DNA from: Armatimonadota bacterium
GTDB lineage: Bacteria > Armatimonadota > Fimbriimonadia > Fimbriimonadales > Fimbriimonadaceae
Assembly (NCBI GenBank): GCA_037138755.1
Contig: JBAXHT010000001.1
Span: forward strand, 1,149,805 to 1,213,804
Direction: 5' to 3'
Length of the DNA stretch: 64,000 nucleotides
This document shows, one piece after another, positions 1 through 64,000 of this stretch. Made by a program: the position numbers and the translations under genes. The notes under the pieces are model-generated. The model was given only the letters and a program-made list of their open reading frames with translations. It was not told where the DNA came from and ran no database searches. Positions within the stretch are counted from its first letter, which is position 1. Each line of letters starts with the position of its first letter.

Positions 1-1
1 T

Positions 2-2380
2 GGGCAGCGCCTCTTGCCTGGTGCAGTGAAGTTTGATCAGCGCCTTAGCGACCTCGCTCCAAATCCCAAACATGATGTCATCGCGGTGATGCAAAAAAGT
101 CGCGTGTCGCTAATGACGGCTGCAGGACAAATCGCCGGAAGCGAAGTCGCTCTTGGCTCAGATGCAGGATTTCACGGAATGGCCTGGACCCCCGATGGAT
201 CCAGGCTCTATGTTTCTACAGAAGCTGGGCATATCCAGGAGTTTCGCTTTGACGGCTCGAAGCTCGATCTCGGGGAAAAGATTTCACTCGTCGGTGAGTC
301 CCAGAAGGGTAATCCAGTTCCCGGCGGGATGTGCATTAACCGGGCCGGAAACCGACTCTTCGTCGCCTGCGCCGACTTCGGCGGTGTCACTGAAGTAGAC
401 CTGAAAACAAACAAGCGAATCGCGTTTCACGGTGCTCAAATGGTCCCCTTCGGATGCAAGCTCTCGCTTGACGAAAAGCAGCTCCTCGTTTCTAACTGGG
501 GCGGCGAGCCACCGAAGCAGGGTGATGACACCATGGCGAGCGGTTCAAAGCGACTCAAGATCACAAAACAAGGTTCGACGGCAACCGGAACAGTTTCGTT
601 GATTAACTTCCGAACCGGGGTCACGACCCACATCCAAACAGGATTTCACCCAACTGAGATCGAAGTCGATGGAAACCGGGCCTACGTTGCCTGCGCAATG
701 AGCGATTCAATCGATGTGATTGATCTAGACAAAGCGCAGAAGGTTGCAAGCTGGCGCATCCAGACCGGCAACTACAAACTCATCGGCTCCATGCCAAATG
801 CTCTGCATCTGGAAGGAAAGACCCTGTACGTAGCGGACGGAGGTGACAACGCTATCTGTCAAATAGATGTAAACAGTGGCAAAGTACAGGGTTTCCGACC
901 TGCCGGCTTTTACCCGACCTCGGTTCGAATGCATCGAGGAAAGCTCGTTGCTCTTAACACCAAAGGCAATGGTTCGGTGCGGAACTCGGACAAGGGATCT
1001 AAACTCCGAAACACTCACGACTTCCAAGGAACTGTCTCCGTCATCGACCCAGCCGCGAATCTTAAGGACGAAACAACCCGAGTCGCCAGCCTCAACTCTT
1101 GGAACGACCCGCTAAGCACCCAAAGGCCGAACCTGAAGGTCTACCAAGGCGCGATCAAGCATGTGATCTACGTTATCAAGGAGAACCAAACGTACGACAT
1201 GCTCTTCGGCGATATGAAGCAAGCAAACGGTGACCCATCGTTGTGCATTTTGGGTGAAAAAGTCGTTCCGAACCAGCGAAAACTCGCCCGAGAATTCACG
1301 CTTCTTGATAACTCCTACACCAGTGGGACGAATTCCGCCGATGGCCACCAGTGGTGTACCCAAGCCATGGCGAACGAGTACCTGGAGCACTTCTATGTCG
1401 GGTATTCCCGAACCTACCCCGACGACGGAACGGATGCACTAGCCCTCAACTCGGGAGATCGAATCTGGGATGCAGCTCTCAAGAAGGGTCTCTCGGTTCG
1501 TGTGTATGGAGAATGGGCCGACGACGAGAACCCGATCTATAAGCCGCGCAAACCGAAAGACTGGTTCGAGGCGTGGGAGGACCGCCAGAGTGGTCGAAAC
1601 ATGTTCGAGTTCATACCGACCACCGAAATTCCTTCCCTCAAGCCGCTACTTGCTCCTGGTTATCACTATTGGCCGCTTGAGCAAAGTGACCAGAGCCGGG
1701 TCGACACCTTCGAGAAGGAGTTCCGCAAGTTCGAACAGAACGACTCGCTCCCCAACCTCATGGTGATGACGCTTCCATGCGATCACGGCGAAGGCACTAA
1801 CCCGGCCTACCCAACCCCACGAGCGATGCAAGCTGACAACGACTTAGCCCTCGGCCGCCTGGTCGAGATGGTGAGTAAGAGCAAGTACTGGAAGGATACG
1901 GCAATTATCGTGACCGAGGACGACTCGCAGTCGGGGCCGGATCACGTCGATGGACACCGGGTTCCAACTCAAATCATCTCTGCGTATACGAAGCGAGGAT
2001 TTGTATCCAGCGAATTCCTCACCCAGGTTTCGCTCCATAAGACGATGCAGATGATGCTCGGCTTCGGTCCGCTCACTAAGTTCGACGCAATTGCTCGTCC
2101 AGCAACCGAGTGCTTCACCAACGAACCCGACCTAACCCCTTTTTACAAGGTTCCTAACAACGTTCCTCTGGACGAAGCCAATCCTGGTCGCAAGAAGCCG
2201 ATGAACGAAGAGGAGAAGTATTGGTACGCGAAGACCATGTCTCTTGACTGGTCGAGTATGGACAAAGCCGATCCTTATTGGGTCAATCGAATCAACTGGT
2301 TCTCCTACACCAAAGGCTCCCGTCCGTACCCTGGTCGTCCGGGAGAAAGGCCGGGAATGAATGTTGAAGACGAAGATTAG
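2..2380 (+). CDS. beta-propeller / phosphoesterase family protein, 5' end missing
   Basis: The frame is open to the left window edge, so the true start lies outside; an internal TTG at 14 could be read as a start but the preceding codons are equally protein-like. The first ~370 residues are YVTN/NHL-like propeller blades (for example LYVADGGDNAICQIDVNSGK). From about residue 378 a PF04185-type phosphoesterase domain begins with HVIYVIKENQTYDMLFGD; it also has NSADGHQW and, near residue 635, DDSQSGPDHVDGHR, the Asp/His metal-binding elements of this alkaline-phosphatase-like superfamily. Such proteins are usually secreted, but the signal region is not visible here. The substrate is unknown. 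The next gene starts 17 nt after the stop with its own promoter-like sequence. Confidence 0.85.
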   Translation, partial: GQRLLPGAVKFDQRLSDLAPNPKHDVIAVMQKSRVSLMTAAGQIAGSEVALGSDAGFHGMAWTPDGSRLYVSTEAGHIQEFRFDGSKLDLGEKISLVGESQKGNPVPGGMCINRAGNRLFVACADFGGVTEVDLKTNKRIAFHGAQMVPFGCKLSLDEKQLLVSNWGGEPPKQGDDTMASGSKRLKITKQGSTATGTVSLINFRTGVTTHIQTGFHPTEIEVDGNRAYVACAMSDSIDVIDLDKAQKVASWRIQTGNYKLIGSMPNALHLEGKTLYVADGGDNAICQIDVNSGKVQGFRPAGFYPTSVRMHRGKLVALNTKGNGSVRNSDKGSKLRNTHDFQGTVSVIDPAANLKDETTRVASLNSWNDPLSTQRPNLKVYQGAIKHVIYVIKENQTYDMLFGDMKQANGDPSLCILGEKVVPNQRKLAREFTLLDNSYTSGTNSADGHQWCTQAMANEYLEHFYVGYSRTYPDDGTDALALNSGDRIWDAALKKGLSVRVYGEWADDENPIYKPRKPKDWFEAWEDRQSGRNMFEFIPTTEIPSLKPLLAPGYHYWPLEQSDQSRVDTFEKEFRKFEQNDSLPNLMVMTLPCDHGEGTNPAYPTPRAMQADNDLALGRLVEMVSKSKYWKDTAIIVTEDDSQSGPDHVDGHRVPTQIISAYTKRGFVSSEFLTQVSLHKTMQMMLGFGPLTKFDAIARPATECFTNEPDLTPFYKVPNNVPLDEANPGRKKPMNEEEKYWYAKTMSLDWSSMDKADPYWVNRINWFSYTKGSRPYPGRPGERPGMNVEDED

Positions 2381-2391
2381 AGTGATAGAAT
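2364..2391 (+). promoter_or_regulatory. leaderless-type promoter for the 2398 lipoprotein gene
   Basis: TTGAAG at 2364-2369, a 16-nt spacer, then TAGAAT at 2386-2391. The ATG follows 6 nt later, so a normal transcription start would fall at or next to the start codon. Confidence 0.55.
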
Positions 2392-2397
2392 AAGGAC

Positions 2398-4074
2398 ATG
2401 CGTACGCTTGTTCGTTTGGGAGTAACATGCCTGATTCTTGCTATCCTTGGTGGCTGCGGAGGATCCTCTGGTGCCGGTGAAAACCTGACCGGAATCCTTC
2501 CCAAAGCGACAATTGATTGGCCAGACATCTCTAGGGGGTTCCAGGCCTCCAAGTTTGCGCTCTCCGCTCGAATTAGGGTCACCCCGTCCGCGGAAGGTGG
2601 AGCGGTCTCGAGTTGGGTAGTGGATCGACCCGCTGGAACATCTGCTCAGACGAGAACCTATTCCGGTACCGATGTTAAGGTGACGGGTCCAGTTTCAATC
2701 GAAGTTCAGTTCCTTTCAGGCACGGGAGCGACTGGAGACACTGTTGCGACTGCCGTCATCGCAGGGCGTGTCCTCAACGACGGAAGCTTGCGAGATTCGG
2801 AAGGCAACCCGCTTGGGAGCGTTGCCAGCGAAGGAACGATTACCGAATTAGTCGCGTTCGGATCGGATCCTTCGGGAGAAGTCGGGACGACAGTGAATGC
2901 AACGTCCAAGGTGATTTTGATTGGGCGAACGGGCAGTGGGAACTTCATCGCCCTGAACCAAGCCCAGATTGCTCCAAGAATTTCCTCCAGCGTCGTTTCA
3001 GGCGCCTCGCTCGTTTCGGCGCAGGGACCCAACATTCTCGGCTTGGCAGAAGGCGAAGGTCGAGTTGCATTCGTGCTCGACGGTTTTCGCGCTGAAACAA
3101 ACGTGCGAATCTCGCCTCGGCTCGCCTCAGTTCGAACTCTGGACGTACAGGCTTCTGCAATTGCTTACGATTGGACTCGAAACCAGTTTTGGGCGACGTT
3201 TAATGCCACTGGTCCCAATGCAAACGGATTTACTTCGATCAATCCAACCAGCGGAGTCCTCGGTACCACCGTTAACATTGGCGGCGAGGCAAGTTTGCTC
3301 ACAGTGAGCGGAGATGGGACGGCAGCTTATGTGAGTGTGCCGAATACGAATAGCGTGACGAGGATCTCCCTAGCCACTGGGGCAGTCGGCTCGCCAATCA
3401 ACGTTGCGCTTGAGGGTAGCGGCAACCCGACTTCGATTGCCGTAAATCCAGTCAACGGAAATGAAGTAGCTGTTACCGTCAAGGGGACTCAATCGACGGC
3501 CAATTGGGGACCAGTGATCATACGAGACGGAGCTGTCCTGCCGAATTACATCACTGGTTCGTACAGCGATATGAGTCGCACCGCCTATCTTGACTCTTCA
3601 ACCCTCATTGGTGCGAGTGGTGAGACCACCGCCTTCCCGACGGCAAAGGCGACCGTCAGCTCGAATGGTTGCGTTCTAGCCGCAGTTCAGAACGAGGTTC
3701 TGCCAGGCTTTGGAATGACTAGTTTGATCACTAAAGACGGGAAGGGCGTTACGAATAACGGCACCGTTTTCGACGGCTCAACGCTTTCGAGAAGCGCGCA
3801 ACTCGACTACGAAGAGAGCTCGGTTGTGAATAGCCGGGCCAGCTTTGTCACTACGGACACTACCAACAATCTTGTCTGGTTCCTATTCCTTGGCCAGGAT
3901 GGCTTCGTGTCAAGGATTCGGGCAGTCGATACAAACACCTGGACATTTACGGACGCAGTCACGGCCAAGGGGATTCAAGGCGAGGTGCGAGGGCTGCACC
4001 GATTTGGCACTAATGGCATTGCGATCCACACGACCCAGGCAATCTACACAATCGACGCCGCTCCAGGGTTATAG
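2398..4074 (+). CDS. beta-propeller lipoprotein
   Basis: The 558-residue product has a lipoprotein signal: Arg at positions 2 and 6, a hydrophobic stretch, and a LGGC lipobox with Cys at residue 20, followed by a Gly/Ser linker. Residues ~30-250 look like all-beta (Ig-like) segments. From ~250 on there are propeller-like blades such as SGDGTAAYVSVPNTNSVTRI. It is probably exported and anchored to a membrane. A clear paralogue of nearly identical length lies at 54473-56152; the two share their order of segments, for example ASKFALSARI/ASKFAMSARI and the ending GIAIHTTQAIY/GIAIHTDQSIY. No enzymatic motif is visible; a binding or surface role is only a guess. Confidence 0.85.
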   Translation: MRTLVRLGVTCLILAILGGCGGSSGAGENLTGILPKATIDWPDISRGFQASKFALSARIRVTPSAEGGAVSSWVVDRPAGTSAQTRTYSGTDVKVTGPVSIEVQFLSGTGATGDTVATAVIAGRVLNDGSLRDSEGNPLGSVASEGTITELVAFGSDPSGEVGTTVNATSKVILIGRTGSGNFIALNQAQIAPRISSSVVSGASLVSAQGPNILGLAEGEGRVAFVLDGFRAETNVRISPRLASVRTLDVQASAIAYDWTRNQFWATFNATGPNANGFTSINPTSGVLGTTVNIGGEASLLTVSGDGTAAYVSVPNTNSVTRISLATGAVGSPINVALEGSGNPTSIAVNPVNGNEVAVTVKGTQSTANWGPVIIRDGAVLPNYITGSYSDMSRTAYLDSSTLIGASGETTAFPTAKATVSSNGCVLAAVQNEVLPGFGMTSLITKDGKGVTNNGTVFDGSTLSRSAQLDYEESSVVNSRASFVTTDTTNNLVWFLFLGQDGFVSRIRAVDTNTWTFTDAVTAKGIQGEVRGLHRFGTNGIAIHTTQAIYTIDAAPGL

Positions 4075-4094
4075 GTCGACCGAGATCTCGCTTA

Positions 4095-4123
4095 GGTTTG
4101 AGCAACGCGTGATTGCTCAAACC
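4095..4123 (+). terminator. hairpin, probable terminator
   Basis: Perfect 11-bp stem GGTTTGAGCAA / TTGCTCAAACC with a 7-nt loop, 21 nt after the lipoprotein stop. There is no strong T tract, so the terminator role rests on position and stem strength. Confidence 0.5.
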
Positions 4124-4173
4124 CGTACTTAGGAACGTCAAGTAGGCCTAGGTATTCTGTAACTGATCGCGCT

Positions 4174-5565
4174 ATGTCAGACCTCCCCCCCATTCAGTTC
4201 GAACTTCCCCCGGTCGCGGAAGTGAAGAAACCCGGTGCGGAACTTCCGCGAGTCTGGCTCGGATGGGCATTGCTGGCTGTGATTTTTGCGGCACTAATCG
4301 GAAACAGTTTTGTTGCGGCGTCCGGAAAACGAATCCTCAGCGGAAAGGACACCGATAAGGCTCAGACCAAGATGGTCGAGATGATGTTGGGGCTGAAGGC
4401 ACTTCAAGGGAAAAATGCTCCAAAGACGGACGTATTCACGCCTTACATTGACGACCTTAAGAACGCCGCGAAGAAGTCGGCTGACGCTCAGAAACTCCGG
4501 GTGGCACTTCGAACGGAAGATGATAAAGCTCCGTTTGGCGACGATCTAAAGAATCTGGCAGCTTCCCAGGATGAGCAAAACCAGATCTTCGCGAAGCTCT
4601 ACGAAACGAAGGAAATAAAGAAGGCTGAAGCCGAGCCTCTGCTTGTCAAACTCGATGGGAAAGACCTTGGAGAGAAGCTAGCCCTGGTCCAATTCAAGGA
4701 AAAGTTTGGAGACAAAGAGATTCGAGGTAAGTCATTCCCGGCTGAACCTGCGATCCGCTTTGGGATTGCGGGAATGATCGGTTGTACGGGCTTCCTGGCC
4801 GGAGTTGTCCTGCTGGGCATGTTCACCACTCAGCGCGCGGCGGGTGCGATGAAGCCCATGGGGATGCCCCAACAGGGGGTCTCCCTGCCAGTGGCCGACC
4901 GGCTCGCTCTGGGAGCCGCAATCATCATGTGCTCGTATCTAGGCTTAGGTCTGGTTGCGGCCAAATGGCTAAGCGGGATCCCTGCCGTTCAACAGGTACT
5001 TCCATTCGTCGGAATTCTGGTATCCATCGGTCTGATCAGCCAGGTTTCGATGATGGGGCACCGCTTCACTTTGACCTCGCTTGGGATCAGCACGAATGGT
5101 TTCGGAAAGCGGATTCTCTGGGGAATCGGCGCATACCTTGCCCTGCTCCCAATCCTCCTCGTGGCCTTGTTTGTCGTTAGTGCCCTTGCCAAAGTTCTGC
5201 CAGGAAATGCTCATCCGGTCGGCGAAGAAGTGCTCAATGCGAATGGCATCCAGGCATTGGGCCTGTTTGTGATGGCGTCGGTGATCGCTCCCATTTGGGA
5301 GGAGATCATGTTCCGTGGGTTGCTGTTTCCTGCGCTATCTGCGATCACGAAGAGTCCCGTGTGGGGGGCAGTGATTTCCAGCTTCGTTTTTGCTGCGATC
5401 CACCCACAGGGTCCCGCAGGAATTCCTTTGCTCATGACGCTTGCCCTTGGAATGTGCTTCGTCAGCTACCAAACCAAGTCGCTAGTGCCGAACATCATCA
5501 TGCACGCGATGAACAACAGCGGAGCACTTTTCATGCTCCTGCTGATTGGCAAAGACCTCTTTTAG
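4174..5565 (+). CDS. CPBP family intramembrane metalloprotease
   Basis: The 463-residue multi-pass membrane protein has the three conserved CPBP (Abi/CAAX-protease-like) motifs in its C-terminal third: EEIMFRG near residues 376-382, FAAIHPQG near 406-413 and NIIMHAMNN near 439. The Glu pair and His residues are the presumed metal ligands. The N-terminal ~190 residues have one membrane segment followed by a hydrophilic, Lys-rich region not found in minimal family members, making the protein longer than the usual 200-300 residues. The family includes CAAX prenyl proteases and bacteriocin self-immunity proteins; the substrate here is unknown. Its stop overlaps by 4 nt the stop of the convergent channel gene. 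Confidence 0.85.
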   Translation: MSDLPPIQFELPPVAEVKKPGAELPRVWLGWALLAVIFAALIGNSFVAASGKRILSGKDTDKAQTKMVEMMLGLKALQGKNAPKTDVFTPYIDDLKNAAKKSADAQKLRVALRTEDDKAPFGDDLKNLAASQDEQNQIFAKLYETKEIKKAEAEPLLVKLDGKDLGEKLALVQFKEKFGDKEIRGKSFPAEPAIRFGIAGMIGCTGFLAGVVLLGMFTTQRAAGAMKPMGMPQQGVSLPVADRLALGAAIIMCSYLGLGLVAAKWLSGIPAVQQVLPFVGILVSIGLISQVSMMGHRFTLTSLGISTNGFGKRILWGIGAYLALLPILLVALFVVSALAKVLPGNAHPVGEEVLNANGIQALGLFVMASVIAPIWEEIMFRGLLFPALSAITKSPVWGAVISSFVFAAIHPQGPAGIPLLMTLALGMCFVSYQTKSLVPNIIMHAMNNSGALFMLLLIGKDLF

Positions 5566-6689
5566 CCCGACTCCGTGGTGGATGCATCGGGTCGCATGTG
5601 CTCTCCGTCGTCCCAAGCTGCTGTTTGCCAGTTGTCTAGCTCAATCTTTCGTCGCCGCCACGGCGAGATTGGGAACATCAACACCTCGCTAATGGTCATC
5701 ACGTAGGGCTCGTACAGTTCGCGCAGCTTCTGGAGAGCTTCAAAATCTCGGTTCAGAGGGAAGTCGACCGTTTCTAGTTCATCCATCATCCAGTCGAAAT
5801 CGTGCTGGTCAAGCCGGTTGCGCCATCCCGTCGTAGGGGGCATATTGAAGATGTACGCAGTATCCACAATCATGTGTCTTAGCGATGCAAACGTCGCCTT
5901 TGCCTGAAACCGCAGAACTTTGCACTCAGGAGAATCAGCCTCTGTGTTGGAAATGATCAGGGCGCATGCGTCCATAATTGCTGTCGAGGTGCGGAGCCAG
6001 TTCTGGTCGTCGTGCTGCGAGCGATAGAACGCAACAATCGGATAGGAAAGTGCCGCCTCCAGAAGCTCCGAACCCCACTGCTCGTACTTTTCAAGCAGTC
6101 CGGGCAGAAGCGAAAGGGCTCCACCTTTGGCATGTCGCCGAATCAGCTCAAACCCAGTTGGATCAGAGCTTGCTTTGCTATCGAGCAGCGTGATGAGGAT
6201 TTCGCGCCGCTGGATGGAGCCGTAGATGACAGGAAGATAGCCGATGACGCTTGCTAGGAATACAAATCCCGTTCCCGCTTCGATGACGGCAAGTAACCGC
6301 CCAAAGTCGGAAGTTGGGGCAAGATCGCCGTAGCCCAGCGTCAAAAACGTAACGCCGGAGTAGTAGAGCGAATCTGCAAAGGTGAAGACGCCTTCTCGAT
6401 GAGCAATCTGGAAGCCGGTATTCGCCATCGCGAAGCCGATTACCAAAAGAACTCCCCAAAGGATGATCAGCCCCAACAGCGAGAGCGGCGCGTAGATCAT
6501 TAGCAAGGAGTTCTGAAGCTTCTTGCTTGGCACGGCGCGGACGATTCGGAAGTAGAGGGGCCGGGTCTGAAAGTAATAGAGCCTCGTGATTCGCCATGAC
6601 CGCGTGACCGTACGGGTGAGAATCATGGTCTCAAAGCCGTCCCAAAGCGCCAAAGCGCAAAGGACCAGACCCAGGAGACCGACGATCAC
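5562..6689 (-). CDS. two-TM potassium channel family protein
   Basis: The 375-residue product has hydrophobic segments at residues ~2-22, ~65-90 and ~130-155. The pore signature TLGYGD, the K+ selectivity filter of ion_trans_2 channels, lies between the second and third. The C-terminal ~210 residues are cytosolic and not recognisable as an RCK domain, so the gating ligand is unknown. The gene starts 5 nt after the ruvB stop and probably shares its transcript. It ends inside the stop region of the CPBP gene on the other strand (4-nt overlap). A second, RCK-containing channel is at 28093-29487. Confidence 0.85.
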   Translation of the reverse strand: MIVGLLGLVLCALALWDGFETMILTRTVTRSWRITRLYYFQTRPLYFRIVRAVPSKKLQNSLLMIYAPLSLLGLIILWGVLLVIGFAMANTGFQIAHREGVFTFADSLYYSGVTFLTLGYGDLAPTSDFGRLLAVIEAGTGFVFLASVIGYLPVIYGSIQRREILITLLDSKASSDPTGFELIRRHAKGGALSLLPGLLEKYEQWGSELLEAALSYPIVAFYRSQHDDQNWLRTSTAIMDACALIISNTEADSPECKVLRFQAKATFASLRHMIVDTAYIFNMPPTTGWRNRLDQHDFDWMMDELETVDFPLNRDFEALQKLRELYEPYVMTISEVLMFPISPWRRRKIELDNWQTAAWDDGEHMRPDASTTESG

Positions 6690-6694
6690 GATGG

Positions 6695-7705
6695 CTATTC
6701 CCCCTCCGACGGCTTGGGCGGAACCAACCCGAGATGCTTGTAAGCTAAGTCCGTCACGCAGCGTCCGCGAGGCGTTCGCTGGAGCATCCCGATCTGGAGA
6801 AGATAAGGCTCGTATACGTCCTCAATGGTCTGTGAATCTTCACCCGTGCTGGCCGCCAATGTTTCGATTCCGACCGGCCCGCCTCGGTGCCTCTCGATGA
6901 TGAGCTGCAACAGGGTTCGGTCAATGCGATCAAGCCCGAGATCATCAATTTCCAGCGCTCTCGCGGCCTTTTGGACGATCCCTTGGCCAATGGATGGGTG
7001 CCCATCCACCTGAGCGAAGTCCCTCACACGTCTCAACAAGCGGTTGGCGATGCGAGGCGTCCCTCTCGAGCGGCGAGCAATTTCTTCGGCTCCGTCCGGA
7101 GCAATTTCGTAGCCGAGGATCCCCGCCGAGCGGCGTACTATCTCGTACAACGCATCCTGCTCGTAATACCGAAAGTGAGAAATGATTCCGAATCGGTCCC
7201 TGAGAGGGCCCGTCAGTAGCCCTTGCCGCGTGGTTGCGCCCACAACCGTGAACGCCGGAACTTCCATGCGAACCGATCGGGCCGCTGGGCCTGAGCCGAT
7301 CATGATATCGACCTTCCGGTCCTCCATCGCTGGGTAAAGATACTCCTCAACAGTCCTCGAAAGCCGATGGATTTCGTCAATGAACAGGATCGCGCCTTCT
7401 TCAAGGTTAGTCAGAATCCCGACCAGATCACCGGGCTTGTCAATCGCGGGTCCGCTGGTGACGTGCACAATCGCCCCCATTTCGTTGGCAATGATGTGCG
7501 CAAGGGTGGTCTTCCCCAGTCCTGGAGGGCCGTACAACAGCACGTGATCCACCGGCTCACCTCGCTGCTTTGCCGCCTGCAGAAAAACTCCAAGGTTGTC
7601 CTTCAGGGCCTCTTGTCCGATAAACTCACGCAAAAAACGGGGACGAAGCGATAGTTCGTCCCCGTCTCCGGGCTGTCGGTTTGGGTCAAGATTCTCGTTC
7701 GCCAC
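6695..7705 (-). CDS. ruvB: Holliday junction branch migration helicase RuvB
   Basis: A 336-residue AAA+ ATPase, the usual RuvB length. Walker A is GPPGLGKTT with Lys about residue 65; Walker B is LFIDEIH near 107-113; sensor/arginine-finger region GPLRDRFG follows. The C-terminal winged-helix domain contains [11 protein letters not shown] and the family ending TPRGR. RuvB hexamers drive branch migration together with RuvA and act with RuvC; neither ruvA nor ruvC is in the window. The start is GTG, 5 nt downstream of TATAAT, consistent with a leaderless message. The K+ channel gene follows after 5 nt. Confidence 0.97.
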
Positions 7706-7710
7706 TGCTT

Positions 7711-7716
7711 ATTATA
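7711..7716 (-). promoter_or_regulatory. -10 element of ruvB
   Basis: TATAAT on the minus strand ends 5 nt before the GTG start of ruvB. No Shine-Dalgarno is seen between them and no good -35 match is visible. Confidence 0.5.
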
Positions 7717-7732
7717 GAATCCTTTTGTCTAC

Positions 7733-11536
<3,804 letters not shown>

Positions 11537-11575
11537 TTAGTTTGCCAGATACCGAGCAGTTTTGCGAGGGTGCAT

Positions 11576-12037
11576 CTACCATTGATTCGTCGACCAACTC
11601 TTGTTGATCGCGAGAATGGCAACAACGATCCACGCAATGAGTGCTATGGAAGTTGGGAGCCAAGCCGTCTTGCTTCCGCTCTCATGGGCGCGATAACCAA
11701 ATACGAAGCTCGCCGGGAGCACAAACAGCGGTAAGAAAACCGCGCCGACTAGCAAAAGAATCCATGAGGTAATCATGTATTCGATAATGCTTCTGGTGAT
11801 GTCTAGCTCCCGTCGCCGGTCCAACTCTTCTGTAGTCGTCGGAAAACGACTTGAAGTTGATGGGAGGTAGTCGAACTCGGCAAGCTCTTTGGCGAGCCTG
11901 AACTCACCCGATGAAAGCCGAACTCTGCTATTAGGACTCAGGTTCCCAAACCGCGCCGCAAGATGGAGATCGGTCAGCGACAAAGGACCTCGCTCCGACT
12001 CGGAGCCTTGCACCCAGTACAACACGTCTTCGCTCAT
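11576..12037 (-). CDS. GYF-like domain membrane protein
   Basis: The 153-residue product begins with a GYF_2/DUF4339-like module (VLYWVQGSESERGPLSLTDL, then a SPNSRVRLSSGEFRLAKEL stretch), which in other bacteria is a cytosolic protein-protein interaction module. Two membrane segments follow at ~90-115 and ~130-148. A TAGAAT hexamer lies 8 nt upstream of the ATG. The M48 protease gene upstream on the same strand ends 19 nt before this start. Function unknown. Confidence 0.7.
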   Translation of the reverse strand: MSEDVLYWVQGSESERGPLSLTDLHLAARFGNLSPNSRVRLSSGEFRLAKELAEFDYLPSTSSRFPTTTEELDRRRELDITRSIIEYMITSWILLLVGAVFLPLFVLPASFVFGYRAHESGSKTAWLPTSIALIAWIVVAILAINKSWSTNQW

Positions 12038-12056
12038 CTAAACGAATTCTATCAAA

Positions 12057-12908
12057 CTACGCTGACTTTCGCGAGTAATCTCCGCCAACAATTCGATCAA
12101 ACTCGCCACTCAAGACCCATTTCTCAAGTTCTTGAGTGCGAAACACCGGCATCGGGTGAGTCATTGTCTTGCCCATCGTGGCGAACAACACGAACTTCCC
12201 AAGCTTGTCGAGCGCATCTGCGTCCTGGTACGCCCGCGCCTGATCCATAAAGGCTTCCTGGTTCAACTCATGATGCAATCGCGACGGTCCGGCTGCTAGT
12301 CGAATCAGAGATTGGATCGCGATCGATTTATCCTGCGCCACCAACAGCCCAGCTCGATCCGCCGAGAACTCGGCTTGTCGAGACCACTCATAGAGAGCCA
12401 GTACTAGTGCATAAGTAGCCACGTCTGTGGCTCCCATTGTTCTTCGACCCAAAATATCGAGCAAAGGGAACAGCAGCCAGCCAATCGAGAAGTACAAGAC
12501 ATGATTCGCTTTGATGTGCCCAAGTTCGTGACCCATGATGAAGAACAATTCCTCATCGCTCATTGTGTCGATCATCGAAGATCGCAAACAGATGTACGGC
12601 CGTTCAACTCCTCCAGCAAATGCGTTCGGAAACGGATTCGACGACACATAAAGCTCCGGCTCCGGCATGTCCAGAGTCTTCGCCGACTCTCGCATGATCT
12701 CGTACAGCGTCGGATATTGGTTTGGTCCGCATCGGATCGAGCTGCTCATGTTGTAGCAGTACAGCCATCGATCGATTCCGATCTCATAAAACTTTGAGAC
12801 CAGCTGCGGCACCAAGGGAAGATTCTGGAGCTTGTCCAAAGCCCATTTATCGGCATCCGAAACGAATGCATCCTTGGTGATTCCCGTCAAAACTTTGCGT
12901 TCACTCAT
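12057..12908 (-). CDS. M48 family zinc metalloprotease
   Basis: The 283-residue product has the zincin motif HELGHIKANH near residues 125-134 and the third-ligand motif EFSADRAG about 55 residues later, typical of M48 (HtpX/Ste24-like) peptidases. There are hydrophobic stretches just after the HExxH motif. There is no clear N-terminal signal, so the active site probably faces the cytosol. The ATG is immediately preceded by the palindrome GTCTATTAGAC. The next gene downstream (GYF-like membrane protein) follows after 19 nt; a functional link is possible but unproven. Confidence 0.88.
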   Translation of the reverse strand: MSERKVLTGITKDAFVSDADKWALDKLQNLPLVPQLVSKFYEIGIDRWLYCYNMSSSIRCGPNQYPTLYEIMRESAKTLDMPEPELYVSSNPFPNAFAGGVERPYICLRSSMIDTMSDEELFFIMGHELGHIKANHVLYFSIGWLLFPLLDILGRRTMGATDVATYALVLALYEWSRQAEFSADRAGLLVAQDKSIAIQSLIRLAAGPSRLHHELNQEAFMDQARAYQDADALDKLGKFVLFATMGKTMTHPMPVFRTQELEKWVLSGEFDRIVGGDYSRKSA

Positions 12909-12996
12909 GTCTAATAGACAAGCCTACGCCCACAACCGTATTCGGTTGCAGGCGTAGGACCCAAAAATTCTCGAGTGCCCGAGATATTTTTCTTAC

Positions 12997-13482
12997 TTAG
13001 GCAGCGGCGAGAGCGATTTTCGTTTCTCGAAGGCTAACGTTCACTTCGATCTGTCCCACTCCCTCAAAGATGAGAGGAATGACCAGCGTCGGCGTGTTAA
13101 AGGTCGAGATTCGGATACTGTTTCCTCGAACCAGCGTGGGAGGTGTGATATTGCAAATCACTCCTTGGCCCGCAAAGATCGATGAGCTACTGCCCGTAAT
13201 CATGTTTCCAAGCTCGGAGATTGCCGAAGCAACCAGCTGATCGAAAACTCGTGATGGCGCACCCATCATCAAGCTCGCAATCGCAAGCGCAGTGTCTTTG
13301 GACATGCTGTACATGACCAGGCCTTCAAGATCGCCATTCACTCCGCAGAGAATGTTCACCGGCAGCGCAGTAAACAACTCTGGTTTTGCGGATAGCTGAC
13401 CTCTGGTCGGCTTCGCACCCATCATCATTTCTGCCACTGCCGAGGTCGCCTCGGCGAACGGCGCAACAAATTCAACTTTCAT
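12997..13482 (-). CDS. cheX: chemotaxis phosphatase CheX-like protein
   Basis: The 161-residue protein is of the CheC/CheX/FliY phosphatase family. It carries the single helix motif SAISELGNMITG (E..N pair, near residue 90) used by CheX to dephosphorylate CheY-P; CheX normally acts as a dimer. The ATG at 13482 gives the expected N terminus MKVEFVAPF; a TTG 9 nt upstream (13491) is an alternative. AGGAG lies upstream (3 nt before the TTG, 12 nt before the ATG), leaving the start slightly uncertain. It is the last gene of the che operon, 36 nt after cheY. Confidence 0.85.
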   Translation of the reverse strand: MKVEFVAPFAEATSAVAEMMMGAKPTRGQLSAKPELFTALPVNILCGVNGDLEGLVMYSMSKDTALAIASLMMGAPSRVFDQLVASAISELGNMITGSSSSIFAGQGVICNITPPTLVRGNSIRISTFNTPTLVIPLIFEGVGQIEVNVSLRETKIALAAA

Positions 13483-13518
13483 AAAACCCAATAACTCCTT
13501 TTGTTTGGTCGGCTGTTA

Positions 13519-13881
13519 CTAGGCAGCATGTCGATTGATAACTTCTAGTACCTTATCGGCCTGGAAGGGCTTGACGATGAACTCTTTAGCTCCCGCCTGA
13601 AGGGCTTCAACCATTAAATTCTGTTGGCCCATTGCAGAGCACATCACGATTGTCGCGTTTGGGTCGGAAGCGCGGATGGCTTTCAGAGCCTCGATTCCGT
13701 CCATCTCGGGCATGGTGATGTCCATGGTGACCAGGTCTGGTTTGAGATCGTTGTAAAGCGAAACGGACTCAACTCCGTTTGCTGCTTCTCCAACGACTTC
13801 AAATCCGGCATCCGATAGGATGCGCTTGAGAGTGACTCGCATGAACAATGCGTCGTCTGTGATTAAGATGCGTTTAGCCAT
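13519..13881 (-). CDS. cheY: chemotaxis response regulator CheY
   Basis: A stand-alone receiver domain of 120 residues. The acidic pocket is TDD (Asp 9-10), the phospho-acceptor is Asp 54 in TMDITMPEMDG, the conserved Thr/Ser is in IVMCSAMGQ and the Lys is in IVKPFQ. The start was set at the ATG at 13881, because GAGGAG sits 6 nt upstream and the product then begins MAKRILITDD; an earlier in-frame start would add 15 non-conserved residues. It overlaps the end of cheR by 19 nt. Expected to carry the signal to the flagellar motor or another output, with CheX and CheC as phosphatases. Confidence 0.93.
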   Translation of the reverse strand: MAKRILITDDALFMRVTLKRILSDAGFEVVGEAANGVESVSLYNDLKPDLVTMDITMPEMDGIEALKAIRASDPNATIVMCSAMGQQNLMVEALQAGAKEFIVKPFQADKVLEVINRHAA

Positions 13882-14675
13882 TTTTTCTCCTCGCTTGGTT
13901 TCTGATAGAAATACGGTTTCGGACACTCGTAGCCGATTTCCTTTGGATTGAAGATGCGTTCGCTACCCCCGATGAAGAGGTATCCACCAGGTCGCAACGC
14001 ACCGTAGAATCGTCGGAAAATCTGCTCTTTTGCCTCGTCGACAAAGTAGATCAGAACATTCCGACAAACAATAAGGTCGTAGCCCGTGCCATAGCTGTCG
14101 GCAAGAAGGTTATGGCGTTGAAACGTCATGTACTTCTTCAGCTCGTCACTGACTGCGGCCCCCCGTGGCGTCTTGCTGAAGTATTTTTGATACTCCTTCG
14201 GAACGTCACGAAACTCTGTGCCGAACAACACCCCTTCCTGGGCTTGTTGCATTGCCGCGGCATCGATGTCCGTGCAGACAATGCGATGCGGCTTTCGGGG
14301 AGCATGAACGTCGAGGATCGAGGCAAGGCTGTAAGCCTCCGCACCCGTCGAGCATCCGGCACTCCAAACCTTGAGCGGCTTTCCGGCTTTTAACAAATCT
14401 GTTCGCATGAAGTGCTCCAGTTGCACCCAATGTTCCGGATTGCGGAACACTTCGGTGACATTGATCGCCAGGCGATCCAGGAACCATTCTCTTGCTTCTC
14501 GATCTTTGAGCACTAAATCGCAAAGCTCTTCAAAGCTCTTGAGCTTGCGCTGATCGATCAACATCAGCATTCGCCTGGTCAACTGATCTTGCTTGTAGTC
14601 GTTGAAGTTGATCCCTGCGACCGCATTGAAGCGGCGGTAGAAATCTTGAAACTGTTTTTCGTTAGGCTGCTGCAC
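13863..14675 (-). CDS. cheR: chemoreceptor glutamate methyltransferase CheR
   Basis: The 270-residue protein has an N-terminal helical CheR domain and a Rossmann methyltransferase domain with the SAM-binding motif WSAGCSTGAEAYSLA, the acidic SAM ribose contact in IVCTDIDAAAM and the family motif LIVCRNVLIYF. It methylates glutamates on chemoreceptors using S-adenosylmethionine, opposed by CheB. It overlaps cheB by 14 nt upstream and cheY by 19 nt downstream. A likely substrate receptor is encoded at 44619-46955. Confidence 0.95.
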   Translation of the reverse strand: MQQPNEKQFQDFYRRFNAVAGINFNDYKQDQLTRRMLMLIDQRKLKSFEELCDLVLKDREAREWFLDRLAINVTEVFRNPEHWVQLEHFMRTDLLKAGKPLKVWSAGCSTGAEAYSLASILDVHAPRKPHRIVCTDIDAAAMQQAQEGVLFGTEFRDVPKEYQKYFSKTPRGAAVSDELKKYMTFQRHNLLADSYGTGYDLIVCRNVLIYFVDEAKEQIFRRFYGALRPGGYLFIGGSERIFNPKEIGYECPKPYFYQKPSEEKKWLNAS

Positions 14676-15690
14676 GTCTTCCTCCCTGTAGTCCAGCCAC
14701 GATCGCCATGTATAGCTCGTGGGCAGGGAACTCGCCGTCTACTGCTCCAGCTTCTTTAGCCGAGCGCGGCATCCCGTAGACGGTGCAGGTCTCGGCGGAT
14801 TCTCCGAGAATCATGCCGCCCGCCTTCTTGACTGCTTGGGCTCCGGCGGTTCCATCCCGTCCCATCCCGGTCATGATCACGCCGAGCGCCCGATCACCCA
14901 AATACTTTGCACCAGATTCAAACAGGTAGTCAGCGCAAGGCTTCACGCCGAGCCGATCTGGAGCATCGTTAAATTTGAGAGAGCTTTCTGAAGCAAACTC
15001 CAAGTGCATGCCGCCTTGCGCCAGCAGCGCGACTCCCGGTTCCAATTTGTCTCCGTCCTGGGCTTCGCGGACCTTGAATGAACCTGCCCCGTCGAGCCGG
15101 TGCGCCAGACTCTTAGTGAACCCGACAGGCATGTGCTGAACGATGACACATGGCACTCGCATACTCTTCGGTAGCGTTTCAAACAGCGTCATCAACGCCT
15201 TTGGACCGCCAGTCGAGGAAGCAATCAGCAGGACTTTGTTCGACTCAACAGCCTTGAGTTTCGGTGCCGAACCGAGTGGTGCCCGGTTGGACATCTTCGC
15301 CTGTGCTGCGGTGCGGACCTTGGGGATCAACTCCTTAAAGGTCTGATCCATTGACTCGGCGGTGATTTGAGTCGGCTTCGCAATGAAATCAATCGCACCG
15401 ATTTCAAGGGCAGTCATCGTTGCCTTTGTGCCCACGGCGGTTAGCGTCGAACACATGACTACCGGCGTCGGGGCTTCCCGCATCACTTCCTGCAGGGCAA
15501 TCAACCCGTTCTTATTAGGCATTTCGATGTCAAGCGTAATGACATCTGGTTTCAGCAATCGAACATTAGCAAGGACTTCGTCACCACTCGCCGCGGTTCC
15601 CACAACCTCCATATCGCCGGCTTTGTTGATAGCATCGCAAATCACTCGGCGCATGAAGATTGAGTCATCGACAACCAAGACCTTGATCAT
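14662..15690 (-). CDS. cheB: chemotaxis response regulator / protein-glutamate methylesterase CheB
   Basis: A 342-residue protein with a receiver domain (Asp 54 in TLDIEMPNKNG, Lys in IAKPTQ) joined by a linker to a CheB methylesterase domain. The catalytic Ser is in IASSTGGPKAL, the His in IVQHMPVGFT and the Asp in IMTGMGRDGTAG. It demethylates and deamidates chemoreceptors when phosphorylated. It overlaps the HDOD gene by 4 nt (ATGA) and cheR by 14 nt, so translation is probably coupled. Confidence 0.95.
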   Translation of the reverse strand: MIKVLVVDDSIFMRRVICDAINKAGDMEVVGTAASGDEVLANVRLLKPDVITLDIEMPNKNGLIALQEVMREAPTPVVMCSTLTAVGTKATMTALEIGAIDFIAKPTQITAESMDQTFKELIPKVRTAAQAKMSNRAPLGSAPKLKAVESNKVLLIASSTGGPKALMTLFETLPKSMRVPCVIVQHMPVGFTKSLAHRLDGAGSFKVREAQDGDKLEPGVALLAQGGMHLEFASESSLKFNDAPDRLGVKPCADYLFESGAKYLGDRALGVIMTGMGRDGTAGAQAVKKAGGMILGESAETCTVYGMPRSAKEAGAVDGEFPAHELYMAIVAGLQGGRRAAA

Positions 15691-16541
15691 GCTGCTCTCC
15701 TCTCGACACCTTGCAACTCATCGCACTGAGAGATTGCACAATCAAGCATCTCGTTAAGTTCGTCCATCGTCAATCCGACCCGCTCAAACGCCTCTTGATC
15801 TAATTGATAGATCTGACCAAACGCCCCTTCGTTGATGCCTCGCTCCCTAACCATAAAGTCAGCGACGTGGATCAAATCAGCAATCGGATCTGGACATTCA
15901 GGCAAGCTCGGCTGGTGATGAAAACGGATCGCGCTCCCGTAAACCTTCGGCAGATTCCACACGTCGCAGAGTTCGGCTCCGACTTCGGCATGGTCAAACC
16001 CATAAACCTCGCGTTCAATCTCATCCAAGGGGCGTTGCTCCTTCTCGGCTCGGTTGACGAGGGACTCGAATTGACACTCCTTCCACACTGCAAAGACAAC
16101 CGTGCCAAGATCGTGCAACAGTCCGATGCAGAACGGCAATTCGGCGTCTTGCATTTCCTTCTTGGTCGCCATCGACCGCACAAGGTATGCGGTGGTCAGT
16201 GAGTGGTTCCAAAGCAGGGTAGGGCTGATGCCTTTGCCGTTCAAGGCCTTGTGTAACCAAGGAAAGCTTGCTGCCACAAGCGACAAACTCTTGACTGTAC
16301 GCATTCCGAGTACAACCACCGCGTCGGAAATGGATGTCACTTCGCGAGCCATTCCGTAGAAGGCCGAGTTAGCGAGCCGAAGAATTCTCACGGAGAGACT
16401 TGGATCTCGAGCCAAAGTTGCCGCAACGTGAATCGCACTCGAGTCCGCCAAGTCTGCGACTCGCATGACCTCAAATGCAACTTCTGGCATCGATGGCAAC
16501 TCAGTAGTTTGCCGTAGTAATTGATTAAGCTGCGCGGACAT
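15687..16541 (-). CDS. HDOD domain protein
   Basis: The 284-residue protein is mostly a HDOD domain (LPSMPEVAFEVM near residue 15, then ILRLANSAFYG near 55, and LLHDLGTVVF near 150). HDOD proteins lack full HD phosphodiesterase catalysis and often act in signalling or motility regulation. Its position inside the che operon, overlapping cheD by 17 nt and cheB by 4 nt, suggests a role linked to chemotaxis output, but the partner is unknown. Confidence 0.88.
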   Translation of the reverse strand: MSAQLNQLLRQTTELPSMPEVAFEVMRVADLADSSAIHVAATLARDPSLSVRILRLANSAFYGMAREVTSISDAVVVLGMRTVKSLSLVAASFPWLHKALNGKGISPTLLWNHSLTTAYLVRSMATKKEMQDAELPFCIGLLHDLGTVVFAVWKECQFESLVNRAEKEQRPLDEIEREVYGFDHAEVGAELCDVWNLPKVYGSAIRFHHQPSLPECPDPIADLIHVADFMVRERGINEGAFGQIYQLDQEAFERVGLTMDELNEMLDCAISQCDELQGVERRAA

Positions 16542-17094
16542 GTTGACCCTCCCCGAACTTGTGTAGCAAGTTCATCTCCCGAGAACCACATGCCACGAAT
16601 ACCTCCCCTGACCCCAGGCACAATTGCGTGGACGTTGCCTGAGTTCCGCCGATCAGATCGGCTTCAAGGCGGGCATTGTGCTTGGTCAGGTTCTCGTGCA
16701 GAGCTTGGATGTTTCGCTCGCCAATGCTGAGATTCAAGCTAGCAGCTCCTGCGCCGAACTTAAAGACATTTGCGCCGCCTACAGCGACAAACTTGAGTCG
16801 ACTCCGATTCGCTCCGGCGTTGATCAGCTCTTTGATCAAAGCAGGGATCGCCAAGTCCATGTAGCGCCCCGGAAGGTCGAGGTCCTTTCGTCCAGTGCTA
16901 TCTGGCAGCACGACATGTGCAACTCCACCAACGTAACTTAGTGGGTCGTATGCCATGAGTCCGATGCAACTACCCAGGCCATGGCAACCTACCATCGGGG
17001 CCTTTCGCGCGACATATATCTCGCCCAATCGGGCGATCAAAATATCCTTTGTCTCCACTGTTACGCGGCCATCCCTAAGCCGAGGCGATCCCAT
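16525..17094 (-). CDS. cheD: chemoreceptor glutamine deamidase CheD
   Basis: CheD family, 189 residues from the ATG at 17094. The Cys nucleophile is in GLGSCIGLMAYD, the catalytic His in HVVLPDS, and a Gly-rich segment FVAVGGANVF follows. CheD deamidates receptor glutamines and in Bacillus is sequestered by CheC, whose gene lies directly upstream. The ATG overlaps cheC by 34 nt. A GTG at 17058, just after the cheC TAA, would give a product 12 residues shorter that fits the usual N terminus equally well, so the start is uncertain. Confidence 0.92.
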   Translation of the reverse strand: MGSPRLRDGRVTVETKDILIARLGEIYVARKAPMVGCHGLGSCIGLMAYDPLSYVGGVAHVVLPDSTGRKDLDLPGRYMDLAIPALIKELINAGANRSRLKFVAVGGANVFKFGAGAASLNLSIGERNIQALHENLTKHNARLEADLIGGTQATSTQLCLGSGEVFVACGSREMNLLHKFGEGQHVRAA

Positions 17095-17702
17095 AGTAGT
17101 TCGACCGACTCTTGACTCGGGATGAGCAGGAAGCTGCCCTTGACAGCCTCTTGGTCATCCCAGAGCTTAGTTTCGATAAACAGGGCAACTGCCTGCTCCG
17201 ATGCCTCGGCGGCAATCGAGCCAAGGATCGAACCGAATGAATCGACCGCAAGCATCGGTGGCGTAGCGTTGCTAAACAATCCGGTGAAATCTGTAAATGC
17301 GGAAAGGAATGACCCGTTGATGATGTTTCCGACTTCAACGACGGAGCTCCATTCAAGTTCCGTGAGCTCATCGGCAGTCTCTGGTGCGGAGCCGATTAGC
17401 ATTTGCCACAGTGCTTGACAACTTGGCCAGTCGAGGAAAAATGCCATGCGTCCATTGAAGTCGCCGTCCACTGCCATGTAGATCACAGCGTGAGTGTCGT
17501 CAACGTTATCGATCAGCTCGTGAACTCGGTCAAATGTGATCGGGCGAACCTGTGGAACAGAAATCAGGAAGTCTCGTCCGCAGACCGAAGCAAGGGCGCG
17601 TGCGGCGTGCCCCGTACCAATATTGGCAATCTCATTGAGAGCGCTCATGCGCATGTTCTGGTTCTCAATTGCCTGAACAATACTGATCGTGTTATCCGCC
17701 AT
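17061..17702 (-). CDS. cheC: CheY-P phosphatase CheC
   Basis: The 213-residue protein has the two CheC active-site helices: ALNEIANIGTGHAARAL near residues 21-37 and EVGNIINGSFLSAF near 120-133, each with the E..N pair. CheC dephosphorylates CheY-P and binds CheD. It is the first gene of the minus-strand che operon. The ATG at 17702 (MADNTIS) was chosen over an upstream TTG at 17720, which adds six non-conserved residues. It diverges from the acc operon across a 69-nt intergenic region, and no strong -10/-35 pair is visible there. Confidence 0.92.
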   Translation of the reverse strand: MADNTISIVQAIENQNMRMSALNEIANIGTGHAARALASVCGRDFLISVPQVRPITFDRVHELIDNVDDTHAVIYMAVDGDFNGRMAFFLDWPSCQALWQMLIGSAPETADELTELEWSSVVEVGNIINGSFLSAFTDFTGLFSNATPPMLAVDSFGSILGSIAAEASEQAVALFIETKLWDDQEAVKGSFLLIPSQESVELLWDRLGLGMAA

Positions 17703-17771
17703 GCGAAGGTGATTCCACAAAATTACTTGCTAGTAACACAGAATTTTGGGGATTGGTACACTGTTAGGGTT

Positions 17772-18185
17772 ATGTCCGCTATCGACTTCGAACTGGTCCG
17801 GCACGCACTAGATGTTGCTGTGCAAAGCCAGATGAATGAAGTAGAGCTTGAAGTCGGCGCTGCGAAATTTTCCGCAGTGATCGAGAAAAAAGCGGCACCT
17901 AAGGTTGCACCCTCGCAGACCGTCGAAACTGCTGCACCCGCTGTCGTAGAAATTCAACCTTCCAGCAAACCGATCAAGGCAACATCGGTAGGGATATTCA
18001 GAACGGCCAAGGTGCCTTTGATTGCAGGAGCAACCGTCGAGAAGGGCGATGTGATCGGAACGATCTTCGCGCTTGGAATCTCCTCCGAAGTCCACTCTGC
18101 TATTGCCGGAACGATCTCTGACATCCTTGTTGAAGACGGTGACCCCGTCGAATATGGTCAGCCGATCATGGAGATCCTTATATGA
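17772..18185 (+). CDS. AccB-like biotinyl-domain protein without the biotinylation lysine
   Basis: The 137-residue protein has the layout of acetyl-CoA carboxylase BCCP: an N-terminal AccB helix/strand region (FELVRHALDVAVQSQMNEVE), a Pro/Ala-rich linker (~45-70), and a C-terminal barrel (VGIFRTAKVP to PVEYGQPIMEIL). Where BCCP has the E-A-M-K-M tetrad in the hairpin, this protein reads FALGISSEV, so the lysine is replaced by Gly and no Lys occurs in the turn. The pattern resembles the plant BADC proteins, non-biotinylated BCCP homologues that regulate acetyl-CoA carboxylase. It overlaps the following gene by ATGA and sits where accB normally precedes accC. A true AccB would have to be encoded elsewhere. 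Confidence 0.85.
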   Translation: MSAIDFELVRHALDVAVQSQMNEVELEVGAAKFSAVIEKKAAPKVAPSQTVETAAPAVVEIQPSSKPIKATSVGIFRTAKVPLIAGATVEKGDVIGTIFALGISSEVHSAIAGTISDILVEDGDPVEYGQPIMEILI

Positions 18186-18544
18186 GACGCGGCCAGACCC
18201 TCGTTGCGAGCCTCGCCGTCATAGCAATCATCGCGATCCTCGCCGTCGTTATGATGAAAGGTATGGGAGGCGCGGCACCAAAACCTAAAGCTGATGGTCG
18301 AGGAAAAACCGTGATGGGTAACGCGATGGCAACCGCCAATGATTCGGCGTGCCAAAGCAATTTGAGCCAGATGCGGCAGCTGATACAAGTCCAAAAAACC
18401 TCCGATGATGAGTTCAAGCCCACTTCACCCGCCGACATTCCTGGTGCGGCAAGCGTGAGTAAATGCCCGGTCGGCAAGGAAACCTATTTGGTCGACGAGC
18501 AGGGCAACGTCCATTGCCCCCACTTAGGACACGAGAAATACTGA
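18182..18544 (+). CDS. pilin-like single-TM protein between accB-like and accC
   Basis: The 120-residue product begins [20 protein letters not shown], which looks like a class III prepilin leader and hydrophobic N-terminal helix, although the position-5 Glu of mature pilins is Ala here. Residues ~58-120 have a CQSNLSQMRQ segment like secreted prepilin-type proteins of this phylum and end with two Cys motifs (SKCPVGKE and VHCPHLGHE) that could form a disulfide or bind metal. The ATG overlaps the previous stop (ATGA) and the stop overlaps the accC start (TGATG), so the three genes appear translationally coupled. No function is known. Confidence 0.75.
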   Translation: MRRGQTLVASLAVIAIIAILAVVMMKGMGGAAPKPKADGRGKTVMGNAMATANDSACQSNLSQMRQLIQVQKTSDDEFKPTSPADIPGAASVSKCPVGKETYLVDEQGNVHCPHLGHEKY

Positions 18545-19899
18545 TGCTGAAAAAGGTTCTCATTGCAAACCGTGGCGAAATTGCCTGCCGTGCTATCCGC
18601 GCCTGCCGCGAACTGGGTATCGCTTCAGTAGCGATTTACAGCGAGGCAGACCGCGAAAGCCTTCACGTCAAGCTTGCCGACCAAGCCATCTGCGTCGGTG
18701 CCGGAAGCAACGGAGACTCTTATCTCAACCTCGCAAACGTTCTGATGGCTACCCAAATCAGCGGGGCTGAAGCTGTTCACCCTGGCTACGGATACTTCTC
18801 CGAGAGGGCAAACTTCGCGGTTGCACTAGAATCACTTGGAGTTAAGTTCATCGGACCTCCAACCGGAGCAATCGAGGCCATGGGCGACAAAGCCAGTGCC
18901 AAAAAAGCGGCTATCGAAGCCAACTGTCCTGTCGTGCCCGGCTCCGACGGCCCTGTCGCAAACGACAGCGAAGCCATTCAAGTCGCCGAAGAAATCGGCT
19001 ATCCAGTGCTATTGAAGGCTGTCGCGGGTGGCGGCGGTCGGGGCATCCGCCGCGTCAACAACTCCGAGGAACTCAGCGGGCTCTGGAAAATGGCGACCGC
19101 CGAAGCCCAAGCCTCCTTCGGCTCGGGTGAAATGCTGGTCGAAAAATTCGTTCTCAATCCCCGCCACGTCGAAATTCAGGTCTTCGGCGACAGCTATGGA
19201 AACATGGTCTACCTTGGAGAGCGAGAGTGCTCGATACAGAACCTGCGTCACCAGAAGCTCGTCGAAGAAGCCCCCTACGCCGACCTGCCTCCCGAGGTCC
19301 GAAAGAGCATGGGAGAGGCTGCTGTCAGGGTCGCAAGCAGCGTTGGATATCAAAATGCGGGAACAGTTGAGTTCCTTGTCGACACCGATTTCAACTACTA
19401 CTTCTTGGAGATGAACACTCGCCTACAAGTTGAGCACCCCGTGACCGAAGAGATCACTGGAATCGACCTGATGCAACTCATGCTCCGCACCACCAGCGGC
19501 GAAAAGCTCCCTTTCACCCAAGCCGATATCAAGCTAAAAGGTCACGCGATCGAAGCTCGGATCACCGCCCAAGACCCCGACAACGACTTCTCGCCTTCTA
19601 CCGGAAAAATCACTGGCTGGCGCGCGCCAATGGGTCGCGGAGTTCGTATGGAATCCCACTGTTACGCCGGACTGACGGTTACTCCTTTCTATGATCCCCT
19701 CCTCGCCAAACTCATCGTCCGAGGCGAAACCCGAGCAGAGGCAGTGAGCAAACTCCAAGCCGCGCTACATGAATTTGAAGTGGAGGGCATCGCCACGAAT
19801 ATCCCATTCCTGCGTCGGCTAGCGGCCACACCTTCCTATGTCGCGGGTAACTTCGACACGGGATTCGTGCCGAAGTTCCTCGACGGTGAGGCCGTTTGA
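18544..19899 (+). CDS. accC: acetyl-CoA carboxylase biotin carboxylase subunit AccC
   Basis: The 451-residue product matches biotin carboxylase in length and order: the pre-ATP-grasp domain (LIANRGEIACRAIRAC), ATP-grasp with the Gly-rich loop AVAGGGGRGIRRV, the HxEIQVFGD strand, the FLEMNTRLQVEHPVTE catalytic segment, and the C-terminal HAIEARITAQDP region. It carboxylates biotin on BCCP with ATP and bicarbonate in the first step of malonyl-CoA synthesis. The ATG shares one base with the preceding TGA. The upstream BCCP-like protein lacks biotin, so the real carrier must come from another locus. Confidence 0.96.
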   Translation: MLKKVLIANRGEIACRAIRACRELGIASVAIYSEADRESLHVKLADQAICVGAGSNGDSYLNLANVLMATQISGAEAVHPGYGYFSERANFAVALESLGVKFIGPPTGAIEAMGDKASAKKAAIEANCPVVPGSDGPVANDSEAIQVAEEIGYPVLLKAVAGGGGRGIRRVNNSEELSGLWKMATAEAQASFGSGEMLVEKFVLNPRHVEIQVFGDSYGNMVYLGERECSIQNLRHQKLVEEAPYADLPPEVRKSMGEAAVRVASSVGYQNAGTVEFLVDTDFNYYFLEMNTRLQVEHPVTEEITGIDLMQLMLRTTSGEKLPFTQADIKLKGHAIEARITAQDPDNDFSPSTGKITGWRAPMGRGVRMESHCYAGLTVTPFYDPLLAKLIVRGETRAEAVSKLQAALHEFEVEGIATNIPFLRRLAATPSYVAGNFDTGFVPKFLDGEAV

Positions 19900-20522
19900 G
19901 CACCCCCTTTAGCTTCCGCCGAGTCGCCCGCGAGTGCGCTCTTCGCGCAATCTACACTTGCGAGTTGTCGCAGGTCTCCATCGATGACGCCCTTGAACTG
20001 ACGTTCGATGCATTTCATGACGAGGAACAGCTAGATGATCTCACAAAGGGCGTCGACTATCCCGACGCCACCCTCGACCTCGTATTCCGCTTCGCTCGAG
20101 CTTTAGCAAAGGGAGCTTGGCAACACCGTGTTGGCCTCGACCGGACCATCTCCGCAGCAATCCCTGACTACGATTACAATCGTCTTGCCTCGGTGGATCG
20201 AAATGTGATGCGCCTGGCTCTTCACGAACTTCACGACTACCCTTATATCCCGCCTGCGGTGACGATCAACGAAGCCGTCGAAATGGCGAAGAAGTACAGC
20301 ACTGCCGAGAGCGGCAAATTCGTCAACGGCGTCCTCGGTACCGTGCTGAAGCAAACCCTCAAAGCCAACTTCGACCCAAAAACCGCCCCCGCTGACCCAG
20401 ATCTAGGCGAAGCCGAGCGCATCTTCCGCGCCCCAAAAGTCGAGCCAGAAGAGGAAACCATCGAAGCCGATTCCGAACAAGGAAAGCTTGTCAACCGCTT
20501 CGGCTGGACGATCAAGCAGTAA
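19896..20522 (+). CDS. nusB: transcription antitermination protein NusB
   Basis: The 208-residue protein aligns with NusB through RRVARECALRAIYTCELSQ at the N terminus, RNVMRLALHELHDY near 108-121 and the AVEMAKKYSTAESGKFVNGVLG signature spread over ~130-151. It has an acidic C-terminal extension beyond the usual 140-160 residues. NusB binds boxA RNA with NusE (S10) and supports rRNA antitermination. The start is TTG, overlapping the accC stop as TTGA. The order acc genes-nusB-folD is also known from Firmicutes. Confidence 0.93.
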   Translation: MSTPFSFRRVARECALRAIYTCELSQVSIDDALELTFDAFHDEEQLDDLTKGVDYPDATLDLVFRFARALAKGAWQHRVGLDRTISAAIPDYDYNRLASVDRNVMRLALHELHDYPYIPPAVTINEAVEMAKKYSTAESGKFVNGVLGTVLKQTLKANFDPKTAPADPDLGEAERIFRAPKVEPEEETIEADSEQGKLVNRFGWTIKQ

Positions 20523-20536
20523 ACTCTTGCCGTACT

Positions 20537-21388
20537 ATGGCAACCATCCTTGACGGGCTCGCTCTCTCCAAAATCGTTCGCGCTGAGCTTGCCGAGCGAG
20601 TTGCCGCCCTCAGAGTAAAGGGAGTCACGCCTCGGCTCGACGTTGTCGTCGCCGCCCAAGACCCTGCTTCCGTTGCCTACGTCAACATGAAAAAGAAATG
20701 GGCCGCCGCCGCTGGCATGATCGGCGAACAGTTCGAGATTGACGAAAAAACCACCCAACAGGAGTTGATCGACATCATCGGTTCGCTCAACGCAAATCCC
20801 GCAGTCCACGGAGTCCTCCTTCAGCACCCGCTTCCAAAACACCTCGACGAGAACGCTGCCTTGCTTGCTCTTGGAGCGGAAAAAGATGCCGACGGGATCA
20901 CTCCCGCATCTTTGGGACGCCTGACCGCTGGACTCGATGGATTCCGCTGCGCGACCCCGCTGGGCATCACCAAAATTCTCGACCACTACAACATCGACGT
21001 CACCGGAAAGCGCGCTCTTGTCATCGGTCGAAGCCACATCCTCGGCAAACCGATGGCTCTGATGCTGCTCGAAAGGAACGCCACCGTCACCATCGCCCAC
21101 AGCAAAACCCTGGACCTCGCCGACCGATGCCGTGAAGCCGACATACTCGTCGCCGCCGTTGGCCGCGCCGAGATGGTCAAAGGCGATTGGATCAAGCCTG
21201 GAGCCACTGTCATTGATGCCGGATATAACAAAGTTGAGGGCCGAAAAGGTGATGTTGGGGACGTTCACTTCGAGTCCGCTGTTGAAATAGCCGGAGCGAT
21301 CACTCCCGTCCCCGGCGGAGTCGGGCCGATGACGGTCGCCAGTCTATTGAGCAATGCAGTTACAGCGGCGGAAAAAACGGTTTCGTAA
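20537..21388 (+). CDS. folD: methylenetetrahydrofolate dehydrogenase/cyclohydrolase FolD
   Basis: A 283-residue bifunctional enzyme that interconverts 5,10-methylene-, methenyl- and 10-formyl-THF with NADP(H). Visible motifs are the YVNMK catalytic Tyr/Lys (about residues 48-52), VLLQHPLPKH, the NADP-binding GRSHILGKPMALML and the C-terminal PVPGGVGPMTVA. It starts 14 nt after nusB and its 3' end overlaps the next gene by 35 nt. Confidence 0.97.
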   Translation: MATILDGLALSKIVRAELAERVAALRVKGVTPRLDVVVAAQDPASVAYVNMKKKWAAAAGMIGEQFEIDEKTTQQELIDIIGSLNANPAVHGVLLQHPLPKHLDENAALLALGAEKDADGITPASLGRLTAGLDGFRCATPLGITKILDHYNIDVTGKRALVIGRSHILGKPMALMLLERNATVTIAHSKTLDLADRCREADILVAAVGRAEMVKGDWIKPGATVIDAGYNKVEGRKGDVGDVHFESAVEIAGAITPVPGGVGPMTVASLLSNAVTAAEKTVS

Positions 21389-22265
21389 AGTGATTCTCTG
21401 GCTTTGTCTAGGGGTCGGACTCTACTTTGGGATGTGCTACAAGCTGGCCGACGGCTTGATTCATATGCCCAGATCCCATCCCGAGAAGCCATCTGAGTTT
21501 GCCGTCTGGCAACCCGTCAAAGATGTGAACGCCTGGGTGACTCCTTCAATCCTTGACGGGAAGCGAGAGACCGTCTTCGTCCTCTGTCACGGCCTAGGCG
21601 GAAATCGTGGTTACTACGCCAACACCGGCCTCGAGCTCCAAAAGCGCGGCTACCAGGTCGTTATATTGCCAATGACGGGCCAAGACGACAACCCCTCCGA
21701 AACCGTCGGCTTCGGCCCGGCTGAGTCCGAACTCATCCGCCAAACAGTCCGTGCCCTTAAGGCCGAGCGGACCATTCTCGTCGGCTGCTCGCTGGGCGGA
21801 GCCGCCGCCTGGCTCGCCTCGGATGAGCCTGGTGTGAGTGCCGTGGTTTCAGATTCTGCCTTTGCGCGATTGGACGAGGCTTGCGAAGCATGGCTCAAAA
21901 AAGACCTCCCCTACGGCAACATCCTCCTCCGCCCCGTGATCTGGTTCGGCACGGCGAGGGTTGGGGTTAAGCCCAGCGAGGTGAACCCGGTAGATACCGC
22001 TAAAAAATGGATGATTTGGGGTGCACAGATCAGCGAACTTGATGAGAAAGGCAAACCAATGGGCACACCGAACCTCCGTAGGCCAGCCCTCGTCATCCAC
22101 GGCGCCGAGGACCGTCTTTTCGGCAAATCCAACGCTGAAGCGTTGGCCAAAGCCGCCGAAGCCGACCTATGGATCGTCCCCGACAAAGGCCATGCTCAAC
22201 CCGTCGATGATCCCGGGTATGTAGATCGGCTCATCAAGCTAGCGAATTCGACAGCTGCAAGCTAA
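21354..22265 (+). CDS. membrane-anchored alpha/beta hydrolase
   Basis: The 303-residue product starts with a basic stretch and one membrane segment (VILWLCLGVGLYFGMCY). An alpha/beta-hydrolase fold follows: the HGLGGN oxyanion region, the nucleophile elbow VGCSLGG (Ser about residue 145), the acid in HGAEDRLFG and the His in DKGHAQPVDD. It most resembles prolyl-oligopeptidase-like or FrsA/BAAT-type hydrolases; the substrate is unknown. The ATG lies 35 nt inside folD, which keeps the membrane anchor. It ends 4 nt inside the convergent regulator gene. Confidence 0.85.
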   Translation: MQLQRRKKRFRKVILWLCLGVGLYFGMCYKLADGLIHMPRSHPEKPSEFAVWQPVKDVNAWVTPSILDGKRETVFVLCHGLGGNRGYYANTGLELQKRGYQVVILPMTGQDDNPSETVGFGPAESELIRQTVRALKAERTILVGCSLGGAAAWLASDEPGVSAVVSDSAFARLDEACEAWLKKDLPYGNILLRPVIWFGTARVGVKPSEVNPVDTAKKWMIWGAQISELDEKGKPMGTPNLRRPALVIHGAEDRLFGKSNAEALAKAAEADLWIVPDKGHAQPVDDPGYVDRLIKLANSTAAS

Positions 22266-22984
22266 CATTCCTCATCCTCTCGAATCGCTTCCAGCTCCTC
22301 CGCCGACTCCATCCAAACCATGAGCAATTTCGTTGGCTCATCCGGATGTTGGGACGGCAAAGCTGACTCGTAGCGGTGCCGATGACGCGAAAAGAAGATC
22401 ATCGAGTCTCCGGGCTGCAGCATAATGACCTCTTTCGCAAGCGTCACCTTCAGAAGTCCTTGAAGGCAATAGACGTACTCCTCACCCGAATGGCGGAACC
22501 CCTCAATGTCCTGGTCGCCGTAGAGCTCCATCATCGCCGCCTCCAGTTTTCCGCCCCTCAAAGCGCAATTCGAGTTCTGCAGGAAGCCGCTGACAAAACC
22601 CAAGTTCCCGAGGCGCTTTCGTTCAGTAGCACTCTCGACTTTGGCAAAGTCGACTACGGTGCTGGGCGCCTTCTGTTTTCGAAATGCCACCCCCCAGTCT
22701 TCATCCGACCGCCGATGAATCCGGTAGTCGCGATCCCAATCCTCGCTTACGACCATGAGGTTCGGAATGACGGTCTGAAGCGCCACGCAAAGCCGGTCCA
22801 GCGCATCTTCTGAAATCGGCTCGCCTCTCTCAATCCTCATCAAGGTCGTCTTGCTGATTCTCGCCCGAGCAGAAAGCGCCCGAATCGAGAGTCCGCGCGA
22901 CTCTCTAAGGTGCCGGATGCGCGGACCTGCGATCCTAGCTGCCTCTTCGACGTTTTCGTACCCTCTCCAACTTAATTTCGGCAT
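22262..22984 (-). CDS. XRE-family transcriptional regulator with cupin domain
   Basis: From the ATG at 22984 the product is 240 residues. An N-terminal HTH_3 domain (RHLRESRGLSIRALSARARI, then SKTTLMRIERGE) is followed by a C-terminal cupin barrel with EEYVYCLQG and LQPGDSMIFFSRHRHRY. Regulators of this build sense small molecules via the cupin. A GTG at 23011 would add 9 residues. Two palindromes, at 23020-23039 and 23050-23078, lie directly upstream and are candidate operators. The lipoprotein gene at 23171 is divergent and could be a target. Confidence 0.87.
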   Translation of the reverse strand: MPKLSWRGYENVEEAARIAGPRIRHLRESRGLSIRALSARARISKTTLMRIERGEPISEDALDRLCVALQTVIPNLMVVSEDWDRDYRIHRRSDEDWGVAFRKQKAPSTVVDFAKVESATERKRLGNLGFVSGFLQNSNCALRGGKLEAAMMELYGDQDIEGFRHSGEEYVYCLQGLLKVTLAKEVIMLQPGDSMIFFSRHRHRYESALPSQHPDEPTKLLMVWMESAEELEAIREDEEC

Positions 22985-23019
22985 CTTCTTATTACTCTGG
23001 CTGGTGCGCACCCGGATTG

Positions 23020-23039
23020 GTTTAGCGAAAACTCTAAAC
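23020..23039. promoter_or_regulatory. palindrome upstream of the XRE-cupin gene, candidate operator
   Basis: GTTTAG and CTAAAC form a perfect 6-bp inverted repeat with an 8-nt centre, 36 nt before the regulator ATG. The spacing and size suit an XRE dimer, but this is inferred. Confidence 0.4.
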
Positions 23040-23049
23040 GTTCCTAACC

Positions 23050-23078
23050 ATGACCCAAATCCTGCCGGATTGGGTCAT
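23050..23078. promoter_or_regulatory. second palindrome in the divergent intergenic region
   Basis: ATGACCCAAATCC and GGATTGGGTCAT are complementary apart from one extra A, with a 4-nt centre. It lies between the regulator and the divergent lipoprotein gene. It could be an operator or an RNA hairpin. Confidence 0.4.
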
Positions 23079-23170
23079 TTTGAACCCAAGTTTGCTCCAC
23101 AATAGGGAACATATCATCCGTGAATGATAGTAGATTTTAGCAAGTCCCAGAACTTGGGGGAAGAAATCAA

Positions 23171-24061
23171 ATGAAGATTCGCACTCAATCACTTTTCGCC
23201 GTCGGCATTGCGACGGCACTAATCGGCTGCGGAGGCTCCGGCACAACTACACCGTTGGTCACACTCGACAAAAGCTCAGCCCGAGCTGCCGTCAAAGAAG
23301 CGGCTGGTTCGGTTCAGTCCGTCAAGTCTTCCAATGCAAAGCTCGCCAGAGAGGCAAGCTCCAAACTCTCACTCCAGTCGAGAGAACACGACGGCGACGG
23401 AGAGCAGGAAGGAGGCGGAGGAACCGAAGGCGGTAACCCGAACGGAATTTGGTACAAGACAACCAAGGAGGAGTATGGTTTTGCTAATGGTAACGAGTTT
23501 CGGAGTGTTTTTGAAGGCGACATGTTCTCCGATGCCGAACATATTAACAAAATTGGCTACCAGAACAACTATGTCCGCTATGAGGATGTGGTTGGGTTCA
23601 ACGAAACCGACTATCACTTCACGAGCGGGATATACGCTCCAAATCGGTACAAATCGAGCACAATGCTCAACCCCATTTCCGGTAAGTCGTCATACGAGAC
23701 CCTGATTATCGACAAGGGAGATGATGGGAAAATCTATGAAACCATCTCAAAGTTCAAGCAGGAGAGCTGGGAATCGAAGACCGAATTCGAGATTTCGTTC
23801 TCAGTCGGAGGTAGCCGCTACATCTTTATCGGTTCGGTTGAAGACAACGGCGTTGTTCAATCCAGCTGGACAAACTCGCTCGGTTACAAGATCAATTGGA
23901 GAGTCAACCAAGACGGATCTGGTTCCATAAGGCTCGAAAACGCCAACAACCCCCTCTGCCCTGCAACTGGTGAGTACGGAGTCGACGGAAAAGGCACACT
24001 GACCTTCGCCGATGGAACACAAGAAGCGTTCGACATGAATGCCGAAAACTTCTGGCAATAA
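23171..24061 (+). CDS. hypothetical lipoprotein
   Basis: The 296-residue product has a lipoprotein signal with the lipobox LIGC (Cys 20) and a Gly/Ser spacer. A low-complexity Gly/Glu-rich linker lies at ~75-95, then a region rich in Tyr, Asn and Thr suggesting beta-strands. No family was recognised. Unlike many neighbours it has a leader: GGGGGAAG is a good Shine-Dalgarno 9 nt before the ATG, and TATCAT at about 23112-23117 may be the -10. A strong terminator follows the stop. The divergent XRE-cupin regulator may control it. Confidence 0.75.
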   Translation: MKIRTQSLFAVGIATALIGCGGSGTTTPLVTLDKSSARAAVKEAAGSVQSVKSSNAKLAREASSKLSLQSREHDGDGEQEGGGGTEGGNPNGIWYKTTKEEYGFANGNEFRSVFEGDMFSDAEHINKIGYQNNYVRYEDVVGFNETDYHFTSGIYAPNRYKSSTMLNPISGKSSYETLIIDKGDDGKIYETISKFKQESWESKTEFEISFSVGGSRYIFIGSVEDNGVVQSSWTNSLGYKINWRVNQDGSGSIRLENANNPLCPATGEYGVDGKGTLTFADGTQEAFDMNAENFWQ

Positions 24062-24089
24062 GGATTCTGAGGAGCACGACTCAGATGTC

Positions 24090-24115
24090 GCGGGGTCTTA
24101 GGGCCCCGCTTTTTT
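24090..24115 (+). terminator. rho-independent terminator
   Basis: GCGGGGTC and GGCCCCGC form an 8-bp stem (one G-T pair) with loop TTAG, followed by six Ts. It closes the 23171 lipoprotein transcript. Confidence 0.85.
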
Positions 24116-24140
24116 GTGCCAGCCGCTTGTATCTTGCACG

Positions 24141-24170
24141 TTGCATTGGGAGAGCCGACCCTCCTATACT
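24141..24170 (+). promoter_or_regulatory. leaderless-type promoter of the GH29 gene
   Basis: TTGCAT at 24141-24146, an 18-nt spacer and TATACT at 24165-24170, with the ATG 6 nt further on. There is no Shine-Dalgarno. Confidence 0.6.
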
Positions 24171-24176
24171 TGCCAA

Positions 24177-27161
24177 ATGGTTCGCGCTGCTGCCGTTGCC
24201 TGCTTCCTCCTTTCGATTGCCATGTCCACTGCCCAAACCCGACCCACTCCGTCGCCCCGTCAGCTCGCATGGCACAAGATGGAGTACTACGGCTTCGTCC
24301 ACTTTGGTCCAAACACGTTCAGCGGAAAAGAGTGGGGTGAAGGCAACGAGGACCCGCGCAGCTTTAACCCGACCCAACTTGACACTCGCCAGTGGGCGAA
24401 GACGTTCAAGAAAGCCGGGATGAAGGGCGTCATTCTGACCGCCAAGCACCACGACGGGTTTTGCCTCTGGCCAAGCAAGTTCTCCACCCACACTGTCGCC
24501 CAATCCCCACTCAAGCGAGACGTACTTAAAGAACTCTCTCAAGCTTGCAAAGCCGAGGGACTCAAACTCGGTGTCTACCTGTCGCCTTGGGATCGAAACC
24601 ACCCAACCTACGGCACCGACAAGTACAACGATACGTTTGTCGGCATGCTCGAAGAAGTCCTAGGCAACTACGGTGAAGTTTTTGAAGTCTGGTTCGACGG
24701 AGCCAACGGCGAGGGCGCAAACGGCAAAAAGCAGGTTTACGACTGGAAGCGGTACATCGACACCGTCCGCCGACTCCAGCCCAAGGCCGTGATCTTCTCC
24801 GACGCGGGCCCCGACGTCCGCTGGGTCGGAAACGAATCCGGAAAGAGCCCGAGCACCAACTGGGCAACCATCAACCGCAGCCGCTACGTCCCGGGTACGT
24901 CGCTCTACAAAGAACTCGGCGAAGGTGACCCGAACGGCACCGATTGGGTGCCAAGCGAGTGCGACGTGAGCATCCGACCAGGTTGGTTTTGGCGTGAATC
25001 CGAAAACGCAAAGGTCAAGAGCGCCACCGATCTGGAGAACCTGTTCTATCAATCCGTCGGTAACGGCTCCTCCTTTCTCCTCAACGTTCCACCCGATACC
25101 AGAGGTCTCATTCATGAAAATGACGTCAAGTCTTTGCTCGGACTAAGGGCCAAACTCGACAAGACCTTCAAAACCCCGCTCAGTGCTCCAATCAAGGTAG
25201 AAGACACTAAATCCCTCTCAATCAACTTCAAAAAACCCACACTCATCGACCGAATCGAGCTGAACGAGGAAATCGCCAAGGGGCAAACCATCGCCCAATT
25301 TGACGTCAAGGGCCAAGTTAATGGCAAGTGGGAATCCCTCGCCACCGGAACGACCATCGGCAACAAGCGCCTCTTCCGCGTCGTTCCGACGACGGTCACT
25401 TCGCTCAAACTCACGGTGGAAAAAGCGTACGGGGCACCGATCATCTCTAGCTTCCGTGCCTTCAACAGCGGCGAGCAAAGCTTTATGACCGAAAGCAAAG
25501 CCCAAAAAGACGCCCGAATGGCGTGGTGGCGCGATGCTCGTTTTGGGATGTTCATCCACTGGGGACTTTACTCAGTCCCCGCCGGAACTTGGAACGGCAA
25601 GGAGTACGGAGGCGCATCCGAGTGGCTCATCAACTCGGCACAGATCAAAATCAAAGACTGGGAGCCGCTCCAAAAGCAGTTCAATCCGGTCAACTTCAAC
25701 GCGAAAGAAATTGTCAGGGTTGCCCGAGCGGCGGGAATGAAGTACATCGTCATAACCAGTAAGCACCACGAAGGATTCGCCATGTGGCCGACCAAAGAAG
25801 GCACTTGGGACATCGGACACACTCAGTTCAAACGCGATCCCCTGAAGGAGCTCAGCGACGAGTGCAAAAGGCAGGGCATCAAATTCTGCACATACCATTC
25901 GATTCTCGACTGGCACCACCCTGACCACACCCCCCGCGAGAAGTACGACCTTCGGCCAGAAGTCAAAGCGGATTTTGAAAGGTATGTTCGGTATCTGAAG
26001 GCGCAGCTCAAGGAAGTGGTCACCCGCTACAACCCTGCAGTCATGTGGTTCGACGGTGAGTGGCTGAACACCTGGAACCACGAGCGCGGAGTTGACCTGT
26101 ACAACTACGTCCGCGGTCTCAAACCCGACATCATCATCAACAACCGCGTCGACACCGGTCGCGCCGGAATGAGTGGCCTCTCTGCCTCCGGCTTCGCTGG
26201 AGATTTCGGTACCCCCGAGCAAGAAATCCCCGCCGATGGTCTCAGCATCGACTGGGAAAGCTGCATGACGATGAACGGCTCATGGGGCTACCACGCGGGG
26301 GATAACAACTGGAAATCTGCCGACACTCTCATTTTCAACCTGGTGGACTGCGCCTCAAAAGGCGGCAATTACCTTCTCAACGTCGGTCCTACCGCCCTCG
26401 GAGAAATCCCGCCCGCTAGCGTCGAAAGGTTGGAGGCGGTAGGGAAGTGGCTGCATCTAAACGGCGAAGCCATCTACGGAACCCAGGCGTCTCCGTTTGC
26501 CAAACCCCTGAGTTGGGGGCGGGTAACCCGAAAGGGCAACACGCTCTATTGCACGGTTTTTGATAAGAACGCTTTCCAAATCGAACTCCCCGGACTCCAG
26601 ACTCCGATCAAGTCGGCAAAATTGCTCGGCTCGGGTAAGTCGCTTCCGATCATTGACGGTCTGGCAAGCCCCCTCATTGAAGTGCCTGCTGAGATCAAAG
26701 AACCGGTCGTCATCAAAGTCGAACTCGAGGGCGAGCCGAGCATCGTCAAAGTTCTCCCCCAGCAAAACCTAAATGGCTCCTTCACCTTCCTCGCCGCCGA
26801 TGCAACTATCAACGGCACGACAGCCAAGTTCGAGGACGCCAAAAAAGCCATCGGATTCTGGACCAACCAGACCGACAGCGTCTTCTGGGACATCAACATC
26901 GTCCGCCCAGGCAAGTACAAACTCCAACTCGAATACGCCTGCGAAGCCGGCAGCGAAGGCTCCCTGTGCTCCCTCCTGAGCGGTGATATCGAAACCCAGT
27001 TCACAATTGCGAGCACTGGTGGCTGGTCAACATTCAAAACCCTCGACCTCGGAGAAGTGAACCTCACCAAAACGGGCAAAACCCGGTTCGAAGCCAAGGT
27101 GCGAATGATGCCCAAAGGTGCGGTGATGAATCTGAAGTCAATAAAGTTAATAACACCTTAA
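24177..27161 (+). CDS. secreted protein with two tandem GH29 (alpha-L-fucosidase) domains
   Basis: The 994-residue product has a signal peptide (MVRAAAVACFLLSIAMSTAQ) and two GH29 catalytic modules in one chain. Module 1 (~25-330) has FVHFGPNTFSGKEWGEG, TAKHHDGFCLWPS and the nucleophile motif VWFDGANG (Asp ~174). A discoidin-like segment (~345-445) follows. Module 2 (~460-790) has ARFGMFIHWGLYSVPAG, TSKHHEGFAMWPT and VMWFDGEW (Asp ~626). The end is beta-sandwich. The two modules differ in sequence, so this is an old fusion of two GH29 subfamilies. It probably removes fucose from glycans in the periplasm or outside. The ATG at 24177 was chosen because an earlier in-frame start lies in the preceding terminator. 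Confidence 0.9.
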   Translation: MVRAAAVACFLLSIAMSTAQTRPTPSPRQLAWHKMEYYGFVHFGPNTFSGKEWGEGNEDPRSFNPTQLDTRQWAKTFKKAGMKGVILTAKHHDGFCLWPSKFSTHTVAQSPLKRDVLKELSQACKAEGLKLGVYLSPWDRNHPTYGTDKYNDTFVGMLEEVLGNYGEVFEVWFDGANGEGANGKKQVYDWKRYIDTVRRLQPKAVIFSDAGPDVRWVGNESGKSPSTNWATINRSRYVPGTSLYKELGEGDPNGTDWVPSECDVSIRPGWFWRESENAKVKSATDLENLFYQSVGNGSSFLLNVPPDTRGLIHENDVKSLLGLRAKLDKTFKTPLSAPIKVEDTKSLSINFKKPTLIDRIELNEEIAKGQTIAQFDVKGQVNGKWESLATGTTIGNKRLFRVVPTTVTSLKLTVEKAYGAPIISSFRAFNSGEQSFMTESKAQKDARMAWWRDARFGMFIHWGLYSVPAGTWNGKEYGGASEWLINSAQIKIKDWEPLQKQFNPVNFNAKEIVRVARAAGMKYIVITSKHHEGFAMWPTKEGTWDIGHTQFKRDPLKELSDECKRQGIKFCTYHSILDWHHPDHTPREKYDLRPEVKADFERYVRYLKAQLKEVVTRYNPAVMWFDGEWLNTWNHERGVDLYNYVRGLKPDIIINNRVDTGRAGMSGLSASGFAGDFGTPEQEIPADGLSIDWESCMTMNGSWGYHAGDNNWKSADTLIFNLVDCASKGGNYLLNVGPTALGEIPPASVERLEAVGKWLHLNGEAIYGTQASPFAKPLSWGRVTRKGNTLYCTVFDKNAFQIELPGLQTPIKSAKLLGSGKSLPIIDGLASPLIEVPAEIKEPVVIKVELEGEPSIVKVLPQQNLNGSFTFLAADATINGTTAKFEDAKKAIGFWTNQTDSVFWDINIVRPGKYKLQLEYACEAGSEGSLCSLLSGDIETQFTIASTGGWSTFKTLDLGEVNLTKTGKTRFEAKVRMMPKGAVMNLKSIKLITP

Positions 27162-27205
27162 CATCCCGTTCCCAATTCCAGCCGTAACCACGATTGAAGG
27201 TCAAA

Positions 27206-28018
27206 ATGGATAACAACCAAGCCCTCATCGCCTCAATCGAGGCATTCGACATCGACGGCGGACAAGTCCAAACATCGTTCGCCGATCGCCTTGCCAAAGA
27301 GCAAGGCTGGACTCCCGAGTTCACCCAGCGGGTCATCCTCGAGTACAAGCGCTTTGTCGCCCTCGCCATGATCTCCAAGACACCGGTTACTCCCTCGCTC
27401 ATTGTCGACGAAGCCTGGCACCTCCACCTCGTCTACACCCGCTCCTACTGGGAGCGCTTCATGCCGATGCTCCCGCGGCCGCTCCACCACGAGCCGACTA
27501 AAGGGGGAGAATCCGAAGACACCAAACACAAAACCCAGTTTGGATCGACGCTCGAACTCTACCGGCAAACCTTTGGTGAGGACGCACCGGCAGATATATG
27601 GCGTGGCAAACTCCCTCAAAAGCCAGAAGCTCCGAAGGCTGGAGTGCGGGCCAAACTAGTCTGGGCAACGCTCCTAACGGGAAGTGCCGCTGCTCTCGTC
27701 GGGTGCACAGCCCTAGCTCAAACCGGATCTCCTGCCAGCCTCGTCCCTCTGCTCTTCATCGGAGGAGTTGTGGTGATCATCGTGATTATCGCTGCAGTGA
27801 CATCCGATCAACAACGCCGTAAGAACGGCAACTGTAGCACCAGCGGCGGAGGTTGCTCGTCAACCACCGGAGCCGATTCTGGCGGCCACGGTCACTCGGG
27901 TCACTGCAGTGGCGGCGGCCACTGCTCCGGCGGACACGGCGGCGGTGACGGCGGCTCGGGCGGAGGAGACGGTGGCGAAGGAGGCTGCGGAGGTGGAGGT
28001 TGTGGAGGAGGCGACTAA
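27206..28018 (+). CDS. membrane protein with Cys/His/Gly-rich C-terminal tail
   Basis: The 270-residue protein has three parts. The N-terminal ~150 residues contain the motif VDEAWHLHLVYTRSYWERF, seen in bacterial glycine-rich-domain-like proteins. Two hydrophobic segments lie at about 148-170 and 178-200. The last ~65 residues are nearly all Gly, Cys, His, Ser and Asp (for example GHSGHCSGGGHCSGGHGGG), with several CSGG and HC pairs that could bind metal. The start ATG at 27206 has AAGG 7 nt upstream; a TTG 12 nt earlier is less likely. No enzyme function can be assigned. Confidence 0.75.
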   Translation: MDNNQALIASIEAFDIDGGQVQTSFADRLAKEQGWTPEFTQRVILEYKRFVALAMISKTPVTPSLIVDEAWHLHLVYTRSYWERFMPMLPRPLHHEPTKGGESEDTKHKTQFGSTLELYRQTFGEDAPADIWRGKLPQKPEAPKAGVRAKLVWATLLTGSAAALVGCTALAQTGSPASLVPLLFIGGVVVIIVIIAAVTSDQQRRKNGNCSTSGGGCSSTTGADSGGHGHSGHCSGGGHCSGGHGGGDGGSGGGDGGEGGCGGGGCGGGD

Positions 28019-28021
28019 CCC

Positions 28022-28096
28022 CACTGGGACCGCAGGTCGAAGATCCCGATGAAGTTGGGGCGTTTCGCCTGCCGAGCGAGGGCAGCGAGGCTTCAA
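28022..28096. repeat. REP-like intergenic repeat, copy 1
   Basis: It starts CACTGGGACCGCAGG and ends GGCAGCGAGGCTTCAA. The same start and end blocks occur at 46989-47040 (CACTGGGATCGCGGG and CGCAGCGAGGCTGCAA). It fills the gap between two convergent genes. Confidence 0.55.
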
Positions 28097-29487
28097 GCCT
28101 CTAACGGTAATTCTTCAAACCCCAACCGACCTCCGTCATCCCGAATGACTTTCAAAACCCCGTCCTCCACAAACGAGTAGACCAACCCTTCCCCAAGAGC
28201 TGCTGCGACAAACGACGGTGCCGACAGTTTTGATGCACTTAACGCCGCGTCGATATTCAAAACCCCCTCCACCTTTCGAGCAAAAGAAGCGTCGAAAATC
28301 CGAACCACCGCACGTAAACTTGGCTTGATCTTTTTTGCAGATAGCCCTGTCGACAGGTTTGTCGCATCGTTATCAGTTACTGCAATCACCGCCGAGCACC
28401 GATGAACCCCCGCTCGCTCCAGAACTTCTACCTCTCTCCCATCACCGACCAAAAAGTGAACTGAATCCGGCAACATTCGGCGATCTCGCGCGGAGGCATC
28501 GGTATCGACCGCTACCACTTCAATTCCCATGTGGCGCAGGTACTCAACCGTCCTCCGCCCAACGTTGCCGAGTCCGACCACAATAACGTGTCCGCTCGCA
28601 TTCACCCGTTGCTTACCTGCAAGTTCGTCGAACCGAGTCGAGACGATGTAATTGGTAATGATCGAATAAACAACCGCTACTCCTGCCGAGCCAAGAACCA
28701 TCATTACGCAGGTGTACAGCTTCAGAATCCAAGATTCTCTTCCCACGTTGATGTCCCCGTATCCCGTCGTCGTCAACGTCGTAACCACAAAGTACAAAGA
28801 GTCGATCAACGAAAGTTTCATTCCGAGGTGGAACACCATGATGCTCCCCATGGCGAGTAACGAAATGAGGAGGAAAGCAACTTTCAGACTCCCGGGAATC
28901 GATCCCGCAAACTGCTGAAAAGATATACGGGGTCTTGTCGCCCGCCTCGGACCTGCCGTCGCCTCTCGACGGTGCGCTACCAAATCATCTGCCAAACCGA
29001 TGTCGTCTGCTGACGGCGAGTCAGTCCGAACCAACGTGTATTGTTCCCCTCTCCACTCGAACGCTCCCAAAACACTGGGATCAAGTGCCGCCGCCGCAAA
29101 GCTTGGAGCCGCCACCATTGACATTGCAAGTGTTCGATCAATGCCCGACTCGCGGTGCAACCTCGCGGCAAGGGTCTGATCGCCGAGTCGAATCACAACT
29201 CGGCAAGTCGCCCCACTTTCCACTGCGTCCATTGCGATCTCCAAGTTCGCCAAATCCGAACTGGTCACCGCCAACAGCGCCCGAGCTTCCGAAAGTCCGG
29301 CTAATCGCAAAGAATCGATGTCGCGCGCATCTGCAATCTGAACTATAGCCCCAGCCTCCTGGGCGATCTTCTTAAACCCGCGCTTATCCTCAGTCGTCAC
29401 CACCGTAACCGGAATGCCAAGCTGCCGCAGAAGCATGGTGCACCGAAACCCCACCTGCCCCAACCCGCAAACAATTACATGCGCCAT
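28093..29487 (-). CDS. potassium channel with two RCK (TrkA-N) domains
   Basis: The 464-residue product has the order RCK-N domain (VIVCGLGQVGFRCTMLL, residues 3-19), a 2-TM pore module (~205-285) with the selectivity filter TTTGYGD, and a second RCK-N domain (VIVVGLGNVGRRTVEYL, ~300-316) followed by a TrkA-C-like tail. The dinucleotide-binding GxGxxG motif is intact in both. The RCK domains probably gate the channel with NAD(H) or nucleotides; an RCK domain on each side of the pore is unusual. It is divergent from rpoN. Confidence 0.88.
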   Translation of the reverse strand: MAHVIVCGLGQVGFRCTMLLRQLGIPVTVVTTEDKRGFKKIAQEAGAIVQIADARDIDSLRLAGLSEARALLAVTSSDLANLEIAMDAVESGATCRVVIRLGDQTLAARLHRESGIDRTLAMSMVAAPSFAAAALDPSVLGAFEWRGEQYTLVRTDSPSADDIGLADDLVAHRREATAGPRRATRPRISFQQFAGSIPGSLKVAFLLISLLAMGSIMVFHLGMKLSLIDSLYFVVTTLTTTGYGDINVGRESWILKLYTCVMMVLGSAGVAVVYSIITNYIVSTRFDELAGKQRVNASGHVIVVGLGNVGRRTVEYLRHMGIEVVAVDTDASARDRRMLPDSVHFLVGDGREVEVLERAGVHRCSAVIAVTDNDATNLSTGLSAKKIKPSLRAVVRIFDASFARKVEGVLNIDAALSASKLSAPSFVAAALGEGLVYSFVEDGVLKVIRDDGGRLGFEELPLEA

Positions 29488-29600
29488 GAACCTCCCAAGT
29501 CTACGCCAACCGTAACTCCAGCACCCCTACCAGGATGAACGGCACACCCAAAGTGGATTAACAAACTTGCTGCGCTGAATGGCAGTGAGGGATTTGGGCA

Positions 29601-30974
29601 TTGAATACAGGCATTAGGACGAGTCATCGGCTAGAGACAGGGTTGCGAGTCGACCCGAAGCTCTTGCTTTCCAGCCAGATTTTGCAACTATCCATGCAAG
29701 AACTGGAGCAGAAACTGGAGGCGGAACTCAATGAGAACCCTGCCCTGGAACGCCTTGCTCCTGAAGAGATTCCCCTAACCGAGCGGGAAATCCTCCGCAA
29801 CATCGCTCCCCGCGAGCTCAAACCCCACGGCGATGACCGAGAGCTTTGGCGTTCCTTGCCAACTGACGACGTCACTCCCGGCTGGATTGACCTTGCGTCG
29901 TCAGAAACGACGCTCCACGAATACCTCAGCGCCCAGCTTCTGCCGCAGCTCTCCGAAGACCTCCGCCAAGCCGGAGAGTTTGCTATCGGTTGCCTCAACG
30001 AAAACGGATACCTGTACGAGCCGGTCGAAGAAATCGCCCTCGGCGGAAACTGCTCCATCGAAGACGCGGAATACGTGATCGAGCAACTCAAAAAGTGTGA
30101 ACCCGCAGGAATCGGGGCAAGCGGAATTCAAGAGAGCCTTCTGCTTCAACTCAAGGAAGATGAGACTTTTGAAGGCAAGATCGCCCGAAAGATTGTCCGC
30201 GACCACCTCGATCTGTTCACCGGCGGCAAGCGCATGAAGCTCGCCCGCCGATTCTCGGTCACCCCGGCGGTCATCAACGAAGTCTTCGACCTCATCATGG
30301 GCTGCGTCCCATTCCCCGGCGATGCCTTTAGGCCAAGCAGCCAGAGCCATGAAGCTCGGTTGCCAGCAATTCAGCCCGACATCGTGCTTTCGCGATCAGA
30401 ATTCGGTTGGGAAGTCAGTGTCCGAGGTCCATCCGCGTCCGAATTCTGCGTCAACGGTTACTACAAGAAGCGACTCGATGATCTACAACAACAGGCTCGG
30501 GTCGAGAAGGATGAGAAGCGGCACTTGTCGCACTTCGTCGGTAGAGCGAGCGACTTTATTGACTGTCTTGAACAGCGCCACCGAACCATGATGCGCGTCG
30601 GTCAGTATCTCATCGAGAAGCAAGCCGGATTCGTCTCCACTGGCGATGTCTCGTTCCTCATGCCGCTTACCCGAACCCAGTTGGCCCACGACATCGACCT
30701 GCACGAAAGCACTGTCAGCCGCGCCACCCAAGGCAAGTTCGTCCAACTCTCGACTGGCGAAACTGTCTCGTTCGAAGTCTTCTTCAAACCGGCGCTGCGG
30801 GTTCAAAAGATGATCGAGGAAATCCTCGCCACCGAAAACCCCGACAACCCGCTCTCCGACGAACGAATCGCGAAGATTCTTGCGGATAAAGGCGTCCACG
30901 TCGCTCGCCGAACGGTGAACAAGTACCGGGATCGCACCAAGCTCCTGAGCAGCCGAAAGCGCCGCTCTGCTTAA
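29601..30974 (+). CDS. rpoN: RNA polymerase sigma-54 factor RpoN
   Basis: The 457-residue product has region I (KLLLSSQILQLSMQELEQKL), an acidic linker, the core-binding domain (~95-285), the HTH region (LHESTVSRATQGKFVQLSTG) and the RpoN box ARRTVNKYR near residues 435-443. Sigma-54 recognises -24/-12 promoters and needs enhancer-binding ATPases; none is encoded in the window. The start is TTG, with GAGGGA upstream. An upstream ATG is not available. It is divergent from the RCK channel. Confidence 0.95.
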   Translation: MNTGIRTSHRLETGLRVDPKLLLSSQILQLSMQELEQKLEAELNENPALERLAPEEIPLTEREILRNIAPRELKPHGDDRELWRSLPTDDVTPGWIDLASSETTLHEYLSAQLLPQLSEDLRQAGEFAIGCLNENGYLYEPVEEIALGGNCSIEDAEYVIEQLKKCEPAGIGASGIQESLLLQLKEDETFEGKIARKIVRDHLDLFTGGKRMKLARRFSVTPAVINEVFDLIMGCVPFPGDAFRPSSQSHEARLPAIQPDIVLSRSEFGWEVSVRGPSASEFCVNGYYKKRLDDLQQQARVEKDEKRHLSHFVGRASDFIDCLEQRHRTMMRVGQYLIEKQAGFVSTGDVSFLMPLTRTQLAHDIDLHESTVSRATQGKFVQLSTGETVSFEVFFKPALRVQKMIEEILATENPDNPLSDERIAKILADKGVHVARRTVNKYRDRTKLLSSRKRRSA

Positions 30975-31015
30975 CCCAAAAGATTGATTGAACGTATGGA
31001 CGGATCAACCACGTC

Positions 31016-31021
31016 CATAAT
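31016..31021 (+). promoter_or_regulatory. -10 element upstream of the 31028 gene
   Basis: CATAAT ends 6 nt before the GTG start. This is the same spacing as at other genes in the window, and no Shine-Dalgarno is present. Confidence 0.45.
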
Positions 31022-31027
31022 CCAATC

Positions 31028-32332
31028 GTGTCCGTCAAGCTCCGTTTCTCCAAACCTCTCCAAGTCGTCTTGGGCATCTCCGCCGCCCTGATGGCCCTGC
31101 TTGGAATCGCCTACGCCCTGACCGACATCCCGTCTGCGGCCTCAAAATTCAAGGAAAACGAAGCCAAAGCCAAAGCCGCTGGACTATTTACGTCGAGCGA
31201 AGAGTTTCTTGCCACTCTAGAAGTCCCGACAAACGAGAATGGAGCCACGTTGATGAAAATGGTGTTGGACGAGTTCACCAAAAATTACGAAAGTCGCAAA
31301 CTGTTCGAGTTAAACCAAAAATCACTCAACACCCCGCTCATCACGGCGTCCTACCAAGAGTTCGATCCGTTCTGGAAACAGGTTGATCAAGCCGCCAAGC
31401 TCAAATACTGCATCTTTCCGCGCAACCGAAAGCCGCTCATCAATGCCGAGTATCCAGAGCTTGCAACGCTCAAAAGCGTCGTCAAGTTTGCTTCCCTCCG
31501 TGCTGATGTCGCAGTTGAACAGAACCAGCCACAAGTCGCCGCCGAAGCCTGGCGCCGCGCCGCTAACGTCGCCCTCGTGGCCGACGACGAGCCAACGCTC
31601 ATCGGCCTACTTGTGCGAATCGCTGGCGAGGCGATTGTAGAAGAATCGATGCGTAAAGCCCTCAACCGCCGAGGTCAAGACCCCGCCTTGCGGGCCGCCG
31701 CATGGCAGACCCTCCAACTCCTCGACCAGCCCCTCGACTTCGCGAGAACGATGAAAACCGAGCACGTCTTCGCGCTCGAAGGCTTTGACTCCTTAGCTAG
31801 AGCTCAGACAAACTTAAATGAAGAGTGGATGACGGAAGACGGGAACCGGTTGATCAGGACATATAGCAAGATTCCACGTGCAAAGCTTGCAGCCAATTCT
31901 CGCATCCATGAAATCTATGCCGAGTTCTACACTCGCCTGGGAAGTGATCCTTACGACTCCAAAAAGATCGAAAATGCGAGCAATTGGATGGATCGAGAAT
32001 TGGAGTCCAAGAACGGACTCAGCTACATTTTGCCAAAGATTCTGATGCCGGTCTTCTCCCAAGCCGGAAAAGCCTGCTCAAAAACCTACGCCCAGCGGAA
32101 CGTCTTGATGCAAGCCATCAAACTCCTCGAAAACCCAACCCAGAGAGACCTCCCCCTCAAGGGCCGCTACGCCCTCGACAGCGACGGAAAACCCCTCCGC
32201 CTAACCTGGGACAAAAACCAACGCATCATCTACAGTATCGGACCAAACTTCAAGGACGACGGTGGAGTCATTGAGCGACCCAAGTCAGGCGGCAGCCTTG
32301 ACTACGACTACGGCGTAGCCATCCCCAAATGA
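31028..32332 (+). CDS. membrane-anchored hypothetical protein, paralogue A
   Basis: The 434-residue product has one N-terminal membrane segment (VVLGISAALMALLGIAYAL) followed by a soluble, helix-rich domain. It begins like two neighbours (32329-33384 and 34362-35489): membrane anchor, then a charged stretch with a pattern such as KAKAAGLFTSSEEF. The family was not recognised. Start GTG; its stop overlaps the next gene's ATG as ATGA, so the two are an operon. No catalytic motif is apparent. Confidence 0.7.
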   Translation: MSVKLRFSKPLQVVLGISAALMALLGIAYALTDIPSAASKFKENEAKAKAAGLFTSSEEFLATLEVPTNENGATLMKMVLDEFTKNYESRKLFELNQKSLNTPLITASYQEFDPFWKQVDQAAKLKYCIFPRNRKPLINAEYPELATLKSVVKFASLRADVAVEQNQPQVAAEAWRRAANVALVADDEPTLIGLLVRIAGEAIVEESMRKALNRRGQDPALRAAAWQTLQLLDQPLDFARTMKTEHVFALEGFDSLARAQTNLNEEWMTEDGNRLIRTYSKIPRAKLAANSRIHEIYAEFYTRLGSDPYDSKKIENASNWMDRELESKNGLSYILPKILMPVFSQAGKACSKTYAQRNVLMQAIKLLENPTQRDLPLKGRYALDSDGKPLRLTWDKNQRIIYSIGPNFKDDGGVIERPKSGGSLDYDYGVAIPK

Positions 32333-33384
32333 AATCTTTCCGAAAGCCCCTCATCGTCACTGGAATCGTCGTCTGCATCATCGGTGCCGCAGCCACGATC
32401 TACCTGACGACCACTGGAGTCCTACCCGCGTTCCGCTCGTACTCTGCCCAAGTCGAGCGCGCCCACGAACTCTGCTTCCCCTTGGAACGGGAAGAAATCA
32501 TCCAGAAATTCCCCATCATCAAGTCGGACGGAGTTCTGATCGCCCAGGAGATCGCGAGCGACCTCGGACGGGGCACCGCAACCGTCCTCAAAGCCCCCAC
32601 GCCATCCGCCAAACTGATTCCGCCCGACCCCCAAACCCTCGAAATTTGGCAGAAAATCTCTCCAAAACTGAAGGAAATCCCCCGGTTAGAAGCCGCCAAA
32701 CAGTGGAGCGGAGCCTCCGCCAGCCACTCCATCGACGCTGATCTTCAAATCAACGTAGGCCAAGGGGCGCTCCTTTCGCGCCTGGCCGGACACCTCGCCA
32801 ATGCCGACCGAATCGAAGACGCCTGCCAAGTCTGGAAACTCTTCTTCCTCCTCAACAAAGCCCGAGGAGAAGGGCAGTGGGCCGGCGCCAGGCTGATTGA
32901 GCTCAAGTCGAACCAGAAAGCACTTTCCGATTTCCTCGCTTACGCACCAAGATGGCGGGCTAGTCCCGCCTATCAAACCTGCGCCAACCAGTGGTTCGAC
33001 ACCGTGCTCCGCAAAACCGACTACCGAAAGTACGCTTGGAACGACTTCTCGATGATCCACACCGCCCTCGATAAGTTCCAAGACCTCGGCGGCTCCTGGA
33101 ACACCCCGTTCGGGCGCCTTCTTAAGCTCACGAGCATGGAACCCCTCCGAAGCGCAACCCGCGCCGAGCACCTACGTGGCTTCATCGAGCCCTATCCATT
33201 GCTGGAAGCCAACCCAAACTCGCCCGCCGTCTTCGATGACTACATCAACAAGGTCCGCGCCACCCACGCCACTAGCAACAAATTCTCCAAGGAGTTCCTC
33301 CACGAACTCGGCCCAGCGCCGGGTGTCGGCCGAATGATCGAGAGCCTTGAGCGAGACATCAATCTGCTCCGCTCAAAGCTCTAA
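32329..33384 (+). CDS. membrane-anchored hypothetical protein, paralogue B
   Basis: A 351-residue protein with an N-terminal membrane segment (PLIVTGIVVCIIGAAATIYL) and a helical exported or cytosolic domain. It is the same build as the genes on either side: an anchor, a segment like RAHELCFPLEREEI, and further helices. The ATG overlaps the preceding TGA (ATGA). It ends 10 nt from the convergent pdxS stop. Function unknown. Confidence 0.7.
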   Translation: MKSFRKPLIVTGIVVCIIGAAATIYLTTTGVLPAFRSYSAQVERAHELCFPLEREEIIQKFPIIKSDGVLIAQEIASDLGRGTATVLKAPTPSAKLIPPDPQTLEIWQKISPKLKEIPRLEAAKQWSGASASHSIDADLQINVGQGALLSRLAGHLANADRIEDACQVWKLFFLLNKARGEGQWAGARLIELKSNQKALSDFLAYAPRWRASPAYQTCANQWFDTVLRKTDYRKYAWNDFSMIHTALDKFQDLGGSWNTPFGRLLKLTSMEPLRSATRAEHLRGFIEPYPLLEANPNSPAVFDDYINKVRATHATSNKFSKEFLHELGPAPGVGRMIESLERDINLLRSKL

Positions 33385-33394
33385 ATGGAGACCC

Positions 33395-34276
33395 TTACCA
33401 GCCTCGAACCGCCAGCTGCTCGCTCGGCAGCAGCGAATCGCAGTTGATCCCGACCATCGCCTCGCCAAGATTCTTACTAATTTCCGCAAGCTTCTTCGCA
33501 TCCTTGTAGAACAGAACCGATTCAACAATCGCCTTTGCCCGCTTCGCCGGATCGCCGCTCTTGAAGATTCCGGAGCCAACAAACACTGTCTCCGCCCCGA
33601 GCTTCATCATCAAAGCCGCATCTGCTGGAGTCGCGATTCCGCCTGCCGAGAAGTTCGGGACTGGAAGCCGTCCGAGACGATGAACCTCGCGAACGAGCTC
33701 CAACGGAGCCTGGTGCTCCTTCGCCAAAACGTACAGCTCGTCATCCCGGGCGTTGTGAACAAGCCGAATCTCCGCCATGATCGTGCGCATGTGTCGAACC
33801 GCTTCTACAACGTCGCCCGTCCCGGCTTCGCCCTTGGTTCGGATCATCGCCGCGCCCTCGGCGCATCGCCGCAAAGCCTCGCCCAAATTTCTCGCGCCGC
33901 AAACAAACGGAACCGTAAACGCATGCTTGTCGATATGGTTCGCGTGGTCAGCCGGAGTCAGAACTTCGCTTTCGTCAACGAAGTCGACTTCCAGCGCCTC
34001 CAAAATCTCCGCCTCGACAAAGTGCCCAATCCGCGCCTTCGCCATCACCGGAATCGAAACCGTCTCTTTAATGCCCAGAATCATCTCCGGGTCGCTCATG
34101 CGCGAAACGCCGCCGTCGCGTCGAATGTCAGCCGGAACTCGCTCTAAAGCCATGACCGCAACCGCGCCCGCGTCCTCTGCAATCCGAGCCTGTTCAGGGT
34201 TAACAACGTCCATAATCACGCCCCCCTTCAGCATCTCCGCCAGCCCAACTTTTTCGCGCCAAGTCTTCAAACTCAT
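33395..34276 (-). CDS. pdxS: pyridoxal 5'-phosphate synthase subunit PdxS
   Basis: The 293-residue TIM-barrel protein has the substrate Asp in GGVIMDVVN, the Schiff-base Lys in [10 protein letters not shown], the second catalytic Lys in [13 protein letters not shown] and [13 protein letters not shown]. PdxS (Pdx1) condenses ribose 5-phosphate, glyceraldehyde 3-phosphate and ammonia into PLP. No pdxT glutaminase gene lies nearby. The ATG at 34276 ([16 protein letters not shown]) was chosen over an earlier frame start; TATCCT lies 7 nt upstream, so the message may be leaderless. Confidence 0.96.
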
Positions 34277-34283
34277 GGTGTTA

Positions 34284-34289
34284 AGGATA
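34284..34289 (-). promoter_or_regulatory. -10 element of pdxS
   Basis: TATCCT on the minus strand, 7 nt before the pdxS ATG, without a Shine-Dalgarno between. Confidence 0.4.
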
Positions 34290-34361
34290 CCTTTCTGGGC
34301 AACCTGGGACCCCACTTGCACTCATGGGCCTAAGGTTCGAACAGTCGCTCCCGGTTGCTTC

Positions 34362-35489
34362 CTACGGAAGTTTTGTCAATGTCCTCTGCAACTCTGCTTT
34401 AGCGTCATCAAACGGCCTTCGATCTTCAAAACCAAACGGGTGCCAGGGGTACCAAGCCGTCGCGGGAACCTGTCCAAAGCGCATCTGGCGAGCATCGAGT
34501 TTCTCTCGGAACTTCTCTTGGTCAGCGAAGCTCCGGGGCGGGTTCGACTGGAGCTCTTCGTAACCGTAAGAAACAATGTCCATGGCGGTGGACTTCCAAG
34601 CGGCCTCAATGCGAGGATACTTCCGCCACTTTCCCCACTCTTCAAACTGAGGATCAGACGGCCGAATTCCTAAATCAGAAAATACCTTTGCCGCAGGATA
34701 ACTCGGGTCATTGATTTGAAAGAGGCTGAATAGCTCGTATTTGAGTCCGAATTTCAAGTTTTGATTCATGACCTCGGTGGCCAAGAGTTTCTTTGCATGC
34801 TCAACAAGATCCTGGTCCCGCTCCAGCCTGGTAAGCAGCCGAGTAGCGACCTTCATTTCCTGCCGAAGGATTCCTCTCGCGACCAGTGCTGGAAACTGGG
34901 ATTCATAGTTATCAGTAATGTGACTGCGAAGCCAAGCCACATCTTTCATCAGTGAAAGAGCCTCGGCGGGACTGGCCGTGGTTAACGCCTTGTTCAGCGT
35001 ATGCTGGGCCACCTGGCGGTAGTAGGTGTACTCGGGCAACAACATTGCATATCCTTCGCGAAACTCACGCGGAATGCGAATCACCTTTTGGTCCCGAATC
35101 GGCTCGATCCGCTTCCACAATGAATCGAGAATTTCAGACTGTGCCACCGTCGTTCGACCGTCGGGCTTGGCCGTGAAGTTGATTTCATTCGCAACCTTCG
35201 GATCCTTTCCCAAGGCAAGGTTGTAGGCCTTCAGTGCGTCTCGAAGTTGCTCGCCAGCATACGTCGCCGAAGGCACGTTGTACTCCCGATTCAATTCGTC
35301 GGCGGTAGCAAACAACCCATACTTCTGGCACTTCTCCTCCCCATCGCGGTAAGCAGCAATCGCCGGCCCGATGCCGGTCTGCCGCTCAAAAACAACAATC
35401 CCCACTCCGGCAAGCCCAAGCGCAATAACCGTAGGAATCACGAAAACTTTAACCCAATTTCGCTGTCCAGATTCGACCACAAACACCAC
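34362..35489 (-). CDS. membrane-anchored hypothetical protein, paralogue C
   Basis: The 375-residue product has a membrane anchor at ~13-35 (VFVIPTVIALGLAGVGIVVF), then a segment KCQKYGLFATADELNREYNVP that matches paralogue A (AKAAGLFTSSEEFLATLEVP) in spacing and in many residues, then a helix-rich domain. The first codon is GTG, with several GTGs nearby. It lies 85 nt upstream of pdxS on the same strand. Function unknown. Confidence 0.7.
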   Translation of the reverse strand: MVFVVESGQRNWVKVFVIPTVIALGLAGVGIVVFERQTGIGPAIAAYRDGEEKCQKYGLFATADELNREYNVPSATYAGEQLRDALKAYNLALGKDPKVANEINFTAKPDGRTTVAQSEILDSLWKRIEPIRDQKVIRIPREFREGYAMLLPEYTYYRQVAQHTLNKALTTASPAEALSLMKDVAWLRSHITDNYESQFPALVARGILRQEMKVATRLLTRLERDQDLVEHAKKLLATEVMNQNLKFGLKYELFSLFQINDPSYPAAKVFSDLGIRPSDPQFEEWGKWRKYPRIEAAWKSTAMDIVSYGYEELQSNPPRSFADQEKFREKLDARQMRFGQVPATAWYPWHPFGFEDRRPFDDAKAELQRTLTKLP

Positions 35490-35522
35490 GACGCACCCAG
35501 CCGCGCAATTCGTTCAAAAAAG

Positions 35523-36740
35523 GTGGGCAACTTTGTAACCGCGCAACGACTCACTGGCGACCCTGTAAACTCAAACTACTTGCTCCACTTAGAAGCCTTA
35601 GCCGACGCCCCGTCTCTGACGCCAAAACAACTCGCCGCGAAGCACGGCGACGAAGCGGCCCGATGGGCACTGATGCAATTTGACCTCAGAAAGCGAGCAA
35701 CCAAAAAATACGGCGATCTCGCCGAAGACATGCTATTCGAGCGGGAAGCCCTCGAACAAGCCTCCAGCTTCGCCGTCGCCCGCTACCACGCCAGTCAATT
35801 CCCCCAAGATGCACTCGTCATCGACCTAACCGCTGGACTCGGCGGCGACGCCCTCGCCCTCGCCGCCCGCGGCCCTCTCATCGCCTACGAAAACGACCCC
35901 ACCCGCGCCGAACTTCTTGAGTTCAATTTATTGCGACTGCAGAACCTTGGAAGCACCGGGATTCCAGAACGTGAAGTCCGAGTCGCCGACGGCACACAAG
36001 CCCTCCTCGAACCCCTAACTCCCAACTCGCAACTCTCAACCCCCAGCTACTACTGGACCGACCCGGACCGCCGCTCCGCCACCGGACGCCGACTCACCAA
36101 ACCCGAAGACTACACCCCCAACCCCGGCGATCTCGCCGCAAAACTCAAAGACTCCAAACTCGCTGGAATCAAGCTGTCCCCCCTCCTGCCAGATGACTAC
36201 CTTGAGTCCCTTTGTGAATCCCACAATGGCTCCCTTGAATTCATCTCTCACCATGGCGAATGTCTCGAAGCTATCATCTGGCTCGGAACCGAAAACAAGA
36301 AGCCTAAACGTCAAGCCGTGATCCTCCACCCAAACCACCAACCAACACGAATCGAGGCAACCTCAAACCCCCCACTCCAAGCTGCCCACCCCGAGCGCTA
36401 CATTCACGACTGCGATCCCGCCGTGGTCCGTGCCCACTGCCTCGGAACTTTTGGACTCTTCCAACTAGGCGACTCCCCCGGCTACCTGACCTCTGACGAC
36501 CCAAACCCCAATCTCGCCTATCGAACCTACGAAGTTCTAGGCAGTCCGACGAAGAACCAACTCAAGGCTAAGTTGCAGCAACTCAACGCAAGAGTCTTCG
36601 AACTCAAACAACGAGGGACAAACCACGATCCCGTGAAGCTCCTCAAGGAGATCAAGACCAATGGGGACCGCCCCATTTCCCTAATCGCATTTCGATCGGG
36701 AAACAGTATTCGCTATGTCTTGACCGAGCGGTTAAGATAG
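35523..36740 (+). CDS. THUMP-like class I SAM methyltransferase
   Basis: From the GTG at 35523 the product is 405 residues. The N-terminal ~90 residues are helical; a Rossmann domain follows with VIDLTAGLGGDALALAA (SAM motif I) and an acidic turn AYENDPTRAELLEFN, then WTDPDRRS, a DPPY-like motif. The C-terminal ~130 residues look like the THUMP_like domain. Relatives are annotated as RNA or unspecified methyltransferases; the substrate is not known. It is divergent from paralogue C. Confidence 0.8.
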   Translation: MGNFVTAQRLTGDPVNSNYLLHLEALADAPSLTPKQLAAKHGDEAARWALMQFDLRKRATKKYGDLAEDMLFEREALEQASSFAVARYHASQFPQDALVIDLTAGLGGDALALAARGPLIAYENDPTRAELLEFNLLRLQNLGSTGIPEREVRVADGTQALLEPLTPNSQLSTPSYYWTDPDRRSATGRRLTKPEDYTPNPGDLAAKLKDSKLAGIKLSPLLPDDYLESLCESHNGSLEFISHHGECLEAIIWLGTENKKPKRQAVILHPNHQPTRIEATSNPPLQAAHPERYIHDCDPAVVRAHCLGTFGLFQLGDSPGYLTSDDPNPNLAYRTYEVLGSPTKNQLKAKLQQLNARVFELKQRGTNHDPVKLLKEIKTNGDRPISLIAFRSGNSIRYVLTERLR

Positions 36741-36743
36741 AAT
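36738..36743 (+). promoter_or_regulatory. -10 element of the yciI-like gene
   Basis: TAGAAT, 7 nt before the ATG at 36751, without a Shine-Dalgarno. Confidence 0.45.
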
Positions 36744-36750
36744 CGTAGAA

Positions 36751-37059
36751 ATGCCCCAATTCCTCCTTGAACTAGGACTAAACCGCCCGGATATGATGCA
36801 AGGTCCTAGCGAAGATGAGATGAGCCTGGTCGTCCAACATTACGCCTATTGGGAGGTTCTCTCCCAAACTGGGAAAGCTCTCGTCGTGGGCCGCACCCAA
36901 GACGATCGGCCCAACGGCTACGCCATTTTTCTTGCCGAGAACGAAGAGCATGCCCAGTTGATCGCGGAAAACGATCCGGCCGTCGGCAAAGTCTTCAGTT
37001 ACGTGGTTCGTCCCTACAAAGTCTCCCTCCTCGGCGACCCCGCTGCCTTCAAACCCTGA
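36751..37059 (+). CDS. YciI family protein
   Basis: The 102-residue protein has the YciI (YCII) fold: LLELGLNRPDMMQGP, then EDEMSLVVQHYAYWEVL with the conserved His, GKALVVGRTQDD and FLAENEEHAQLIAENDPAVG. Family members are small dimeric ferredoxin-like proteins of mostly unknown function, some with dehydrochlorinase-type activity. The MlaE gene begins 14 nt after the stop. Confidence 0.85.
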   Translation: MPQFLLELGLNRPDMMQGPSEDEMSLVVQHYAYWEVLSQTGKALVVGRTQDDRPNGYAIFLAENEEHAQLIAENDPAVGKVFSYVVRPYKVSLLGDPAAFKP

Positions 37060-37073
37060 TACAATCACTGGGT

Positions 37074-37841
37074 ATGAACGCACTGCTCAGCCCGATCACC
37101 AGGCCAATTGAGCAAGTGCTCATCTTCATCGGCGAGGTTTCGATCCTGATCGCCGATGCCTTCAAGCGACTGTTCGCTGGCCGAATCGAAGCAAAAGAAA
37201 CGATCAACCAGATGGCGTTCGTAGGAGTGAACTCGGTGCCCATCGTTGCACTCACGGGATTCTTTAGCGGAGCTGTTTTTAGTCTCTATCTCAGCACCTT
37301 TCTGAACAGGTACGGTGCGGGCTCTTTTGTCGGAGCAACGGTTGCCCTGTCGATGATCCGTGAGATCGGCCCTGTTCTGGCCGGAATCATGGTCGCCGCC
37401 CGCTGCGGCTCAGCGATGGCGGCGCAGATCGGTACCATGCAGGTGACGGAACAGGTGGACGCCCTGCGAATGCTGAGCGTCCACCCCACGAACTATCTGG
37501 TGATCCCGCGGATGGTCGCAAGTATCTTCATGCTGCCAATCCTCGCGATGATCTGTATGACCATCGGAATCGGTGGTGGCCTGCTGGTCGCGATGTCCGA
37601 GAACATCGCTCCCGGAACCTATCTCACCTCCATCACCCAGTTCGTCAAGCCCGACGATATCCTGAAGGGCCTGATCAAAGCTCCCGTTTTTGGGATCATC
37701 ATCAGCATCGTCGCCTGCCAACAGGGAATGCGAACCACCAACGGCGCCGTCGGCGTGGGTCGAGCGACGACCAACGCGGTTGTCATCAGCATGGTACTTG
37801 TCTACGTCAGCAACTTCCTGATCGCTCAAGTGACGAACTAG
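37074..37841 (+). CDS. mlaE: MlaE-family ABC transporter permease
   Basis: The 255-residue product has five or six membrane segments and the MlaE signature GPVLAGIMVAARCGSAMAAQIGTMQVTEQVDAL around residues 100-130. The MlaE permease, with an ATPase (MlaF) and an MCE protein (MlaD), moves phospholipids between the inner and outer membranes. No mlaF or mlaD is adjacent, so the complex must be completed from elsewhere. TACAAT ends 8 nt before the ATG. Confidence 0.93.
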   Translation: MNALLSPITRPIEQVLIFIGEVSILIADAFKRLFAGRIEAKETINQMAFVGVNSVPIVALTGFFSGAVFSLYLSTFLNRYGAGSFVGATVALSMIREIGPVLAGIMVAARCGSAMAAQIGTMQVTEQVDALRMLSVHPTNYLVIPRMVASIFMLPILAMICMTIGIGGGLLVAMSENIAPGTYLTSITQFVKPDDILKGLIKAPVFGIIISIVACQQGMRTTNGAVGVGRATTNAVVISMVLVYVSNFLIAQVTN

Positions 37842-37863
37842 CATTCGCCAACCAGTTCCCGGC

Positions 37864-37869
37864 TAAACT
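37864..37869 (+). promoter_or_regulatory. -10 element of the M28 peptidase gene
   Basis: TAAACT, 6 nt before the ATG at 37876, without a Shine-Dalgarno. Confidence 0.45.
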
Positions 37870-37875
37870 CCACTC

Positions 37876-39240
37876 ATGTTCTTAGCCGCGCTTATCCTTG
37901 CTCCCAAAGGCCAACTCGAACCGCAACTTAATCAAATCATCGCCCTCAGCAAGTCGGACAATCGTGTGATGCGGCATCTCTCCGAGCTCTGCTACGGAAT
38001 CGGCCCCCGTGTTACCGGTTCACCCCAGCTCACGAAAGCCGAGAACTGGGCTTTGGCGAAATTCAAGTCTTTTGGTTACGCAAATGCGCACCTTGAAAAA
38101 TGGGCTGACATCCCCGTCGGCTTCTCGCGAGGCCCAAACAACTCAGCTCGTATGCTTGAGCCGTTTCAGAGTGAGATTAAGTTCAGTAGCAACTGCTGGA
38201 TGCCAGGAACCGATGGGCCGCTCAAAGGTCAAGTTGTGATGGCTCCGAACAATATGGAAGAGTTCGAAAGAGTGAGGAGTTCGCTCAAGGGTGCCTGGCT
38301 CCTATCCGGGGCGGCGGTTGGGATGCGAGGTGCTCAATCAGCTGCTGAGGATGTTGCCTTACGAAAACGGATTGAGGCAATTGGTATTAGCGGTTTTGTC
38401 TACGGGGCAAAAGATGATCATCTCCACGCTCACGGAACTTGGAAAGATAAAGACTTCACTAAAAGACCGACTACTCGAGAACTCACGATCCGGCGAGACG
38501 ACTGGGATCGCCTGGCACGAAACGTCAGCTTTGGTCGCAAAACCGTCGCCGAGTTCAGCATGGACAACATTTGGCACAAGGGTCCCGTGGCCGTTCACAA
38601 CGTTGTTGCTGAGCTAAAAGGGACTGAAAAGCCGGATGAGATCGTCGTCATCGGAGGACATCTGGATAGCTGGAACGCCCCAGGTTCTCAGGGCGCAAGT
38701 GACAATGGAACCGGTTCGTGTGCAACTCTTGAAGCCGCCCGCCTTCTCATGAAAAGCGGTCTGAAACCCAAGCGCACCATTCGGTTCATTTTGTGGGGTG
38801 GCGAGGAGCAAGGTCTGCTCGGCTCAACCGAATACGTGCGTCAGCATGAGAGCGAACTGGGCAAAGTCAGTGCTTGTGTCGTTGATGACGGCGGCTCCAA
38901 CTACGAGAACGGGTGCTCCGGAATTGCGGCTTGGCAACCATTCTTCCAGCCAGCTTTCGACGCCATGACCGCTGGATTCCCGGATATGCCGATGACGTTC
39001 CGGCCAGTCGAAAAGTACAACGCCAGCGGCGGCAGTGACCAGGCTTCGTTCAACGCAAAAGGCATCCCCGCCTTTTTCATGGGCAAATCCGGGAGCCAGA
39101 AATATGGCCACATCTGGCACACCCAGTACGATCGCTACGAGGAGGTCGTGCCCAAGTACATGCAGCAAGTGAGCACCAGCATGGCGGTCACTGCATTGGC
39201 TCTCGCGAATGCAGAAACGATGCTCCCAAGGCAAAAGTAA
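37876..39240 (+). CDS. M28 family metallopeptidase
   Basis: The 454-residue product has a short hydrophobic N terminus (MFLAALILA), a PA-like insert and a C-terminal M28 zinc peptidase domain. The ligand motifs are GGHLDSW (His about 260), GASDNGTGS and WGGEEQGLLGS, with later ligands near VVDDGG and at a C-terminal His (HIWHTQYD). It resembles carboxypeptidase Q-type secreted peptidases. Export is suggested but the signal is weak. A hairpin at 39269-39287 follows the stop. Confidence 0.88.
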   Translation: MFLAALILAPKGQLEPQLNQIIALSKSDNRVMRHLSELCYGIGPRVTGSPQLTKAENWALAKFKSFGYANAHLEKWADIPVGFSRGPNNSARMLEPFQSEIKFSSNCWMPGTDGPLKGQVVMAPNNMEEFERVRSSLKGAWLLSGAAVGMRGAQSAAEDVALRKRIEAIGISGFVYGAKDDHLHAHGTWKDKDFTKRPTTRELTIRRDDWDRLARNVSFGRKTVAEFSMDNIWHKGPVAVHNVVAELKGTEKPDEIVVIGGHLDSWNAPGSQGASDNGTGSCATLEAARLLMKSGLKPKRTIRFILWGGEEQGLLGSTEYVRQHESELGKVSACVVDDGGSNYENGCSGIAAWQPFFQPAFDAMTAGFPDMPMTFRPVEKYNASGGSDQASFNAKGIPAFFMGKSGSQKYGHIWHTQYDRYEEVVPKYMQQVSTSMAVTALALANAETMLPRQK

Positions 39241-39268
39241 CCCTGGAATCTCCTCGGGCTTCGCCGAT

Positions 39269-39287
39269 GTCCGAGCTTTGCTCGGAC
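39269..39287 (+). terminator. hairpin after the M28 peptidase gene
   Basis: GTCCGAGC / GCTCGGAC is a perfect 8-bp stem with a 3-nt loop, nested in a wider CCTCG/CGAGG pair. A T tract is absent, so termination is inferred from position. Confidence 0.4.
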
Positions 39288-39318
39288 GAGGCGTTAATTT
39301 GCGCCATCAAATCTCGGC

Positions 39319-39324
39319 GATAAT
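39319..39324 (+). promoter_or_regulatory. -10 element of the ppc gene
   Basis: GATAAT, 6 nt before the GTG start at 39331, without a Shine-Dalgarno. Confidence 0.5.
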
Positions 39325-39330
39325 AAAGTA

Positions 39331-42018
39331 GTGGACGCCTTCCTCGGACTGAACCCCCAATCCTTCGGACTATCACCCGAGTTAAGCGCCGATATCCAAC
39401 TCCTCGATCAGGTCCTTGGCCGAGTCCTGAGGCACCAAGAGGGCGAATGGCTTGTTACGGCGGCGCGAATGCTCGTTGACAATCCAAAGGAAGATTTCGA
39501 CGCCCTCGTCACTCAAACCCCTGAACTCCAAACGGCAGAAGGGCTTCGTGCCTTTGGAAAGGCCCTAACACTTCTCTTTCAGCTGATCAACTCCGCCGAA
39601 CAGAAGGAGATTGTCAGAGTTAACCGCGCGCGATCCAAAACCGGTGACCGCCGAGAATCGATCCGTGAAACCGTTAAAAGACTCCATGCAAAGCACGGCT
39701 CCGACAAGCTGAAACATGCCGTCAACCAACTCTGGATCGCTCCGACTCTCACCGCCCACCCTACCGAAGCCAAGCGGAAAGTCATCCTCGATAAACTCCG
39801 CGACGTTTCCCACCTTCTTGCCCACCGCCAAGGGACCAACGATCTTAATTCCCCCCTAGATGTGGGGAACGACCTCCCTCAAACTCTCGAAAATGTCATC
39901 CTCGAGCTCTGGCATACCGATGAAATGCGAAACAAGCGCCTCTCGGTGGATGAAGAGGTTCGGAACGCTCTTTACTTCTTCGATCGCACAATCCTCGACG
40001 TTGTCCCCTGGCTCTACCGCGACCTCGAGGATGCCCTTTACGAAACAACGGGCGAGCGCGTCGACGTCCCCGATATCCTCCGCTACCACTCTTGGATCGG
40101 AGGTGATCGCGATGGAAATCCTAACGTCACGCCAGACGCCACCATTGACGCCGCCGAAGCTCAACAGCAGCTCATCATCCCACGGCTAATTACAGACCTA
40201 GAGAAACTCCGCTGGGAGTTTACGCAGTCGGTCAAGCATACGCCTGGCCTTGACAACCATGAGCTTCAGGCGCAAGTCAAATTCTTCGATCCCCACCTTA
40301 ACGAATTCGAACGCGAGCGCTACGCTCAGGAGCCATTCGTCCTCCTGCTTTTAGGAGTCATCTCTTACCTAGGGAAACCTGGCGCCTTCTTCTACAACGC
40401 CGTTGCCGCCCTCGATTGCATCTCCGAATCCGTTGGCGCAGATCTTCTGTCTGAGCGCAGCCGGCTCAAAGACATCCGCCGGCGAATGAGCGTCTTCGCC
40501 GACTACCTCGCCTGCATCGATGTCCGCCAACACAGCAAGGTCCATGCCATCGCAATGGGTGAACTCCTTACCCAAGCGGGCCTTATCGAGGAGCCGGAGG
40601 AATACGTCGATGCCCCAGAAGCAACAAAGCAGTCGATACTACTAACAGAACTCCAAAACCCACGACCCCTCATCCGCCAACCCGAGGGTGACTACCTGGA
40701 GACTGTTCTGGGCTCGATTCAGGTCATGAGCCAGGAGCCGGGAATGGATACTTATATCACTAGCATGTCCACCTCCGTGAGCGACATGCTCGAGGTGATG
40801 CTGTTCCTCAAGGAGGAGGGGCTATGGAGTGAAGAATCCCTCGGAACTCCCCACAACCCCAACATCGTCCCTCTTTTTGAAACCGTCGATGACCTCGAAC
40901 AAGCCGCTTCACTGCTCAAAGAACTCTTCGCAATTCCTCTCTACAGAAAGTACATCGATGGCATTGGCTACCAAGAAGTCATGCTTGGCTACAGCGATTC
41001 CAGCAAGGACGGCGGGTACCTCGCCGCCAACTGGTCACTTCAAAACGGAATGCGCCAAATCGCCCAGGTCAGTGAAGAAACAGGAGTAAAAATCCGCCTC
41101 TTCCACGGTCGAGGCGGGACGGTTGGACGAGGCGGCGGACGGGCTTCACAAGCAATATTGAGCCAACCTAAAGGCGCATTCTGTGGACAGATTCGGTTCA
41201 CTGAGCAAGGGGAAGTGATTAGCTTCCGCTACTCATTACCCGCCATCGCCCACCGGCACCTCGAACAAATTGTCTCTGCTTGTTTAATTGCAACCGTCGA
41301 GCCGAACGAAAACGACTACGACAGCAAGTACGAAGACGTGATGTCGAAGCTCAGTGAAGACAGCCGCCACGCCTATCGCAAGCTCGTCTACGATACTCCC
41401 GGCTTCTGGGAGTTTTACACAGAAGCAACTCCGATCGACCATATCTTGCTGCTTCCGATCGCCTCACGTCCGGTCTATCGCCCGGGTGCCGCCGCTGAAG
41501 GGGTTGAGGGTCTAAGAGCAATTCCTTGGAACTTCGCTTGGGTCCAGAGCCGAGCCTTGCTGGTGGGTTGGTACGGCTTTGGGTCTGCTTTGCAAGAACT
41601 GCTAGCAAGACCCAACGGCAAAGAGCAACTTCAAGAAATGTACACAGAGTGGCCGTTCTTCCGGACCGTTGTCGACAATGCCCAACTCGAACTCGTCCGC
41701 GCCGACATCCCCACTGCTGCGCTCTATGCGAAACGAGCCGAGGACCAATCCTTCTGGCAAGCGATCGAGCAAGAATACGCCAGAACCAAACACGGACTGC
41801 TGGCGATTACTGGCGAAGCGGAACTTCTAGAAAACAGCAAAGTCATCCGCCAAACCGTCGCCTTCCGCAACCCGATGACGCTCCCAATCAACAAACTTCA
41901 AATCCACCTGATGAACCGCTGGGAGAGCCTATCGGAGCAAGAAAAAGAAGGCACTTGGCGAGAAGCAATGCTCCAAAGCATTGCAGGAATCGCGGCTGCA
42001 ATGCAAAGCACGGGCTAG
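39331..42018 (+). CDS. ppc: phosphoenolpyruvate carboxylase
   Basis: The 895-residue product has the PEPC active-site motifs in order: LTAHPTEAKRK with the catalytic His near residue 138, WIGGDRDGNPNV near 250, GYSDSSKDGGYLAANW near 550, the Arg/Gly loop FHGRGGTVGRGGG near 590, and the conserved C-terminal end QSTG. PEPC carboxylates PEP to oxaloacetate (anaplerosis). The start is GTG, with a leaderless-type -10. The FAD oxidoreductase gene follows after 4 nt. Confidence 0.95.
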   Translation: MDAFLGLNPQSFGLSPELSADIQLLDQVLGRVLRHQEGEWLVTAARMLVDNPKEDFDALVTQTPELQTAEGLRAFGKALTLLFQLINSAEQKEIVRVNRARSKTGDRRESIRETVKRLHAKHGSDKLKHAVNQLWIAPTLTAHPTEAKRKVILDKLRDVSHLLAHRQGTNDLNSPLDVGNDLPQTLENVILELWHTDEMRNKRLSVDEEVRNALYFFDRTILDVVPWLYRDLEDALYETTGERVDVPDILRYHSWIGGDRDGNPNVTPDATIDAAEAQQQLIIPRLITDLEKLRWEFTQSVKHTPGLDNHELQAQVKFFDPHLNEFERERYAQEPFVLLLLGVISYLGKPGAFFYNAVAALDCISESVGADLLSERSRLKDIRRRMSVFADYLACIDVRQHSKVHAIAMGELLTQAGLIEEPEEYVDAPEATKQSILLTELQNPRPLIRQPEGDYLETVLGSIQVMSQEPGMDTYITSMSTSVSDMLEVMLFLKEEGLWSEESLGTPHNPNIVPLFETVDDLEQAASLLKELFAIPLYRKYIDGIGYQEVMLGYSDSSKDGGYLAANWSLQNGMRQIAQVSEETGVKIRLFHGRGGTVGRGGGRASQAILSQPKGAFCGQIRFTEQGEVISFRYSLPAIAHRHLEQIVSACLIATVEPNENDYDSKYEDVMSKLSEDSRHAYRKLVYDTPGFWEFYTEATPIDHILLLPIASRPVYRPGAAAEGVEGLRAIPWNFAWVQSRALLVGWYGFGSALQELLARPNGKEQLQEMYTEWPFFRTVVDNAQLELVRADIPTAALYAKRAEDQSFWQAIEQEYARTKHGLLAITGEAELLENSKVIRQTVAFRNPMTLPINKLQIHLMNRWESLSEQEKEGTWREAMLQSIAGIAAAMQSTG

Positions 42019-42022
42019 CCAA

Positions 42023-43036
42023 ATGAATATTGCCATCGTCGGAGCAGGAATCATGGGTGTAAGCACGACCTATGCATGCGCCAAGCGGGGGCACGAAGTC
42101 ACCATCTTCGACCAATACAAACCCGGCCACACAAACGGAAGTTCCCACGGCAACAGTCGAATCGTCCGCAAGGCCTACCCCGATCCCTTCTACACCGAGA
42201 TCATGCAAGAAGGCTATCGCCTCTGGCAAGAACTCCAATCCCAAGCAACCGAGCAAATCCTCTTCGAAACCGGCCTGGTCTACTTCGGGAAACGCAAAAG
42301 CCAAGAACTCCAACAAGTAACAGAATCCCTCCGCGCCAACGGAGTTGACCAGTCAATCTTCAACTGGCCCGACTTTGCCGATCTCTCCATCCAAGAAGAC
42401 GAAATCGGTTACGTCACCAAAGAAGCCGGGTGGGTCCATGCCAGTCGAGCGGTTAAAACTCTCCTAGATCTTAGCGAGGCGAAGCAAGTTCAACAACAGA
42501 TCAGCGACCCGCGAGAATTAGCTACCGACTTCGATAGAGTCATTGTCTGTGCCGGAGCCTGGGCAAAACTACTCTTCGACCTCCCCGTCACCGTCACTCG
42601 CCAAACTTTCGCTTACGTCCAAACCCACGAACCGATGGAAGGCATGGTCTGGATCGACGACACCTATCCAATGCTGTACGGCTTCCCCTCCGAACCTGGC
42701 AGAAGCGCAATCAAAATCGGAGTGCATAACCTCGGCGACGAAACCGATCCAAACGAACTCGGCCAACCAAACCTAGACCACCTCGAGATGATCCGCACCG
42801 CCGCGACAAAAAGATTCGGCATCCAAAACCCTATCCTGCAAGATCCAACCACTTGTCTCTACACCCGAACCGCCGACGAAGACTTCCTCTTGGGCGAAGC
42901 CGCCAACAACGTCTTTTGGGTATCCCCTTGCTCCGGGCACGGATTCAAATTCGGACCTTGGATCGGTGAACGGCTTGCCGACTTAGCCGAAGGCAAAATG
43001 CACCCGCGCGACATCCCAAGGTTTAATCTAAGTTGA
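42023..43036 (+). CDS. FAD-dependent amine oxidase of the monomeric sarcosine oxidase family
   Basis: The 337-residue product begins with the FAD-binding motif IAIVGAGIMGVSTTYACA and continues with SSHGNSRIVRKAYPD, a hallmark of monomeric sarcosine oxidase/N-methyltryptophan oxidase (MSOX). The C-terminal CLYTRTADEDFLLG and PCSGHGFKFGP fit the family. The true substrate (a secondary amine) cannot be told. The ATG at 42023 gives a proper Rossmann start. It lies 4 nt after ppc and its stop overlaps the next ATG as TGATG. Confidence 0.87.
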   Translation: MNIAIVGAGIMGVSTTYACAKRGHEVTIFDQYKPGHTNGSSHGNSRIVRKAYPDPFYTEIMQEGYRLWQELQSQATEQILFETGLVYFGKRKSQELQQVTESLRANGVDQSIFNWPDFADLSIQEDEIGYVTKEAGWVHASRAVKTLLDLSEAKQVQQQISDPRELATDFDRVIVCAGAWAKLLFDLPVTVTRQTFAYVQTHEPMEGMVWIDDTYPMLYGFPSEPGRSAIKIGVHNLGDETDPNELGQPNLDHLEMIRTAATKRFGIQNPILQDPTTCLYTRTADEDFLLGEAANNVFWVSPCSGHGFKFGPWIGERLADLAEGKMHPRDIPRFNLS

Positions 43037-44490
43037 TGAAACGCCCGAGCCCGCCGTATCCGATGTGGTTCGCGTACTTGTTTGCCATTCTTCCTCTGGT
43101 CACCTGGTGGGCAAGCGGCCTCTTCGACCTCGATGAAGGCTTCTACGGAGCCGTTACGGCCGAGATGCTCCGGCGCGGAGACTTCATCACGCCATACTAC
43201 AACGGTCAGCCGTGGTTCGAAAAGCCGATCCTGCTTTACTGGCTCGCCGCGCCGTTCATCAAGATTTTTGGAATCTGGATTGGTCCGAGAATTCCCTCCG
43301 TCTTCTGTACCATCGCGCTCTACGTCCTCTGCGGCAAGTTTGCCAAACGGCACGCGGGCGCGTGGCAGGCGCGCCATGTCGTCTACTGTCTGGGCACCAG
43401 CCTGTTGGTTCTCGCCCTAGGACGGCTCATGATGACCGACGCCGCGCTGAACCTGGCGATGACCGGGGCATTCCTGAGTTTCTACACTTCGCTAAGAGAG
43501 GATGGCGACGAATCGACTTCCGAAGCGAAAAGCGAAGAGCGAAAAGCGAACGTCGAGCGCATCCAGATCGGACTCTGGCTCGGAATCGCCATCCTCGCCA
43601 AAGGCCCCGTCGCTCTCCTCCTGTTCACTCCGATTGCGGTCCTAACATACTGGCTCAATCCCACCCTTCGCCCTGGATTTAGAGGCGGCTGGTTCGCCGC
43701 CACGGCGACTCTTCTCGCAACCGTCTCCAGCTGGTACATTCCTTGTTACCTCGTCAACCGAGAAGCCTTCATCCAGAAATTCCTCATCGAGCAGAACCTC
43801 AACCGCTTCACCGGTGGCGACGCAGCCCACTCCCTGGGACTGAAAGGACTCCCGTTCTATATTCCCGTTTTGCTCATAGCAGTCATCCCATGGGGGTTCA
43901 CCGAAGCAAAGCGGATCTGGCAAAGCAAAGCCGCCACCCCTCTGAACCGCTACCTGTTCACTTGGGCGGCAACCATCTTCATCTTTTTCACCATTTCCAG
44001 CGCGAAGCTCCCCCATTACATCCTCCCGGTCATTGCCCCGCTCGCTCTGCTTGCCGCTAATTCAATCGCCACAAAGGAAAAGACAAACGCTCGCAATCCC
44101 CAAGTCGTTCTTGGCATGGGAGTTCTTCTGCTTTTCGTGATTAGCGGGCTTCAAACATCCTGGTACGTCAAATCGGGACAAGCTGAAGCTCATACAATCG
44201 CTCTTCGTCACCCGGAAATCAATACTGTGTTTCGCCTTGGACGACAAGAAAAGGACATGGGAACCGGAACCACGGATTTGCAGCAGACCTCGCTGCCGTC
44301 GTTGATTATGGTTCTCAATAAATCAATCCAAGAAGTCGACGATCATGAACAAGTCAAACCCGGAAGTGTTGTCTTCACGCGCAACGGAAGGGTGAGTCTT
44401 GACTGGGGTTGGACTCTCGTAGAAAGTGGCAGAAACTTCGAGGTGTACAGAACCCCTCCACGGTCACCGCGCATTCACAATGAGCTTTGA
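43036..44490 (+). CDS. ArnT-like family 39 glycosyltransferase
   Basis: The 484-residue multi-pass membrane protein has the PMT_2/ArnT first-loop motif [16 protein letters not shown] with the catalytic Asp pair near residue 32, followed by [15 protein letters not shown] and ~10 hydrophobic segments. Such enzymes transfer sugars from polyprenyl phosphate carriers onto lipids or proteins in the periplasm; acceptor unknown. The ATG shares a base with the preceding TGA. It may be transcribed with ppc and the oxidase. Confidence 0.87.
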
Positions 44491-44618
44491 TTGCACGATC
44501 TGACTACCATTCATCAGAAAACAGCTCGGAAACTGCGCAGTTTGACGCAAAAAGCCTAACATTGCGCGGTTACCGTACCGATACAAATACGTGGACGCTA
44601 ACTGTCCGCGGGAATAGA

Positions 44619-46955
44619 ATGTTCAAGGTACTGCTTAATCCGGCTGTCAAACTGCTCAATCGCCTCCGCTATGGAGCAAAGTTTGCCCTCATCACCGTCC
44701 TCTTTGGCGCACCGCTGTTCTACGTCGTCAAAGCCTTTGTCACTGAAATGAACAACCAAATCAAGTTCAGTTCAGACGAGGTTGTAGGAACAGAGTATGC
44801 CAAGCCGATCCAGTCGGCTATCTTCAATTTCGCTCACTACCGTGGCGAAGTAGTTAAAGGTGATACAACCAAGGCGGCTCAGTATGCCGAGGCAATCGAA
44901 AAAGACTTTTCGGCATTCGCCGCAACTCAAACCAAGTATGCCGACCAGCTCAAAACCGCAGATCTTCTCAAGACCGCCCAGACTGAATGGGAAACCTTGA
45001 AGGGCAAATCGGCCAAGCTGAGTTCCGACCCCGTAGGCACTTCCCAAGGGTTTACCAATGCGCTCCTTGCGGTCAATACGGCGGTGACCAACAATTCGAA
45101 CCTGATCCTTGACCCAGATATTGATAGCTTCTACACTATGGACCCGGTTATGGTCCAGATTCCGCAAACCGTTCTGCGCATCGCCGACATCCGTGGCACA
45201 TCTTGGAATGTTCTGCGTAACAAAGCTCTTTCCGAACAAACGAAGATCGACCTTGTCGTCATGTCGGGCCAACTCGATGGGTTTAATGGAGTGATTTCTG
45301 GTGACAAGGACACCGCCGTGGGTTACAACAAAGATCTGGAGCAGGGCTACAACGAAGGACATAAAGCATATGCGGACAGCGTCGCCAAATTTCGGGAGGC
45401 GGTCGAAAGCACGTTCATCAAAGGTTTCAGCGGTGCGGCGAACGCCAACTACTGGACCGTGGCAAGCTCCCCAATTGAACATCTTCAGTCGTATCATATC
45501 GGGCAGGCGAAGAGCCTTAGAGCTCTTCTCGACGCTCGGGTCGGACGACTCGCTGATCGCAAGAGCACCGCTCTCACCGTTGTTAGCGTGTTCTTGCTCC
45601 TCGCGATCTACACGTTTGCCGCCTTCTATCGAGCAACGGTCCTGAGCCTCGGAAACCTCAAGCGGGCGACTGGGAAGCTCGCAGAAGGAGATCTCGAATT
45701 CGAACTGAAGCAAGATACCCGCGATGAAATTGGGGAGCTCTATCCAGAACTTCAGCGTGTCATTGAGGGTCAAAAGGACATGGCCGCGGTTGCTTCTCTC
45801 ATTGCCGATGGAACACTCACGAAAGAGATTTCTATCCGAAGTTCCAACGATACTCTTGGAAAGTCGCTGAACAATATGCAACAGAACCTCAGAGCGATCG
45901 TTATCGAGATGCAAGGCAGTGCCAAGAACCTCGACGAAACGAGCTCGGAGCTTAGAAGCTCTTGCGAGATCCTCGGCGATTCCGCCCAAACCGTCAGCAC
46001 AGCCATCCACGACGTCGCCGAAGCATCTGACCAAACTCAGCACGCGACCTACGATATCGCAACGACCTGTGAAACTCAGGCTAATTCGACGACCCAGGCG
46101 AGCTCGGCCATGTACGAATTGCAGTCGTCCATCGGTCAGGTTGAAGCTTCAGTAAGCGATCAAATCCAGATCGTTCAAGAGACTCAAGAAAAGGCTAAAG
46201 AAAACTCTGAAGCGATCAACGCGGCTCTGAAAACTGTTGAGAAGATTCGAGACGAAGTTCTGACAACGTCCGAGCGGGTCAAGTCACTTGGCGCGACAAG
46301 CGAGCGAATTGGCTCGATCGTCGATACGATTGATAACATCGCCTCGCAGACAAACCTCTTGGCTCTCAACGCTGCCATCGAGGCCGCCAGAGCTGGTGAG
46401 CACGGACGCGGATTCGCGGTTGTTGCCGACGAAGTCCGCAAACTAGCTGAGCAGTCGAGCCACGCAACCGAAGAGATTGCCAAGCTCATTGGCGAAGTGA
46501 AATCTGACGTTGACCTGACGCTCGAAGCAATGAACCGGTCGAACAAGGAAGTCGAAAACTCGACCGCCGCGGCCCAAACCGCCGCCGTGGCGATGGAAGC
46601 CCTCACCGGCTCCATCGCGGGAATCACCGAAAGCACCGACAGTCTTGCTACCAGCGCTCAGGCGATGCTTCGCGAGACGCATCGACTTAGCGAAATTGTG
46701 GAGACCATCGCGACTGGTTCTGAGCAAACTGCCGCAGCCGCCGAGGAACTCTCCGCGACCGCCGCCGAAGTTGCGAACACGGCTCACCGGGTCAGCAGCG
46801 AAGTCGAGAACCAGGGCCACGCGATCAGTTCGATCGAACTGACTTCTTCTGATCTTGCGACCATGGCTCTTCAACTCAGGGCACTCAGCGACCACTTCAC
46901 GGTCGAAGAGCCAACCTTGCGAGTGGTCAACGAGGAGTATCAGCAGGCGGCTTAA
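44619..46955 (+). CDS. methyl-accepting chemotaxis protein
   Basis: The 778-residue receptor has a first membrane segment at ~22-42, a long periplasmic helical domain (~45-315), a second membrane segment at ~318-340, HAMP, and a cytoplasmic signalling domain. The hairpin tip, near residue 575, includes [20 protein letters not shown] and [20 protein letters not shown]. Ligand unknown. It is the only receptor here and a plausible substrate of CheR/CheB/CheD (13.0-17.7 kb). The ATG at 44619 places the first TM properly; a longer frame start at 44487 overlaps the GT39 gene. A 7-bp inverted repeat sits 8 nt before the ATG. Confidence 0.92.
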
Positions 46956-46960
46956 CAGAA

Positions 46961-47076
46961 AGAAAGGGTTAGAAGTCAGGAAGGGACTCACTGGGATCGC
47001 GGGCGTCTCGCCCGCCGCACCGAGCGCAGCGAGGCTGCAAATCGCGACAATGGACCAAGAACTTCTAACCCTCTCT
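46961..47076. repeat. MITE-like composite repeat with 16-bp terminal inverted repeats
   Basis: AGAAAGGGTTAGAAGT at 46961-46976 and ACTTCTAACCCTCTCT at 47061-47076 are complementary at 15 of 16 positions. Between them lies the second copy (46989-47040) of the REP-like repeat seen at 28022-28096, with an inner hairpin GCGGGCGTCTCGCCCGC. It fills the gap between the chemoreceptor and phosphatase genes. Confidence 0.55.
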
Positions 47077-47106
47077 TAACATTCAACCAGTTAAACTAGG
47101 GAGACG

Positions 47107-48630
47107 ATGTCCGTCTCTCGCCGCTCTCTTCTTACTCTCGGAGCCGCTGGGCTTGCCAGCATCCCTCTTGCCCGAATCGAAGGGTTCGAACCCCAAAAGT
47201 GGAAAGGGAAGCGACCAAAGAACATCATCTTCTGTGTCGCCGACGGCATGGCCCTCCAGGTCGTGACGATGGCTAACCACTTCCAGCAAATGACGGAAGG
47301 GAAGCACTCGTACTGGACTGAGCTCATGGAGCGACCAGATGTTGCGACCGGACTGCAGGACACCCGGTCACTTAGCTCCATCGTCACTGATTCCGCCGCT
47401 GCTGCCGGCTCTTGGGGATCAGGACGGCGCCAGTGGAACGGGCAGATTAACGTTTTTCCTGACGGCACCAAGTTGAGAACAATCTACAATGTTGCTCAGG
47501 AAGCAGGTGTCAAAACGGGTCTCGTGACGACGACCACAATGACCCACGCAACCCCTTCCGGATTCTCAGTTGTGATCGACAATCGAGACCGAGAAGCGGA
47601 CATCGCAGTTCAGCACCTCACGAACAACGTCGATGTTCTCCTCGGCGGCGGAGACAAGTTCTTTAGCGGCGAAAAACGCAAAGATAAGCGGGACCTCTAC
47701 AAAGAGTTCGCCACGAAGGGCTACTCTGTGGTCAAGGACCGAAGCTCGCTGCTTGGACTTAAGTCTGGCAAAATTCTTGGCATCTTCAGCGATAGCCACG
47801 TCCCATTCTCGGTGGATCGCATGAATGATGCATCGATCCAGACTTCGGTGCCAACGCTTGCCGAAATGGCCAAGACCGCAATCGATAACCTCAAAGGCGG
47901 AAAAAACGGATTCATTCTCCAGATTGAAGGCGGAAAGGTCGACCACGCTGGTCACGCCAACGACATCGCTGGGCAAATCCACGATCAAATCGCCTTTGAA
48001 GATGCCGTTCGCGCCGCAATCGAATTCGCCGAGAAAGACGGTGAAACCCTTGTCATTATCACTAGCGACCACGCGACCGGCGGTCCATCGCTCAATGGAG
48101 CCGGGAATGAGTACGGCGACTCAACAAAAGGCTTCGCTTCTATTGCCGGAATCAAGTCATCCTTTGGCCCAATTTTCGATGCCATCGGCAAGAAGCCAAC
48201 CGCGTCAATGGTTCAAGACGTGATTCGCGAAAAGACCACCTATGGACTGAAAGAATCAGAAGCTCAAGCCATCGCGGATACCATCCAAGGCAAGTCGCCA
48301 TTTGGCCTCCTCGAACTCCAAAAGGGTCCCCAATCCGTCCTCGCCTTGGTCCTCCAAAACTACCATAAGGTTGGTTACACCAGCCTTAACCATACAAGCG
48401 ACCACGTTCTCGTCTCTGCTTTCGGTCCGGGCAGTCACTACTGTCACGGGATGACGAACAACTTCGAGTTCTTCGACCTGATGCTCGCCGCCAAGGGCCT
48501 GAAGCACGAGAATCCGCCCCAGATGAGCTACGAAGAAGCCGCTAAGCATATGGAGAAGAACAAGGACACCGTCTTCGCTGAACTTGAAGAGTGGGAAACG
48601 TCAAGCGACTGCTCTTGCCACAACCACTAA
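47107..48630 (+). CDS. alkaline phosphatase, PhoA family
   Basis: The 507-residue product begins with a Tat-like signal (SRRSLLTLGAAGLASIPLA). The catalytic Ser is in VTDSAAAAGSWGSG (about residue 97), metal-ligand segments include EGGKVDHAGHAND and IITSDHATGG, and LNHTSDHVLVSAFG carries the last His. It hydrolyses phosphomonoesters in the periplasm. TAAACT ends 9 nt before the ATG and AGGGAG lies in between, so either a very short leader or a normal RBS is possible. No pho regulator is nearby. Confidence 0.93.
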   Translation: MSVSRRSLLTLGAAGLASIPLARIEGFEPQKWKGKRPKNIIFCVADGMALQVVTMANHFQQMTEGKHSYWTELMERPDVATGLQDTRSLSSIVTDSAAAAGSWGSGRRQWNGQINVFPDGTKLRTIYNVAQEAGVKTGLVTTTTMTHATPSGFSVVIDNRDREADIAVQHLTNNVDVLLGGGDKFFSGEKRKDKRDLYKEFATKGYSVVKDRSSLLGLKSGKILGIFSDSHVPFSVDRMNDASIQTSVPTLAEMAKTAIDNLKGGKNGFILQIEGGKVDHAGHANDIAGQIHDQIAFEDAVRAAIEFAEKDGETLVIITSDHATGGPSLNGAGNEYGDSTKGFASIAGIKSSFGPIFDAIGKKPTASMVQDVIREKTTYGLKESEAQAIADTIQGKSPFGLLELQKGPQSVLALVLQNYHKVGYTSLNHTSDHVLVSAFGPGSHYCHGMTNNFEFFDLMLAAKGLKHENPPQMSYEEAAKHMEKNKDTVFAELEEWETSSDCSCHNH

Positions 48631-48681
48631 GTCCAGAATCTTGAGATAAACTATCAGAACTCCATTGGAGGAGGTGCGCAA

Positions 48682-48732
48682 ATGTTGATCCCATCTGACC
48701 GAAACCAGCTGCGTACCTCCGCGCCTTACTAG
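48682..48732 (+). CDS. 16-codon leader ORF with strong Shine-Dalgarno
   Basis: GGAGGAGGT lies 7 nt before an ATG that opens a 16-residue frame (MLIPSDRNQLRTSAPY) ending in TAG, 23 nt before the acetyltransferase ATG. This is the most canonical RBS in a region where most genes lack one. It may be a leader peptide for the GNAT gene or a small protein. No similar peptide was recognised. Confidence 0.5.
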   Translation: MLIPSDRNQLRTSAPY

Positions 48733-48755
48733 GCCCCAGCCCAAAAAGCACACAT

Positions 48756-49691
48756 ATGGAATTCAGACAATTAACGTCTGACCAAGACTGGTCAGACGCA
48801 GCAAATATTCGTAATCGATTCTTCTGGAACAGTCCCTTGACGCCAGAAGAACTCAAGTCATTCTTCGAGATGAACGTTCGGCAAGGGCGTCCGGAGCGAC
48901 GAGAACTGATGCTTGTCGACGGTGAGGTTCGAGCCTTTGGCGGAGCCAGCCTCAATGCGAGCGCCGAAGGCACAACCGACTTCTGGCTACGTCTAGCCGT
49001 CGATCCGAGCGCGCCACATTATGTCGAATCATTCGACCGAATGTTACAACGAAGCACCCAAGTCGCGATCGAACTTGGAGCAAAAACCGTACGCTTCGAA
49101 ACCAGGAGCGACTATCCCTGGACACTCGACGTTCTGAAGGAAGCCGGCTTCGAGTTCTCGATGCGCCTTCCGATGTCCGCTCTCGCGGTTCAGCGCGTGG
49201 ATTACGTTCCTCCGTTGTTGCCCAACGGACACGAAATCATCAATATCGTCGACTACGAACATCGGTTTCCTAATACGTGGGAGCACGATCTCTGGCGACT
49301 AGAAATGGACATCGCAGCCGATCTTCCCTTGCCCTTCCCGTTCGAGGAATCGCCCTTCGAGGACTACCGTGAGGAGTTGAGTGATCCCCTTCTGAGTCGG
49401 GAGTCTCAGTTTGTTTATTTGGTTAACAATGAGCTAGCGGGAACTACTCAACTGCATCCATGCCCCGCCGACCCGAGGTATGCAGTCAACGGCTTGACCG
49501 GCACCCGCCGGACATTCCGACGGCAACGAGTCGCTATGAACCTCAAAAAGACGTCAGCGTTGTGGGCTAAACAAAATGGCATCGAACTGATCTTTACGGA
49601 CAACGAAGAGAACAACCCGATGTACCAGCTCAACCTCCAACTCGGGTTCGAACACCGCTTCGACAACCTGGTTTACAGCAAGCAAATTTAG
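48756..49691 (+). CDS. GNAT family N-acetyltransferase, tandem type
   Basis: The 311-residue product is twice the usual length of one GNAT domain and appears to contain two GNAT-like halves. The second half has the acetyl-CoA binding pattern GLTGTRRTFRRQRVAMNLK near 245-263 and the motif NNPMYQLNLQLGF close to the C terminus, where the Asn/Tyr are characteristic. The substrate is unknown. It may be translationally affected by the 16-codon ORF that precedes it. The Shine-Dalgarno before its own ATG is poor. Confidence 0.82.
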   Translation: MEFRQLTSDQDWSDAANIRNRFFWNSPLTPEELKSFFEMNVRQGRPERRELMLVDGEVRAFGGASLNASAEGTTDFWLRLAVDPSAPHYVESFDRMLQRSTQVAIELGAKTVRFETRSDYPWTLDVLKEAGFEFSMRLPMSALAVQRVDYVPPLLPNGHEIINIVDYEHRFPNTWEHDLWRLEMDIAADLPLPFPFEESPFEDYREELSDPLLSRESQFVYLVNNELAGTTQLHPCPADPRYAVNGLTGTRRTFRRQRVAMNLKKTSALWAKQNGIELIFTDNEENNPMYQLNLQLGFEHRFDNLVYSKQI

Positions 49692-49704
49692 TGCTGATTC
49701 CCAA

Positions 49705-49737
49705 AGCCCCTCTACTTCCCAGGAAGGAGAGGGGGCT
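49705..49737. repeat. palindromic repeat of the AGGAGAGGGG type
   Basis: AGCCCCTCTACTTCC and GGAAGGAGAGGGGGCT form an imperfect stem of ~15 bp around CA, followed by GGAGGTGAGG. Similar palindromes (CCTCTCC..GGAGAGGGG with a GGTGAGG tail) are recurrent in many bacterial genomes. Confidence 0.45.
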
Positions 49738-49794
49738 GGAGGTGAGGCAGGCTCCAGCAGAAACCTTTCGGTCTCAGGGTTTACTCTTTACTCA

Positions 49795-50505
49795 GTGCTT
49801 CTGGAACCTCAAACCGTCGACGATCTCAACCTGCTCGCCCGGTTCCTTGCCGCGCCAGAACCTCTCCCAGAAAGAGCTGATCTGATCGTCGTTTTGGGTT
49901 CTGCACTCCCTATCAATGCAACTTACGGGGCTCAACTGTTTCACCAAGGCGTCGCCCAACTTTTACTCATCTCCGGCGGAATCGGACACTCCACCCCTTC
50001 CCTCTGGGCGAACCTTGAAGAAGAAGGAATCGAAGGCGAAGACCGCGCCGAGGCCGACATTTTTCAAGACCTCCTGGTCAGCCGGTACCAGGTCCCTTCC
50101 GAGAAGATTTTGGTCGAGTCGGTCTCGACCAACTGTGGCTCCAACGCGATTCAGTCCAAGCGGTTGCTCGACCAAGTCGATCTCCATCCCCAATCTCTTG
50201 TCCTGATACAAGATCCCACAATGCAACTCCGCTCTAAGGCCTCCTTCCAAAAATCTTTCCCCGAAGCCGAGATATTCAACGCCCCACCCTTCGTCCCTGC
50301 GGTCACGCCGAGCGGACTTGAAAACGAAGGCTGGTCTTTCGACCGCTTCCTCGAACTCGTCCTAGGCGAAATCCCCCGTTTAGCGGCGTATGGCCCCAAA
50401 GGGCAAGGCTTCATTGCCGAAGTAGACGTCCCCGAAAATGTCCGAGCCACTTGGATCCGCCTCTCCAATAGCTTCCCCGAACATATCCGAGGTGTTGCTC
50501 AGTGA
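49795..50505 (+). CDS. YdcF family (DUF218) protein
   Basis: The 236-residue product has the DUF218 pattern: DLIVVLGSALPINATYGAQL near 30-50, LLLISGGIGH, EADIFQDLLV, VESVSTNCGSNAIQSKRLL and LVLIQDPTMQLRSKASFQK. Family members include YdcF and the SanA/ElyC envelope proteins; unlike ElyC it lacks an N-terminal membrane segment. The function of soluble YdcF proteins is not settled. The start is GTG. TatD follows 43 nt downstream. Confidence 0.85.
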   Translation: MLLEPQTVDDLNLLARFLAAPEPLPERADLIVVLGSALPINATYGAQLFHQGVAQLLLISGGIGHSTPSLWANLEEEGIEGEDRAEADIFQDLLVSRYQVPSEKILVESVSTNCGSNAIQSKRLLDQVDLHPQSLVLIQDPTMQLRSKASFQKSFPEAEIFNAPPFVPAVTPSGLENEGWSFDRFLELVLGEIPRLAAYGPKGQGFIAEVDVPENVRATWIRLSNSFPEHIRGVAQ

Positions 50506-50548
50506 AAAGCGACAAACGACCCACGAATCACGAAAAGCGAACCACCAA

Positions 50549-51316
50549 ATGCTAATCGACACCCACTGCCACATCCACAATCCCGAGAGCTTCGATGACC
50601 CCGACGCGGAAGTCCTTGCGGCCAAAGAAGCCGGAGTCGAGCGGATCATCGTCGTGGGAACCGAGCCCGCTGACTGGACACAAGCCATCGCCTTTGCCGA
50701 AAAACACGCGGAAGTCTTCGCGATCTGTGGTTGGCACCCCAACTACACGGCCACGTACGATCCCATCGATATGCCCCTTCTGGTCAAAGCCCTCAAGCAC
50801 CCCAAAGTGCTTGCTCTCGGCGAAATCGGTCTGGACTACCACTGGGACTACGCCCCTGTCTCCATCCAGCACAAAGCCCTCCGGGACCAGCTCAAACTCG
50901 CCGAGGAAATGAACAAGCCAGTGGTGTTCCACGCCCGCGAGGCATACTCCGACCTTCTCGACGTCCTCGAAAAACTCCCCCGCCGCCCCTATCTCTTCCA
51001 CTGCTTCGCGGGAACGAAGGAGGACGCAAGACGTGCCCTTCGACTTGGAGCCTGGTTCGGTTGCGACGGCCCGATCACCTACAAAAAGGCCGACGAACTT
51101 CGCGAGGTCTTCAAATTCATTCCACCCCACAAGATCGTGCTGGAAACCGACGCTCCGTACATGGCACCCGTGCCTCATCGCGGGAAAACAAACCGAAGTG
51201 CCTACATCCCGATCCTCAACAAGACCCTGGCCGAGCTCCACGACATGACCCAGGAGGAGATGGCGGCTCAAACGACCCAGAATGCCCTCGACTTCTTTGG
51301 GTCTACTCTGGCTTGA
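50549..51316 (+). CDS. tatD: TatD family metal-dependent hydrolase
   Basis: From the ATG at 50549 the product is 255 residues, the usual length. Ligand motifs are DTHCHIHN (residues 3-10), LALGEIGLDYHWD, VVFHAREAY, LFHCFAG and VLETDAPYMAP. TatD proteins are 3'-5' exonucleases/deoxyribonucleases of the amidohydrolase superfamily. Earlier in-frame starts (50438) overlap the YdcF gene and add no conserved sequence. It overlaps the convergent small gene by 14 nt. Confidence 0.93.
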   Translation: MLIDTHCHIHNPESFDDPDAEVLAAKEAGVERIIVVGTEPADWTQAIAFAEKHAEVFAICGWHPNYTATYDPIDMPLLVKALKHPKVLALGEIGLDYHWDYAPVSIQHKALRDQLKLAEEMNKPVVFHAREAYSDLLDVLEKLPRRPYLFHCFAGTKEDARRALRLGAWFGCDGPITYKKADELREVFKFIPPHKIVLETDAPYMAPVPHRGKTNRSAYIPILNKTLAELHDMTQEEMAAQTTQNALDFFGSTLA

Positions 51317-51506
51317 TTCCGCGAATATCTCGAAACTTCTTACCGTTCTCCGAGAGATTTCCTTCTACAGAGGTCTTCTTCTCTGCTGGCTTACCAATAT
51401 TCGGCCCGATCAGGACGTATCCTATGAGGGCGGCGCAAAGAGGCACTACTAGCCACTTGACAGTCCCGATAACCGCTTTTCCGAGAGGAGTGAGTACAAC
51501 CGCCAC
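51303..51506 (-). CDS. small single-TM protein
   Basis: The 67-residue product has a GTG start, one membrane segment (AVIGTVKWLVVPLCAALIGYV) and a charged C-terminal tail (~40-67). It is divergent from the DUF5107 gene across only 24 nt and overlaps the end of tatD by 14 nt. A TAAACT hexamer lies 8 nt before the start. No homologue was recognised, so it is a candidate small protein. Confidence 0.5.
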   Translation of the reverse strand: MAVVLTPLGKAVIGTVKWLVVPLCAALIGYVLIGPNIGKPAEKKTSVEGNLSENGKKFRDIRGIKPE

Positions 51507-51530
51507 TACCTATCAGTTTAACCGAAAACC

Positions 51531-53288
51531 ATGCCAGTCCAAGTCTACGAAGATTCCCTTGAGTTACTTATCGACGTGCTAACAGAGGACGGGTTCACGA
51601 ATGCTTCCTGGCCCCTGCCGCAACTCAAATCCCACGAGCCAAAGGTGGCTCGAGTTGTTCGAACCGTCATCCTTGAAAACGAGTATCTAAAGTTGACGAT
51701 CGTGCCCGAACTAGGCGGGCGACTCTGGGAGGTTTCCGACAAGCGAAGCATCGGTTCTGCCTTCGGGGGCGGAACTGAGGTGTTCCTTAATAACTCAGCC
51801 TCGGCCGGGGTCGAGTATCGTCGAGGACTTCTTGTCTCCTCTGGAGTTGCACATCACTCCAGATCGCTCGCACGGGCCGACTTTCTTGTCGACAATCCCG
51901 ATGCAGAGGACTCCAGTCCTTCCGTAATCATCACTCAACCGGGATCATCCTCAATCAAGACTCGTTATAGCCTCTCTCCCGGCGATGCTCGCGTGCGAGT
52001 AGAGGTCACCGTTCACAACCGCACCCGAGAATCTATTCCCTACGAATCAAACACGGTCTGGATTGAAAATGAGCACTATAACGTCGTCTACAACCCCGAC
52101 TCAATCTTCGCGGGAACGTTCTGCCTGAACTTCGAACCCGGCACTTTCGAGAAGCCCAATGCTGGAGTTTGGAAAGAAGATTTACAATTGTGGCGCCGTG
52201 TCCCAGGAGCAACGCTTGGCCCAGGCCAAGCCGACTCCTACAGCTTCTATCTCACTCCGGTGAAAGGTATCAACACCGTTAGCAGTTGTAATGAATTTGG
52301 CGTCGGTCACCTGCATGTTCCGGCGAAGCCAGTCGACGAGAATTCAAAAGAACCTCCCAATCGCCCCGCGTTCTTCTTCCGAGCATCCAGAATCATCCTC
52401 GGCGCAAAGCTCCTCATCCAGAACGACTCCGGAGCAACCTTCGAGATGCCCGTCGATCTCTACCCAGAGAAGGTCCACTATAGTGATCTGACAAGCATTC
52501 CTTGGAAAGTCGTCGCCGCGGAGTTAAGGGATTCGAACGGGGCTACTATTGCCAGTGTGCTTCCGCCGAAGGAGTTCTTCGAGCCCGAATACGAGCCGTT
52601 CCCCACCCCGCAGCTAACACTTTTAAGGGTCAAACAACTTTCCGACGCCCAACTCCTCAACCTCACCTCCGACTTCACCCTCCGAGTCCCCGCCTATCTC
52701 GAACTCGCCGCCCGCGCCACCGAGCGCGGCGATTACCAGCGCGCCGACACCTGCTACGAGCATGCCCTGCTCTTCAACGGCGACGACCCACTCGCCTGGT
52801 GGGCAAAGTCCGTCAATCGACGAATCGGAAACCTCGACGACGAAAACGCCGAGCGCACCGAGCTGCTCAACGCCCACTACCTCTCCCCGCTCGAACCTTG
52901 CCTCCGCGCTGAGGCGTTTCTTGCCCAGCCCCGCAACCACGGAAAAGACCCCTCACCACTCCTTGCCAGCTTCAACGACGTCCCCGAAAACTTCGTCGAA
53001 GTCGCCTGCCAGCTCATCCAAGCCCGCTTCTTCGAAGAAGCCGCCTACTTCATCGACGAAGCTCTCCGCCACCAAAACCTCGGCATGCTCCACTACCTCC
53101 ACGCACACCTCCTAAGCCGAAAAGGCGGAATGGAAATGGAAGTCGCCAGCCGAGTCCAAATGGGAACCAAAGCCAAATTCCCACCCATGCCCTACCGCGA
53201 CCTAGAACGCGAAATCCTCTCGAAGCTGGCCGAAACCCACAAACTTCCTGAGCCCATCATGGACTGGCTTAGCGACAAACTTCCTTGA
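51531..53288 (+). CDS. DUF5107 domain protein with TPR-like C terminus
   Basis: The 585-residue product has the DUF5107 pattern near its start (VILENEYLKLTIVPELGGRL, residues ~45-64), a galactose-mutarotase-like beta-sandwich that occurs with carbohydrate-active modules. The C-terminal ~200 residues are TPR-like helical repeats (YQRADTCYEHALLFNGDDPL). It probably handles a sugar. There is no signal peptide. The promoter region is shared with the divergent small membrane protein. Confidence 0.8.
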   Translation: MPVQVYEDSLELLIDVLTEDGFTNASWPLPQLKSHEPKVARVVRTVILENEYLKLTIVPELGGRLWEVSDKRSIGSAFGGGTEVFLNNSASAGVEYRRGLLVSSGVAHHSRSLARADFLVDNPDAEDSSPSVIITQPGSSSIKTRYSLSPGDARVRVEVTVHNRTRESIPYESNTVWIENEHYNVVYNPDSIFAGTFCLNFEPGTFEKPNAGVWKEDLQLWRRVPGATLGPGQADSYSFYLTPVKGINTVSSCNEFGVGHLHVPAKPVDENSKEPPNRPAFFFRASRIILGAKLLIQNDSGATFEMPVDLYPEKVHYSDLTSIPWKVVAAELRDSNGATIASVLPPKEFFEPEYEPFPTPQLTLLRVKQLSDAQLLNLTSDFTLRVPAYLELAARATERGDYQRADTCYEHALLFNGDDPLAWWAKSVNRRIGNLDDENAERTELLNAHYLSPLEPCLRAEAFLAQPRNHGKDPSPLLASFNDVPENFVEVACQLIQARFFEEAAYFIDEALRHQNLGMLHYLHAHLLSRKGGMEMEVASRVQMGTKAKFPPMPYRDLEREILSKLAETHKLPEPIMDWLSDKLP

Positions 53289-53291
53289 GCA

Positions 53292-53315
53292 AAACTCCCC
53301 TGAATTAGGGAGTTT
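53292..53315 (+). terminator. hairpin after the DUF5107 gene
   Basis: AAACTCCC / GGGAGTTT is a perfect 8-bp stem with an 8-nt loop, directly after the stop codon. It could serve as a terminator in both directions; on the plus strand the T tract is only TTT. Confidence 0.5.
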
Positions 53316-53325
53316 GAAAACACAA

Positions 53326-53344
53326 ACCCCCGCTCGTCGGGGGT
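53326..53344 (-). terminator. hairpin downstream of the prepilin-like gene
   Basis: ACCCCCG / CGGGGGT is a perfect 7-bp stem with a 5-nt loop. It lies ~90 nt beyond the stop of the minus-strand prepilin-like gene and may close that transcript. A GTTTG stretch follows on the minus strand. Confidence 0.4.
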
Positions 53345-53434
53345 CGGTGAGCAAAGGCGAACCGGGGGCAGTGGTAATTGTTGAAGCCTTTGGCATCTGC
53401 AGACGGGCTGACGGCTTTAGCCTAAAGACTATCC

Positions 53435-54196
53435 TCAGTCACAACGCCAGTACCAAGTGTCGTCATAGGCCGCCCCAGTCCCGGTCGCTTCACCCGATCG
53501 GTGCCCTGCCGGATCGACGATCGTGTTGTCAAACTGCCCCGCAGAAGTCACCGACTTGGCGTGTCCATCCGCAAAAATCACCGAACCCCCGATAGAAGAC
53601 CATTTAGCGAAGTAACCGCAGTCGTACCCATACCGAGTACAAGACGGATCATTCTTCGCCTCAAAGAACGGCATCATCTCAACCCGAATCGTCCGAGTCC
53701 CCGCCGGGTCAACGAACGAAGTCTCGGAAACCGACCAGTTCTCGGTTCGCACCGTGTCGTTCTGCATGCTAAAGCCCGCGACCTTGCTAAAGGCGCAACC
53801 GCCAAAGCGGTACGACGAGCCGTACGCGGCCCAGTAGGTTGGCGAAGGCCGTCCAGCTAGGCCGGGGTCAGACGCCAAATACGGTCCACCGTTATCAAGC
53901 GGAGATTTGAAGACATCGCGATTCTTGCAGTAGGGAAGGAGTAGCAGCTCTGTACCAAAGTGCCCGTCCACCCAAGGCGCCGGAGTCGTGTTATACGCAT
54001 GAAAAATCGGCATGACATCGTCCGCATCCCCCGAATACATCTTCTGCGCCAAGCCAATCTGCCGTGCATTGGAAAGGCAAGCCGTCCTCTTTGCCGCCTC
54101 CTTGGCTTGAGCAAAAACTGGGAATAGAATCGCGGCAAGAATCGCGATAATCGCAATAACGACAAGGAGTTCGATGAGCGTGAATGCCTTCTTCAT
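53435..54196 (-). CDS. prepilin-type N-terminal methylation domain protein (H-X9-DG-like)
   Basis: The 253-residue product begins with a class III prepilin leader and hydrophobic helix ([19 protein letters not shown]), with Glu at position 5 of the mature protein, then [20 protein letters not shown], a stretch typical of Armatimonadota. The rest is a secreted domain with several Cys and the near-C-terminal [15 protein letters not shown] motif of H-X9-DG proteins. It is presumably processed by a prepilin peptidase and exported by a type II/IV-like system. GGGAG lies 6 nt before the ATG, and a TPP riboswitch precedes it on the same strand. Confidence 0.88.
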
Positions 54197-54210
54197 GTTG
54201 TTCTCCCAAA

Positions 54211-54234
54211 CTGCCGCAGGTGGTTTCGCGGCAG
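54211..54234 (-). promoter_or_regulatory. hairpin in the putative expression platform
   Basis: CTGCCGC / GCGGCAG is a perfect 7-bp stem with a 10-nt loop, between the riboswitch and the Shine-Dalgarno of the prepilin-like gene. It is followed by only TTT, so it could be a weak terminator or a translation control element. Confidence 0.45.
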
Positions 54235-54265
54235 ATTTCGGAAGCCTAAAGAGGCATCCAAATCA

Positions 54266-54359
54266 GCTCACGCATCCCTCCGCTGGTGTTAACCAGATCA
54301 GGTTCAAAGGGTCTGTGGAAACCTCCACACTCTCAGCCACTCAGGCTCCCCTTGCGAGC
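54266..54359 (-). promoter_or_regulatory. TPP (THI element) riboswitch
   Basis: On the minus strand the region carries the conserved THI-element blocks in order: GGGGAGCCTGAGTGGCTGAG, ACCCTTTGAACCTGATCTGG, TTAACACCAGCGGAGGGA, and a closing P1 arm ATGCGTGAGC that pairs with the 5' GCTCGCA. The CTGAGA and CCTGATCTGG boxes are the pyrimidine- and pyrophosphate-sensing cores. The element reads into the prepilin-like gene 70 nt downstream, not into a thiamine gene. Confidence 0.92.
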
Positions 54360-54374
54360 AATTTGTTACACTGG

Positions 54375-54380
54375 ATTCTA
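54375..54380 (-). promoter_or_regulatory. possible -10 element for the riboswitch transcript
   Basis: TAGAAT on the minus strand, 15 nt before the start of the TPP element. A -35 match is weak. Confidence 0.35.
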
Positions 54381-54460
54381 CTCGAACTGAGCAAGTGTCG
54401 TTAGCCGAAGTGATTTCAATAAGCCGTTAAAGAAACACTGCTATTGGCAATGTGGCATAG

Positions 54461-54466
54461 TACAAT
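54461..54466 (+). promoter_or_regulatory. -10 element of the second propeller lipoprotein gene
   Basis: TACAAT, 6 nt before the ATG at 54473, as at the paralogue at 2398. No Shine-Dalgarno is present. Confidence 0.5.
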
Positions 54467-54472
54467 AGCCCG

Positions 54473-56152
54473 ATGAGAACCAAGACTAACTTCTGTGCCC
54501 TCGCCATACTGATTTACGCCCTACAAGGTTGTGGTGGATCTTCCGGAAGTGAGGCAGTTGGTCCATCAGTGCTGCCAAAGGTCACCATCAATTGGCCGGA
54601 TACTACGAGGCAGTTTGAGGCTTCCAAGTTTGCGATGTCGGCTCGAATTGGCGTCTCCCCGGCGAGTAGTCTGGGTGCTGTTGCGAGCTGGACAGTCGAT
54701 CGGCCGAGCTCGACGGCGCAAGCGATGAGAACTTACGCGGGCACTGACATCAAAGTTTCTGGCCCCGTGACGATTTCAGTGGGCTTCTACACCGGCACCG
54801 GCGCAACCGGTTCACTTGTGTCCTCGGCCGTAATCTCGGGCAGAGTCGCTTTGGATGGTTCACTCTCCGATTCCGAGGGGAACCCGATTGGCAGTATTGC
54901 CTCACAAGGAAAATTGCGAGGCATTATCGCAAGTGCTTCGAGCAGTCAGTTCGCATCGCTGGAAACGACGGTCAATAGCACAGCGCAAATATTGGTGACC
55001 GGACTAGGAGAGGCAAACTCGTTCATCGCACTCAACCAAGAGCAACTCGCGCCAAGGCTTAGTTCGCGAGTCGTCTTGGGGTCCGACATCTTTTCCGTGA
55101 ATGGTGCGACGATACAAGGTCTCTCAGAAGGTTCCGGACTCGTGAGCGTTGCGCTGGATGGATTGGCTACCGATGCACAAGTTAAAGTCTCACCCCGTAT
55201 TGCAACTGTACGAGCGTTAGACGTAAAAGCAAGCGCGATAGCGTTTGACGGTACAAGAAACACCTTCTGGGCCGCGTTCGGGCCGACGGGGACAAATGCG
55301 AATCGCTTTGCGAGTGTCAACCCAACGACGGGCGTGGTGAGCTCGGGAGTTTCCTTGGGCAGCGAAGCGAATCTCGTATCGGTAAGCTCCGACGGGACCG
55401 CTGCTTACGTTGGACTACCTTCGACAAGCAGCATTCGAAAGATTTCGCTAGCAAGTGGGACAATCGGTCCCGCCGTGAGCGTCGGACTCGAAGGACCGGG
55501 AGCACCATCTTCGATCGCGATCAATCCCAATAACTCTGACGAAGTAGCGGTGACGGTCCAGGGTTCAGTGTCCTCTGGGAATTGGGGTCCGGTCATCGTT
55601 CGCTCCGGAGTCGCCCTGCCGGACTATCTGCGAGGATCGTATAGCGAAATGAGTCGAGTGATCTATCTGGACGATTTCACGTTGGTTGGAGCCAGCGGGC
55701 AAACGACCCAGTTTCCCACTGCACGTGCCAGCGTAACGCCAACGGGCTGCAACCTGTTGGCGAGTGAGTCCGACGTCCTTTCGACCTTCGGGTTGACGGG
55801 ATTGGTTCTCAAGAACGGACAAGTCTTCACCTCGGGCGGTACTGTATTCGATCCTGTGACGTTACGGAGAGTCGATGAGTTAAGGCACCCAGAAGATTCG
55901 AATGCTAATCTACGAACGACATTCGTCGTAGGGGATGCTTCGAGTTCAACGGTCTGGATGTTGGTTGCCGCCTCTGGTGGGAGCACCTATTTGCTCCGTT
56001 CAGTTGACTCGACAAGCCGGAGTTTTACCGGCGCAGTGACTGTTCAAAATATCCTGGGTACCGTCAAAGGACTGTATCGAGTTGGACCCACTGGCATCGC
56101 AATCCATACGGACCAATCGATCTACGTAATCGACAACGCCCCAGGATTCTGA
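54473..56152 (+). CDS. beta-propeller lipoprotein, paralogue of 2398-4074
   Basis: The 559-residue product has a lipoprotein signal with Cys 20 in the lipobox LQGC and the spacer GGSSGS. It is collinear with the 2398 gene over its whole length: LPKVTINWPDTTRQFEASKF vs LPKATIDWPDISRGFQASKF, an Ig-like N-terminal half, and propeller blades such as SSDGTAAYVGLPSTSSIRKI. Both start with a -10 hexamer 6 nt upstream and no RBS. The two copies lie 52 kb apart and have different neighbours. Function unknown; surface display is likely. Confidence 0.85.
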   Translation: MRTKTNFCALAILIYALQGCGGSSGSEAVGPSVLPKVTINWPDTTRQFEASKFAMSARIGVSPASSLGAVASWTVDRPSSTAQAMRTYAGTDIKVSGPVTISVGFYTGTGATGSLVSSAVISGRVALDGSLSDSEGNPIGSIASQGKLRGIIASASSSQFASLETTVNSTAQILVTGLGEANSFIALNQEQLAPRLSSRVVLGSDIFSVNGATIQGLSEGSGLVSVALDGLATDAQVKVSPRIATVRALDVKASAIAFDGTRNTFWAAFGPTGTNANRFASVNPTTGVVSSGVSLGSEANLVSVSSDGTAAYVGLPSTSSIRKISLASGTIGPAVSVGLEGPGAPSSIAINPNNSDEVAVTVQGSVSSGNWGPVIVRSGVALPDYLRGSYSEMSRVIYLDDFTLVGASGQTTQFPTARASVTPTGCNLLASESDVLSTFGLTGLVLKNGQVFTSGGTVFDPVTLRRVDELRHPEDSNANLRTTFVVGDASSSTVWMLVAASGGSTYLLRSVDSTSRSFTGAVTVQNILGTVKGLYRVGPTGIAIHTDQSIYVIDNAPGF

Positions 56153-56200
56153 TCCACGAGCCAGTTACGTGGGCGGGGTAAGAAGAAGTAGCTTGGGTGG

Positions 56201-56256
56201 CACTGGTAAGCCCGTCAAGAGATGGTATGAAGATTCTAAGGATTTGCTTACCAGTG
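56201..56256. repeat. 11-bp inverted repeat
   Basis: CACTGGTAAGC at 56201-56211 and GCTTACCAGTG at 56246-56256 are perfectly complementary, separated by 34 nt. It is the first of three palindromes in the 385-nt gap between convergent genes. Confidence 0.55.
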
Positions 56257-56277
56257 AACCAATTTGGAGATATGTGT

Positions 56278-56400
56278 ACCTACGAATCATGCAAGAGGCT
56301 GACAGGTCAGGAGAATGCGATTCGTAGCATCCACTTTAACCCAGTTCGCAACGGACTTTTTTCAGCCCCGCAGCCCCGCGCGGCTCCCGCCAAGACACTG
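56278..56400 (+). pseudogene. possible remnant of a REP-associated Y1 transposase
   Basis: The open frame here contains IRSIHFNPVRNGLFSAP, which resembles the conserved IHxNPVRAGLV block of TnpA_REP (RAYT/Y1) transposases. Nothing of the HUH catalytic part remains and the frame runs into unrelated sequence, so this would be a short relic. The motif is only ~15 residues, so chance similarity is possible. Confidence 0.35.
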
Positions 56401-56420
56401 TCACCGCGCGGCCTAAACGG

Positions 56421-56445
56421 TTCGCTGGAAAAATTCCCCAGCGAA
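56421..56445. repeat. 8-bp inverted repeat
   Basis: TTCGCTGG / CCAGCGAA, perfect, with a 9-nt AT-rich centre. It is the second palindrome of the gap at 56153-56537. Confidence 0.45.
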
Positions 56446-56489
56446 TTGACACACGAAATCCAGTTTTGGGGCTGATTTGTACCTAGAAA

Positions 56490-56529
56490 TGACACATCTT
56501 TTGGCGGACGTCTCCCCAAAGATGTGTCA
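56490..56529 (-). terminator. long inverted repeat after the glutaminase-like gene
   Basis: TGACACATCTTT / AAAGATGTGTCA is a perfect 12-bp stem, extended by GG/CC across one mismatch. It lies 8 nt beyond the stop of the minus-strand gene and probably ends that transcript, although the T tract is weak. Confidence 0.5.
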
Positions 56530-56537
56530 CAAACCGT

Positions 56538-58529
56538 TCACCGTAGCTTTCCGCTGTCCCGGAGCAGCTTGGCAAACACACCGCCAATCACCGTCCGCGA
56601 GTTCATGCCCATCTCCTGGCCCTTCTTCGTATCGTACCAATCCGTGAATGGCACACGCGAAGTGGTCTGACCGAGCCACTTCGCCACTGGAGCGATCAAT
56701 GCGTTGAATTGGTCGTTCGAACCCATCGAAGCAGCCCAAACGAGCCAGTCGGTTTTTGTGTAGTCGCGCCGAGAATCCAGTGGCACTCCGAACACATTTT
56801 GGACCTTGATGTAATAGTTCAACTCCGTATCCACCACCGAGCGAGGGAAGAGTTTGAATCCGAAAAGATCGTCCCAAAGGAGGTTGTACTTGAGGCTCCA
56901 GGTTCCCGCCTTGTCGAAGACGAGTCGGTAGTGATCGCCGTCTGCCGCCTGCTTGACCCACTCCTTCGCCCACTTCTCGGCGAGGGCCCTTCGAGTCTTG
57001 TTGCCGGTCATCTCAGCATGAGCTCGCAAAGCGACGATCGCCTTGATCGACAAGTTCGTGTTGTGCGCCAGGTGCCCGGCGAAGTCGTCGGTGCAAAGCT
57101 GAAGCTCGGGGTCAAAGCCTTTGGTCTCTAAGTAAGTCGCCCACTTTTCGAGAACCGCCGCATAAGGCTTGAAAAACTCGCGGTCCCCGCTCGCCCGCTC
57201 GTAGGCGAGAGCCAGAATCAGCATATTCGCCGACTCCTCAACCGGCATCTGGTTCTCCTCTGTCCGCTCGCCGCCACCATACACCTGGCCGTTCGCCTTC
57301 GGATACGTGCCCAAGTCATGCGGCGCAAACGGGAACTTCCAGCGGCTCGACTTCGAGTAGTCCATTAAAGGCAGCATCTGAGCCTTTAGCATCGCCGGGT
57401 TGAAGTAAAGATAGAACGGCGCCGCCGGGAACAGCACGTCAACGGTGCCGATGCACCCATTCGAAGTGTTCTCCTTGCTAAACATCAAGGTGTCGCCATT
57501 GATGTCCTCGGCAACTCCATGGCCCGCAATGGTCTGCCGGTACGCAAGGGTTCCAATTGTCTGATACTCGGCTGAGACCTTGCCAAGATCGTTCCAAAGC
57601 TTGGTGTCGAAAGCCTCGGCTTGACTCTCATAGGAAGCCTGATTCGCATCAGCTTCCTTCAAAAGCTGAGCAACCCCTTTCTCAGCGCGGTTCCAATGGG
57701 GTCGAAGCGGACGTCGGAAGTATTCCAGCCCGAGGTCTTCGTCATAGGTCACCATCAAGGTCTTCTTCGCCGGCTGCGAGCCTGCCGACAAAGAAGCTTG
57801 GAAACCAATAACCGGCCAATCATCATTTGCCGACCGAGGGAAGCGAATATCATCCGCCTCAGGCGGCTTGCCATCCGTGAAAGACTGTCGAGCCTCATCG
57901 TGCGGAAGAATCAAACTGTTCCAGCCCTCGCTCTGTCGCCCCGTGACCCAAAGGGCTCCCCAGTCGATCGTGACCCGGTCCCCGACCCGGTTCAAAGGCG
58001 AAGTTCCAGTCGCCCGCATCGAAAGGGCTTCGAGCGCCGGAAGCCGGTGGCGTGAAGCCGTCACCTGCTGGCCTGTGTTCGAAACAGACCACTCGCCAGA
58101 GAAATCGACGTGAACCTTGACGTCGTGATCGCGTCCATCGACCGATTTACTCAGGAACGAAACGTAGCTGACCGGCCGAGTCATGATGTCCAGATCGTGG
58201 GCAAGAAGTGGCGAGAAGAAGTGAACTTGGAGCGCGACGCCATCTTTCTCGAACTCGAAAACGGTTTTGGTTGCCGTGATCGTCCGAGTTGTCTGAGGCA
58301 GGTTCTCCGCCTGAACCTGTGGGTTGCCGCAGAATTTGTAGGTCTTCCCGTCGATGCGAACCAGACCCGCCATGGCTTGAATCGCCTGCGTCCAGTGGCG
58401 AGGCCATTGATCGGTAAGCTTGTCGCCCATCAGCCAAGCGCTGAAGTAAGGGGTGTGGGTGAAGAGCGGAGTCGCTGGAACTCGGCTCGTGATCCCGTTC
58501 ATTGAGGCGGCGGCAATCCATTCGATCAT
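56538..58529 (-). CDS. glutaminase-like protein (DUF4965/DUF5127 family)
   Basis: The 663-residue product matches the fungal/bacterial GtaA-like layout: an N-terminal beta-sandwich (TPLFTHTPYFSAWLMGDKLT, residues 20-39), DUF5127, and an (alpha/alpha)6 barrel-like C-terminal half with VDVLFPAAPFYLYFNPAMLK, PFAPHDLGTYPKANGQVYGG and LCTDDFAGHLAHNTNLSIKA. No signal peptide is evident at the chosen ATG. The activity is uncertain, because many relatives are uncharacterised and a glycosidase role is also possible. The DUF4230 gene lies upstream on the same strand. Confidence 0.82.
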   Translation of the reverse strand: MIEWIAAASMNGITSRVPATPLFTHTPYFSAWLMGDKLTDQWPRHWTQAIQAMAGLVRIDGKTYKFCGNPQVQAENLPQTTRTITATKTVFEFEKDGVALQVHFFSPLLAHDLDIMTRPVSYVSFLSKSVDGRDHDVKVHVDFSGEWSVSNTGQQVTASRHRLPALEALSMRATGTSPLNRVGDRVTIDWGALWVTGRQSEGWNSLILPHDEARQSFTDGKPPEADDIRFPRSANDDWPVIGFQASLSAGSQPAKKTLMVTYDEDLGLEYFRRPLRPHWNRAEKGVAQLLKEADANQASYESQAEAFDTKLWNDLGKVSAEYQTIGTLAYRQTIAGHGVAEDINGDTLMFSKENTSNGCIGTVDVLFPAAPFYLYFNPAMLKAQMLPLMDYSKSSRWKFPFAPHDLGTYPKANGQVYGGGERTEENQMPVEESANMLILALAYERASGDREFFKPYAAVLEKWATYLETKGFDPELQLCTDDFAGHLAHNTNLSIKAIVALRAHAEMTGNKTRRALAEKWAKEWVKQAADGDHYRLVFDKAGTWSLKYNLLWDDLFGFKLFPRSVVDTELNYYIKVQNVFGVPLDSRRDYTKTDWLVWAASMGSNDQFNALIAPVAKWLGQTTSRVPFTDWYDTKKGQEMGMNSRTVIGGVFAKLLRDSGKLR

Positions 58530-58588
58530 GGTTGCCGAGAGCTTATCTGGGTCCTTGACTCAAGTCAACACTAGATTTGGTACGGCAA

Positions 58589-59200
58589 TTACTCGACGAT
58601 GATTTCTTTGGATGTCACCTTGGCCAACATCTTCCTGATGCTGTTGCTCGCGCCGACGAATGCGGTCCGCTCGATTCCCATCTGATCCGAAGAATCTGCG
58701 AAACGTCGCCTTGCTTCGCGGATCGCCCTCAGAAGGATTTCGTCGTCCTTCCAGAAGATGCCCTTTTTGTCGTCTAAAAGCTTCAGGTCGACAGATGGGC
58801 TTTGGACGACCGTCTTTGGAAGACGAACATGCACGCTATCTCGTTCGATCCGAATACTTGCCTTAGAAAGGTCAACTCCGGCAGTCACCGTCCCGCTGGC
58901 CTGGACCCAAACGGAGTTGGCGGTTGTGGCCCGAACTAACTCGTCCAGCCCCGGCACTGCCGCAACCGAATCGCTCGCGGCTTTGCTGGTAGCAAACTGG
59001 AAGGCGTCGCTCAGGTTCATTTCGGCCGACTGCAAGAAACCCAGTTCTCGAACCGAGTTGACGATGAGCGGTACTTCGTTGCTCACCCTTTCGGTCGGTT
59101 CTGCCGAAGTGCCTTTGGTTACCCAAAGGGTTCCAAAGACTCCGACCAGGATCCACGGCAACGCTCGTGAGCGGTTATCAGCCACGGATCCTTTGACCAT
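58589..59200 (-). CDS. DUF4230 domain protein
   Basis: The 203-residue product has an N-terminal signal or anchor (ALPWILVGVFGTLWV) and a DUF4230 domain (VQASGTVTAGVDLSKASIRI, then VHVRLPKTVVQSPSVDLK). The family is widespread and of unknown function, and is exported or membrane-anchored. It lies 38 nt after the DUF1800 gene and may be in its operon. Confidence 0.8.
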   Translation of the reverse strand: MVKGSVADNRSRALPWILVGVFGTLWVTKGTSAEPTERVSNEVPLIVNSVRELGFLQSAEMNLSDAFQFATSKAASDSVAAVPGLDELVRATTANSVWVQASGTVTAGVDLSKASIRIERDSVHVRLPKTVVQSPSVDLKLLDDKKGIFWKDDEILLRAIREARRRFADSSDQMGIERTAFVGASNSIRKMLAKVTSKEIIVE

Positions 59201-59238
59201 GTTAACAGTATAAGCGTTCCGTAGTCCGGTATAAAGAC

Positions 59239-60729
59239 CTACGCCATCTGGAACTCGGGACTCGCGAAGATCACCTTGGTGATCGCTCGCGCGACAGCCG
59301 AGGCATTCTGCTGGTTAATCCGACTTGAACCAGCTGCTTTGGAGGCAGCATCAATCAGGTTTGCGTACTTCGCTCCGGTCAGTTCGATGTCGAAGATGGA
59401 GCAGAGCGACTTAACCGCACCGTCGGGTGTTGGGTTGTCCTGGAAGAGCGGGAAGGGCTGCGCGCCTACGCTTGGCCCGGCTCGGTTGGCACCGGCATTC
59501 CCTCCCAGATTCGCGGCTGGAGCAGGTTGCCCGCCGACAAAAAGACGTTCGGCCCACTTGATCCGTTCAACCATTGTTGCGGAGGTGATCCAGTAGGAGC
59601 CGGTTCGCCAGCCGGAAACGTCTGGAGGCGACATGATCTCCATTCCCATCGAAGTAGCAGAGGCCATCATGGCAAAACACGGCCCCAGCGCTCGAACAAG
59701 TCGAACATTCACTTTGATGTCCCCAGGAGATTCGATCGGGTTGGCGCTTCCCTCGGCAATCTGATCTAGGACCCTTTGGCCAACCCCGAGCTGCCGAACG
59801 GTAGCGACCGTGAAGTCGATTGGATTCTTGATTGCTCGGCGAACGACCTTATCTGAGTAAAACTCGGGCGATTCCATAATGGCTCGTACAAGGGTTTTGA
59901 TCTCGTATCTCGAGTCATAAAACTTGGCGGCGATGCGATCAATGACCTTGGGATCAAGTTCTTCGCTGGCGAACCACCTCCACGCCTTTTGCGCGATATA
60001 AATCGACGTTTGCCGTTTCTGGCAAAGTAAATCGAGCACGTCGTCGCCGTTCCAAGTTCCAGTCTGTCCAAAAATGGTCTTCTTGGTGTAGTCGTGGTCC
60101 TTCGAGCTAAAGATGAACTGATCGCGCTTCCCGGGTTCTTTATCGCGAGCAAATCTGCCGATTCCATACCTCCAACCCGTGAACGCTCGGGCAGCTTCCT
60201 GGATGTCTTTTTCCGTGTAGCCGTTATCGACTCCAAGTGTGAACAGCTCCATGACTTCTCGGGCAAAGTTCTCATTGGGCTTTCCAACATTGTTCTCTTG
60301 ATTATCGAGCCAAAAGATCATGGCCGGGTTCTTGCTGATTCCAAGGAGCATTTCTCGGAAGTTTCCGAGTGCATTTGCCTTTAGTACTTCAATGTGCTCC
60401 ATCATCGCAAATGAGTTCGTTACCTTCTGGCTGCTAGTGGCAAAGTGGTTGTGCCAGAAAAGGGTCATTTTTTCGAGCAGGGGTCGCTGAGTACAGACTA
60501 GTTGAGCCATCCAGATGTTCTGCATGACCTTGATGTTAACTGTGCCTTTGCTGTTTGCAAAGATCATCGGGTCCCAGTTGGTTACATCAGGGGCTTGCTC
60601 ATAGTTGAGGAGCAGATTGATAGCACCGGAAAGACCGTTCTTGCCGTAGTATTCAAGTTCCGCTTCGCTTGCGCCGAGTCCAAATCGTCGAAGAAGGTGG
60701 GCTATTTTCTGCTTCTCATTGAGTTCCAT
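59239..60729 (-). CDS. DUF1800 family protein
   Basis: The 496-residue product has the DUF1800 pattern: KIAHLLRRFGLGASEAELEY near the N terminus, MTLFWHNHFATSSQKV, NENFAREVMELFTLGVDNGY, EAARAFTGWR and the C-terminal ASPEFQ. DUF1800 genes are usually followed by a DUF1501 partner; none is present here and DUF4230 follows instead. No signal peptide is seen. Function unknown. The ATG is divergent from the next gene and only 40 nt from its start. Confidence 0.88.
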   Translation of the reverse strand: MELNEKQKIAHLLRRFGLGASEAELEYYGKNGLSGAINLLLNYEQAPDVTNWDPMIFANSKGTVNIKVMQNIWMAQLVCTQRPLLEKMTLFWHNHFATSSQKVTNSFAMMEHIEVLKANALGNFREMLLGISKNPAMIFWLDNQENNVGKPNENFAREVMELFTLGVDNGYTEKDIQEAARAFTGWRYGIGRFARDKEPGKRDQFIFSSKDHDYTKKTIFGQTGTWNGDDVLDLLCQKRQTSIYIAQKAWRWFASEELDPKVIDRIAAKFYDSRYEIKTLVRAIMESPEFYSDKVVRRAIKNPIDFTVATVRQLGVGQRVLDQIAEGSANPIESPGDIKVNVRLVRALGPCFAMMASATSMGMEIMSPPDVSGWRTGSYWITSATMVERIKWAERLFVGGQPAPAANLGGNAGANRAGPSVGAQPFPLFQDNPTPDGAVKSLCSIFDIELTGAKYANLIDAASKAAGSSRINQQNASAVARAITKVIFASPEFQMA

Positions 60730-60769
60730 GCGCGGTTCAAACGATACCGATTACGCTAGGTTCAGTTGC

Positions 60770-61699
60770 ATGGGTCTTTTGGCTGAAACCTGCCGGTATT
60801 GCGCCCCCGTATACTTCTACAAAGTGCTTGAACAGTATTCCAGGGAACATATCCATCCTTCGATTTTTGAAGCGATCGATCAGTTGAATTCAGCCGCCAT
60901 TTCGGGAGAGAACCCACAAGCGAGCGCAAACATGAAAGCGTACAACGCCTACAACTCGGCTTGGTTCTCGGCGCACTGGAAGGGGTTCACCGCCTGGATG
61001 GCGGGTCTGGTACCGACAATTGCGACGATTCCATTCCTGCGAAACGTTTTGGAAGTCCCCAAGCCAGCCAGTGCTGCACTTTTCTTTGTAGGATTATCCG
61101 TTTGGATCGGAGCGGGGATTTACGGTTGGGAACGGACAAAGAAGGACGTGACGATCAGGGAGCTAGAAGCAATAATCCCCGCCCTTGAACTGACCGAATC
61201 TCAAAAGCAGTATCTTGCTTCGGTCGTCGCGGTGCTTGGTTCAAAGATCCTCGATAGTGATCAAAAGCAGTCATGGCTCAAAGCGCTTTATCAGGCTTTG
61301 GACAATGCAGTTGGGCTAGAAAAGATTCACCGAGAAATGCGCCAGATGATTGGAGGCGCAACCCACTCCGAACTCATCACAGAGGTGGAGTCCTTGAGAG
61401 GAAGAGTAGGCTCGGCCCAAGACGAGCAGGCAAGGCTAACGTATGCCGAGAGTCTTCGATTAGCAGAAGGTCGACTCTCTCGAAGTGAAGGCATGGCCGC
61501 TCAGTCTGAGCGCATCGAAGCCCAGCTTGAGCTCACCCGCCAGACCTTCTTGCAAACCCACGAGTCTCTGAGCGGCCTGACAATCGGCGCACAGAAATCT
61601 ATTCATGTATCTTTGGACCCGCTTAGAGCAAACCTGAGCAGGGTGCAAAACGAATCTGAGTCAATCTTGAGGGCGATCGAAGAGCTGAATCAAGCGTGA
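60770..61699 (+). CDS. coiled-coil membrane protein with N-terminal Cys pair
   Basis: From the ATG at 60770 the product is 309 residues. A Cys pair (CRYCAP, residues 7-12) near the N terminus is followed by two membrane segments (about 80-100 and 105-125) and a long, heptad-rich C-terminal region (~145-305) consistent with a coiled coil. No family was recognised. It is the last chromosomal gene before the tRNA fragment. Confidence 0.65.
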   Translation: MGLLAETCRYCAPVYFYKVLEQYSREHIHPSIFEAIDQLNSAAISGENPQASANMKAYNAYNSAWFSAHWKGFTAWMAGLVPTIATIPFLRNVLEVPKPASAALFFVGLSVWIGAGIYGWERTKKDVTIRELEAIIPALELTESQKQYLASVVAVLGSKILDSDQKQSWLKALYQALDNAVGLEKIHREMRQMIGGATHSELITEVESLRGRVGSAQDEQARLTYAESLRLAEGRLSRSEGMAAQSERIEAQLELTRQTFLQTHESLSGLTIGAQKSIHVSLDPLRANLSRVQNESESILRAIEELNQA

Positions 61700-61707
61700 C
61701 TCAAGGA

Positions 61708-61751
61708 TGGTGGGCGGTACAGGACTTGAACCTGTGACCCCTACAGTGTCA
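61708..61751 (-). tRNA. 3' half of a tRNA-Val(GAC) gene, probable att site
   Basis: Read on the minus strand the 44 bp run from the anticodon loop (T33, anticodon GAC, A37) through the 3' anticodon stem TGTAG, variable loop, T arm ACAGG-TTCAAGT-CCTGT and acceptor strand ACCGCCC to A-CCA. The 5' half (acceptor GGGCGGT, D arm, CTACA) is missing: the adjacent sequence does not match a tRNA. This is how an integrated element leaves the far-end copy of a tRNA att core. An intact tRNA-Val should lie beyond 64000. Confidence 0.75.
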
Positions 61752-61805
61752 TGGGAGTTCAGAGGGCTGAATCGTCCTAGTTTTGAACCTAAGGACGTCC
61801 CTCCA

Positions 61806-61848
61806 GGTCTCTCACTTTTTAGTCAAACTGAGAGACCTTTGAGAGACC
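61806..61848. repeat. three 9-bp repeats near the att site
   Basis: GGTCTCTCA at 61806-61814 is the inverse of TGAGAGACC at 61829-61837 and 61840-61848. Three copies in 43 bp next to the tRNA fragment look like arm-type integrase or excisionase binding sites. Confidence 0.45.
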
Positions 61849-61938
61849 AAATAGACCGTTCAACTTGCGGGAATTGTTCTAGGTTTGTTCGTCAGTGAAC
61901 ATTCTGTTTGTGTGGTGCAGACGGCTATCCGTCTCATC

Positions 61939-62448
61939 ATGTCATCACTAACCCTACTCCAACCACTCGAACTCGTGCCGTTTTCACCGGTATCACCGGT
62001 GAGAATCCCGGCTGATGCGTTCGCTCTCGACAAACCAGTTGTTCTCAAACTGAACGAACTCTACATGTATGGAAACCTGAAGCTTCTGGCATCAGACAGG
62101 TTCACACTACCAATCCCAGTCTTGGAAGAAGTCACGAGACAAGACACCTTGGAAATCCACGTTCCCGTCGCCGCTGAGATTTTGAAGGGTCGAACACTCG
62201 TAACCGGCGTTTACTCGCTGCTTCACGATCAAGCAGCCGTGTTACCGCTTCGTTGGGGTGCGCCGCGTATCCTTGTCCTCACTTCAGGGTTTCTGGAGTC
62301 TCTTGGTGCAAAGCTGGACCAGGAACTGACACCACTTTCAAGGAGGTGGTGGTACGAGTTCGACCCTCTCACAGACCTAGTCGTCTCACCATTTGCTCCT
62401 GAAGATTCAGGGGCAAATAGCCACAAAAGAATAGAGCTGGTCGAGTAA
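61939..62448 (+). CDS. hypothetical protein of the putative element
   Basis: From the ATG at 61939 the product is 169 residues, with no recognised family, no signal peptide and no membrane segment. Frequent Leu/Val/Pro suggests a beta-rich fold. The frame could be extended upstream to a TTG at 61885. TATCCG 7 nt before the ATG may be a -10. It converges on the next gene with a shared terminator. Confidence 0.55.
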   Translation: MSSLTLLQPLELVPFSPVSPVRIPADAFALDKPVVLKLNELYMYGNLKLLASDRFTLPIPVLEEVTRQDTLEIHVPVAAEILKGRTLVTGVYSLLHDQAAVLPLRWGAPRILVLTSGFLESLGAKLDQELTPLSRRWWYEFDPLTDLVVSPFAPEDSGANSHKRIELVE

Positions 62449-62531
62449 ATTGTGCTGAAAATCGCAAATTCAGATTCAGATGCACTTCTCTCGGGAACAG
62501 TCAGACTCTTCCCTAGCTATACCGAATAGAA

Positions 62532-62557
62532 AATAGGCGATCCCATATGGGATCGCC
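62532..62557. terminator. bidirectional terminator
   Basis: A perfect 22-bp palindrome (GGCGATCCCAT / ATGGGATCGCC at 62536-62557) between two convergent genes, with TATTTTC on the minus-strand side. The T-rich flank suits termination of the minus-strand gene best. Confidence 0.75.
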
Positions 62558-62560
62558 TTC

Positions 62561-62842
62561 TTAGTACTCCTCTGGGAGAAGAATGGTTGTTGAGGAGCGA
62601 TCGGCCTCCGTGATAATCCAGAACTTGGTCCCGGATGTAGAGACATAGCTAGAGAGGATTCTGTTTCCAACGATGACCGCATTGTTATTCAGAGCCTGGT
62701 CTTCAGAGCAGACTTCACCCCAGTCGCCTCTTAGGTGAGATGAAAGAGCTGAGCTGACGTCCTCCGCAGAGAGGACTTCACGAGCGATCATTGTGATGAG
62801 AATCGAGCCGGGAGAGAAAAGTGGGTTTGCTAGTAGTTTCAT
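62561..62842 (-). CDS. small accessory protein with C-terminal ITEADRSSTTILLPEEY motif
   Basis: The 93-residue product has the pattern of a family common on plasmids and integrative elements: an N-terminal LLxNPLFxPG start, the LRGDWGEVCSEDQALNNNA centre and a C-terminal KFWIITEADRSSTTILLPEE. The function is unknown. Its presence supports the view that the sequence right of 61751 is an acquired element. Confidence 0.7.
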   Translation of the reverse strand: MKLLANPLFSPGSILITMIAREVLSAEDVSSALSSHLRGDWGEVCSEDQALNNNAVIVGNRILSSYVSTSGTKFWIITEADRSSTTILLPEEY

Positions 62843-63034
62843 GTGTGCACCGCAAGTGGGTTCACGTCCGGGTCACTCAGGACTCCTGTTTTCTGATGAC
62901 GCGAACCCACCCAGGGGCACGGGCACAATATCTCACACCCTTAACTTGGGACACAAACCCCGACGCTTTCAAGCAAGGATTGCACCAATCAGGAAGTCTT
63001 GGCCCTACCAGCGCTTAACTGCTGAAGTTGAAAC

Positions 63035-63304
63035 ATGAACTGCTATACCTGCGGGAGATACTTCCTCCCCGAAGAAGCCCATCTGAGACGCCGGGTCAAG
63101 ACCGGTGAGAAGTACCGGAAGCAATACAAGTCAAACAACGTCGAACTGATTCAATCTAGCTACGGGATGCGAATCGTATGCAAGAACTGTGCGAGTTACA
63201 TTGACAGACTAGAGGCAAAAAAGGAACTGATGAAACACATTGGGACGCTAACTTTTCTTTGCGCAGTTACGCTCACGGCGCTCCTGTTTCGCATCTCGCG
63301 CTAG
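63035..63304 (+). CDS. small zinc-ribbon-like membrane protein
   Basis: The 89-residue product has two CxxC-type pairs (CYTC at residues 3-6, CKNC at about 49-52), as in zinc ribbons, and one C-terminal membrane segment (LTFLCAVTLTALLF). No family was recognised. There is no clear RBS. Confidence 0.5.
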   Translation: MNCYTCGRYFLPEEAHLRRRVKTGEKYRKQYKSNNVELIQSSYGMRIVCKNCASYIDRLEAKKELMKHIGTLTFLCAVTLTALLFRISR

Positions 63305-63523
63305 CTAGTAGCTGTGATCCAGCGGGCTTTCCGAAAGAGACTGCAACAATGCAAGAAAGACCTAGTGGCAAGAAACATCCTCGCTTGCAACGAATACAAC
63401 AAGATAGGGGGCATGCGAGGGCATGATCGACTCCTAGGATATGGTCAGAACTGGATAACAAAGAAAGTAGGGTGCGGTAGAAACCGCAAGAATCGGTAGT
63501 TAGAGTTTGAACCCTACTGGGTC

Positions 63524-63910
63524 TTACTCTAGCGACCCAATATAGCGGTCAAGCAAAGACTGGATGTAGGCCTCTTGCTCACGATGAAAGTGGCGATCTG
63601 CCTTATCTTGCTCAAGCTTCTGCCGGAAGGCTGTGAGGTTCTTGTCAGTAGACCTTCTCATGTCAATCAGAACGGCTTGCTCAAACGCAGCAAAAGCTCG
63701 GATCGGATCGGATTGTCTGAGGAAAAAATCGTGAAGTTCCAAGCAGGATTCGGGGTCTTGTAGGACTTCGGCCACGCGTATAAGCACTGCGACTCGCTCC
63801 AAATTTTGAGAATCCGATTTCATACGTGCTCTATAATTCACGGCGGCTAGGTCTGTGAGGAGTTCGATTTCTGAATTCGCACGCCGTTCAGATCGAGCCT
63901 GTTCCGACAT
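63524..63910 (-). CDS. hypothetical helical protein, possibly truncated by the window edge
   Basis: The 128-residue frame from the ATG at 63910 is charged and helix-rich (FRQKLEQDKADRHFHREQEA) with no membrane segment. The frame continues open upstream through 64000 without a stop, so the gene may begin outside the window. No homologue was recognised. Confidence 0.5.
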   Translation of the reverse strand: MSEQARSERRANSEIELLTDLAAVNYRARMKSDSQNLERVAVLIRVAEVLQDPESCLELHDFFLRQSDPIRAFAAFEQAVLIDMRRSTDKNLTAFRQKLEQDKADRHFHREQEAYIQSLLDRYIGSLE

Positions 63911-64000
63911 TGAAGCAACTCTGGAGCTAAGGGATAGGGAAAGTAGACGCTTGTAGGTCGGACTTGAAGAAGTGAATTCGCCGTTCTCAGTCAGTTTCCG

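Follow-up and report, generated by a model that had tools for sequence, protein, structure and literature searches.

A lysine-less BCCP paralogue in the acc operon of an Armatimonadota bacterium and its counterparts across the phylum

The accB1 locus and its operon

The window, i.e., the whole stretch of 64,000 nucleotides that was analysed, contains at 17772..18185 (+ strand) the gene accB1, which encodes a BCCP paralogue without the biotinyl lysine (137 aa, ATG start, TGA stop). The biotinylation motif is replaced by the turn FALGISSEVHS, encoded at 18066..18098 (+) by ttc gcg ctt gga atc tcc tcc gaa gtc cac tct, in which the Gly codon gga (18075-18077) occupies the position of the biotinyl Lys codon. 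Alignment of the E. coli turn EAMKMMN (in IVEAMKMMNQI) with FALGISS (in IFALGISSEV) puts Gly in the Lys column, and the turn and its adjoining residues contain no other lysine. An earlier note on this DNA had described an AccB here with a BCCP layout and Gly in place of the biotinyl lysine; both the coordinates and the residue turned out to be right. We infer that the protein, AccB-1, itself would carry no biotin.

The BCCP layout was likewise borne out: a linker rich in Pro and Ala leads from an N-terminal helix and hairpin to a C-terminal domain of the biotinyl type. The Pfam Biotin_lipoyl domain is matched at residues 69-135 with an E of 1.7e-9. The NCBIfam BCCP model TIGR00531 is matched at residues 19-135 with 45.7 bits, below its cut-off of 115.2, a failure that on its own is a weak criterion since the true AccB of the same genome also narrowly misses the cut-off with 105.2 bits. 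The AccB/BCCP equivalog TIGR00531 is defined by the lysine of the (E)(A/S)MK turn, the cut-off score and the thumb loop; AccB-1 shows none of these, its thumb loop being shortened by five residues in the alignment of the window protein. An AlphaFold2 model (mean pLDDT 77, about 83-94 in the core blocks) has a helix at residues 6-18, a hairpin at 23-36 and a well-predicted biotinyl-type beta fold. E. coli BCCP (1bdo, 4hr7) and Arabidopsis BCCP1 (9a87) are among its best PDB matches; no chain in the PDB sequence matches of AccB-1 is named BADC.

AccB1 is the first gene of an operon in which it is followed by a gene for a pilin-like small protein (18182..18544, +; 120 aa, type IV pilin-type N-terminus) and by accC (18544..19899, +). 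The ATG of the pilin-like ORF at 18182 overlaps the TGA of accB1 (18183-18185), and its own TGA (18542-18544) overlaps the accC ATG at 18544. The accC product is a bona fide AccC, the biotin carboxylase of acetyl-CoA carboxylase (ACC), which scores 631.6 bits with PRK08591, above the cut-off; AccC relatives of it at 69-80% identity bear the names Armatimonadetes and Fimbriimonadaceae. The proposed coupling of accB1 to accC thus holds as far as the common operon is concerned, but it is not direct, because the overlapping pilin-like gene, which the earlier note overlooked, lies between them.

This intervening gene is kept across Armatimonadota. Its product has a conserved Cys-containing C-terminus ending in CPHxGHEKY (CPHPGHEKY), and the N_methyl motif is clear in the homologues from families f2 and f12 and weak in the window copy. 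In two homologues (L061, L167) a lipoprotein-like signal replaces the pilin segment, so that the conserved part of the protein probably lies outside the cytoplasm. On this account, a function of the pilin-like protein as a membrane anchor of the cytosolic ACC was thought unlikely.

A chemotaxis-type block of CheR-, CheB-, HDOD-, CheD- and CheC-like ORFs, assigned by the appearance of their sequences, is located at 13863-17720 on the - strand of the window, divergent from the accB1 operon, and several related loci show similar neighbours. The window also contains a TPP riboswitch at 54258-54362 (-; 72.9 bits).

A second AccB and other biotin proteins of the genome

The host genome of accB1 (3.27 Mb, 97% complete) contains seven Biotin_lipoyl domains. 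One of them belongs to a second AccB, AccB-2, a protein of 152 aa with the turn LIEAMKVFNEI and a canonical thumb, whose gene lies ~157 kb from accB1 with no other acc genes adjoining it. The suggestion that the real BCCP would be found elsewhere, for which a genome search had been named as the check, was therefore correct (IEAMKVFNE), and the option that the genome has no second AccB is rejected. Another domain is that of an MCC-type carrier (VLEAMKT) adjoining an HMG-CoA lyase-like gene, and the remaining ones, that of the window gene aside, are lipoyl domains of E2-type proteins.

Since the genome encodes, besides this separate VLEAMKT carrier, a second biotin carboxylase that is MccA-like and also an MccB-like transferase, AccB-2 remains available to ACC, and its assignment as an MCC or PCC carrier was rejected. 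The window AccC turned out to be the sole ACC-type biotin carboxylase (BC) retrieved by a family search of the genome; the other proteins of the biotin-carboxylase family that were read are the MccA-like one and one CarB-like one. AccA and accD reside on a contig other than that of accB1, and one protein of the biotin/lipoate-ligase family was found.

Conservation of AccB-1 and repeated loss of the lysine

Within the GTDB family Fimbriimonadaceae, the AccB profile was matched in 84 of 85 genomes. All 80 complete accB1 orthologues of this family, which comprises 32 genera, have Gly at the Lys column, most of them within the pattern [VI]xALG[IL]xN[DE][VI]. A sequencing error hiding the MKM codons, which the earlier note had named as a refuting option, is thereby excluded, as is a mutation of a single strain. 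The pilin-like gene lies 3' of accB1 in 80/80 cases and accC follows on the same strand in 77/80. In two small genomes of the family (G059 and G060; about 1.5 Mb, 97% complete), the AccB-1/AccB-2 match is at E 8.8e-4 and none; these organisms perhaps have no fatty-acid synthesis of their own.

In a 73-row alignment of AccB-1, A16, G74 and G102 (G102 being the residue that replaces Lys) are invariant, and conservation extends to the biotinyl-like core (G74, G102, G113, V126, G129). This bears on the idea that AccB-1, with no need for biotin, autoregulates expression of the accB1-accC operon. For E. coli, autoregulation of accBC by AccB has been proposed although that protein has no DNA-binding motif (PMC11602165), and accB1 heads its operon. 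However, a regulator acting through its N-terminus only would have no need of a conserved core, and Pfam and NCBIfam domain searches found no DNA-binding domain in AccB-1, which makes autoregulation an improbable main function. The dN/dS values of close copy-1 pairs range from 0.04 to 0.31 and are mostly below 0.14. The lysine-less protein is hence maintained by selection, and the assumption that accB1 is a pseudogene was rejected.

The arrangement extends far beyond the locus described in the earlier note: two AccB copies occur phylum-wide, and the accC-linked one has lost the lysine on many independent occasions. The AccB profile was matched in 249 of 255 Armatimonadota genomes, mostly twice per genome. 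Copy 2, surveyed in 59 genomes of 45 families, keeps both the lysine and a thumb of 14 residues in all 59 (the E. coli thumb also has 14). For copy 1, 140 rows were collected in total, and 60 loci were read outside Fimbriimonadaceae. Lysine is present in 21 of these 140 rows, the others having Gly (99), Arg (13), Thr (2), Ser (2), His (2) or Asn (1); the thumb has nine residues or fewer in 116. By family, among the 42 sampled, the copy-1 lysine is lost in 26, kept in 14 and mixed in 2. Because 14 of the 42 families keep it, the accC-linked protein probably still functioned as a carrier in the ancestor, and the role acquired later may differ between lineages.

The same figures concern the possibility that AccB-1 is still a carrier, by way of modification of another residue or another cofactor. 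The fold is intact, but in the window protein neither the turn nor the residues adjoining it include a Lys, and the turn residue varies by family between Gly, Arg, Thr, Ser, His and Asn; we find this explanation barely credible.

When mapped on a tree of the linked AccC proteins (65 sequences), the lysine state changes at least 10 times, or 13 times if only losses are allowed and the root is placed at the midpoint; the exact number is uncertain because many backbone forks of this tree are weak. Well-supported sister pairs with opposite states were found within f21 and between f17 and f18, f38 and f39, and G214 and G216. A tree of both AccB copies, computed with outgroups and with the motif and thumb columns removed, reveals copy 2 as a single clade (SH-aLRT 88) and copy 1 as clustered. 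This fits one old duplication of BCCP, although it falls short of proof, AccB being a short protein.

Many losses of the lysine to different residues would be expected for a redundant carrier function, and the overlaps of accB1, the pilin-like gene and accC could tie the genes together. AccB-1 might then be what remains of the BCCP originally linked to accC, in decay and retained solely through polarity or translational coupling to accC. The lysine-less proteins, however, are under purifying selection (dN/dS well under 1), Gly is invariant in 80/80 orthologues, and the full fold with the N-terminal hairpin is retained across the family; a relic therefore seems very improbable. In family f3 of the same order, three loci (L140, L152, L153) encode a lysine-less AccB with the turn EVLGIPNEV, and neither the pilin-like gene nor accC was found in the stretch around it; the linkage to accC seems to have been lost there and the lysine-less protein retained.

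A possible role of AccB-1 and comparison with other systems

We consider it probable, though far from assured, that the two proteins are products of a duplicated BCCP with divided functions. In this scheme, an old duplication in Armatimonadota would have given rise to AccB-1 and AccB-2. AccB-2, encoded elsewhere and retaining both Lys and thumb, would act as the carrier in catalysis. AccB-1, produced along with AccC, would have kept the N-terminal helix, the hairpin and the carrier fold and lost biotin acceptance in most lineages. It would then be a subunit without catalytic function in the subcomplex of biotin carboxylase and BCCP, one that binds AccC and/or AccB-2, partly via its N-terminal hairpin, as hairpins assemble BC oligomers in other BCCPs, and that thereby sets the assembly or activity of ACC, like plant BADC. 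In Chloroflexus, BC dimers are joined into an active tetramer by the N-terminal hairpin of BCCP rather than by its core, and N-terminal extensions of that kind are widespread among heteromeric BCCPs (PMC11077971). Against this subunit model stand the pilin-like gene of the acc operon, for which it does not account, the copy-1 lysine kept in 14 families and the apparent loss of the accC linkage in f3.

Plant BADC binds both BC and BCCP, aids their assembly and touches the BCCP thumb (PMC11926652); in another account it is described as a modulator of ACC that competes with BCCP for BC (PMC7712654). The earlier note had called the window protein BADC-like, and every feature that can be checked in the sequences agrees. 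Like Arabidopsis BADC1-3, AccB-1 is a BCCP homologue with a biotinyl-type C-terminal domain, has neither the biotinylation motif nor the acceptor lysine, and shares its organism with a BCCP that can be biotinylated; the phenomenon is much wider than was proposed. In the heteromeric ACC of plants, BADC accompanies BC and BCCP as a partner without catalytic function. AccB-1 is known here from its gene linkage to accC, and it is by analogy that we infer its binding to AccC or AccB-2 and a role as glue or modulator. Unlike plant BADC, AccB-1 is bacterial, is encoded in the accC operon, has a shortened thumb and belongs to a copy in which the lysine was lost several times within the phylum. The scatter of these losses within Armatimonadota suggests an origin separate from that of plant BADC. 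With bacterial AccB/BCCP (TIGR00531; E. coli 4hr7, 1bdo), AccB-1 shares the helix, hairpin, linker, biotinyl-type beta fold and accC operon, and it differs in the absent biotinyl lysine, the shortened thumb and the score (45.7 vs. 115.2 bits).

Accessory 'glue' subunits, which are non-catalytic and help to assemble and activate the holoenzyme, are described for some bacterial acyl-CoA carboxylases (PMC11926652). Their likeness to AccB-1 lies in the idea of a non-catalytic assembly subunit. To our knowledge, they are not BCCP homologues.

The competition of plant BADCs with BCCP for BC (PMC7712654) also lends itself to a different emphasis, in which the main function of AccB-1 is inhibition or buffering: it would fill BCCP sites on AccC, compete with AccB-2 and lower ACC flux under certain conditions. 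Being made along with AccC, it would match BC in stoichiometry. Nevertheless, the constitutive linkage to accC and near-universal retention suit a standing subunit more than a conditional brake, and we regard a mainly inhibitory role as unlikely, albeit worth keeping in mind, and give preference to the non-catalytic subunit that sets assembly or activity.

Extended to the phylum, the preferred reading would be that Armatimonadota have a two-BCCP ACC whose accC-linked copy became, through many independent lysine losses, a dedicated non-biotinylated assembly or regulatory subunit in parallel to plant BADC; for this broader statement the chances appear to fall slightly short of even. According to PMC11926652, BADC is unique to the plant enzyme, and the presence in ACC of BCCP relatives that carry no biotin is a feature of plants; Armatimonadota suggest that bacteria evolved such a subunit independently. 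Open-licence full texts yielded no account of a BADC-like AccB from bacteria or of the two-AccB arrangement in Armatimonadota, which is weak evidence. Some families keep the copy-1 lysine and others do not, and the true carrier is there in every case; such families amount to natural replicates, and the disputed role of BADC, glue or brake, is therefore testable in a simpler system. For annotation and metabolic models, an AccB adjoining accC is not safely assumed to be a biotin carrier.

Other phyla served as controls. Among 77 accC loci with an AccB in the named scan, all seven from Armatimonadota are without MK and all 70 others keep it. In the best-scoring matches, the lysine is kept in 33/33 Bacillota-side loci and in 28 of the 30 of the Elusimicrobiota-side set. 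The two exceptions are L354 (EAMRIIKEI, with Arg) and L358 (EAMQVPKDV, with Gln), and accC is present in both loci. Since these two lack the lysine, its loss is not confined to Armatimonadota, though it is far commoner there in the sample. They are possible further independent cases, and the same route may have begun in these accC-linked AccBs outside the phylum. In another locus of the Elusimicrobiota-side set, L339, the turn reads ECMKIPTDV and the lysine is present.
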